Origin: a virus
Length of the DNA stretch: 32,223 nucleotides
Virus record (IMG/VR): IMGVR_UViG_3300042340_000225
Location: 1-32,223 of that record
Direction: 5' to 3' (one strand)
In this document: positions 1-32,223 of the stretch, one piece after another
How the letters are laid out: each line of letters begins with the position of its first letter
How positions within the stretch are numbered: the first letter of the stretch is position 1
Made by a program: the position numbers and the translations under genes
Notes under the pieces: model-generated
The model's database searches: none
Told to the model about the DNA's origin: nothing
Seen by the model: the letters and a program-made list of their open reading frames with translations, nothing else

Positions 1-127
1 CTTGACATCCAAGTATGTGAGCTCAGTGATGTTGTTAGTATACACAACACAATATCCTCCTTTACCTCTTGATTCAATGACAGCCTCTGAATGGTCCTTG
101 AGTCTTGCAATTTTCTGATTGCCCTCA
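1..127. repeat. terminal direct repeat, left copy (circular overlap)
   Basis: These 127 bases are identical to bases 32097-32223 at the other end. The primase-helicase reading frame continues without interruption through the join, so the two copies are one genomic locus seen twice. A length of exactly 127 matches the largest k-mer of common de Bruijn assemblers. That favours an assembly overlap of a circular or circularly permuted genome over true phage terminal repeats. Confidence 0.95.
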
Positions 128-492
128 ACATTCTTTGTTTTGTAGAGAATATGATATCCTTGATTGATTGTCTTGTATATGGTGAACTTTAGATCAAAGT
201 CATCAATGTTGTCCTTGAGTAACTGGAGGAATTCATTCCAGAAATCATTCTGCTCTTTGAGAGTTGCAAATACTTTGAGATCCACATCAATGACCTCAAT
301 CTCATTGTATCCAGTTAGGAAGCCAACATAATTGGCTTTGTCAGAATAGTATCTCTGTTCAAACTCATCTTTGGTAAATGCTTTCTGTTGACATTCTTTC
401 CAGGATCCGATTGGCCTTTTTTGGTCATCAGAGACAATCAGAGAATATCCAATGTCAATCAGTTTCTTGGCATGTGATAATGGGATTAGCAT
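1..492 (-). CDS. PrimPol-type primase-helicase, N-terminal 164 residues (gene continues at 30360-32223)
   Basis: This is the N-terminal part of a 742-residue replication protein whose remainder lies at the other end of the window. The frame runs from an ATG at 492 to base 1 and continues in phase at 32096 of the circle. The first 150 residues look like an archaeo-eukaryotic primase (PrimPol) domain. There is an acidic pair in the context VIDVDLK near residue 70 and a GYH motif near residue 114, which in this family bind metal and nucleotide. Residues near 141-148 read SRGKGGYC, a common ending of this domain. It should make primers at the phage fork. No Shine-Dalgarno is visible before the ATG. 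The start lies just 8 bases after the U-tract of a terminator-like hairpin, which suggests control by attenuation. Confidence 0.88.
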   Translation of the reverse strand, partial: MLIPLSHAKKLIDIGYSLIVSDDQKRPIGSWKECQQKAFTKDEFEQRYYSDKANYVGFLTGYNEIEVIDVDLKVFATLKEQNDFWNEFLQLLKDNIDDFDLKFTIYKTINQGYHILYKTKNVEGNQKIARLKDHSEAVIESRGKGGYCVVYTNNITELTYLDVK

Positions 493-499
493 GGTACAT

Positions 500-585
500 A
501 AAAAAATATTGCCCCACCATATCCCAAAGCTCTCACTCTTTGTTCAATGATAGGGCAAAAAATATCTTTATTAATTTGTGAGAGC
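500..585 (-). promoter_or_regulatory. attenuator-like leader of the primase-helicase gene
   Basis: Read on the minus strand, TTGCCCTATCAT (558-547) pairs with ATGGTGGGGCAA (520-509) over 12 positions, two of them wobbles. A run of U follows (506-500), the form of an intrinsic terminator, and the primase ATG is at 492. Upstream, GCTCTCAC (585-578) is perfectly complementary to GTGAGAGC (536-529), which lies inside the loop of that hairpin. The two pairings are interleaved, so they would form a pseudoknot or compete. This arrangement is seen in the sequence; a role in switching primase expression is inferred. Confidence 0.5.
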
Positions 586-591
586 ATGTTG

Positions 592-599
592 CAAATATA
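592..599 (-). promoter_or_regulatory. Bacteroidota-type -7 promoter box before the primase leader
   Basis: The minus strand reads TATATTTG, an exact match to the TAnnTTTG -7 element of Bacteroidota promoters. Transcription would begin near 585, precisely where the first arm of the attenuator-like leader starts. No convincing TTTG -33 box is present at the usual spacing, so the match could be chance in AT-rich DNA. The iterons start about 50 bases upstream and could act as operators. Confidence 0.35.
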
Positions 600-645
600 A
601 TAATTTTTTGATTCTCGGTACATTTTTAATTTTTTTATTGTTTAC

Positions 646-825
646 TGTGAAATTCACACTAAATTTCACACCTAATTTCACACCTAATTTCACACCACTT
701 TTTCAGTATTGACAAGGCTTTCAGAGGCTTAGTGTGAAAATTTCACACCTGGAGAAAAAAATAGTTTTTTTAAGTCTTTCAATTTTCTCATTCATTAGGT
801 GTGAAATCCGTTTCACAGTTCACAG
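646..825. repeat. 12-bp iterons and inverted copies, candidate replication origin or operator
   Basis: Four head-to-tail 12-mers occupy 650-697: a degenerate first copy (650-661), AATTTCACACCT (662-673), the same again (674-685), and AATTTCACACCA (686-697). The first overlaps a perfect palindrome, TGTGAA-A-TTCACA (646-658). Another copy at 739-750 is paired with an inverted half (AGTGTGAAAATTT from 731). An inverted copy AGGTGTGAAAT is at 797-807, and TTTCACA/TTCACAG elements are at 811-825. Two more (920-930 and 939-951) lie inside the neighbouring DnaA-like gene. The core TTTCACAC shares the CACA end of a DnaA box. The array fills the only large non-coding stretch (493-819), between that gene and the primase. 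Confidence 0.75.
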
Positions 826-1254
826 TTTACTTAAAGTATTGATTTCAATAAACTTCGCAACTATCTCATTTAGAGTCTTTAAATCCTCAAATGATTCAGC
901 CATTTCCTTGTCCAATTCCAGTGTGAAAGTCAGTTCATAGTTCACACCTTTCTTTTTAATGCTCACTGGAATGTACTGCATGTCATTTTCAAACATCAGG
1001 ACCTCATCCATCAATTGCTTGATTGTGTCCATATATCTCTGATCCTTGAGCTTGTACCATTTCCTGTGTTGCTTGATGCCATATATCACTGTTGCATGAT
1101 TCTTTCCAAAGGCCCTTGAAATGGATGAGCATCCCATCCCTGTTCTGCTCAGCAAGTAATAAAGATAGTAACGTTTATAGCACTCTGATTCTTGCCTGTT
1201 GTTATTGGCCAGATCATATTTATCAATCAGATTGAGGAGAAATTTTCTTTTCAT
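820..1254 (-). CDS. DnaA domain IV-like DNA-binding protein
   Basis: This 144-residue protein has a helix-turn-helix near residues 38-66 that resembles DnaA domain IV, the part of the bacterial initiator that reads DnaA boxes. The stretch ISRAFGKNHATVIYGIKQ at 45-62 fits the DnaA signature, where GKNHATV stands for the usual GRDHTTV. The AAA+ ATPase domain of DnaA is absent. The C-terminal 60 residues are acidic and helical and match nothing I know. Iterons start right at its 3' end and the primase gene lies beyond them, so it could be a replication initiator, an origin marker or a repressor of the primase promoter. Two iteron-like sites lie within the gene. Its ATG overlaps the previous stop (ATGA at 1254-1251). 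Fold call fairly sure; role inferred. Confidence 0.75.
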   Translation of the reverse strand: MKRKFLLNLIDKYDLANNNRQESECYKRYYLYYLLSRTGMGCSSISRAFGKNHATVIYGIKQHRKWYKLKDQRYMDTIKQLMDEVLMFENDMQYIPVSIKKKGVNYELTFTLELDKEMAESFEDLKTLNEIVAKFIEINTLSKL

Positions 1255-1496
1255 TGTAGTTCTTTTGGACCTTTGATATCTTTGAATAATGCTGAATCTG
1301 TTGAAATCATTCCTGTTGCTTTCATGAAATCAACCTCAACCTTTGCTGAGTTGATGATCACAGCTCCAATCTGAGCAACTGCCTCAGCTTTCTGTAGCTC
1401 TTTTTGTAGCTCCTCATTTGTTAGTTCATCATTGTCAATTCTTTCCAATGCTGCAAAGAGATGATCTCTTAAATCTGATATTTTATTTCTTGCCAT
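1251..1496 (-). CDS. conserved small phage protein, helical, function unknown
   Basis: The protein has 81 residues and is mostly charged and helical. I recognise the general pattern KISDLRDHLFAALE followed by AVAQIGAVIINSAKVEVDFMK, which recurs in small proteins of many phages and prophages without a known function. No catalytic motif or membrane segment is visible. It overlaps the end of the HNH gene by 14 bases and the start of the DnaA-like gene by 4 (ATGA), so translation is probably coupled along this early operon. The placement suggests a role in early replication or its control, but that is only context. Confidence 0.8.
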   Translation of the reverse strand: MARNKISDLRDHLFAALERIDNDELTNEELQKELQKAEAVAQIGAVIINSAKVEVDFMKATGMISTDSALFKDIKGPKELQ

Positions 1497-2097
1497 TTTG
1501 TTTAATTTTTTTAGTGAGTTTTGCTTTTAATCTAATTACTTCTTTTACATCATCAGGGAATCTGTGGATTGTGTTTCTCCTGGCATTCTCAGCCATTGAC
1601 AACATCTCCAGGTTGCTAATATCACAGTTTAATGTGTTGCCATCCTTGAATGAAATTATGTGTTTTGCTGGTATTGGCCCATGATGATCCATCCATATCT
1701 TGTTGTGATACAATATCCAGTGAGAATCTTTGACCTTGTAATACAGATATAATCTGCCAGTTTTATCATTTCTCTCAACAATGGATCCATCAGCTTTCCA
1801 GTTGTGAGGCCTGTGCCCTTTCTTGAACATGGAATGTTTTACCTTGTCATAGACATCAGATGACATCTTGATACCTTTGTTGAATGGTGTGTGTCCAGGT
1901 TTGAATCTTGATTTCTTTCCTCCCTCAATGAGATTGTGCCTCCCTGATTTGTCAGATTGTTTGAACTCCTCTGACTTTTTTAGGCCCATTGAATGAGCTC
2001 TGTTGGCAACTTGAGAATAAGTCAATCCAAGTTCATTAGCAAGATCTTGAGTCCTTTCGTTTGGAAATCTTTCTCTTATGATATCATTTATATTCAT
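1483..2097 (-). CDS. HNH endonuclease with N-terminal helix-turn-helix
   Basis: The protein has 204 residues. Residues 13-40 look like a helix-turn-helix (QDLANELGLTYSQVANRAH). Two NUMOD-like motifs follow, FKPGHTPFNKG near 66-76 and FKKGHRPHNWK near 91-101. The C-terminal half has the HNH pattern: HH near 138-139, HIISFKDGNTLNCDISNLE near 145-163, and an ending (AENARRN) typical of phage HNH enzymes. Such proteins nick or cut double-stranded DNA and often behave as free-standing homing endonucleases; other phages use HNH proteins in packaging. Its place in the early region, far from TerL, fits a homing or host-DNA role better. The start ATG overlaps the preceding stop (ATGA, 2097-2094). Confidence 0.88.
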   Translation of the reverse strand: MNINDIIRERFPNERTQDLANELGLTYSQVANRAHSMGLKKSEEFKQSDKSGRHNLIEGGKKSRFKPGHTPFNKGIKMSSDVYDKVKHSMFKKGHRPHNWKADGSIVERNDKTGRLYLYYKVKDSHWILYHNKIWMDHHGPIPAKHIISFKDGNTLNCDISNLEMLSMAENARRNTIHRFPDDVKEVIRLKAKLTKKIKQNGKK

Positions 2098-2273
2098 ACC
2101 TCCTCAACTTTATATCCATGATCAATGTACCATTGTAATGTGTCAGGCTCATCATCAGGATGGTTAAAATCTTGTAAACAACCTTTATTATCAAGGTAGC
2201 AATGCCACCAGAATCCACCCTCTGGCTCAACAGAATCCTCAAGCCAGACTCTGTATTGTTTAAAATTTTCCAT
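2094..2273 (-). CDS. small protein of unknown function, 59 aa
   Basis: The protein is rich in tryptophan and acidic residues (VEPEGGFWWHCYLDNKG, then HPDDEPDTLQWYIDHGYKVEEV) and has no motif I recognise. I chose the ATG at 2273; the frame is open to a TTG at 2282, which is a poorer start. The ATG start overlaps the preceding 50-residue gene by 14 bases. Its stop overlaps the HNH start by four bases (ATGA). Tight coupling and ordinary amino-acid composition support real coding. Confidence 0.7.
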   Translation of the reverse strand: MENFKQYRVWLEDSVEPEGGFWWHCYLDNKGCLQDFNHPDDEPDTLQWYIDHGYKVEEV

Positions 2274-2412
2274 ATCTCTCAACTTTAATAATTAATGGAG
2301 GCCACATGTCCATTCTTTTGACAGCATCCTCTGGGCTGTTGGCTTGAATGATCCTGGTCAACTTGATCCACTTGCCATCCTTGACTTTGTATGTTACTTT
2401 GAAATTCTGCAT
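2260..2412 (-). CDS. small protein of unknown function, 50 aa
   Basis: A 50-residue frame starts at ATG 2412, preceded by a purine-rich AAGAGAG that is a good Shine-Dalgarno by the standard of this genome, and stops with TAA at 2262-2260. The protein contains GKWIKLTRIIQANSPEDAVK, a pattern I associate with short phage proteins that have a beta-strand followed by an 'A-x-S-x-E-D-A' helix start. It overlaps the C-terminal half of the 71-residue frame at 2285-2500. Of the two overlapping frames in 2285-2412, this one has the more protein-like sequence. Function unknown. Confidence 0.65.
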   Translation of the reverse strand: MQNFKVTYKVKDGKWIKLTRIIQANSPEDAVKRMDMWPPLIIKVERYGKF

Positions 2413-2500
2413 CTCTCTTTGCTCTTAAATAGTTATTAAATAAATCCATGTTGAATCTGCCAGACTTTTGCCACCAGTATTCATAATCAGCAGTGCTCAT
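2285..2500 (-). CDS. small protein, 71 aa, C-terminal half overlaps the next gene
   Basis: I take the ATG at 2500, which overlaps the stop of the small membrane ORF (ATGA). A longer frame to 2608 would need a TTG start and would cover that ORF completely. Residues 1-33 are protein-like (MSTADYEYWWQKSGRF and onward). From residue 35 the sequence becomes a glutamine- and serine-rich string that looks like out-of-frame DNA, and here it overlaps the 50-residue gene at 2260-2412. Either the tail is tolerated junk or a frameshift has separated this gene from a former ending. Function unknown. Confidence 0.5.
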   Translation of the reverse strand: MSTADYEYWWQKSGRFNMDLFNNYLRAKRDAEFQSNIQSQGWQVDQVDQDHSSQQPRGCCQKNGHVASINY

Positions 2501-2601
2501 AATGTTCCGAATAATGCTGTTAAAAATATCAGCACTGGCATAACAACCAGGCAGATCACAAACTCTCTCTGATCTTTGTCTCTTGGAATGAACTGTCTCA
2601 T
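2497..2601 (-). CDS. tiny single-pass membrane protein, 34 aa
   Basis: This short frame starts at ATG 2601, overlapping the stop of the CxxC protein (ATGA), and stops at 2499-2497, overlapping the next ATG in the same manner. The product has a charged N-terminus (RQFIPRDKDQRE) followed by about 20 hydrophobic residues (FVICLVVMPVLIFLTALFG), a clear transmembrane helix. Two ATGA couplings and the helix argue that it is real despite its size. Small membrane peptides in early phage operons often act on the host envelope; no specific function can be assigned. Confidence 0.6.
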   Translation of the reverse strand: MRQFIPRDKDQREFVICLVVMPVLIFLTALFGTL

Positions 2602-2936
2602 AATGCAATCAATTTAGTTCTGTACGCCTTCAATCTTGCAAGGCCTCTTGCACAAGTATCCATTCTGTTGGTGTACTTGTTCACCAGGTTGTCAAGTCCT
2701 CCTCTCTTGCACTCCATTGCCATCTTGCTCATATAAGCAAGCCTGGTCATCATGCCCTCAATCAAGGAGTCAATGTCATCAATTCTCTGATTGACTTCAT
2801 CATCATGATATTTGTAACCTTTGCCATCACAATCATAGCATGCACCATACTCACCAACCCAAGGCTCTGGGCTGTTTGAATAGTCAAGAATCCTCCGACC
2901 ATCACATGTTGAACATTGAAATAATAAATCTTCCAT
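2598..2936 (-). CDS. DnaJ-like CxxC zinc-ribbon protein
   Basis: The protein has 112 residues. The N-terminus carries two zinc-knuckle halves, CSTCDGRR at 8-15 and CYDCDGKG at 33-40, which resemble the CxxCxGxG repeats of DnaJ and would bind one zinc. The remaining 70 residues are a helical, charged region with two later cysteines. Phage proteins with a single such knuckle pair are common and usually unassigned; binding to nucleic acid or protein is plausible. It is the first gene after the late terminator and a promoter-like box, so it probably opens the early operon. The helical tail is unfamiliar to me. Confidence 0.75.
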   Translation of the reverse strand: MEDLLFQCSTCDGRRILDYSNSPEPWVGEYGACYDCDGKGYKYHDDEVNQRIDDIDSLIEGMMTRLAYMSKMAMECKRGGLDNLVNKYTNRMDTCARGLARLKAYRTKLIAL

Positions 2937-2961
2937 ATTTGTTGTTTTTTAAATTAATACT

Positions 2962-2969
2962 CAAAAGTA
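2962..2969 (-). promoter_or_regulatory. promoter-like -7 box of the early operon
   Basis: The minus strand reads TACTTTTG, matching TAnnTTTG, 26 bases before the ATG of the CxxC protein and downstream of the late terminator. A -33 TTTG at normal spacing is not evident. Its position, at the head of a run of tightly coupled genes and just after a terminator, is the main support. Confidence 0.4.
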
Positions 2970-3026
2970 TGTTTTTTGTTTCATATATGAAAATAATATT
3001 TAACAAATTGTTTAGAATTTATTGAA

Positions 3027-3045
3027 ATTTAGAATCATTCTAAAT
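3027..3045. repeat. perfect 19-bp palindrome, possible operator
   Basis: ATTTAGAAT-C-ATTCTAAAT is a perfect inverted repeat of 9 bases with one central base. It lies between the late terminator hairpin and the promoter-like box at 2962-2969, with its edge in the terminator U-tract. It could be an operator for a dimeric repressor of the early operon or a second hairpin helping termination. It is AT-rich, so as RNA it would be weak. Confidence 0.5.
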
Positions 3046-3072
3046 AAAAAAGCCCCAGATTTCTCCAGGGCT
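3046..3072 (-). terminator. intrinsic terminator of the late operon
   Basis: On the minus strand AGCCCTGGA (3072-3064), a GAAA tetraloop (3063-3060) and TCTGGGGCT (3059-3051) form a 9-pair stem with two wobbles, followed directly by TTTTTATTT. The GNRA loop and U-tract make it a textbook Rho-independent terminator. It ends the long run of structural and lysis genes and separates it from the early operon. Confidence 0.85.
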
Positions 3073-3100
3073 CAAAACATATATGGAATAAACTGCTAAA

Positions 3101-3379
3101 TTATAGCCTCTTTCTAAATATCCACTTGACTATCTTGCCAAGTAGATTGCTCTGATCATTGACATCAACCTTGACATCACCTTTTGTGACCTCAACATCA
3201 ACCTTCTCAGAATCTATTTTTAGGCTGTTGTTGCCCTTTTCTCTGTGGATATCAACATCAACCTTTGGTGTGTCAATTTTAATGTCTGTCTTGCCATCTT
3301 TTCGCGTCACTTTTACATCAACCTTCTTGGTGTCAATGTTGATGTTTAAGTTCTTTTTTGGCCTACCTGGTTTTTTCAT
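3101..3379 (-). CDS. 20-residue beta-repeat protein with AT-hook-like N-terminus
   Basis: The 92-residue protein starts with KKPGRPKK (2-9), which resembles an AT-hook, a short motif that grips the minor groove of AT-rich DNA. Three repeats of exact 20-residue period follow, starting at residues 15, 35 and 55, each with I-D-[TS]-x-K-V-D-V and alternating hydrophobic residues that suggest stacked beta-hairpins. The C-terminus (LLGKIVKWIFRKRL) is amphipathic and basic and may touch membrane. It is the last gene of the late operon, three bases after the endolysin stop. It could be a lysis accessory, a virion-packed DNA-binding protein or an envelope peptide; I cannot choose. Confidence 0.75.
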   Translation of the reverse strand: MKKPGRPKKNLNINIDTKKVDVKVTRKDGKTDIKIDTPKVDVDIHREKGNNSLKIDSEKVDVEVTKGDVKVDVNDQSNLLGKIVKWIFRKRL

Positions 3380-3382
3380 ATC

Positions 3383-3850
3383 TTATGCTTTAATTTCAAA
3401 ATGCATCCAGTCGAAATTTCTCTCAACTCCAAGGCTGATGAATCCATGCTTGTAAAAAATGTCAATCATTGGCTGATATTCTGGCCTTGCAAAGCGAGCT
3501 GTTGCTCTTGTTTCTTTCAATGTATTGCGAGCTGGATCAAGATCAATGGCAATTCCCCAAGAATGTTTGCTCCATGCAGATCCTCCTCTCATCTTTCTGA
3601 AATTGAAACACCCTCCAAAGAGATCAATCCCAAGCTCCTTGATGCGAGCCAAGCCGTATGTGTCAAGCAATTCCTTGAATACAGCTTCAAACTTGGCAGC
3701 AACCAGCTTGTGACATCTCATCCTGGTGACTGTCTCATCAGTATCCCATGCCAATCTCATTGAATATGGCAATGTCAAGGTCACTAAATAACCAGCTCCA
3801 GTCTCGTTTGGTGTGCCATATTTCTTGATGGCTTGTGCTGTTGTTAGCAT
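3383..3850 (-). CDS. M15 family peptidase, endolysin
   Basis: This 155-residue protein is a zinc peptidase of the M15 (VanY/D-Ala-D-Ala carboxypeptidase-like) family, which cuts peptide cross-links of peptidoglycan. The zinc motif is visible as SKHSWGIAIDLDP at 94-106 (ligands H96 and D103). The closing DWMHFE at 147-152 supplies the third ligand H150 and catalytic-type residues. The length is normal for a single-domain phage endolysin. There is no signal peptide or cell-wall-binding domain, so it needs a holin for export, and two small membrane proteins lie just upstream. The stop and start with the preceding gene share one base. It ends the host cell at the close of infection. Confidence 0.92.
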   Translation of the reverse strand: MLTTAQAIKKYGTPNETGAGYLVTLTLPYSMRLAWDTDETVTRMRCHKLVAAKFEAVFKELLDTYGLARIKELGIDLFGGCFNFRKMRGGSAWSKHSWGIAIDLDPARNTLKETRATARFARPEYQPMIDIFYKHGFISLGVERNFDWMHFEIKA

Positions 3851-4074
3851 TATTTACGTTTTCTTTTTGCTAATTTACTCTTTTTTATTGAATCAACAAG
3901 GGCCTCATTCTCATGCTTGAGATCCTCAAGATATTTCTCTGATTCAATTGTGATCTTGTCCTTTGGCTTCTTTTTATATTTGTCCTCTGGGATCATGGTG
4001 AATACCAAGCCACCAGCACCAAGCAATGTTGCAAATATTAAAATTTTACTTTCCATCTTTTTTGAGTTTATCAT
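3850..4074 (-). CDS. small membrane protein, lysis-region (holin or spanin candidate)
   Basis: The protein has 74 residues with one transmembrane segment near 11-28 (LIFATLLGAGGLVFTMI), then a highly charged lysine- and glutamate-rich tail with coiled-coil character. This topology is like inner-membrane spanins and some type II or III holins. It sits immediately before the endolysin and after a second single-pass protein, so the pair probably carries out membrane release. The ATG at 4074 overlaps the upstream gene by 29 bases; an internal ATG at 4056 would reduce this to 11 and still keep the membrane segment. Which of the two proteins is the holin cannot be told from sequence alone. Confidence 0.72.
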   Translation of the reverse strand: MINSKKMESKILIFATLLGAGGLVFTMIPEDKYKKKPKDKITIESEKYLEDLKHENEALVDSIKKSKLAKRKRK

Positions 4075-4303
4075 TTAGTTGTTGTTGAAACAGAATTTCT
4101 TGCATCAATTTCTTGTCTGCCTTCCTTTCATCATCACAATCCTGTATCCTCAACTCCTGATTATGCAGCTCATCATCCTTTGCTTTTATGAGCAATCTTG
4201 TGCTCCATCCAAGGGCCATCAATACCAATAGCATGATCACTGCCAATGGTGTCTTGATGAATTGCTTGGTGTCATTTGTTATTTTATCCCAATTGAATGC
4301 CAT
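4046..4303 (-). CDS. single-pass membrane protein with coiled coil, lysis-region
   Basis: The 85-residue product has a short cytoplasmic N-terminus, a strong transmembrane helix near residues 17-38 (TPLAVIMLLVLMALGWSTRL), and a long charged helix rich in D, E, K and Q. This matches Rz-like inner-membrane spanin components and also some phage holins. I start it at ATG 4303, one base into the preceding stop (TGATG); the frame extends one codon to a TTG at 4306. It is one of two neighbouring single-pass proteins before the endolysin, so they may act together as holin and spanin. Confidence 0.72.
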   Translation of the reverse strand: MAFNWDKITNDTKQFIKTPLAVIMLLVLMALGWSTRLLIKAKDDELHNQELRIQDCDDERKADKKLMQEILFQQQLNDKLKKDGK

Positions 4304-4842
4304 CAATATGTTTTATTAAGTGTAAATATATCAGAATAAATTGAATCACTTGCACTGGCTGTGCCCCATTCAGCTGTGACATTCAATGTGTTGCTCACTG
4401 TGGTATCAAAATCAGTGTTATTAATCAACAAAAAGTTGCTACCTTCAAAGGCTGTCCCAGCATTTTTAACATATGAGAATATCCCTCCTGATGCAATGGA
4501 TGCCACACCAGCTCCTCCAATGGCTCTGATGGTGAAATACACATTGATTTCCCAGTGTTTGTTGGTTGATGTTGCCAATGATATCACTCCAGTATCTGCC
4601 AAGACAACAGATCCTGTTTTGATTCTCAGTCTCACTGTTGCTGATGAGTTGCAAGATATGTGTCCAATCAGCTTGGCATGGAATGAATCACCAACCTCAA
4701 AGCCATCAGCTGGTATTGACAGAGATCCCACTCCAGATCCAATCAATGTTGTTTCTGTTGTTGTATTTGTTATGGCTGTACTGCTTGCTGTCTGAGCAAA
4801 GAGCCCATTGATTGCTGTCACATTTATTGTTGTTGTTGCCAT
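4303..4842 (-). CDS. beta-rich virion or tail-fibre-like protein
   Basis: The protein has 179 residues and is dominated by Thr, Ser, Gly, Ala and hydrophobic beta-strand patterns with almost no charged clusters, as in fibre or decoration proteins. The C-terminal region (NVTAEWGTASASDSIYSD) belongs to a pattern I have seen at the ends of phage fibre and appendage proteins. No signal peptide is present. It lies between the tail-terminator-like gene and the lysis genes, a common place for an appendage or fibre gene. It may form a trimer on the virion surface; its target is unknown. Confidence 0.7.
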   Translation of the reverse strand: MATTTINVTAINGLFAQTASSTAITNTTTETTLIGSGVGSLSIPADGFEVGDSFHAKLIGHISCNSSATVRLRIKTGSVVLADTGVISLATSTNKHWEINVYFTIRAIGGAGVASIASGGIFSYVKNAGTAFEGSNFLLINNTDFDTTVSNTLNVTAEWGTASASDSIYSDIFTLNKTY

Positions 4843-5426
4843 TATAAGTTGATATTAATTGTATTATTGGTTGTTGTTGACTGTGTGAATGTATTCTCAA
4901 GTACACCATTCACATACACCTGGTATGTTGTTGTCAGATCCCCACAATTATCAGCTGGAGCTCCTCCATTCTCAAAGTCATACTGATCATATGGTATTGC
5001 ACACCAGTTGCCATCATCAAAGATGCTTGCATTCACAACCATGGTCCATCCAGCTGTCACATCAGGACCTCTGTTGATGAATGGTTGTGTCTGGATATCT
5101 CCATTTACATCCATGAAATCTGTCCATCTATCTTGCTGGAATGTCAATCTCAAGTCATTGCAGATGCTCAAGCAATCTGAATGTATCTCATTGATCTGCC
5201 TGTACTCCTGGAGATCATACTTGTCACATATGGTGATAATCAGACTCACATTGACTGATCTTGATGACATGGAGCCAGGTTGCAAGGTCACAACCATCAA
5301 TGGATATTCCACAGCATCTCTGCTCACAGCATCAAGGAAATCTCCTTGAAAGAATTCATTTATTTGCCTGTGCTCTGTTGCTATTATTTCCAGCTCTCTC
5401 ATGAGCTGGTTTAATGTTTTTTCCAT
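4842..5426 (-). CDS. tail terminator-like / minor tail protein
   Basis: The 194-residue protein resembles the tail-terminator-like proteins that follow connector genes in phages of Bacteroidota. It has an N-terminal helix (LNQLMRELEIIATEHRQINE), a YPLMVVTLQPG segment, a long helix with SDCLSICNDLRL, and QPFINRGPDVTAGWTMVVN in the second half. Terminators cap the tail tube and join it to the head. An extra 25-residue tail (YQVYVNGVLENTF and a threonine-rich end) looks like a small beta appendage. It sits directly after the connector gene, which agrees with the role. Family call is from memory of similar gene orders. Confidence 0.68.
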   Translation of the reverse strand: MEKTLNQLMRELEIIATEHRQINEFFQGDFLDAVSRDAVEYPLMVVTLQPGSMSSRSVNVSLIITICDKYDLQEYRQINEIHSDCLSICNDLRLTFQQDRWTDFMDVNGDIQTQPFINRGPDVTAGWTMVVNASIFDDGNWCAIPYDQYDFENGGAPADNCGDLTTTYQVYVNGVLENTFTQSTTTNNTININL

Positions 5427-5484
5427 TCTCCAGATATTTCTTTAATTTCTCAATGTTTTTCTTGCTGATTCTGATATCTTTCAT
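5356..5484 (-). CDS. possible 42-aa basic peptide between connector and tail terminator
   Basis: An ATG at 5484 overlaps the connector stop (ATGA) and opens a 42-residue frame rich in lysine (MKDIRISKKNIEKLKKYLEN at the start). Its last 23 codons overlap the following gene in another frame and look less protein-like. It would explain the otherwise unusual 54-base gap (5427-5480). Function unknown; it may simply be a coupling ORF. Confidence 0.35.
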   Translation of the reverse strand: MKDIRISKKNIEKLKKYLENGKNIKPAHERAGNNSNRAQANK

Positions 5485-6005
5485 ATCTGCCAGTTGATTG
5501 GTTTGTATCCAGATCTATCTTTCTTGACATTCTCATTGCAAGTAAGGTCCTCACATCCTTCAATGTACTCAGGATATTTGACTCCTTGATCATCCATCAG
5601 ATATCCAATCAATCTCTCCTTGTAAAAAAATGCATCCTTTCTCAGCTGATCTCTGAATGCTGCCTGTTCACTGTCTGAATTTGGCTGGAGATTCTCATCT
5701 TGCACTCGGCCAACAGCTTTATTTGTCAACTTCTCATTGAGCAACAAGGCACATCTATAATCAACAAAGGCCACAAGGCATGGCACAACATAGTCATTCA
5801 TCAGATCCAAGTAATCTTGTGTCCAGGTTGATGTCTCAACTCTGTTCAATAGGGCCTTATACAATGGTGTTCCTAATGCTGGTTGCACATGCATGTCTTG
5901 GCTCCTCTTGATGGCAACTGCCAGGAGCTTTGTATCTGTATTGTTGTGAATCAATCCAAGTTTCTTGAGATTCTCAACTGATAATAAATAGTTCATTGTG
6001 CTCAT
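5481..6005 (-). CDS. head-tail connector protein
   Basis: The protein has 174 residues from the ATG at 6005, which overlaps the portal stop as ATGA. A longer frame to 6035 would need a GTG start and a 34-base overlap. It is all-helical, with a pattern typical of gp6-like adaptor proteins: a short N-terminal helix, the segment DMHVQPALGTPLYKAL, a long helix (LMNDYVVPCLVAFVDYRCAL) and a C-terminal cysteine-containing tail. Such proteins bind as a ring below the portal and receive the tail. Its position between portal and tail terminator agrees. Confidence 0.75.
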   Translation of the reverse strand: MSTMNYLLSVENLKKLGLIHNNTDTKLLAVAIKRSQDMHVQPALGTPLYKALLNRVETSTWTQDYLDLMNDYVVPCLVAFVDYRCALLLNEKLTNKAVGRVQDENLQPNSDSEQAAFRDQLRKDAFFYKERLIGYLMDDQGVKYPEYIEGCEDLTCNENVKKDRSGYKPINWQI

Positions 6006-7984
6006 CTTTGTCTTATTACTAATTGTTGCACCCACTCATGACGACACCAAGGTGTATTGGCTCCAGTATCTGGATTGTGATACCATCCTCCTCTGTATCT
6101 CCAGACATCTCTGTCCACTCTCATTGAGATGGTGTTGATTTCCTCTCTTGTGTACTTTCTATTCAAGCCAATCAAGCGTTGACAGAAAGCTCTTGATTGA
6201 GTCATCACTGGAGGAATGCCAGGGATCTCTCTGTATGTGTACACAACCTCGAATCTTTCAGCTGGTACCTCAACCTCCTCAATCAATGTTGATCCTGTCT
6301 CAGTTATTTCCATCTTGCTCACAAGTTCCCAGTCAGTGAGCCTCTTGAGACTCTTGGCAACCTCCTCAACAGTTGTATTCAATGCCTGTGATATTGCAAC
6401 TCCATCCTCACCTTTCTGAATCAAGGAAAGAACATTCTTGTCAATATCTTTGAGGCCAACTTTTATCTCTCCAATGGTTGCAAAAATCTGCTCTTGCTTG
6501 CTGAACACTTCCTCTGATGGTGTATTCCACACAATAGGATAGGATGCAAGCACTTTGAACTCATGGGATGGTGTACCATATTGAGCAAAGTATCCAATCT
6601 CATCATCTGAGAATGACTCCTGATGCTTGCATGATGACATCTGTTGAGCTCCTGATGGTTGCAATCCCACAATTCTCCTGGCTTGTGCCTCATCAATTGT
6701 TGGGAATGATGCAAGCACAATGCTCAATGCACTCTCTGATGTTAACAATCCTTCTTTTATCTTGGCAACTACATCAATCAATGATGCAATCTGTGCTCCA
6801 TTTAGAGCTGATTTAGCAACATCCACTTGTGTCTCATTTGATGGTATATCTCCAGCTGTTGCTGGTGCCTCAGCAACAGGTTGCTCTGCTCCGATTGGAG
6901 CCACATCCTTGAGCTTGACCTTACCAACAAAGCCAGAAAGCTCTGCCATGTAGTTGATCATCCACTCAAGTCTCTTTTGCCTTGACTCAACATAAGTCTT
7001 TTTAAATATCTCATAAAGATCTCCAGTCTCAGCTGCATTGAATGAGCCAGCTGGAGCAACTCCAAACAATGATGGAGCAACAACTGAATGAGCAACCAAG
7101 ATATTCTGTTGCACACTGTTCTCAGTTGTCTCATATCTCTTGTCAAGATCATTGCCATTCAAGCTCTGTACAATGGGAGCCTTGTCCTTCGTATCACTGA
7201 ATGTGATGACAATCTCTCCAGCATCCTCAACAGATTGACTGCGACCTTTAACTTGTGCCTTGATATTCTCTGCCTCCTCCTGTGTCTCTGGATATCCATC
7301 AGTGAATGAGATCATTGTGCCCCCCTTGAATGAGTTTGCAATCTCATGCATGTGGAATCTTGAGATATCAACATCAGTTTGGATGGCTGTGATACCACCA
7401 TAATATGGAGGCTTGGGATAAATTCCTTTTTCTTTCTTTGTTTTCTTGACAGGATCTTTATAGTATATTATGAACTTGCCTGTCTTGTTGTTCATATCAA
7501 GGGCTGGAATAGCTCTCAGATTCGTTTTCTCAGCACTTTGTTGCATTGCTGTCCAATCATCACTGATATAGTACATTCTCTCACTCTCATCAACTCTGAT
7601 TGAGTCAAGATCCACATGTTCCCACACAGCAACTCTTGATCCATCTCTGTTCCATGTGCCTATTGCACAGAATCCTCCGAACATTTCATAATCATGAGCC
7701 AGCATCTCTGCAATCTCATTCATATCAAACTCTGCATACTTATTCTCAATGAATGGTTGCATATTACCAGAGACAATCTCAAGGCCTCCTCCAGCAATAT
7801 AGTATGTTTTGTTCTTGATGATACCTTGATGCCATGCAGATCCATTGTATAGATCAATCAAAAAATAAGGATAGTCATTCTTTTTACCCCATTTAATGAA
7901 TCCAAGCATCCTATCTTTCTCCTCATCAGGCTTGATATAGTCCTTTTTGAATGTGAGGCTTGTCATTTTAACTGAATCACTCAT
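6002..7984 (-). CDS. portal protein with long C-terminal extension (MuF-like domain)
   Basis: The 660-residue protein starts with an HK97/PBSX-type portal of about 380 residues. Visible hallmarks are KNKTYYIAGGGLEI near 57-70, SFKGGTMISFTDG, and the wing/crown segment VVAPSLFGVAPAGSFNAAET with the following helix. The portal is the dodecameric ring through which DNA enters and leaves the head. Residues from about 390 to 660 are unusual: a helical linker ending in SRAFCQRLIGLNRKYTREEI, RGGWYHNPDTG and TPWCRHEW. That ending resembles the C-terminus of minor head proteins (MuF family) in other phages. No separate minor head protein is seen, so this gene may be a fusion. The portal part is sure, the fusion reading moderate. 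Confidence 0.88.
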   Translation of the reverse strand: MSDSVKMTSLTFKKDYIKPDEEKDRMLGFIKWGKKNDYPYFLIDLYNGSAWHQGIIKNKTYYIAGGGLEIVSGNMQPFIENKYAEFDMNEIAEMLAHDYEMFGGFCAIGTWNRDGSRVAVWEHVDLDSIRVDESERMYYISDDWTAMQQSAEKTNLRAIPALDMNNKTGKFIIYYKDPVKKTKKEKGIYPKPPYYGGITAIQTDVDISRFHMHEIANSFKGGTMISFTDGYPETQEEAENIKAQVKGRSQSVEDAGEIVITFSDTKDKAPIVQSLNGNDLDKRYETTENSVQQNILVAHSVVAPSLFGVAPAGSFNAAETGDLYEIFKKTYVESRQKRLEWMINYMAELSGFVGKVKLKDVAPIGAEQPVAEAPATAGDIPSNETQVDVAKSALNGAQIASLIDVVAKIKEGLLTSESALSIVLASFPTIDEAQARRIVGLQPSGAQQMSSCKHQESFSDDEIGYFAQYGTPSHEFKVLASYPIVWNTPSEEVFSKQEQIFATIGEIKVGLKDIDKNVLSLIQKGEDGVAISQALNTTVEEVAKSLKRLTDWELVSKMEITETGSTLIEEVEVPAERFEVVYTYREIPGIPPVMTQSRAFCQRLIGLNRKYTREEINTISMRVDRDVWRYRGGWYHNPDTGANTPWCRHEWVQQLVIRQR

Positions 7985-8345
7985 ATATGTTGAATGTTAT
8001 GTTTGTCGAAAATTCTGTACCTGGAGAATCAAGTTCATACACATTAGCTCGGCCCTCCTCAACAAGTCCATCAGAGAACTCTGGATCCAGGTTGCTGGAT
8101 GATGTTTGCTGATAAACTCTGTATATATAGTATCCATCATATGGAAAGGTAACATCCACACCATCCTCAATGGTGAATTCATCATATCTCTCAGTGTTTG
8201 TTGAGATATTTGGGAGGATGCAATATACCTTCTCAAATGATTGTTGATGTTCAAACTCAAACAGATAGTAAACTGGAGTCACTGTTGTCAGCTCCGTTAC
8301 TGTCACTATCATTGTTGATGTTGAATTCCTTTGAATCCTTAGCAT
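7977..8345 (-). CDS. conserved structural-region protein, beta-rich, unknown function
   Basis: The protein has 122 residues and a beta-rich pattern. It starts MLRIQRNSTSTMIVTVTE and continues PVYYLFEFEHQQS. I recall similar proteins, with the same N-terminal form, in late regions of phages from Bacteroidota, where they remain unassigned. That N-terminus supports the ATG at 8345 although it overlaps the upstream gene by 89 bases. A second ATG at 8312 is possible. It lies between the tube-like protein and the portal and overlaps the portal start by 8 bases. A small virion or assembly role is likely. Confidence 0.72.
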   Translation of the reverse strand: MLRIQRNSTSTMIVTVTELTTVTPVYYLFEFEHQQSFEKVYCILPNISTNTERYDEFTIEDGVDVTFPYDGYYIYRVYQQTSSSNLDPEFSDGLVEEGRANVYELDSPGTEFSTNITFNIYE

Positions 8346-8493
8346 CTTTTATTAGTTTTGGTTTTCTCTTTTCAAAGATATCAATAATTCCAGAAGCAAG
8401 ATATAAATCCTCCTTGCCTCTCTCAATGATCATCCATTTTTTGAACACTGGGCTCCATGCCTTTGTGCCAATTAGTTTTGCTTTTATTTCCAT
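8257..8493 (-). CDS. small conserved late protein, unknown function
   Basis: The 78-residue protein has an ordered N-terminal 50 residues (KAKLIGTKAWSPVFKKWMII, then LYLASGIIDIFEKRKP) and a low-complexity acidic tail rich in N, D and S. The tail overlaps the next gene over 89 bases. The N-terminal part is of a type I associate with phages of Bacteroidota. It follows a strong terminator-like hairpin, so it may be expressed less than the capsid and tube genes upstream. No motif indicates function. Confidence 0.68.
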   Translation of the reverse strand: MEIKAKLIGTKAWSPVFKKWMIIERGKEDLYLASGIIDIFEKRKPKLIKDAKDSKEFNINNDSDSNGADNSDSSLLSV

Positions 8494-8507
8494 ACAACTA
8501 AGTTATT

Positions 8508-8538
8508 AAAAAAAAGGGAGAGATTACTCCCTCCCTTT
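8508..8538 (-). terminator. intrinsic terminator-like hairpin after the tube-like gene
   Basis: Minus-strand AAAGGGAGGGA (8538-8528), a GTAA loop (8527-8524) and TCTCTCCCTTT (8523-8513) form an 11-pair stem with one wobble, followed by a U-run. It sits between the tube-like gene and the next late gene in the same direction, so it is likely a partial terminator or an mRNA-stabilising end that lowers expression downstream. Confidence 0.75.
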
Positions 8539-8561
8539 CAACCTATTTATTAACCCACTTA

Positions 8562-9092
8562 TTAAATAGATGGAGATTGTTGTGTCAATAATGTTGCAAC
8601 AACAGATGCATCAACATCTGGCACCTCATCATTTTCCATTCCTGTCAATACAAGATCATGGCCATTTCTGTCAGACTTAACTGTTCCTGATCCATATGCT
8701 GATCCATCAGCAATCTGCAATCCTTCTCCAAAGCCAAGAGCAACGTATTCTCCTGATGCTTTCTCAACAATACAAACAACCTCATTTTGTGCTAACAAAT
8801 GAATCTCTGATCTCAATTCCTTGGTGTCTGATGCCAAGATCATTGTCAGAGTTTGGTTGTACCACAATGTGCCGTTGTCTTTGTTTACTTGGATTGGTGC
8901 TGTGTAGCTTGACAAGTTGCTTTTTAATTTGTATTGAAACACCTCACCAGTCACTGTCAATGAAGTAACTTCATTGGCTGTGATGGTTGATGCACTTACA
9001 TTGCCAAGAGGAAAGAGAATGACACTCTTGATTCCTCCTTTTCCATTGGTACATGTTCTGTCATTGTACCCTGTTGTCATATTACAGCTCAC
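8562..9092 (-). CDS. tail tube-like / virion structural protein
   Basis: The protein has 176 residues. The start is a GTG at 9092 giving MSCNMTTGYNDRTC; related proteins in phages of Bacteroidota, as I recall them, begin with the same Cys-Asn pattern followed by GGIK, which favours GTG over the in-frame ATG five codons in. The body is beta-rich and ends with LQIADGSAYGSGT, SDRNGHDLVLTGMEN and DVPDVDAS-like strands, close to tail tube proteins. Its place right after the major capsid, between two strong hairpins, suggests high expression as expected for a tube. A head decoration protein is the alternative. Confidence 0.65.
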   Translation of the reverse strand: MSCNMTTGYNDRTCTNGKGGIKSVILFPLGNVSASTITANEVTSLTVTGEVFQYKLKSNLSSYTAPIQVNKDNGTLWYNQTLTMILASDTKELRSEIHLLAQNEVVCIVEKASGEYVALGFGEGLQIADGSAYGSGTVKSDRNGHDLVLTGMENDEVPDVDASVVATLLTQQSPSI

Positions 9093-9119
9093 TGTTCTAA
9101 GTATTAATTGTTATACAAT

Positions 9120-9141
9120 AGGGAGGAGTTGCCCCCTCCCT
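9120..9141 (-). terminator. GC-rich hairpin after the major capsid gene
   Basis: Minus-strand AGGGAGGGG, a GCAA tetraloop and CTCCTCCCT form a 9-pair stem with one wobble. The following bases (ATTGTATAAC) are a poor U-tract, so it is more likely an mRNA-stabilising or weak attenuating structure than a full terminator. It lies 10 bases beyond the major capsid stop. Confidence 0.6.
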
Positions 9142-9150
9142 TAATTATTT

Positions 9151-10122
9151 TTAGTTAGGTGATCCTGTTCCGTTCCAAACTCCGATTTGATTCAAGAATG
9201 GTACTTGCACACCAGCTCTGAATTTAGATCGTAAATAAAGAACATCATCATCTTGAGAATACCACAACTCAAAGTTGTCAAAGTCAGATCTCAAGTCAGT
9301 ACCGAATACAAACTCAGATGCACGACCTGTGTAAATATTGTCAAGACCATTCAATCCATTAACTTTAACCACTCGCATGTTAGTTCCTGGTACAATTACC
9401 TCATCCATTGTTGCAATTGCAGCTGGAGAGTAATGGAAGAAATTCTGGTCAACTAAATCTTTAATCAAGAAATTAAAGTTCTCACGACCTGTGAAACATA
9501 CGAAATCAGCTGATTCAGCAATGTTTGCTGGTGTGTTCTCAAATGACTCATAAAAAACATCATAAGCATTTGTTGCAGAGATTGATGCTGTTGATGATGT
9601 ATTCAAGTTCACACAACCATTTCCAGTTGTTAAGAATTGACGGAATCCATTCATCCATTGTAGGTTGCCAGTTCCTGTTGCTTTGTTACCTTTCCAGATT
9701 AATGAATCTAATTCTCTTGAATGTAATTTCAAAAGATAGTCAATAATTTGTTGCTCAAATGGTAAGTTTTTGTCCTCTGCCATTGCACCTGGTCTCAATC
9801 CTAATTGTGTCCAGAATCCAGCAAGATCCTTGTTACAAAAAGATTTCATGAATCCAAGAGTCTCAACAGCAATTGCACGATCAGTGAATACTGTATCTCC
9901 AGATGGAGTCATTGAACAATCACCAGCTTGGTAAACAATTGAGTCATCAAGTAACTTGATCTCCTCAGATCCTTTGATACCTTCCTGGATTGTGATGTAT
10001 TGTAATGTTTTTGCCTCTGTTACGGCACGAACAGTCAACTGCTCTCTTTGCTCGTCAACATACGCTGCTAAGCCTGACACATCATAGTCAAACTTGTCTT
10101 TGATCATTTTTTTTAGTGACAT
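9151..10122 (-). CDS. major capsid protein, HK97-like
   Basis: This 323-residue protein is the likely major capsid subunit. It follows protease and scaffold genes and has the HK97-type sequence rhythm. An N-terminal helical arm is followed by a long spine region (DKNLPFEQQIIDYLLKLHSR near 117-136). Later come VPGTNMRVVKVNGLNG and a late strand block (FELWYSQDDDVLYLRSKF) before the C-terminus. It uses several CGT/CGA arginine codons and has about 14 CG dinucleotides per kb, whereas most genes have 0-5. That fits selection for host-preferred codons in the most highly expressed gene. A strong hairpin follows its stop. Confidence 0.85.
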   Translation of the reverse strand: MSLKKMIKDKFDYDVSGLAAYVDEQREQLTVRAVTEAKTLQYITIQEGIKGSEEIKLLDDSIVYQAGDCSMTPSGDTVFTDRAIAVETLGFMKSFCNKDLAGFWTQLGLRPGAMAEDKNLPFEQQIIDYLLKLHSRELDSLIWKGNKATGTGNLQWMNGFRQFLTTGNGCVNLNTSSTASISATNAYDVFYESFENTPANIAESADFVCFTGRENFNFLIKDLVDQNFFHYSPAAIATMDEVIVPGTNMRVVKVNGLNGLDNIYTGRASEFVFGTDLRSDFDNFELWYSQDDDVLYLRSKFRAGVQVPFLNQIGVWNGTGSPN

Positions 10123-10130
10123 TGTTTTAC

Positions 10131-10865
10131 TTATTTATTTTTTAATAGAAATGCTTGTCTGGTTGTCAAGTTACCAACTTTTGAGAATTTCTCGTTCTCT
10201 CTTGTTTCAACTGATGGTTGTGCTTTGAAAGTCTCGAATTCACTTTTCAATGAGCTCAACTCATTCACAAGTTGTGTGTTGCTGTCTGCAATGGCCTTTG
10301 TCATTTCTGCTAAGCCTTCGACAGCTTGAGAGAATGATTCAAGTCTTGCATTGATGATGTTCTCAACATCTGTTGCTGAGAATTCAGATGATGCCTCCAT
10401 CTCTGTTGCTTCATTAATTTTGTTTACAACAGCACTTGCAACATCATATGCTCTGTCCATCTCAAGGCCTAATTGTTCAGCAATCACCTCTGTCACTTGC
10501 TCCAATACAGCTGGCAATTGCTCTGCTGATATTGCTTCAAATTCCTCTGGTTGCTCATCACCTGGATCAGCTGCGGATTGAGCTTCCTCTCTTGTGTCAA
10601 TGATCTCTGTGATGATGCCCTCTGCATCAACCACAATTGAGACTCCTTCCATCTCACCAGTCAAGGAATGTGTACCCTCTGGAGCTGGAATCATCTCACC
10701 ATCAGCAACAACAAAAACAGGCATCCCAACCTCAAGAGCTTCATACTCAATGACAGTCACACCATCAACCAAAGTTGCTTGCTCAAAATTTGAGGCCTCT
10801 TTTTTGTGGAATGCTCCCTTTATTTCGGATAGCAAATCCATTACCTTCTTGAAATTTTGATTCAT
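10131..10865 (-). CDS. capsid scaffolding protein
   Basis: The protein has 244 residues and is strongly acidic and helical. The N-terminal 100 residues contain a beta module (TLVDGVTVIEYEALEVGMPV, then IPAPEGTHSL and VVDAEGIITEI) often seen in scaffolds of this phage type. The central part is an acidic linker, and residues from about 165 on form a long coiled coil ending in a basic tail (TTRQAFLLKNK). Scaffolds guide capsid assembly and are then removed by the protease; the gene lies between protease and major capsid as expected. No catalytic residues are present. Confidence 0.8.
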   Translation of the reverse strand: MNQNFKKVMDLLSEIKGAFHKKEASNFEQATLVDGVTVIEYEALEVGMPVFVVADGEMIPAPEGTHSLTGEMEGVSIVVDAEGIITEIIDTREEAQSAADPGDEQPEEFEAISAEQLPAVLEQVTEVIAEQLGLEMDRAYDVASAVVNKINEATEMEASSEFSATDVENIINARLESFSQAVEGLAEMTKAIADSNTQLVNELSSLKSEFETFKAQPSVETRENEKFSKVGNLTTRQAFLLKNK

Positions 10866-10887
10866 TTTATTGTTTATTTATTATGTG

Positions 10888-11793
10888 TTATTGTTCTAAA
10901 ATGCCAGCTTGTTTCAATTTTGATGCGGCCCATCTCTTGCCAGCAAGCCCTCCCCATAATAGATAGGAGATGGTGCCACAAGCATTTGAATCCTCTGGAT
11001 CATAGTATTCCTCTGCTCTTGACAGATATGAATACATGCGTCTAATTGTTGACAGGCTGAGATTCTTTCTCTGTGACAACTGGCGTGCTCTGATCTTGCC
11101 GGTCTGAGTTGCACACTTGTTGCCATTCTTTTCATTTAGCTCAATCCCTCTCCTTGCATTGTTCACAACAGCATCTGGATAGTCATTGAAAAAAATGATA
11201 TATTCACTCACCTTCTTGAGCTCTGTGTACAATTGGCCCATGAACTCCTCCTCCATGGTTGTGCCTGTCTCAATCAAGTTGAATACACCCTCAATGGAGA
11301 ATCCTTTGAACACTCCATTCTTGGCAGCTTCATAAACTTCCTTGTCAGTGACTTTGTAGCTCACAAGCCATGAGCCATTGGTTGCATCCTTGAATCTCTC
11401 TGGAGCTGTGAATCCTTTCTCATTGTCAATCACATAACTCATGACCATGTAAATCCCCTCAACAACTCTTGTCTCATCATGCTCAAGATTCACATTGTTG
11501 AAATTGTTTCTCCTGGCATAATCAAAAACAATGTCTTTTATGGCCTTTGGTGTGAACACAACATAATACTCCTCATTGGTATCATCCTCTCTCCGATATA
11601 TTGGAGTATCAGCTGAGATGGCAATTCCTGTGATGATCTGCTCATCATCATTGAATTGATATTTCTTTTGCTTTGAGAAGGTGTCAAAAAGTTTCTCATG
11701 TGCTGGATGCACAACCAATGAATTGAATGACACTGTTGTATCTGTATCCTGGAGATCAATCATGATCTCATAAACTGGCAATTCTCTCATCAT
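10888..11793 (-). CDS. prohead protease (XkdF-like) with C-terminal helical domain
   Basis: The 301-residue protein has an N-terminal domain of about 190 residues with the pattern of XkdF/prohead proteases: FNSLVVHPAHEK near 24-35, TPKAIKDIVFDYARRNNFNN, a likely histidine in VNLEHDETRVVEG, and FKGFSIEG near 163-170, where the serine would be catalytic. The C-terminal 90 residues (YPDAVVNNARRGIELNEKNG and ISYLLWGGLAGKRWA) form a domain that I have seen attached to several head proteins of phages. The enzyme cuts scaffold and capsid arms during maturation. It starts only 8 bases from the divergent plus-strand gene. Confidence 0.78.
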   Translation of the reverse strand: MMRELPVYEIMIDLQDTDTTVSFNSLVVHPAHEKLFDTFSKQKKYQFNDDEQIITGIAISADTPIYRREDDTNEEYYVVFTPKAIKDIVFDYARRNNFNNVNLEHDETRVVEGIYMVMSYVIDNEKGFTAPERFKDATNGSWLVSYKVTDKEVYEAAKNGVFKGFSIEGVFNLIETGTTMEEEFMGQLYTELKKVSEYIIFFNDYPDAVVNNARRGIELNEKNGNKCATQTGKIRARQLSQRKNLSLSTIRRMYSYLSRAEEYYDPEDSNACGTISYLLWGGLAGKRWAASKLKQAGILEQ

Positions 11794-11801
11794 ATTATAT
11801 T

Positions 11802-12470
11802 ATGTATCTTTGTTCAATGGTATTTGTGTATCCATATAAGAGGAGCCCTGATCACTTTGACATCATGCAATCAATTGCCTGGATCAAGAGAGTATATCCA
11901 GAGGCAACCATTTACACCATTGGAGATGCTGTGCCTGGAGCTCTCAATATACCATGCACTCAATACAACAACATCAGAGGGATTGATGTGACCAACAGGA
12001 TCTTGACTTTTGCCAGGACCATTGGAGGGGATTTCATTTATATGAATGATGATTTTTATATCTCAGAGAAATGGAGTCCTGATGTGGTATATTTCAAAGG
12101 AATCCTTGAGATCAATCCTAATCATCCAGCACATTATCAAGAGGCCGCAAGAAATACAGCTGAATTTCTCATGCACAACAAGTTCCCTCTCAACAATTAT
12201 GAATGCCATCAACCTGTCAAGATGAACTCTACCAAGTTGCTCAAGTTATTTGATCAGATCAATTGGCAAGATGGCAACCATTTTATCAAAAGCATATATC
12301 TGAATGTCTATAAATGCAATGCACAACCAGGTGAGAATGTCAAGTTGCACAGGCCAGATGTGACAAAAGCATCCGAATTCCTGAGAATATATGGATGCTT
12401 CAGCACTGGAGAGGCCTTTCTTTCAAAGGCTGGAGTTGATTTCTTAAAAAGAGGTCTTAGCCTCTTGTAA
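11802..12470 (+). CDS. Stealth-like sugar transferase, the only plus-strand gene
   Basis: The 222-residue protein resembles the Stealth family of sugar-phosphate transferases and related GT-A folds. It has VFVYPYKRSPDHF near 7-19, a strand with YTIGDAVPGALNI, the hallmark FIYMNDDFYI near 78-87 (the acidic pair should bind metal-nucleotide), and later HQPVKMNSTKLLKLF with NHFIKSIYLNV, like the third conserved Stealth region. Stealth proteins transfer hexose-phosphates in capsule synthesis. The gene is read against all others and ends inside the tape measure tail. A TATCTTTG box (11805-11812) just before an internal ATG at 11817 could be its promoter with a very short leader; then that ATG would be the start. 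CpG content matches its neighbours, so it is probably a long-term resident. Fold moderate, substrate unknown. Confidence 0.75.
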   Translation: MYLCSMVFVYPYKRSPDHFDIMQSIAWIKRVYPEATIYTIGDAVPGALNIPCTQYNNIRGIDVTNRILTFARTIGGDFIYMNDDFYISEKWSPDVVYFKGILEINPNHPAHYQEAARNTAEFLMHNKFPLNNYECHQPVKMNSTKLLKLFDQINWQDGNHFIKSIYLNVYKCNAQPGENVKLHRPDVTKASEFLRIYGCFSTGEAFLSKAGVDFLKRGLSLL

Positions 12471-14873
12471 TTTTACTTTGTTCTGTGTGCCTGTAATATC
12501 TGATTCAAGCACAACAACTTGAGACACTGGTATGTTCTGTCCTTGACCTTGTCCTAATGTTGTCAGATCTGTTGTCTGAGCATTGGTATTGGCTGTGAAT
12601 GATGATGCACTGGCACCTGTCAATCCTCCTCCTGTTGCTCCAGCCCCAAGTTGAGGAGGAGATGGTGCTCCAGATGATTGATATTGTTGATTGGCAATTG
12701 CCAAGGCTTGTGTGATTCCAATGATGGATGCTGATGCAATAGCAGCAATACCAGCTGGTGATGGAGGAGGACCAAACTCAGCAATACCTTTCACAATTGC
12801 TGTTGCTGTATCAACACCAACTTGAGCCAATCTGAGAGCCTTGTCTCTGTTGAATTTAGCTCTGTTTATTTTATCCTCTTGAGCAAAGGCTTTCTGTTGA
12901 ATATCATATTTTTGCTTTGCGAATTTCTCCTCAATGGCTTTCTTTTGATCAGCTGATAAATTCTCTTGATTCAATTCAGCTTGCATCTTTGCATCAAGAT
13001 TGGCAAGATCCTCATCTCTGTTTGCCTTGATTGAATTTAATCTTGCATTATCAATCTCATTGAATAACTCATTGATTGTTTTGAGTTTGTTCAGAGCTTC
13101 CTGTACATTGTCAATCATACTTTGAGCTTTGTCAAGATTAGCCTGGAGATTCTTTTGCCTTTGCTCAGCAAGCAAGGCCTCTGATGCTCTCATTAAATCA
13201 ATGCTTGAAAGTTGAGCCGTTTCAACTTTCTTGATTCTTTTTAATGCAAGACTTTCAACTCTGTCCTCTCTGACAATTTGTTTATCATCAAGAGCTTTCA
13301 AATCTTTTGCCAATGTTTCTCTTATTTCCTTCTCAAGCTCTGCCTTTCCTTTTCCATCTTTTAGATCTTTGATTCTATTCTCAGCATCAAAAATTAATTT
13401 TTTCCTTTGTCTCTCAATATCATCCTCAATCTGTTTGATGTTTTCCTCTTCAATTTGCCTATTGTAGTCAATTATTTCTTTTTTAGTTGCAACTCTTTTA
13501 TTGTTAATTTTCTCCTCTTCTTGAAATACTTTGAAACTTTTTTCAGTTTGATCAATCAATGCTTGATCTGCCTTTGTAATACCATCAATTTGCTTGATCT
13601 CTTCTTTTGCAGTATTGATTCTTTCTTGTGTACGCTTTGCTTGTCTTTCTAAAAAAATTAATTGCTGTTCATTTTTTAATGGGTCTTGCTCAAGTAGTTG
13701 CCTTTCTTTTTCAATAGCTTGTCTCTCTTTTTGCAATTGTAACTCCTCAATAAGAATTGTCTGAAATTTACTGGCTCTCAATGACTCAGCTGCATTGATT
13801 CTTGCTCTTGCCTCAGCAAGTTTAATATTCAAAGCAACAGCTGTGTTCAATTCAGCAATTGATAACTTTTCAGCATTGACATTCTTTAATAAATCAGGAT
13901 ATTGTTTCTGTAATTCAGCAACAGCTTTATTCTTTTGATCCCTTGTCAAGGTCTCATCTTTCAAAGTCTTTTGCAACTTGTCCAATGCACTCAACTCATT
14001 TGCTGCATTTTCAATTGCTTGTTCAGCAATCTTATTGGATTGATCCTGTGCCTTTGAGTAATCATTCACAGAATCTGTTGCCTCATCAAATGCTCCAGCA
14101 AGATATGCAATTCCAGCCGCAACAGCTCCAATACCTGTTGCTACAATGGCACCTTTCAAAAACTTGAATGATGTTGCTGTCTGATCAACACTTGCTCCAA
14201 ATAATTTCATGACAGCTGTTGATGCAATTGTTGCTCCTTGATTGACTTTTTGAAATACAGCATTCTGACTGATTGCTTTTCCAAGATCAACCTCTGCTAA
14301 TCTCCTCAACTGAATTCCAAGGATGGCATCCTTTTGCAGATTGTTTGCAATAATTTGAACTGAATTGACCAATCCTTGAGCTGCCTGGAGCTTGACCATT
14401 GTCTGGACCAAAGCCTCTGATTCCACACCTGTCAATGCAATGGCTGATTGAACTCCCTGGAATGCAGCTGCTCCTGTCTCAATTCCAGCAAGAGCTGTGT
14501 CCAGTTTCACTGTGTCTGATGCAAGTGCCGTTGTTGCTGCTCTCAGATCACCAATGGTGTCCTTTAGCTCACCAGCATTCTGAATGGCTTGTTGACCAAC
14601 AGGTGATGTCTGACCAGCTTGTGCTGCCAAGGTTTGGTATTCCTTCATGAGCTTGGTCATGTCTCGCATGCTCAAGCCACCAGCCTCAAGTCTCTCATTG
14701 AGCTCCTGGAGCTTGGCCTCGAATTGGTCCATTCCTCCCTGTTGAGAGGCTGTTGTCTGAGTCTCTTTGAGATCTTTGTTCAAAGACTGAACAGCCTGGT
14801 CAAAGTTCTGAACATCCTGGACAGAGTTGCCTGTGTCAACTCTCAGTGTGAATACCGCTTGCTTGTCTGCCAT
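12444..14873 (-). CDS. tail tape measure protein
   Basis: The 809-residue protein is the tape measure, which sets tail length and passes through the tail tube. It is nearly all helical coiled coil rich in A, Q, E, K and L. A hydrophobic block occurs near residues 240-265 (KGAIVATGIGAVAAGIAYLA) and another near 700, as usual for membrane-active parts of tape measures. A glycine- and serine-rich stretch follows near 740-770. At about 1.5 angstroms per residue the tail would be roughly 120 nm. It has an ATG at 14873 and overlaps the convergent plus-strand gene by 27 bases at its end. Unusually, it lies after the fibre-like genes and before the head genes. Confidence 0.92.
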   Translation of the reverse strand: MADKQAVFTLRVDTGNSVQDVQNFDQAVQSLNKDLKETQTTASQQGGMDQFEAKLQELNERLEAGGLSMRDMTKLMKEYQTLAAQAGQTSPVGQQAIQNAGELKDTIGDLRAATTALASDTVKLDTALAGIETGAAAFQGVQSAIALTGVESEALVQTMVKLQAAQGLVNSVQIIANNLQKDAILGIQLRRLAEVDLGKAISQNAVFQKVNQGATIASTAVMKLFGASVDQTATSFKFLKGAIVATGIGAVAAGIAYLAGAFDEATDSVNDYSKAQDQSNKIAEQAIENAANELSALDKLQKTLKDETLTRDQKNKAVAELQKQYPDLLKNVNAEKLSIAELNTAVALNIKLAEARARINAAESLRASKFQTILIEELQLQKERQAIEKERQLLEQDPLKNEQQLIFLERQAKRTQERINTAKEEIKQIDGITKADQALIDQTEKSFKVFQEEEKINNKRVATKKEIIDYNRQIEEENIKQIEDDIERQRKKLIFDAENRIKDLKDGKGKAELEKEIRETLAKDLKALDDKQIVREDRVESLALKRIKKVETAQLSSIDLMRASEALLAEQRQKNLQANLDKAQSMIDNVQEALNKLKTINELFNEIDNARLNSIKANRDEDLANLDAKMQAELNQENLSADQKKAIEEKFAKQKYDIQQKAFAQEDKINRAKFNRDKALRLAQVGVDTATAIVKGIAEFGPPPSPAGIAAIASASIIGITQALAIANQQYQSSGAPSPPQLGAGATGGGLTGASASSFTANTNAQTTDLTTLGQGQGQNIPVSQVVVLESDITGTQNKVKLQEAKTSF
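12449..12466. terminator. hairpin at the convergent ends of tape measure and sugar transferase genes
   Basis: AAGAGG (12449-12454) and CCTCTT (12461-12466) pair over 6 bases with a 6-base loop. On the minus strand the stem is followed by TTTAAG, a short U-run, so weak termination after the tape measure is possible. On the plus strand the following GTAATTTTAC is a poorer tract. The structure lies inside both coding ends. Confidence 0.4.
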
Positions 14874-15124
14874 TATTCAAAAGGTGGTGGTGTTGGTTTA
14901 GGTTCATAAGGAATTAAGTCAATGTCTTTAACCCACATAAAGTCAGGATTAACACACTGCTCCATTTCCTCAACTGATATAACCCAATTATCATTGGCAT
15001 CTTGAATAGGATTAAAATATGAGTCAGGTGCATACCATTGACCGACTAATTCGTCTTTTTGTACCTCAGTCAATAGTCCGACATAGGTAGCTTTTTGTTC
15101 TGTTGTTAAATCTGTTAGTTTCAT
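14873..15124 (-). CDS. small tail-region accessory protein
   Basis: The protein has 83 residues, with an N-terminal helix (LTDLTTEQKATYVGLLTEVQ) and then a compact aromatic region (QWYAPDSYFNPIQDANDNW) ending in a proline-rich tail (PYEPKPTPPPFE). I associate this type with the end of fibre modules in phages of Bacteroidota, where it stays unassigned; a fibre chaperone or attachment piece is possible. Together with the next gene it has more CG dinucleotides than most of the genome, so both may have arrived as one exchanged module. Confidence 0.72.
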   Translation of the reverse strand: MKLTDLTTEQKATYVGLLTEVQKDELVGQWYAPDSYFNPIQDANDNWVISVEEMEQCVNPDFMWVKDIDLIPYEPKPTPPPFE

Positions 15125-15133
15125 ATATTAGTG

Positions 15134-15943
15134 TTAAACTTGACGGGCTAACGTGGTGTTAAATGCTTGTACGGCTATTCTGAGATTAGCAGCTTCTGTT
15201 GCTGTTAATGAAGCATCAAAGATAGCTGAAAAAGCATATCTTAAATTGGTTGGTAATAATAAACTTCCGTTTCTATTTAAACCACCTATATAAACATTTC
15301 CATTGTAAAATGTTCCTATACTCACTGTTCCTGTTACAACTTGAGAACCATTTTTGTAAACAGTTACAGTAGATGAATTTTTAACACCAGTATAAAAACC
15401 TAATCCATTTGTATCTGGAAATAAACCAACATTAGGAGCAGTCCAAGCACCTACATTAGTTCCGAAAATTGAACTTTTTACAGCTAAATACCAATTAGAA
15501 TTATTATCTGCTCCAAAATCTACTCCTCCAGCTGTGTATTGGTTTGTATATAATGCAGCGCTAAAATTATTAACTGAAGTGATTTGAGTTGTCATATTAA
15601 ACCCAGTGTTACCATATGAATTAACTCCATTTCCTTTAACTCCATTAGCATCCCAAGTCCAACCACCAACCCAACTAATTTGAAATTGAGCTGTATTTTT
15701 AAGATTAAAACTTGTTGAAGTAGAAGTACCACCAACATACGGATGTATCATTTTTGCTTTTGTCCAAAGTGAATATCCTTTCAAATCAACTACTAATTGA
15801 TTAATAGCGCTTTGTTGAGTAGGATCTGTAATTGAAGCTGCTGTTATGAATGCTTGTGCATCTGGATCAACTGCTCCTCCTGATGCACTCCTTGCTAAAA
15901 TTCCGTGTGTTGCTAAAAACATACTATTTCCGTAACCTATCAT
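15134..15943 (-). CDS. tail fibre or receptor-binding protein with lectin-like domain
   Basis: The 269-residue protein begins with a short glycine-rich head and a conserved attachment-like helix region (DPDAQAFITAASITDPTQQ, then YSLWTKAKMIHPYVGG). It continues with a beta-sandwich (NFSAALYTN, YLAVKSSIF, GFYTGVKNSSTVTVYKNG, NGNVYIGGLNRNG) similar to concanavalin/LamG-type lectin folds. This should bind glycans on the host surface. I start it at ATG 15943, which overlaps the previous stop as ATGA; the frame extends to a TTG at 15955. The 14881-15960 segment has about 12 CG per kb against 0-5 around it, a sign of recent replacement, as expected for a host-range gene. Confidence 0.75.
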   Translation of the reverse strand: MIGYGNSMFLATHGILARSASGGAVDPDAQAFITAASITDPTQQSAINQLVVDLKGYSLWTKAKMIHPYVGGTSTSTSFNLKNTAQFQISWVGGWTWDANGVKGNGVNSYGNTGFNMTTQITSVNNFSAALYTNQYTAGGVDFGADNNSNWYLAVKSSIFGTNVGAWTAPNVGLFPDTNGLGFYTGVKNSSTVTVYKNGSQVVTGTVSIGTFYNGNVYIGGLNRNGSLLLPTNLRYAFSAIFDASLTATEAANLRIAVQAFNTTLARQV

Positions 15944-16206
15944 AATACTAAACAAACTGATCCTGATGTTAATTTAACACCACTAAATTTCTGTCCATCT
16001 GTTGGTCTGATGATTGCTCCAGCTTTCACAGCTGTTCCTGTGGCTGCAATGTAACTTGATTTCACATCAACTCCTCCAATCTTAATGGCGTTGAATACTG
16101 TGTCCTCAAGCACCACAATGACATCATGCAAAGTAGTTTTTTCAGTTGTATTGTTAACAATGAATGTTCCTTGATTAGCTACTAAAATCTCATTAACTGT
16201 ACTCAT
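15940..16206 (-). CDS. small beta-rich virion protein, unknown function
   Basis: The 88-residue protein has a beta-strand pattern with few charges (NQGTFIVNNTTEKTTLHD, then AIIRPTDGQKFSGVKLTSG). It looks like a small decoration or fibre-linked protein. It belongs to a kind I have seen beside fibre genes in phages of Bacteroidota. It is 12 bases downstream of the fibre-domain gene and its stop overlaps the fibre-like start (ATGA), so the three are probably translated together. Confidence 0.7.
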   Translation of the reverse strand: MSTVNEILVANQGTFIVNNTTEKTTLHDVIVVLEDTVFNAIKIGGVDVKSSYIAATGTAVKAGAIIRPTDGQKFSGVKLTSGSVCLVL

Positions 16207-16218
16207 TTTATTTTTATT

Positions 16219-16680
16219 TTACGTTGTTATATCACCAGCAAGAGCCCACTCATTTGATCCTATCTTGATCAAGGAGGCCTCTGCATATTGTGCTGAAAGT
16301 TTTGTCTTGCCACCAGAGGATCTTAATGTGACTCCTCCTGATGTTGTCACTGTTGTCTGACCAGCTCCATATTGAATCAACAAGATCTGTGTTCCTATTG
16401 GAAAGTTCACTGATGATTCAGCTGGCACTCTCAAGTCATTGGCTCCAGCATTTGTCAACTTAAGCAACTTGCCAGCATCACTGAGTTGCAATGTTGTCAA
16501 GGCAGCTGTGTATTCTGTGATGTTCAGAGCATAGGTCTTGATTGCCTCTCTGATCTGAGCTCCTGTCATTTTTCTTGAGACATACACACCAGCTGAGACA
16601 TATTGCTCAATTTCAATGATGTCATTATCAGCAAAGGTGCTGGTTGCTAAGGATGTTAAATCTTGAATCTTTACTCCCAT
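16219..16680 (-). CDS. fibre-like structural protein with phage beta module
   Basis: The protein has 153 residues. The N-terminus (KIQDLTSLATSTFADNDIIE) resembles the collar of fibre proteins. The second half has a well-known beta module: LQLSDAGKLLKLTNAGANDL, VPAESSVNFPIGTQILLIQY, GAGQTTVTTSGGVTLRSSGG and a closing LIKIGSNEWALAGD. This module occurs in many phage tail fibres and likely forms trimers. Its start overlaps the stop of the large tail protein (TAATG). It could be a short fibre or an adaptor carrying the lectin-like protein encoded next. Confidence 0.75.
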   Translation of the reverse strand: MGVKIQDLTSLATSTFADNDIIEIEQYVSAGVYVSRKMTGAQIREAIKTYALNITEYTAALTTLQLSDAGKLLKLTNAGANDLRVPAESSVNFPIGTQILLIQYGAGQTTVTTSGGVTLRSSGGKTKLSAQYAEASLIKIGSNEWALAGDITT

Positions 16681-19040
16681 TATGCTTGAATTTCTCTGAT
16701 GGTGCCATCCTGTGTGATCCTTATTTCATCATCCTGTGTGAATCTTGTCTCAGGATCAGTATATGGATCATAAGGAGGCACAACCGTTGTTGTTTGTATT
16801 CCCTCTCCTTGTATTATGCGAATCAGTTCTATTTGTGTACTGGTGTTTTTTCCGCTGTCATAATCACTAACTTTCTGTAATCTGTACACAACACCATCAA
16901 TGTTGATTAAGTTTCTGAAATCAAGAGAATTGATGTGCTCTGGTGCAAGCATAGCATATGCCCCTAATTGCTTGCCATATCTGCTCACAAGTTCCTTGAT
17001 GAATCTCTCATGATACATGTACAAATTGTTGGTTGTGTATACTGATGTGGACCAGAATACATAATCAGGCACTCCAAAATTGAAATCAAAGGAAGGAGAA
17101 TCAAGAGAATCAAGATGGCCCACATATGGATATGATGTCTCATTGCTGTCAACACCATTCTCATCCCTGTGTTCCCAGACTCCAGATCTCAATCCACCAA
17201 GTTGCACAATGAATGGCTTGCCTTTTTTCTTTTCAACTAAGCTGGTGCCATCCTCATTGAATTTCACCTGGAATGTTCTTGGTACAATCAGATCAGTGAA
17301 TGATGATGGTGAATCCTCTGGTATCCTTGCCAATAACTTTTGGCTAAATGGCAACTTGAATTCTGTATCATCCACAGCAAATTGACTCTGAGATTGGACC
17401 AAGAATTGGCCATATTGTTTCTGAACATCATCAGTATATCTTGTATTCCAATAATCATCATCCTCCTCAAAATTGAACTTGTAATTCTTAGCACTAAAAT
17501 TGATTGTAGGTGTCACTGTGATATCTTTTCTCCTGTCAATCAGATGGCTCCAATCAAGAGCATCTCCAGATGAGTTGTAAAAATCAGCCAAGGGCTCAAT
17601 CTCCAGGAAGGAAGGTGAGGCCGTTGCTGGTTTCACATACAGATTGAATGCTGTAATCAAACCCTTAAAAAACACATCACATGTCATGTCTGGCAAGAAT
17701 GCACTCAGCTCAACTGTCCCTCCAGCACTCAAGGTCTGAGTATCTCTTGTGATGTTCAGATCAGCTGTGTTGCTCACAATCTCTGTTGTGATTCCTTGCA
17801 AGCCTGATGCTCCTCCAATAACTTGTGGCTCAATCAACAGATATGCAACTCTGAATGTCAGAGTATCATTGATGAGCATGTTCACTTGCCTTGTGTAATC
17901 AAAGGTATATGTCAGAGAGTATCCTGTTGTGTTGCCCTCAAGAACTCCCTGGTATATGATATCTCCAGAGAGAGGAATGCCATTCTTGAATATCAGCAAT
18001 TGCACTCTGTAATTTCCATACATCACTGTGCCTCCTGTTGACCAAGTGATGTCATGATCACCAGCATAGTTGATTGTGAACAATCCCTCTGTTGCTGAGA
18101 CAAATTGCATTGGAGCTGTTGTCTGAATCTGTCCAAGATTGTCCTGGTTGACAGATCCATCATAATCATCAAACAAAGTCAGATCATTGAGAAACCAAAC
18201 TCCAGAGCCATATCCTTGTGTTGTGCCCTTGATGATAGCTCCTGATCCAGCATTGTTCTGCTCTGTTGTGAATGCTGAGTCATTGTTGCTCTGTGTTGAG
18301 TCAATGGTTGGCAGATCTCCTCCAGGATAGGCCATCAACAATCTCTTGAACAATTGGCTCTCAAGAAATGTGCTAGACCATTTGATGCCAGCATATGCAA
18401 ATGCCTTCTCAAGGATCTCATAAACGAAAACTTGAGGAGGGATGTGCTCAACACCAAACGTGGATGGCGTTGGTCTTGTGTACCCGTAATCAATCAAGCC
18501 GTAGTAATAACCTCGGCCATCCCAGTCTGGTGAATTGTACACATATGCTGGTGAGCCATTCAGCTCAATCAATCCACTCCATGAATTCTGTTGGTTGGTC
18601 AATGTCATGGCATGGTTGTATTCTGACCATCCAAGCTCATTAATCTTAATCTTTGCAAGCCTGGAGATATAGTCAATTGTGTCACTCACAAGAGTCACAT
18701 CAAAGGACCAAACTCCATTGCTCAACTTGCACTCCATGAGCTGAGCCACTCCATTGAATTCAAGCAAGCCATTCTGATAATACCTTGCACTTGCCTTGAT
18801 GCTTGGATCAAAGTCAATGAAATCACTCTCATCATCAGAGATCTTGTCAATGGATGACAATGTGAACACTGACAACATAAGCTCATAATTTCTCCTTGTT
18901 CCTGGCAAGGTGATTGTCTTTGACTTGTTGCCCTTCCTTGCTGTCAGATCCTTGATGTCACTGATGTTGAATGTCAGTGGAAATGGGATGCCATGATCCA
19001 GGTCAACAAGCCTGTCATTTATGTATAATTCTCCAGCCAT
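16680..19040 (-). CDS. large tail protein, baseplate or tail-tip component
   Basis: The protein has 786 residues. The first 130 (LYINDRLVDLDHGIPFPLTF, then ARKGNKSKTITLPGTRRN) show a pattern I know from large tail-tip proteins of phages in Bacteroidota. The middle is rich in beta-strands with aromatic and glycine residues. The C-terminus has repeats of DPYTDPETRFTQDDEIRITQ type. It probably forms the hub or central tip through which DNA exits. The gene is extreme in CpG: 16855-17621 and 17624-18424 contain no CG at all. It overlaps the next upstream gene's stop by one base. Confidence 0.72.
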   Translation of the reverse strand: MAGELYINDRLVDLDHGIPFPLTFNISDIKDLTARKGNKSKTITLPGTRRNYELMLSVFTLSSIDKISDDESDFIDFDPSIKASARYYQNGLLEFNGVAQLMECKLSNGVWSFDVTLVSDTIDYISRLAKIKINELGWSEYNHAMTLTNQQNSWSGLIELNGSPAYVYNSPDWDGRGYYYGLIDYGYTRPTPSTFGVEHIPPQVFVYEILEKAFAYAGIKWSSTFLESQLFKRLLMAYPGGDLPTIDSTQSNNDSAFTTEQNNAGSGAIIKGTTQGYGSGVWFLNDLTLFDDYDGSVNQDNLGQIQTTAPMQFVSATEGLFTINYAGDHDITWSTGGTVMYGNYRVQLLIFKNGIPLSGDIIYQGVLEGNTTGYSLTYTFDYTRQVNMLINDTLTFRVAYLLIEPQVIGGASGLQGITTEIVSNTADLNITRDTQTLSAGGTVELSAFLPDMTCDVFFKGLITAFNLYVKPATASPSFLEIEPLADFYNSSGDALDWSHLIDRRKDITVTPTINFSAKNYKFNFEEDDDYWNTRYTDDVQKQYGQFLVQSQSQFAVDDTEFKLPFSQKLLARIPEDSPSSFTDLIVPRTFQVKFNEDGTSLVEKKKGKPFIVQLGGLRSGVWEHRDENGVDSNETSYPYVGHLDSLDSPSFDFNFGVPDYVFWSTSVYTTNNLYMYHERFIKELVSRYGKQLGAYAMLAPEHINSLDFRNLINIDGVVYRLQKVSDYDSGKNTSTQIELIRIIQGEGIQTTTVVPPYDPYTDPETRFTQDDEIRITQDGTIREIQA

Positions 19041-20239
19041 CAGTTCAGTTGTGATGTGTATGAATATGTCCTCTCAATGGTGATCTGCTCTTGAATCAAA
19101 CCATCTCTCCTCCTTGTCTTGAATTGATATGAGCTGTTGGTGATGTTCACCGGCTCGAATTCTGTACCATTCTCTTGCTCAAGATACACAACAGGTGATT
19201 CATACAAGTTCCTGACAAGCCATTGCTGTACCTCTTGACTGATCCAATCACTGTTGAGAATCAGCTGATCTGTTGCCCTCTTGGCAAAGGTAACTCTCTC
19301 ACCTTGATATGTGGGATAAATATATGATGTATTGTCCCAGACTCCTCTTTCTCTCTGATATCCAAAGCTCTCAACATTGGTTGAATCAACAGATACCAAG
19401 GTGAATGTGAATGAATCCCACATGCCGAACTTGTTCAGCCAGTGTAATCTCTTGGTATCATATCTGTGACATTCAAGATCAATATCAATTCTGAATGCCT
19501 CTGATGCTCCAGAATATGCACCCCCTCCTGTTGGCCTTGCCTCAATTGTGTAATATGCAGCCGCATCAAAGTTGCCCTGTGTTATGCTTGTGTTGGCAAT
19601 GATGGTTGATGGTGATGCATCAAATACAATGAAATTGCTCAAGGTAACTGAGACAAGATCTGTTGCAATCTGAGATCCTGAGCTGTTGTATATTCTGACT
19701 CTGAGATTCATCCCTGTGTCATCACAGATGATTCCCAAGAATATTCTCTCAGCAAGGCCACAATAATATCTCTTGGCTCTTGGCCATGATGTCATGAACA
19801 ATATTGGAGAGACATTGCTGTTGGTATCTGCATTGTAGTTGAGATAATCAAAGTCAATCCATTCTTGATTTCTAAATGATCCATTGAATGCATACAATGT
19901 TGCACTTGTATCACTGGCTTGAGTTGTCGGAGTTGCTCCATATTTCTCATATACAATGATGTAATATTCATTTATGGCTGAATCATAGAATGTTGTCAAT
20001 GTGCCATCCACAATCAAAGGGCTTGACAATGTTGATGACAAGATACCAGAACAATCAAACTTGCTCAAGGTGTTGAATTGTCTGAACACCTGATGTGTTG
20101 AATGCAATGATCCATTCACATACACCTCAACAATGAATGAGAAATTAGGTTGCCCTGTCTCATCTGATGAGAATGTGAACATCAAAGGATTGCCAGCTGA
20201 GCTGTATTTCTGTGGCTCATCATATATTGTTATTGCCAT
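19040..20239 (-). CDS. tail protein, distal-tail-like
   Basis: The 399-residue protein is beta-rich, with ITIYDEPQKYSSAGNPLMFT at the N-terminus, a carbohydrate-module-like middle, and a C-terminal part with EPVNITNSSYQFKTRRRDGL followed by QEQITIERTYSYTSQ. I recognise the end pattern from tail proteins next to the large tip protein in phages of Bacteroidota, which fits a distal tail or baseplate ring protein. It overlaps the tail-completion gene by 10 bases and the large tip gene by one. No enzymatic motif is visible. Confidence 0.68.
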   Translation of the reverse strand: MAITIYDEPQKYSSAGNPLMFTFSSDETGQPNFSFIVEVYVNGSLHSTHQVFRQFNTLSKFDCSGILSSTLSSPLIVDGTLTTFYDSAINEYYIIVYEKYGATPTTQASDTSATLYAFNGSFRNQEWIDFDYLNYNADTNSNVSPILFMTSWPRAKRYYCGLAERIFLGIICDDTGMNLRVRIYNSSGSQIATDLVSVTLSNFIVFDASPSTIIANTSITQGNFDAAAYYTIEARPTGGGAYSGASEAFRIDIDLECHRYDTKRLHWLNKFGMWDSFTFTLVSVDSTNVESFGYQRERGVWDNTSYIYPTYQGERVTFAKRATDQLILNSDWISQEVQQWLVRNLYESPVVYLEQENGTEFEPVNITNSSYQFKTRRRDGLIQEQITIERTYSYTSQLN

Positions 20240-20760
20240 GTTTTTGTGTTTTTAGTGAATGTGATATCAAAGAGCAAGCCTGTCACTGTTGCCAGATCAG
20301 AGGCAATTCTCTCAAGATAATCATCAGTGATTGTGCTTGTTGTTATGTTCCTTGGTCTGAGCCCTGATGTTGTTTTCATATGGCTTGCTATTGCATAGGC
20401 CTGTGACATCTCCATGCCCTTCCATTGCTGGATGGCTCTTGCATGATTCGAGCTCACTCCAGGATATTGGAATGAATATGGAGTATCATATAAACTCTTG
20501 CCAACAGGATTGACACCCTCATCAATGTACTTGTAATAATCATCAGCTTGAATCTCAAAGCTCAATTGACCTGTTGGAAAGTAAACAACTGACTGAGCCA
20601 AGGCTCCTGTGTTTCTCGCCTTGCTGGAGATTGTCTCTCTCAGATCCTCTGTGACCTTGTTGGCAAGATCAAGAATGAATCTCTCATATGCATTTGCTGG
20701 CTGAGATCCATCACTCTCAGAGACACCAAACTGGTCAAGAAAGTCAAATTCATCAGCCAT
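20230..20760 (-). CDS. HK97 gp10-like tail completion protein
   Basis: The protein has 176 residues. The pattern fits gp10-like neck or tail-completion proteins: an N-terminal helix (AYERFILDLANKVTEDLRET), TGALAQS, the strand-turn YYKYIDEGVNPVGKS, an AIQQWKGME helix, IASHMKTTSGLRPRNI and a C-terminal helix pair. In other phages these bind at the head-tail joint. Here the gene lies with the tail genes next to TerL, apart from the portal and connector. The start ATG lies within the end of a 38-residue ORF. Role moderately sure from pattern only. Confidence 0.68.
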   Translation of the reverse strand: MADEFDFLDQFGVSESDGSQPANAYERFILDLANKVTEDLRETISSKARNTGALAQSVVYFPTGQLSFEIQADDYYKYIDEGVNPVGKSLYDTPYSFQYPGVSSNHARAIQQWKGMEMSQAYAIASHMKTTSGLRPRNITTSTITDDYLERIASDLATVTGLLFDITFTKNTKTWQ

Positions 20761-20869
20761 GCTCTTTGTTTAATATGCGTTTTTGTTCATCAGCAATTTT
20801 AAAGTAATTCATCCAGAACAATGTTTTCACATATGGCTGTTTTGTAATTCCTTCCACACTGCATCCCAT
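20753..20869 (-). CDS. 38-aa ORF overlapping the chaperone-like gene
   Basis: This frame starts at ATG 20869, preceded by a purine-rich AAGAGAG, and overlaps the last 43 bases of the chaperone-like gene in the -1 frame. It ends at 20755-20753, overlapping the next start by 8 bases. It fills the 66-base gap that would otherwise separate these genes. The product (VKTLFWMNYFKIADEQKRIL in its middle and end) looks like real protein. In many siphophages a -1 frameshift here makes an extended tail chaperone; no clear slippery heptamer is visible, so independent initiation is simpler. Confidence 0.5.
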   Translation of the reverse strand: MGCSVEGITKQPYVKTLFWMNYFKIADEQKRILNKEHG

Positions 20870-21540
20870 CTCTCTTGATAATCTATGGATGATTCCTGTC
20901 CAGAGATACCAATCTGAATCCTGAGCTCTTGCTCCAGAATCATCTTCTGCATCTTCATCCTCGCTATCTGTATGCCCAAAATAGCGAGCTTCCGCTCTTG
21001 CAATCTGTCCAAAAAAAAAGCGTAGAAATTCAAGAACTCATCACCAGGAAAATGCTCTCTGAATATCAGATATCTCTTTTCATTAGGATTGAGCACTCTG
21101 CCTCTCTCATCCTCCTGGCAATACTCCATGCCATCCTCAACATACATGATTGATAATGGAGCCCATGGATCAGCACTGATATCCTCAATCAGTTTCAAGT
21201 CAATGATCTGACCTGTTGTGACATGGGAAAAGTTTTTCTCAAGCCTGTACTTTTGGCCCTGGATCTCAATGACCTCCTCTGGCTCTTTCTGTTGGTATTG
21301 GCTGATGATTGTGAATATATGCTTGCTGGCCTCCATGATTGAATCAGGAACAGCCTTCTTGACTTTGTTCACTGGCAACCTTGAGAATATGCTCACAACT
21401 TGACAATGGAATTCAAGTATCTCTGTAAGTGACCTCTCGTTAATGGTTGATAGTGTGTCACTTACCATGAGCCACTTGTACATCATATCAGCCCCACATT
21501 CCTTGATGCTTGCTGGTAGTTTTATGTTGAAATCTTTCAT
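20827..21540 (-). CDS. tail assembly chaperone-like protein
   Basis: The protein has 237 residues from the ATG at 21540, which overlaps the TerL stop as ATGA; an upstream ATG at 21594 would force a 58-base overlap and is unlikely. It is mainly helical. Segments such as FSHVTTGQIIDLKLIEDI near 124-141, WAPLSIMYVEDG, a helix with YLIFREHFPGDEFLNFYAFF, and a basic helical end resemble tail assembly chaperones of phages in Bacteroidota, which coat the tape measure during tail building. A small ORF in the -1 frame follows, like the G/GT arrangement elsewhere. The role is inferred. Confidence 0.58.
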   Translation of the reverse strand: MKDFNIKLPASIKECGADMMYKWLMVSDTLSTINERSLTEILEFHCQVVSIFSRLPVNKVKKAVPDSIMEASKHIFTIISQYQQKEPEEVIEIQGQKYRLEKNFSHVTTGQIIDLKLIEDISADPWAPLSIMYVEDGMEYCQEDERGRVLNPNEKRYLIFREHFPGDEFLNFYAFFLDRLQERKLAILGIQIARMKMQKMILEQELRIQIGISGQESSIDYQERWDAVWKELQNSHM

Positions 21541-22739
21541 GCTCTGATCACTTGATATCTGCCTTTGTTCTGTTGTGTTTTGCGACAATGCCATGCAAGA
21601 GCCAAGCTCACCACACCATCATCATGCAATCCAATTGGAGCTGAGTATTGCACAGCCCTGGTATTCACGTTGTAAATATAGGTAAAATTCTCAAGCTCGT
21701 CAACCAACCAATCAACATCTTGCAAGGAGATCTCTCTCTGCTCAAATGCCATGGCAAGATCCTCAATGATGATTGGCTTGCTCTTGGATGTTGTTGTGAA
21801 TGGCACAATCAGATTGCGACACTTGTCTCTGAGCATCTCATGGAATACATCTCCTTGGTTGTTGATCTCAATCAGTGTTGTTGCTCTGTGCCTATTGATG
21901 ACATCAGCAACTGAGTCAATGATCTTGGTCCACTCCTGGTGCCTCCATCTGTTGACATAGACCTGTTGACCATCCTCATCCAATATATTGAGCACAGTGT
22001 AGTCATCAGCTCGGCCAATGTCAAGGCCAGCATATGCCTTGGCTCCTGGAGATATTGGCTTGATGCAATCTCTGATGTTCTTGAATAAACCAGAGCCATT
22101 GTCAAGGAACTCTGCCAGATACTCCTGTCTGAATATATGATCAGGAAGGGATCTCTTTCTCTCATCCAATTCTCTTGGATCAATCATTGGATTGTCATAT
22201 GAGGAATAGTGATGGTATGCATACCTCTCATCATAGTTGTGTTGCATACAGATTCTGTGAAAATGATTCTTGCCTTTGGGTGTTGAAATGAATATCACCT
22301 TCTTTCCCTTGACCATAACTGTTGCACTCAGCACCTCATCCCACAGCTCTGGCCTGGTGAATGCCATCTCATCCACAACCATGTAGTCAAAGGTATTACC
22401 TCTGATGTTGTCTGGTCTCTCTCCAGAAAAGAACTCAATGGATGATCCAAAGCCTGTGATAATCAGATCAGACTTGTTGAATGTGAACAGCCCACTCCTT
22501 GTCACTGCTCTCTCCAGCTCTGAGAATACTTTCTTGCCTTGCTTGTATACTGGTGTGATCCAGGCAATCTTGCACCCTTTGTCATTGATAGCCCAGTACA
22601 AAAGCTGGTTGATTCCAAGCAAGGTCTTGCCGAATTGCCTACCAATGTTCAGAGCATAATATTTCTCATGCCCATGGTTGATGGCATCATGGATTTCTCT
22701 TTGTTTGTCATGTGGTTTATAACCTTTGACTGTGCTCAT
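21537..22739 (-). CDS. terL: terminase large subunit
   Basis: The 400-residue protein is the packaging motor and nuclease. The ATPase domain shows Walker A GRQFGKT at 33-39, Walker B MVVDEMA at 120-126 and the coupling motif ISTPKG at 151-156. The RNase H-like nuclease has AGLDIGRADDYTVL at 237-250 (first acidic residue D240), IEINNQGD near 290-297 and a late acidic DD in GLHDDGVVSLALAW near 375. It translocates DNA into the prohead and cuts the concatemer. The size is typical. The start overlaps the TerS stop (ATGA). The packaging type (headful or cos) cannot be told from this sequence, though a circular assembly without read pile-ups is compatible with headful. Confidence 0.97.
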   Translation of the reverse strand: MSTVKGYKPHDKQREIHDAINHGHEKYYALNIGRQFGKTLLGINQLLYWAINDKGCKIAWITPVYKQGKKVFSELERAVTRSGLFTFNKSDLIITGFGSSIEFFSGERPDNIRGNTFDYMVVDEMAFTRPELWDEVLSATVMVKGKKVIFISTPKGKNHFHRICMQHNYDERYAYHHYSSYDNPMIDPRELDERKRSLPDHIFRQEYLAEFLDNGSGLFKNIRDCIKPISPGAKAYAGLDIGRADDYTVLNILDEDGQQVYVNRWRHQEWTKIIDSVADVINRHRATTLIEINNQGDVFHEMLRDKCRNLIVPFTTTSKSKPIIIEDLAMAFEQREISLQDVDWLVDELENFTYIYNVNTRAVQYSAPIGLHDDGVVSLALAWHCRKTQQNKGRYQVIRA

Positions 22740-23134
22740 TCAAAATCAAACTTCTCAACATTCCTGGTTTCAACTTGCTGGCGATCATGCATGCCAAGAG
22801 CATTCTTTGCGTAGAATATTCCCTTGCCCTCATTGGCAACAATGTCCTTTGCTAATCCTTTGAAGAGCTCATCAATTGTTTTTATAGTGTTCGATAATGG
22901 ATGACTTTCATCATTCATTGCATCATACCAGTTTGTTCTTTTGTAAAAATCAAAATGTTCTCTTCTCAGGTAGTGATTCAAAAAGTATGATATTGTTGGG
23001 ATATGTCTCTCAGCAACTTTTTTCACTCCAGAATTTGTTGCAACTTCTTTTGTTGATGCAATACAAAAATCACAATAGCCAAAAGCCTTGGATAATAGAT
23101 CATCCTTATCAATATTTCTATATTGATTAGACAT
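22736..23134 (-). CDS. terS: terminase small subunit
   Basis: The 132-residue protein directly precedes TerL with a four-base overlap. It is helical, with the N-terminal segment DDLLSKAFGYCDFCIASTKEV, a VAERHIPTISYFLNHYLRRE helix and the ending IFYAKNALGMHDRQQVETRN, typical of TerS proteins, where a C-terminal part contacts TerL. TerS recognises the packaging site on phage DNA. It starts 27 bases after the sugar amidotransferase stop, so it is probably on the same transcript as the sugar cassette. No pac-like repeat is evident in or around it. Confidence 0.82.
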   Translation of the reverse strand: MSNQYRNIDKDDLLSKAFGYCDFCIASTKEVATNSGVKKVAERHIPTISYFLNHYLRREHFDFYKRTNWYDAMNDESHPLSNTIKTIDELFKGLAKDIVANEGKGIFYAKNALGMHDRQQVETRNVEKFDFE

Positions 23135-23161
23135 AATTATTTATTATTATATAAGTGTGTT

Positions 23162-24232
23162 CTATTTGCAATATTTGATGTAAAACGTATACGGCACAAC
23201 TTTGAGTTTTGCAAGTATCCAGATCAATGCTCTGTACTTCTTGAAATCATATCTCTCAAAGTTCTTTCTGTCCAGCTTTCTGATGGAGATCAGTTTCATG
23301 ACTCTCTGCTCAATGGCTCCGAGTTTGGTTGTGTCGAATGTTGATGGCTGATTGAATATGGCAAGAGCTTCATCTTTCTTGAGTTTGCCACTTCTCACCT
23401 GTGCTGAGAGATACACAATTCTTTTATCAATGCCGAACTTTACAGGCAAGAGATATGATCCGACAAACTCAGTGTAAACATTCTCACAATGCTTGCCTCC
23501 ATAATCTTGCCAGTTGATGAATCTTTTCATCTCCTCCTCCATTGACTCTCGATCCCACTTGTAATGGAATGGCCTCACATTTTTGATGCCCATCAGAGCA
23601 TAGAACAATTGGTCCTTGAATGTGAATAATGGATAGTTATGAAGCTCAAGGCCACTGTACTTGTTGTAAACTGATCGGATGTATTTTGCATCCATGTATG
23701 TCCATCCCTTTGGAGTTGATCCCTCTGTTCTGAAATCATGGCCATTGAGAATGTACTTGATGCCATATTTGTGAGCTGTGTCATACATCAGCTTAGTCAT
23801 GGCAATGTCATTTGGTATATCTGCATCAGGAAGGCCAGCCCACAGGAATGCATCATTGAGTCGGTCATATTCACTCTTGTTGACTTGATATGTGATACAA
23901 TCAACTCCGAGCTTTTGGACCAGCTGTGTCATATTGTGGACAGCCTCTGGAGCATTCCAGTTGTTGTCAAAGTGAATGACTAAGGGCTTGAGATTCCAAT
24001 ATCTCACCGCTGCATATAGCAAGGTTGATGAGTCCACTCCTCCAGAGATCCCCATGATACAGTTGTACTTGTTCTTTCTGCCTGTCCATCTGATGGATTC
24101 CAGGAGATTATCAAGGGCACCAGGTCCTGATGCTTGTCTCTCCAGTTCATCATGGAGATCACAGTATTCACATTGATGCTCTCCTATCTCAGCGAAGGAG
24201 TCATTAAATAAACAGCGAGGACATTCTTTCAT
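23162..24232 (-). CDS. N-acetyl sugar amidotransferase, WbpG/PseA-like
   Basis: The 356-residue protein belongs to the PP-loop ATPases of the WbpG/PseA type. It has two CxxC pairs at 4-7 and 21-24 (zinc), the PP-loop SGGVDSS at 63-69, and NGHDFRTEGSTPKGW at 163-177. These enzymes use ATP and ammonia to turn an N-acetyl sugar into an acetamidino sugar, in LPS O-antigen or pseudaminic acid pathways. The usual HisH/HisF-like ammonia-delivering partners are absent here, so a host partner or free ammonia would be needed. It overlaps the GT-B-like gene by 29 bases. Its presence in a phage of this size is unexpected. It may alter host surface sugars or glycosylate phage parts; DNA modification is less likely because no base hydroxylase is seen. 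Confidence 0.88.
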   Translation of the reverse strand: MKECPRCLFNDSFAEIGEHQCEYCDLHDELERQASGPGALDNLLESIRWTGRKNKYNCIMGISGGVDSSTLLYAAVRYWNLKPLVIHFDNNWNAPEAVHNMTQLVQKLGVDCITYQVNKSEYDRLNDAFLWAGLPDADIPNDIAMTKLMYDTAHKYGIKYILNGHDFRTEGSTPKGWTYMDAKYIRSVYNKYSGLELHNYPLFTFKDQLFYALMGIKNVRPFHYKWDRESMEEEMKRFINWQDYGGKHCENVYTEFVGSYLLPVKFGIDKRIVYLSAQVRSGKLKKDEALAIFNQPSTFDTTKLGAIEQRVMKLISIRKLDRKNFERYDFKKYRALIWILAKLKVVPYTFYIKYCK

Positions 24233-24944
24233 AGTTCACAAATGTATGATAAATTTTTGATACTTCTTTATTACTAAATTCTCTCAGTGAATATTCCAGC
24301 ATTATGTTGTCACATATATCATCCACTGAATGCCAGGGTATTGATGCTGGCAGATCACCATTGTATATTGACCTCCTCCCCATGAGGCCCATCTCAATGT
24401 TGGTATTTGGGCAACCATCATGGGGTGTCAATCTGAGATTGAGAAAGCATTGAGAATACACACTGACCAGCTCCTCTCTTGAGAATGTGTCATGACCAGC
24501 TCTGATGATTGGAATGTCAATCCTCTCCTTGATCTCATTGATCAGCTCCTGTCCATAGAACTCTGGGCTGTTGCCAGAATACCAGAATATCTTGTCACCA
24601 TTCGGCACACATGGCCACATCTCAGCCTCAACAGCATTGAATGGATAAACCATGGCATCCACTCCCTTGCTCTCCAGTGTATCAGCCACTCGTTGAGATA
24701 CTGCAATGTTCACAGCTGAGTTGAGAGTATCAACCCACTCCTCTCTGAGATCCATGGCATCTGATCCAAACCAGATGACTGTTGCTCCTCCGATATGTTT
24801 TGAGAATAGGTTGAAATCCTCCTCTCTGTACATGCCCATGAATATTGCTGGAAAAATGAAATTGCTGTACGGCACCAGGTTGTATTTCTTGATGAGCCCT
24901 TGATCAAGGCCAGCAAGAGATTCTGAGATGTGTGCCTGATTCAT
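24204..24944 (-). CDS. GT-B-like glycosyltransferase
   Basis: The 246-residue protein resembles GT4/GT1-type glycosyltransferases. The N-terminal part contains ATVIWFGSDAMDLREEWVDT with later NIAVSQRVADTL and GDKIFWYSGN. The C-terminal part has RAGHDTFSREELVSVYSQC and the nucleotide-sugar pattern CFLNLRLTPHDGCPNTNIEM followed by GLMGRRSIYN, as in group 1 enzymes. It is shorter than most of the family (about 350-400), so the acceptor domain is reduced. It is coupled to the GT-A-like gene by a four-base overlap and to the amidotransferase by a 29-base overlap. It likely transfers a nucleotide sugar, possibly the one its neighbour modifies. Confidence 0.78.
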   Translation of the reverse strand: MNQAHISESLAGLDQGLIKKYNLVPYSNFIFPAIFMGMYREEDFNLFSKHIGGATVIWFGSDAMDLREEWVDTLNSAVNIAVSQRVADTLESKGVDAMVYPFNAVEAEMWPCVPNGDKIFWYSGNSPEFYGQELINEIKERIDIPIIRAGHDTFSREELVSVYSQCFLNLRLTPHDGCPNTNIEMGLMGRRSIYNGDLPASIPWHSVDDICDNIMLEYSLREFSNKEVSKIYHTFVNYERMSSLFI

Positions 24945-25639
24945 AGTGTGAATATCTCGTTAAAATTATTTTTCAACAGCTCATTGTTCATATGTGTTGA
25001 CTTGAGAGCTCCTGACCAGTGATCTGAGAATTTATGCTTGTTGGTCCATTTATCTGTACTGATTGACAAGAGTCTGACATCTTTCTCCTCATCCTTGATC
25101 ACAGCAATCTCATCAACGAGTCTGATGGTCTTGAGATACATTGACCAGTCGAGCCCTGATGATAGTCTTGGATCAAATGGTTGCCAGTTTATTTTTTGAA
25201 GGAGATCAGCTCTGAGCACTCTGCCAATGCCTATTGGCTCATATTGCCGTTGGCCTTTAGCATATCCTGGCCAATGAACCAGCCTCACCTCATCAGAGAC
25301 ATCAGCAAAATGACAGCCAAGCATTCCAATGAATGCAAAGTCATTGAGAGCATCACTGACTGATTGAATGTAATCATCAGAGGCCCAGTCAGAGGAGCCC
25401 ATGAATATCACTCCATCAGGAGAATAATTCTGGCAAGCCATGAATCCAGCATTCCACTTGTTGCCAAGAGGATCATTGCTAACTGAAACAAAGTGAACAT
25501 TCAATTCTTGAGCAATTTCAAGAGCTTCTCTCTCATGGCCCATAATTATCGGAATGACTCCTTGTCTCTTTAACCTGGAGATTGTTAGTCTGACAAGAGG
25601 AAAACGGCCAAAAACAGGCACTGGAGCACAGAGTTTCAT
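24941..25639 (-). CDS. GT-A-like glycosyltransferase (GT2-like)
   Basis: The 232-residue protein has a GT-A pattern. It starts with MKLCAPVPVFGRFPLVRLTI and has a central Rossmann-like region (GVIPIIMGHEREALEIAQEL). Residues 55-66 read NDPLGNKWNAGF, as in GT2 enzymes, and GVIFMGSSDWASDD near 75-88 is the expected metal and nucleotide site (a DxD variant). A second acidic region (DPRLSSGLDWSMYLK) may form the acceptor site. It is cytoplasmic with no membrane helix. It opens the sugar cassette and overlaps the next gene by four bases (ATGA). It probably acts before or beside the GT-B-like enzyme; donor and acceptor are unknown. Confidence 0.8.
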   Translation of the reverse strand: MKLCAPVPVFGRFPLVRLTISRLKRQGVIPIIMGHEREALEIAQELNVHFVSVSNDPLGNKWNAGFMACQNYSPDGVIFMGSSDWASDDYIQSVSDALNDFAFIGMLGCHFADVSDEVRLVHWPGYAKGQRQYEPIGIGRVLRADLLQKINWQPFDPRLSSGLDWSMYLKTIRLVDEIAVIKDEEKDVRLLSISTDKWTNKHKFSDHWSGALKSTHMNNELLKNNFNEIFTL

Positions 25640-25983
25640 GATAGGGCTTGTATTAAGTCTTGTTTTGTTGATGTATTTGGCATGCTGATGCCTCTCCTCT
25701 TGGCCTCTGCCTTGAGTTGATTGAAGGTCATTGATGTGATTGACTCTTGCTTGATGCCAATGAAATGGATCTTAGGGCTCTTTGGTGCCATCTCAGTCAG
25801 ATAGTGGTTGCTGAGTTTCTGCATAGCATTACGGATGCAAGTACCACAACCAATGTTTAGTGTACCATATCCAGCATATTTATACCATTGAGCCAGCTCT
25901 CTCTTGAGAGGAGCATCAAGAGCAAAGGATCTTGTCTTGACATATCTGTCCACTTGTGTCTGGAGCTCGTTACTTATTTTCAT
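25636..25983 (-). CDS. small protein with C-terminal SAP/HeH-like motif
   Basis: The protein has 115 residues. The first 70 are helical with the conserved-looking GYGTLNIGCGTCIRNAMQKL, which has two cysteines near 46 and 49. The last 32 (MTFNQLKAEAKRRGISMPNT, then STKQDLIQAL) match the SAP/HeH-type helix-extended-helix that often binds DNA or RNA. I have seen this combination in phages of Bacteroidota without known role. It is coupled to the GT-A-like gene by ATGA. It may bind nucleic acid; a link to the sugar cassette is only positional. Confidence 0.72.
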   Translation of the reverse strand: MKISNELQTQVDRYVKTRSFALDAPLKRELAQWYKYAGYGTLNIGCGTCIRNAMQKLSNHYLTEMAPKSPKIHFIGIKQESITSMTFNQLKAEAKRRGISMPNTSTKQDLIQALS

Positions 25984-26179
25984 AGATCAAGATTAAGTCA
26001 CTGATTAGATATGAGATGAAACCAAGAGCACAGAGCCTCCATTCATACATGGCAAATATTGCCACTGTTGTCCAAAATGACATGCAGCTCTGGCAATTAA
26101 ATGGCTTGATGTCTGGCATCTGAAAAGTGAGGAGAGCTCTGGCAATCCCCACTGATAAAAGAGGAATGATGTATATCAT
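25970..26179 (-). CDS. small membrane protein with CxxC, 69 aa
   Basis: The product has two hydrophobic segments, residues 1-20 (MIYIIPLLSVGIARALLTFQ) and about 35-64 (FWTTVAIFAMYEWRLCALGF and onward). Between them is PFNCQSCMSFW with a CxxC. This resembles small membrane proteins of phages in Bacteroidota. It overlaps the end of the sigma-like gene by 83 bases; an internal ATG at 26119 would avoid most of that but lose the first membrane segment. It could be an accessory to envelope modification by the cassette that follows, which is only inferred. Confidence 0.6.
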   Translation of the reverse strand: MIYIIPLLSVGIARALLTFQMPDIKPFNCQSCMSFWTTVAIFAMYEWRLCALGFISYLISDLILIYENK

Positions 26180-26615
26180 ATTTGAATTTATTAATTGCTT
26201 TGTTTATAGTATCCAGGTTGATTCCTGTGAGGCCTTTGATTTCTCGGTAAGTCATTCCCATGAGTCTCATCTTGGTGATCTCTTTGCAGAACAACTCCTC
26301 ATCATTGTCAGGAGATTGCTCAAGGTAAGCATCCAGGATCTGTTGGTATTGAGTCTCATTGTACACATCCTCCTCTGCTATTTTGTCGAATCCTTCTGGG
26401 ATGGGCACAGATCCTCTGTACAATTGGTTAAACTTTGATTCTTTCCAGTTGTATTGGTTGTATGCCCATCTGGCAAATACACGAGGGAGATCTTGCTCTT
26501 TGATGTTGAGCTTTGCCAATAGCAAAAAGACATGGGGCACCAGGTCATGATGAAGGTTATTTCCTCCAGTGATCTTGTAAGCGATATCATATGCCTCTCT
26601 TTTCCAGAATTCCAC
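26097..26615 (-). CDS. sigma factor-like protein
   Basis: The 172-residue protein resembles a small sigma-70/ECF factor. The N-terminal part (REAYDIAYKITGG, LHHDLVPHVFLLLAKLNI and FARWAYNQYN) looks like region 2. Residues near 108-145 (LFCKEITKMRLMGMTYREIK, then INLDTINKAINKFKYDI) fit the helix-turn-helix of region 4. It could direct host RNA polymerase to late promoters. It is just before the sugar cassette and terminase, the right place for an early-to-late switch. The start is GTG at 26615; an in-frame stop four codons upstream excludes a longer form. That stop is the end of the preceding HTH gene, so the two genes share one frame. The C-terminal 28 residues overlap the next gene. Confidence 0.7.
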   Translation of the reverse strand: MEFWKREAYDIAYKITGGNNLHHDLVPHVFLLLAKLNIKEQDLPRVFARWAYNQYNWKESKFNQLYRGSVPIPEGFDKIAEEDVYNETQYQQILDAYLEQSPDNDEELFCKEITKMRLMGMTYREIKGLTGINLDTINKAINKFKYDIHHSSFISGDCQSSPHFSDARHQAI

Positions 26616-26624
26616 ATCACTAAG

Positions 26625-26849
26625 TTATTGCTTTTTAACATACCAAGAAAACCATCTTTGATAAAAATCATCATTGACATTCTTTCCTGTGAGAAATCTG
26701 TGGATCTTGGATGGATTGACATCCAGGTCCTCTGCCAGGTGAACAGCCTTGTATCTCCTGGAAAGCCTGGAGAGAGTTTCTCGGATCATCCAGTCCTTGA
26801 TACTCTCTCCATCTTTTAGAGCAATTAAAAAATGCCTTGCACTTTCCAT
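26625..26849 (-). CDS. small helix-turn-helix protein
   Basis: The 74-residue protein has a helix-turn-helix around residues 28-58 (RLSRRYKAVHLAEDLDVNPS, then KIHRFLTGKNV), of the Cro/XRE type. It probably regulates phage transcription; it is the only simple repressor-like gene seen besides the DnaA-like and sigma-like proteins. It overlaps the DUF3127 gene by 25 bases and ends in the same frame as the sigma-like gene, separated by one TAA. Stop read-through would give a fused HTH-sigma protein, but there is no evidence for that beyond the shared frame. Confidence 0.72.
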   Translation of the reverse strand: MESARHFLIALKDGESIKDWMIRETLSRLSRRYKAVHLAEDLDVNPSKIHRFLTGKNVNDDFYQRWFSWYVKKQ

Positions 26850-27109
26850 GCTTCCAATGTGTTAAAATATTTGACCTCTCCTTGTGGGCTTTTCCATTCT
26901 CTGCCTTTGAGATTGAATGACACTGTAATCTCCTCACCAACTCCAAATGGATCAATTATATCTGTTCTGTCATTGAGTAGCTCAAATGTGATGAACTGCT
27001 CATACTTGTCCTCATTTGTTTTGATTGTGAATGATCTTGTTGAGAATTTCTCAGATCTCTGTTGTGTTTGTCCTTTGACATGCAAGATGCCTTTTACTTC
27101 ATTGTTCAT
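26825..27109 (-). CDS. DUF3127-type single-stranded-DNA-binding protein
   Basis: The 94-residue protein matches the DUF3127 family found mainly in Bacteroidota and their phages. Evidence is FTIKTNEDKYEQFITFEL, IIDPFGVGEEITVSFNLKGR and EWKSPQGEVKYFNTLEAWK. The fold is OB-like, and members are thought to act as single-strand DNA-binding proteins. It lies with the annealing protein and exonuclease genes, so it would cover single strands in replication and recombination. The start overlaps the preceding stop (ATGA). This gene is one of the better clues to the host phylum. Confidence 0.85.
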   Translation of the reverse strand: MNNEVKGILHVKGQTQQRSEKFSTRSFTIKTNEDKYEQFITFELLNDRTDIIDPFGVGEEITVSFNLKGREWKSPQGEVKYFNTLEAWKVQGIF

Positions 27110-27417
27110 ATTACTTGTTTTAAATTTAATACTCTTTTAGCATCATTGACTCTGTCCAGGACAAAATCAAAATCATCAGTGATGACCATTCTTGTGAATC
27201 CAAAATCATCACCAAATGGCAACTTTTTTATTGTTGCCTCAAAATGAAACCAAGTTGTCTCATCTAATGGCTCAGCTCCAATATAAAAAACAGCATCATC
27301 AAGATCTTTGTATGCCTCTGTTTTTTTAATTAGTTCATAAATGTTCATTGCGAAGGATTTATAATTATTTTCTCCAATCATCTCAATGAATTCTTGTTCT
27401 GTTAGTTCTTTTTGCAT
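27106..27417 (-). CDS. conserved protein of unknown function in the recombination operon
   Basis: The 103-residue acidic protein has helices at the N-terminus (LTEQEFIEMIGENNYKSFAM) and beta-strands after residue 40 (VFYIGAEPLDETTWFHFEAT, then DFGFTRMVITDDFDFVL). I recognise no domain. It sits between the exonuclease and the DUF3127 gene and overlaps the latter by four bases, so it is probably a cofactor in replication or recombination. No membrane segment or catalytic motif is visible. Confidence 0.72.
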   Translation of the reverse strand: MQKELTEQEFIEMIGENNYKSFAMNIYELIKKTEAYKDLDDAVFYIGAEPLDETTWFHFEATIKKLPFGDDFGFTRMVITDDFDFVLDRVNDAKRVLNLKQVI

Positions 27418-27418
27418 T

Positions 27419-28036
27419 TTACTTATTATTTAATTGTTGCATATATTGTGAATAATACTCTGATGCATCTCTCAATCTGGAGAGCATCAACTCCTCAAGA
27501 ACACCATCTCTCTCATATTGCACCACAGTGATTCTCTTGGTTGGATCAATGTGAGACACCTTGTGAATATCTCTATTGTCCCAGTCACTCAAGAGCTCAT
27601 CATCTGTGTCAATCATGCAAAAGATCACAAATGCTCTTGGCTTGTTGAACAGGTGCATATATCCTCTCACTTGCCATTCATAGGAATCAGCATCCTCTGG
27701 CAAGGCTGGAAAGGTCTCAAGGCTCCAGGATGTTTTGATGTCAATGATGGAATCATCAGTGATGATATCTGGATGTCCTGAGAGATATCCTTGATTCTCT
27801 CTCAATTGATTCTTGACAAAGTTGCTACCAAACCAAACTGAATTGACCAGAGAAATGGATTCCATTTCATACTCTGTGCCCTTTCTCATTTGCTTGGTCT
27901 CAACCTTGCTGGTGTATCCATAGAAATTCTCTTTTGCCAATTGCTTGATGTAGCTCTTGGCTGTCTCTGATAAGCTCTCAGACTTGTTCCTTGGATTAGT
28001 CATGAGCTTTGCTAATGATGAACATCTGAATATCAT
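27419..28036 (-). CDS. YqaJ/lambda exonuclease-like PD-(D/E)XK nuclease
   Basis: The 205-residue protein carries the core of the lambda-exonuclease/YqaJ family. It has KGTEYEMESISLV near 52-64 (acidic residue), SGHPDIITDDSIIDIKTSWS near 87-106 (the D and DIK metal-binding residues) and YEWQVRGYMHLFN near 119-131. Such enzymes degrade one strand of duplex ends to give 3' overhangs. It overlaps the stop of the ERF-type annealing protein by four bases, as in other two-part phage recombination systems. It is near the short limit of the family but keeps all core motifs. Confidence 0.87.
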   Translation of the reverse strand: MIFRCSSLAKLMTNPRNKSESLSETAKSYIKQLAKENFYGYTSKVETKQMRKGTEYEMESISLVNSVWFGSNFVKNQLRENQGYLSGHPDIITDDSIIDIKTSWSLETFPALPEDADSYEWQVRGYMHLFNKPRAFVIFCMIDTDDELLSDWDNRDIHKVSHIDPTKRITVVQYERDGVLEELMLSRLRDASEYYSQYMQQLNNK

Positions 28037-28599
28037 AACTGAGCCTCCTGTTCTGGTTTTAATTTGTACGTTTCTTTCAATGACTCAACAGTGTATGTGC
28101 CTTTTTTAATGGCAGCAAGAGCACTTGAGAATCTCTCATCAGTGATTGCTGGGAGCTCTTTCTTGCTATTTGACACCTCTTTGCCATCATCATCCACAGC
28201 TTGCAATGCCAGGATTGCCTGTAATGTTGCCCTCCGATAGTAAGTTGTTGCACTGATCATCTTTTGTGGATCTGTAATCAATGGCAATGACAGCCATGAT
28301 TCAATCATCTGACCAGAATCAATGTCAATGATCTGAGTCACAAGCACTGTGTCATGGATTGGTTGCAATAACAACAGGCCATTCTCATGCAAGATTGGCT
28401 CAACAGTCTCAAGGAGAGCATTGATATCTGCATATGATTTCTTGAAATGTGGATTCGTTGCATTCTTAACAACCTTTCCAATGCTCAGCTTTGCTCTGTG
28501 GAGCTTGCTGTACAAACTGATTCCAGTAACTGGATCAGCTTTCTTTTGCCTCAACTTCTCTGATGTTGATGGCATGTCAAAATTTAATTGATTTTCCAT
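28033..28599 (-). CDS. ERF-family single-strand annealing protein
   Basis: The 188-residue protein matches the ERF family of recombinases: NPHFKKSYADINALLETVEP near 48-67, then HENGLLLLQPI, SWLSLPLITDPQKMISATTY and YRRATLQAILALQAVDDDG near 122-140. ERF proteins anneal complementary single strands. It is paired with the exonuclease gene (ATGA overlap) and with a DUF3127 protein further on. The set can repair ends, join genome ends after injection and promote exchange with other phages. The C-terminal 45 residues form a helical tail that probably binds a partner. Confidence 0.88.
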   Translation of the reverse strand: MENQLNFDMPSTSEKLRQKKADPVTGISLYSKLHRAKLSIGKVVKNATNPHFKKSYADINALLETVEPILHENGLLLLQPIHDTVLVTQIIDIDSGQMIESWLSLPLITDPQKMISATTYYRRATLQAILALQAVDDDGKEVSNSKKELPAITDERFSSALAAIKKGTYTVESLKETYKLKPEQEAQL

Positions 28600-28617
28600 A
28601 TGTGTTTGTTTTAATTT

Positions 28618-29097
28618 TTACAAATTTAGTGAAAATTTTTCATACCATAATACAAAGGAATCAAAATCTCTTGCAATTATGTATGTGCCTCCAGCTCTTT
28701 CAACATCTTGTTGATATGCTTTCTGAGCATCTGATTGCCGATCTTTGCCATATTTCACCTCAATCTTAACTGATCGGCCTCTGATTGTTGCTGAGACATC
28801 AGCTGTTCCTTTGGTGCCTGTTCCTGGAGTCCATTTGCCAGGGAGTTGCTTGGTGTATGCAATCTCACCTGTACCAACTTGAATCTTGTTGCCAGCTCTG
28901 TATTGTCCTTGATTGGAGATTCTTTCAGCTTGTCCTCCCATTGCCTTGATCCAAAAGATGATGCACTTGGTTAGGTTATTGGCTGAGGTATCTTTCCATT
29001 CAGTTAATGGAATGATTTCTGGCCTCATGGATGGATATTTATCTTTGAGCTGTTCCATCTCAAGAGCTTTGAGCTTGTCTCTGTTGGCTTTATTCAT
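28618..29097 (-). CDS. VRR-NUC-like endonuclease
   Basis: The 159-residue protein has a PD-(D/E)XK core in its C-terminal half: GTGTKGTADVSATIRGRSVK with the acidic residue in TADVSA, then KIEVKYGKDRQSDAQKAYQQ holding E-x-K, and a final GGTYIIARDFD strand. This resembles VRR-NUC domain phage nucleases. Such enzymes cut branched or flap DNA and resolve junctions. The N-terminal 45 residues are helical and charged. It lies just before the annealing protein and overlaps the stop of the upstream small ORF (ATGA). Confidence 0.82.
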   Translation of the reverse strand: MNKANRDKLKALEMEQLKDKYPSMRPEIIPLTEWKDTSANNLTKCIIFWIKAMGGQAERISNQGQYRAGNKIQVGTGEIAYTKQLPGKWTPGTGTKGTADVSATIRGRSVKIEVKYGKDRQSDAQKAYQQDVERAGGTYIIARDFDSFVLWYEKFSLNL

Positions 29098-29396
29098 TCT
29101 ATTCTTGATTTAGCTTTATTTATTTTATCTCTCATTTTATCTTGATAAGATTGTTTTTCTGATTTAAAGGTTTCTTTGTAGTATTCTTCTTCAAAATGTT
29201 CATACAAAGTAATTAATGTAGATGTATGTTTTTTAGTTAACCATTCTGCAAAATGAATTACTTTATTATCAATATTGTTTTTCTCCATTTCTTTGGCTTG
29301 TGATGCATAAGATTCTATCATTTCCAAATGTTCATTGCTTAATGGAATTTGGTCTTTAATTGCATCTAAAAATTGTTCTACTGCTGTTTGTTTCAT
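29094..29396 (-). CDS. small-ORF array protein with MKQTAVE start, 100 aa
   Basis: This helical, acidic protein starts MKQTAVEQFLDAIKDQ, the same seven residues as the array gene at 30157-30363. The rest (HFAEWLTKKHTSTLITLYEH) is not recognisable. The start is joined to the previous gene by the conserved junction at 29394-29418. It is the last member of an AT-rich array and couples by ATGA to the nuclease gene. I recall the MKQTAVE beginning in many unassigned early proteins of flavobacterial phages. Function unknown. Confidence 0.75.
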   Translation of the reverse strand: MKQTAVEQFLDAIKDQIPLSNEHLEMIESYASQAKEMEKNNIDNKVIHFAEWLTKKHTSTLITLYEHFEEEYYKETFKSEKQSYQDKMRDKINKAKSRIE

Positions 29397-29418
29397 ATTA
29401 TTCTGATTTAAAGGTTAA
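29394..29418 (-). repeat. repeated stop/start junction, copy D
   Basis: This is a variant of the 25-bp junction found four times in 29394-30165. On the minus strand it begins TTAACCTTTAAATCAGAATA and ends with the ATG of the next gene; the upstream gene's TAA is in its first bases. It differs from the other copies at two positions next to the ATG. Confidence 0.85.
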
Positions 29419-29588
29419 TAACTATTTGGGTGTTGAATTTCATTAGGAAGATTTATTGATTCTCCATTATTAAGCACTTCACATTCATATCCATTTGCAT
29501 TAAGATATATTTTCCATGTGTGTGCTTGATACATTGATTCACATTCTATTTCTCCTATATTTTTATCATTACATTTTACTATTATCAT
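29415..29588 (-). CDS. small-ORF array protein, 57 aa
   Basis: This 57-residue frame runs from the ATG of junction copy C to the TAA in junction copy D, the same arrangement as its longer neighbours. That is good evidence for a real gene at this size. The product is short and mixed alpha/beta, with three cysteines (VKCNDKN, GEIECES, GYECEVLN), and matches nothing I know. It could be a small inhibitor or host-takeover factor, as such arrays often carry, but nothing in it shows this. Confidence 0.72.
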   Translation of the reverse strand: MIIVKCNDKNIGEIECESMYQAHTWKIYLNANGYECEVLNNGESINLPNEIQHPNSY

Positions 29589-29610
29589 TCTATTCTGATT
29601 TAAAGGTTAA
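29586..29610 (-). repeat. repeated stop/start junction, copy C
   Basis: The sequence is identical to copy B over 25 bp. On the minus strand TTAACCTTTAAATCAGAATA is followed by GAATG, ending with the start codon of the 57-residue ORF. The TAA of the 89-residue gene lies in its 5' end. The stop, spacer and start are thus all inside the repeat. Confidence 0.9.
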
Positions 29611-29869
29611 TTATTTCTTGTTTGACTTGTTGCCAGTACTCTGTAAGATAAATATCAAATTGAGTAAATCCATCATTGTTCAATATTTCATCAACTGCAA
29701 CTAAAGCGGATTGCTTAGCTAACTCATTCCAATACCTTAGTACATCAGTACCTAATTCATCATTAAATTTTTCGGCTTTTACAGATGTTTCTTTATCTGT
29801 CCATTCGATTGATTCTGCTAATTGATAGTACTTATTAACTAACTCTTGTGCTTTCTCTTTTGGTGTCAT
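29600..29869 (-). CDS. small-ORF array protein, 89 aa
   Basis: The protein is helical: MTPKEKAQELVNKYYQLAES, then SALVAVDEILNNDGF and EYWQQVKQEIINL at the end. I recall similar short proteins (MTPKEKA start and VAVDEIL-like core) from early regions of phages in Bacteroidota, always unassigned. It is framed by junction copies B and C, each supplying its start and stop. There is no catalytic motif; a protein-binding role is a guess only. Confidence 0.78.
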   Translation of the reverse strand: MTPKEKAQELVNKYYQLAESIEWTDKETSVKAEKFNDELGTDVLRYWNELAKQSALVAVDEILNNDGFTQFDIYLTEYWQQVKQEIINL

Positions 29870-29891
29870 TCTATTCTGATTTAAAGGTTAA
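29867..29891 (-). repeat. repeated stop/start junction, copy B
   Basis: This 25-bp element is identical to copy C and shares its first 23 plus-strand bases with copy A. It holds the TAA of the 85-residue gene and the ATG of the 89-residue gene. The conserved core on the minus strand is CCTTTAAATCAGAATA. It is not a purine-rich Shine-Dalgarno. Confidence 0.9.
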
Positions 29892-30145
29892 ATAATTTCA
29901 AATACTTTTTGTATTTCCCATAATTTTTGTTGAGAACCATATCTAATCAATTTTTCAAATACATTTTCTAATGTATCAGTATCATAAATTTTGATAGAAT
30001 CACCGTTTAACTTAAAATAATTTCCCTCTTCTTTAAATCCTAAATTTTTCAAAGAATTTTTTATTTCATTAATTCTATTTTCTTGTTTAGATTTTTTTTG
30101 ATTTTCTCTCATTTTTTGAAGAATTTCTTCTGGTATATTACTCAT
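29888..30145 (-). CDS. small-ORF array protein, 85 aa
   Basis: The protein is lysine- and glutamate-rich. A charged helix (EEILQKMRENQKKSKQENRI) is followed by a compact part (LKNLGFKEEGNYFKLNGDSI) and a final helix. The core resembles no domain I know. It starts in junction copy A and ends in junction copy B. AT content is clearly higher than in the replication genes on either side, a feature shared by the whole array, which may have been gained separately. Confidence 0.75.
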   Translation of the reverse strand: MSNIPEEILQKMRENQKKSKQENRINEIKNSLKNLGFKEEGNYFKLNGDSIKIYDTDTLENVFEKLIRYGSQQKLWEIQKVFEII

Positions 30146-30165
30146 TCTATTCTGATTTAAAGGTT
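30143..30165 (-). repeat. repeated stop/start junction, copy A
   Basis: This first copy (23 bp) differs from B and C only at the outer edge. Here the upstream stop TAA falls inside the conserved CTTTAAATC instead of at the TTAA edge, so the same element ends the preceding gene in another register. It finishes with the ATG of the 85-residue gene. Confidence 0.88.
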
Positions 30166-30363
30166 TTGTTCATGATGTTGTTTTATATATTCTTCAAAGT
30201 CAAAATCTTTATTCAAATATGTCAAAGCATGAACTGCTCTCATCTGATCAATCTGAATTAGCTTTGCTGTGCAACATATATTCATTCTCTCTTCATGAGT
30301 CATCTTATCCCAGCTTGATTTGTACAATTGTTGCTCAAGCCATTCTACTGCTGTTTGTTTCAT
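30157..30363 (-). CDS. small-ORF array protein with MKQTAVE start, 68 aa
   Basis: The helical protein starts MKQTAVEWLEQQLYKSSWDK and ends in an acidic and histidine-rich tail. It shares the MKQTAVE start with the gene at 29094-29396, but the rest differs. The start overlaps the primase-helicase stop as ATGA, so translation is coupled. It opens the small-ORF array and has no recognisable domain. I have seen the MKQTAVEWLxxQL beginning often in small proteins of flavobacterial phages, which supports the host assignment. Confidence 0.78.
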   Translation of the reverse strand: MKQTAVEWLEQQLYKSSWDKMTHEERMNICCTAKLIQIDQMRAVHALTYLNKDFDFEEYIKQHHEQNL

Positions 30364-32223
30364 TTTTTCTCTATTTTAGTTATCCAATTTATTACTGTTC
30401 TTCTGCTCACCTGGAGAATCTCTGATGCTGTTGTTCTGTTCAGCTCAGGATCTGATTGATACATTGCCAGGAATTGCTCATATTTATTTGTTCCATGACT
30501 TGCCAATTTCCTTAGATCTGCCTTCTCTTGAGCATCTTGCTTGACAAGTTTACTCATGTTGATAAAATAATCACTGAGTCTCTCAGCTCTCAACATTGCC
30601 TCCTCACAAATTGACAAAGCATCTGATCCATCCTCTGAGCTTATTAAGATATTCAATATCATTGAGAATCTTGGAATGTAGCTCTTTTGTTTTGGCAGCA
30701 TTGATTTCATGTACTCATTCTCATCATCTGAATTCTGCATCTCAGATATCTTGTCATGAATTCTGATCCATTGCTCATTGGCCTCTGGAGAGAATCTTGT
30801 CACATGTGGAATGATCTCACCTTTCTCATCAGTTCTAAAAAAGTTCTTTGCAATTGATTCCTTGAGTCTGATCATAAAATTCTCATACCATGACATCAAT
30901 TCATAATCAAGAACATTGGTATTGTATTTCTCAACAGATAGCTCTGGATAGCTTATGAGCATTCTGTCAATGAATCCATTCTCTTTGTTTACTCCTGTTG
31001 CAAATTGCTCAAATATATCTGGTTGAATACCTCCAATCACAGGAATGAATGGCTTGTCAACAAATGCACTTTTGGATGTTTTTCTGTTGAGAGATATGCT
31101 CTGACCATTCCATGATGACAGCCAGAATTCAAGATCTGATCCAGCCCTATATTTGTTCATATCCTTAAACCATCCAGCAAGTTCATCCTTGAATACTCCA
31201 ATACAATTTGGATTGGTTTCATGCAAGTCAATCAATGCCTCCAGAGTAATATCACCAACAATGAATTGTTCAGATCTTGGCTTTTTTATCTCCTCAACAT
31301 ATTTCTTGGCATCCTTGTCAAGTCTCTCATATTCCACATACTTTGCATATTCTTTCTGGAATTCTTTTTGTTTTCTGATATTTAATTTTTGCAATGGAAA
31401 GATAATCTGATTCAAGCTCGGTGTCTTTCCTATTCCAGGCTTACCAACAACAGCCAGCCACAATGTTGCTGTCTCTCTCCATCCTGGTTTGATTTCAACA
31501 ATAAATGAGTTGCCAATACACACTGACATGGACCAAAGGAAAGCACAGCCCATGTAATCAATGGAGAGCCCTAATGTCTGAGCACTCTGGATTATGTATT
31601 GCTGTATCTCTTGACTGAATATATCAATAGGAAATTGAACTCTCTGAATATTAGGCTTGTGTTCAATAGGTTGTATTACAATTTTTTTCTCTTTCCTGGC
31701 TCCATATCCTTGAGAATAAATATCTCTTGCCGATGCTGTGAAATCACCGTTATGACATTTATATGTGTATGCCTTGAATGGTGTAATCAATTGCTCATGA
31801 GGATATATTGTGCCTGTTGAGAATAGATACATACATCCAGTATTTCTGTACACATATCCAGAATGAGGAGATGTTCCTCCATTTCTCTTGATGATATCCT
31901 TGTCATGAGTCTTTGATACAATTTTAAACTCATCAGAAATGATATCCCAGATTGATACCCTATCATTGTAATCTTGCCAAGGTGTTAATGTGCTCTCATA
32001 TTGCTCAGATACATTTGTGACAATCTCTTGATCACCTGTCCAGTTGTACATCTTGCAGATGGTCCACAGTATTTCTCTGTCCTTGTCTGAGATATGCTTG
32101 ACATCCAAGTATGTGAGCTCAGTGATGTTGTTAGTATACACAACACAATATCCTCCTTTACCTCTTGATTCAATGACAGCCTCTGAATGGTCCTTGAGTC
32201 TTGCAATTTTCTGATTGCCCTCA
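30360..32223 (-). CDS. PrimPol-type primase-helicase, C-terminal part (starts at 492 across the join)
   Basis: This is the remainder of the 742-residue protein that starts at 492; the last 127 bases here duplicate bases 1-127. The C-terminal half is a DUF3987-like helicase. It has Walker A GKPGIGKT near residues 382-389 of the full protein, then an acidic FKDELAGWFKDMNKY segment near 465-480 and SWNGQSISLNRKT following. The final 45 residues hold a helix-turn-helix (NRTTASEILQVSRRTVINWI). Together with the N-terminal primase domain it should open DNA and prime synthesis; no DNA polymerase gene is seen, so the host enzyme is probably used. The stop TGA overlaps the next ATG. Reading this part alone would suggest a wrong GTG start at 32141. 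Confidence 0.9.
   Translation of the reverse strand, partial: EGNQKIARLKDHSEAVIESRGKGGYCVVYTNNITELTYLDVKHISDKDREILWTICKMYNWTGDQEIVTNVSEQYESTLTPWQDYNDRVSIWDIISDEFKIVSKTHDKDIIKRNGGTSPHSGYVYRNTGCMYLFSTGTIYPHEQLITPFKAYTYKCHNGDFTASARDIYSQGYGARKEKKIVIQPIEHKPNIQRVQFPIDIFSQEIQQYIIQSAQTLGLSIDYMGCAFLWSMSVCIGNSFIVEIKPGWRETATLWLAVVGKPGIGKTPSLNQIIFPLQKLNIRKQKEFQKEYAKYVEYERLDKDAKKYVEEIKKPRSEQFIVGDITLEALIDLHETNPNCIGVFKDELAGWFKDMNKYRAGSDLEFWLSSWNGQSISLNRKTSKSAFVDKPFIPVIGGIQPDIFEQFATGVNKENGFIDRMLISYPELSVEKYNTNVLDYELMSWYENFMIRLKESIAKNFFRTDEKGEIIPHVTRFSPEANEQWIRIHDKISEMQNSDDENEYMKSMLPKQKSYIPRFSMILNILISSEDGSDALSICEEAMLRAERLSDYFINMSKLVKQDAQEKADLRKLASHGTNKYEQFLAMYQSDPELNRTTASEILQVSRRTVINWITKIEKK
32097..32223. repeat. 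terminal direct repeat, right copy (circular overlap)
   Basis: This is the second copy of bases 1-127, identical base for base, and lies within the primase-helicase gene. Removing one copy leaves a circle of 32,096 bp in which the gene is intact. Confidence 0.95.

Follow-up and report, generated by a model that had tools for sequence, protein, structure and literature searches.

The window analysed here is an entire virus record of 32,223 bases, which is circular or terminally redundant; because its two ends (1-127 and 32097-32223) are an identical 127 bases, the primase-helicase gene, encoded on the minus strand, spans the junction (Table 1). Upstream of this gene lie AT-rich sequence, TTTCACACC repeats and the gene of a small protein with similarity to DnaA domain IV. 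Several TTTCACACC copies, direct and inverted and partly 12 bp apart, occupy positions 646-830, between the primase promoter and the DnaA domain IV-like gene (820-1254), and judging from the sequence this region and this gene are likely to be a replication origin with its binding protein. The DnaA-like protein has a close homologue (86%) in G021 and weaker ones in G020 and G022. An 81-aa protein encoded at 1251-1496 (minus strand) matches phrog_2044 with E 1.9e-21, a family that carries the annotation 'RNA polymerase beta subunit'; as a common antiterminator it was rejected, since no more than 3 of the group's 24 phages have it. DNA similarity between the window and named phages was confined to a carboxypeptidase gene.

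The leader between the promoter box and the primase-helicase gene

In the flavobacterium F. psychrophilum, the promoter box lies at -12 to -5 (PMC9723704), a geometry that predicts a primase transcript starting at A587 and puts segment B inside the transcript, at +3 to +10. An earlier note on this DNA had located B at the transcript start itself and had named a start that excluded B as an observation that would refute its reading; by the published geometry the predicted start is refined to A587, and the placement of B within the RNA stands. The four arms that the note had described were all found on the minus strand, among them a 12-pair stem (A:A', here P2) with two G-U wobbles, in whose loop B' is complementary to B. 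This stable stem is followed directly by a U-tract, as in an intrinsic terminator, so that the note's description of it as terminator-like was borne out. The U-run ends 7 nt ahead of the primase ATG (492-490), and an AUG at 499-497 is out of frame with the primase.

The structured leader RNA, which lies between a promoter that looks genuine and the primase gene, is about 80-85 nt long. Of 200 dinucleotide shuffles, 199 fold less well than this segment (z -2.76, B:B' not counted), and P2 is recovered by RNA folding without pseudoknots, together with a small stem surrounding B'. The 8-bp B:B' match is weak evidence when taken alone, since chance would supply 1.2 occurrences of such an 8-mer over the window; the exact copies in the window are two, namely B and B' themselves.

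Table 1. Features of the primase-helicase leader, and leaders at other loci
Feature	Position	Strand	Basis or remark
Primase-helicase	1..492, continuing 32096 -> 30360	-	Prim-Pol (5' part) + DUF3987 helicase, 743 aa
-7 promoter box TATATTTG (TAnnTTTG)	592..599	-	sequence; unchanged across the 12 distinct relatives
B, 5' arm of pseudoknot helix P1, GCUCUCAC	578..585 (+3 to +10, predicted)	-	covaries with 529-536
Linker from B to hairpin	559..577	-	sequence
Linker motif AAAGAUAUU	561..569	-	conserved in window clade
A, 5' strand of terminator-like hairpin P2, UUGCCCUAUCAU	547..558	-	P2 covariation
P3 5' strand, CAAA (relatives: ACAG or AGGA)	539..542	-	read from alignments
B', loop arm of P1, GUGAGAGC	529..536	-	covaries with 578-585
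P3 3' strand, UUUG (relatives: CUGU or UCCU)	525..528	-	read from alignments
A', 3' strand of P2, AUGGUGGGGCAA	509..520	-	P2 covariation
U-tract after P2, UUUUUUU (7 U)	500..506	-	sequence
Leaderless 33-codon frame from predicted +1	486..587	-	stop overlaps primase start
Further leaders	L186 6598-6693, 8831-8932; L161 3111-3204; L172 10209-10309; L107 1071-1174		before phrog_21613, GIY-YIG, DUF3127, ERF genes

Covariation of the interleaved helices

A scan with the primase N-terminus yielded 21 viral contigs from close relatives, and covariation was counted on the 12 distinct rows among them. Three types of B/B' occur in these relatives (GCUCUCAC/GUGAGAGC, GCCACCAC/GUGGUGGC and GAUCUCAC/GUGAGAUC). 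P1, the helix between B and B', carried double changes in 4 of its 8 pairs with 100% of cells paired across the 12 distinct relatives; in P2, 99.3% of cells were paired, with a both-sided change in one pair and one-sided changes in three. Taking P1 and P2 together, 22 cells were double-changed, compared with 8.2 +/- 1.9 in shuffled controls and 0-4 when the registers were slid by 1-3 columns, an excess which indicates that the B:B' pairing is real. Covariation is thus found in both interleaved helices, as in an H-type pseudoknot or kissing loop. Beyond what the earlier note had described, a third covarying helix (P3, 542-539 with 528-525), recognised by eye in the alignments, pairs in each type (CAAA/UUUG, ACAG/CUGU and AGGA/UCCU).

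The earlier note had suggested checking the four arms for covariation and conservation in relatives, and had allowed for either a pseudoknot or two exclusive folds. The arms proved to be conserved and covarying, with B' following B exactly. Since B' lies inside the A:A' loop in every member and is framed there by P3, selection appears to keep pairings that co-exist, which upholds the pseudoknot and speaks against the exclusive folds. On this comparative evidence, the window leader is a pseudoknot in which both pairings are predicted to form together, and whose helices appear to be selected as RNA.

A wider family in Bacteroidota phages

Divergent primase alignments provided 80 viral loci, some overlapping the earlier set, and 7 bacterial MAG contigs. 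Already in L043 and L044, with a primase identity of 51-55%, the same strand order was found at unrelated sequence. Because MAFFT could not align the diverse helices for one covariance model, we used a topology descriptor with shuffled controls, consisting of two interleaved helices with fixed loop ranges and a TAnnTTTG anchor, and it matched upstream of many primases. At a score of at least 39, 22 matches were obtained from the 1517 TAnnTTTG boxes of 23 related contigs and the window, versus 0 in dinucleotide shuffles, and anchoring at random positions in these genomes yielded 3.3 matches; a kissing-loop descriptor (score at least 50) gave 15 matches versus 0 in shuffles. Altogether, about 45 leaders in Bacteroidota phages show this architecture, which reappears where the primary sequence is unrelated; the P1 and P2 pairing of descriptor-found members holds by construction, and the argument is carried by the shuffles and by independent features. 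An entry of 'none' in the primase tree likewise means that nothing was found at threshold, not that a leader is absent.

P0, P3, the ORF start, the U-rich tail, the linker motif and the GU bias played no part in the selection of matches. P0, a hairpin of at least 4 bp with B in its loop, is present in 33 of 38 non-linear members (9.3 in shuffles, at most 16), and begins mostly at +1 or +2, in agreement with the published promoter geometry. The P3 score across the family was 380, compared with 232 +/- 17 in shuffles. In 21 of 22 matches, the start of an ORF with 45 codons or more follows within 40 nt (background 14%). The median distance from P2 to the ATG is 16 nt. In the 8 nt after P2, the T fraction averages 0.70 over 46 non-redundant members versus 0.30 upstream of other ORFs in the same phages, and a U-rich tail is found in 85% of members versus 9% of the background; the tails of some relatives, L003 for example, are poor U-tracts. 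The linker motif A[AG]ANATT occurs in 29 of 46 family linkers (7.4 in shuffles), and GU opens B or B' in 27 of 46 members (6.6 in shuffles), a bias which hints that the members share a contact at one terminus of the kissing helix. The P2 hairpin has a mean of -19.7 kcal/mol, and B:B', which ranges from 6 to 10 bp, averages 7.8 bp and about -10.7 kcal/mol.

In most members, B is thus predicted to sit in the loop of a 5'-terminal hairpin and the two loops to kiss, while the window clade is without P0. In the primase tree this clade, with B at the transcript 5' end, adjoins L142. Since P0 is present in the L142 leader, the linear form is probably the derived one; the leaders of G001 (minus strand) and G007 also appear linear. 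In a subset of members (L085, L162 and L114, for example), inspection revealed an extra covarying linker hairpin just before the terminator-like hairpin, which reads UAGUC-AAUA-GACUA in L085 and UAGAC-AAUA-GUCUA in G003.

The genes that follow the leaders are non-homologous to one another, and encode Prim-Pol helicase, ERF, DUF3127, GIY-YIG, T5orf172 and phrog_21613 proteins as well as small unknowns. B and B' vary freely across the family: some genomes have two leaders with differing B codes, and the codes differ even between the window phage and L028 (promoter 100%, primase 96%) and between G003 and L085 (promoter 100%, primase 98%).

In 400 kb of a MAG of Psychroflexus (Flavobacteriaceae), descriptor matches were about as frequent as in shuffles, and this lack of enrichment spoke against a general host feature. 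The leader was not found in the unrelated phages phi38:1 (first 50 kb), 6H and phi12:1, nor in human-gut sequence (four contigs that encode distant DUF3987 proteins). Rfam searches returned chance matches only for window positions 400-900 at E <= 10, and no gathering-level match for 15 loci. As far as sequence comparison can tell, these phage RNA leaders make up a family that had not been catalogued before.

Attenuation and the readings that compete with it

The double changes in P1, the recurrence of the topology at unrelated sequence and the independent features support a model that we favour with moderate confidence, namely that the leader is a cis-acting kissing-loop or pseudoknot attenuator of the primase-helicase. 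In this model, the 5' end of the transcript (B) would pair with the apical loop (B') of the terminator-like hairpin formed by P2 and P3, giving a pseudoknot in the window phage; in most relatives B lies in P0, and the pairing would be a kiss between two loops. P2 and its U-tract would act as an intrinsic terminator directly ahead of the start codon, and engagement of the loop by the RNA's own 5' end may set the proportion of RNA polymerases that continue into the primase-helicase gene. Our guess, following the proposal for guanidine-IV, is that the formed kiss would favour read-through and its loss termination; a competing RNA, a phage protein or the speed of elongation are candidate signals for making or breaking it. 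With a B:B' as long as 7.8 bp on average, the kiss might instead be constitutive rather than switching. A switch that shortens the linker would need pairing between linker and U-tract, which was not enriched over random tails and was therefore rejected as a conserved switch.

The closest layout that has been validated is that of the guanidine-IV (mepA / GGAM-1) riboswitch, in which two hairpins with loop-loop pairing and a terminator work by termination control (PMC7736828, PMC11611296). In guanidine-IV and its Gd4v variant, the 3' hairpin is a Rho-independent terminator directly before the gene, and the genes are non-homologous (PMC7736828, PMC9788692, PMC11611296); its kiss has been proposed to promote read-through (PMC7736828, PMC11611296). 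Most of the phage relatives are similarly predicted to have two hairpins with pairing loops, the 3' one terminator-like, although the window clade lacks the 5' hairpin. Unlike guanidine-IV, the phage leaders have no Rfam match and no conserved ligand-pocket sequence, their B/B' pairing is long and freely varying with only the linker motif and the GU bias in common, and this analysis encountered them in phages and phage-like loci alone. For these reasons the leader is classed, by its sequence features, as a candidate that would work like guanidine-IV rather than as a member of it.

Among the alternatives, a translational operator is unlikely, though the least improbable of them; the pseudoknot would then control whether ribosomes reach the primase start, and a replication protein would bind it in autogenous repression, as gp32 does with the pseudoknot of T4 gene 32 mRNA. 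A pseudoknot within a replication gene's 5' leader, the leaders ahead of ERF and DUF3127 genes and the short P2-to-ATG spacing all suit translational control. However, such an operator leaves the U-tract, far above background, without a role, and non-homologous genes with differing B/B' misfit one product recognising one sequence; the hairpin also stops short of the start region and leaves the start uncovered. That the leader is instead an mRNA stabiliser, whose 5' hairpin or paired end shields early phage mRNAs from 5'-dependent decay, we consider improbable: P0 or B near +1 in most members and the placement before many unrelated early genes agree with it, but a plain 5' hairpin would suffice for this purpose, and the kept complementarity to a distant loop, P3 and the U-tract would go unexplained.

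Still less probable is a classical attenuator in which ribosomes translating the 33-codon frame through the hairpin couple primase expression to translation. The predicted +1 is the A of this frame's ATG, and all 20 close sequences, among them the window, keep the frame open, with its stop at or across the primase start; in L010, where the primase start codons have changed, the overlap is retained as TAATG. Yet substitutions in the frame are almost all non-synonymous, a second frame is stop-free as well in L002 and L003, and the short frame is absent from other family members, so that a conserved leader peptide was rejected as the main explanation and the frame is at most a local add-on. Chance complementarity, or an inverted repeat acting at the DNA level as an operator or origin element, might be suspected in an AT-rich intergenic region adjoining iterons and a DnaA-domain-IV-like gene; the double compensatory changes in P1, G-U pairs that only minus-strand RNA can form, zero shuffled matches at equal score and the strict placement after a promoter and before ORF starts make it very hard to credit. 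An HDV-like ribozyme has the same strand order, but on inspection the 8-nt segment from B' to A' is too small for P4 or a catalytic C, and this candidate was discarded.

Several other systems share parts of the proposed attenuator. In phage P4, the leader and CI RNA attenuate the alpha primase-helicase operon through a processed, trans-acting RNA and Rho-dependent termination; both cases have RNA-RNA complementarity in the leader and premature termination before a primase-helicase gene (predicted here), whereas the candidate leader, proposed from sequence, would act in cis. The T4 gene 32 mRNA pseudoknot, which likewise precedes a phage replication gene as part of its 5' leader, is bound by the product of its own gene, gp32, and is not known to be followed by a terminator or to recur at many genes, unlike the present leaders with their terminator-like hairpin and many downstream genes. 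In HK022 put RNA, early phage transcripts also begin with two hairpins, which are not reported to kiss or to carry a fused terminator. Antisense control of plasmid replication offers loop-loop pairing of about 7 bp, as in the kissing of ColE1 RNAI/II, and attenuation of a replication gene, as in pIP501/pT181 and as predicted here; there the partner is a separate antisense RNA, while here both loops reside in one transcript.

A more speculative idea, to which we give little weight, is a phage-wide system of RNA control. Every early or replication gene would have a leader with a private, fast-changing code by which the 5' end recognises the leader's own terminator loop, and leaders that have terminated would act in trans, exclusively on leaders identical to themselves; near-identical phages (window/L028 and G003/L085) already bear different codes. 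If true, this would amount to RNA-based replication control or superinfection immunity.

Little is known about how Bacteroidota phages control their genes, and not many RNA regulators have been described in them; our search of open-licence papers found none of this kind. The leader family adds a recurrent, clearly structured RNA at the 5' end of replication transcripts, new to Rfam and with a variable self-recognition pair. It would allow ligand-free control of read-through, by a kiss between a transcript's 5' end and a terminator loop, to be tested, and may serve as a compact part for expression control in flavobacteria.
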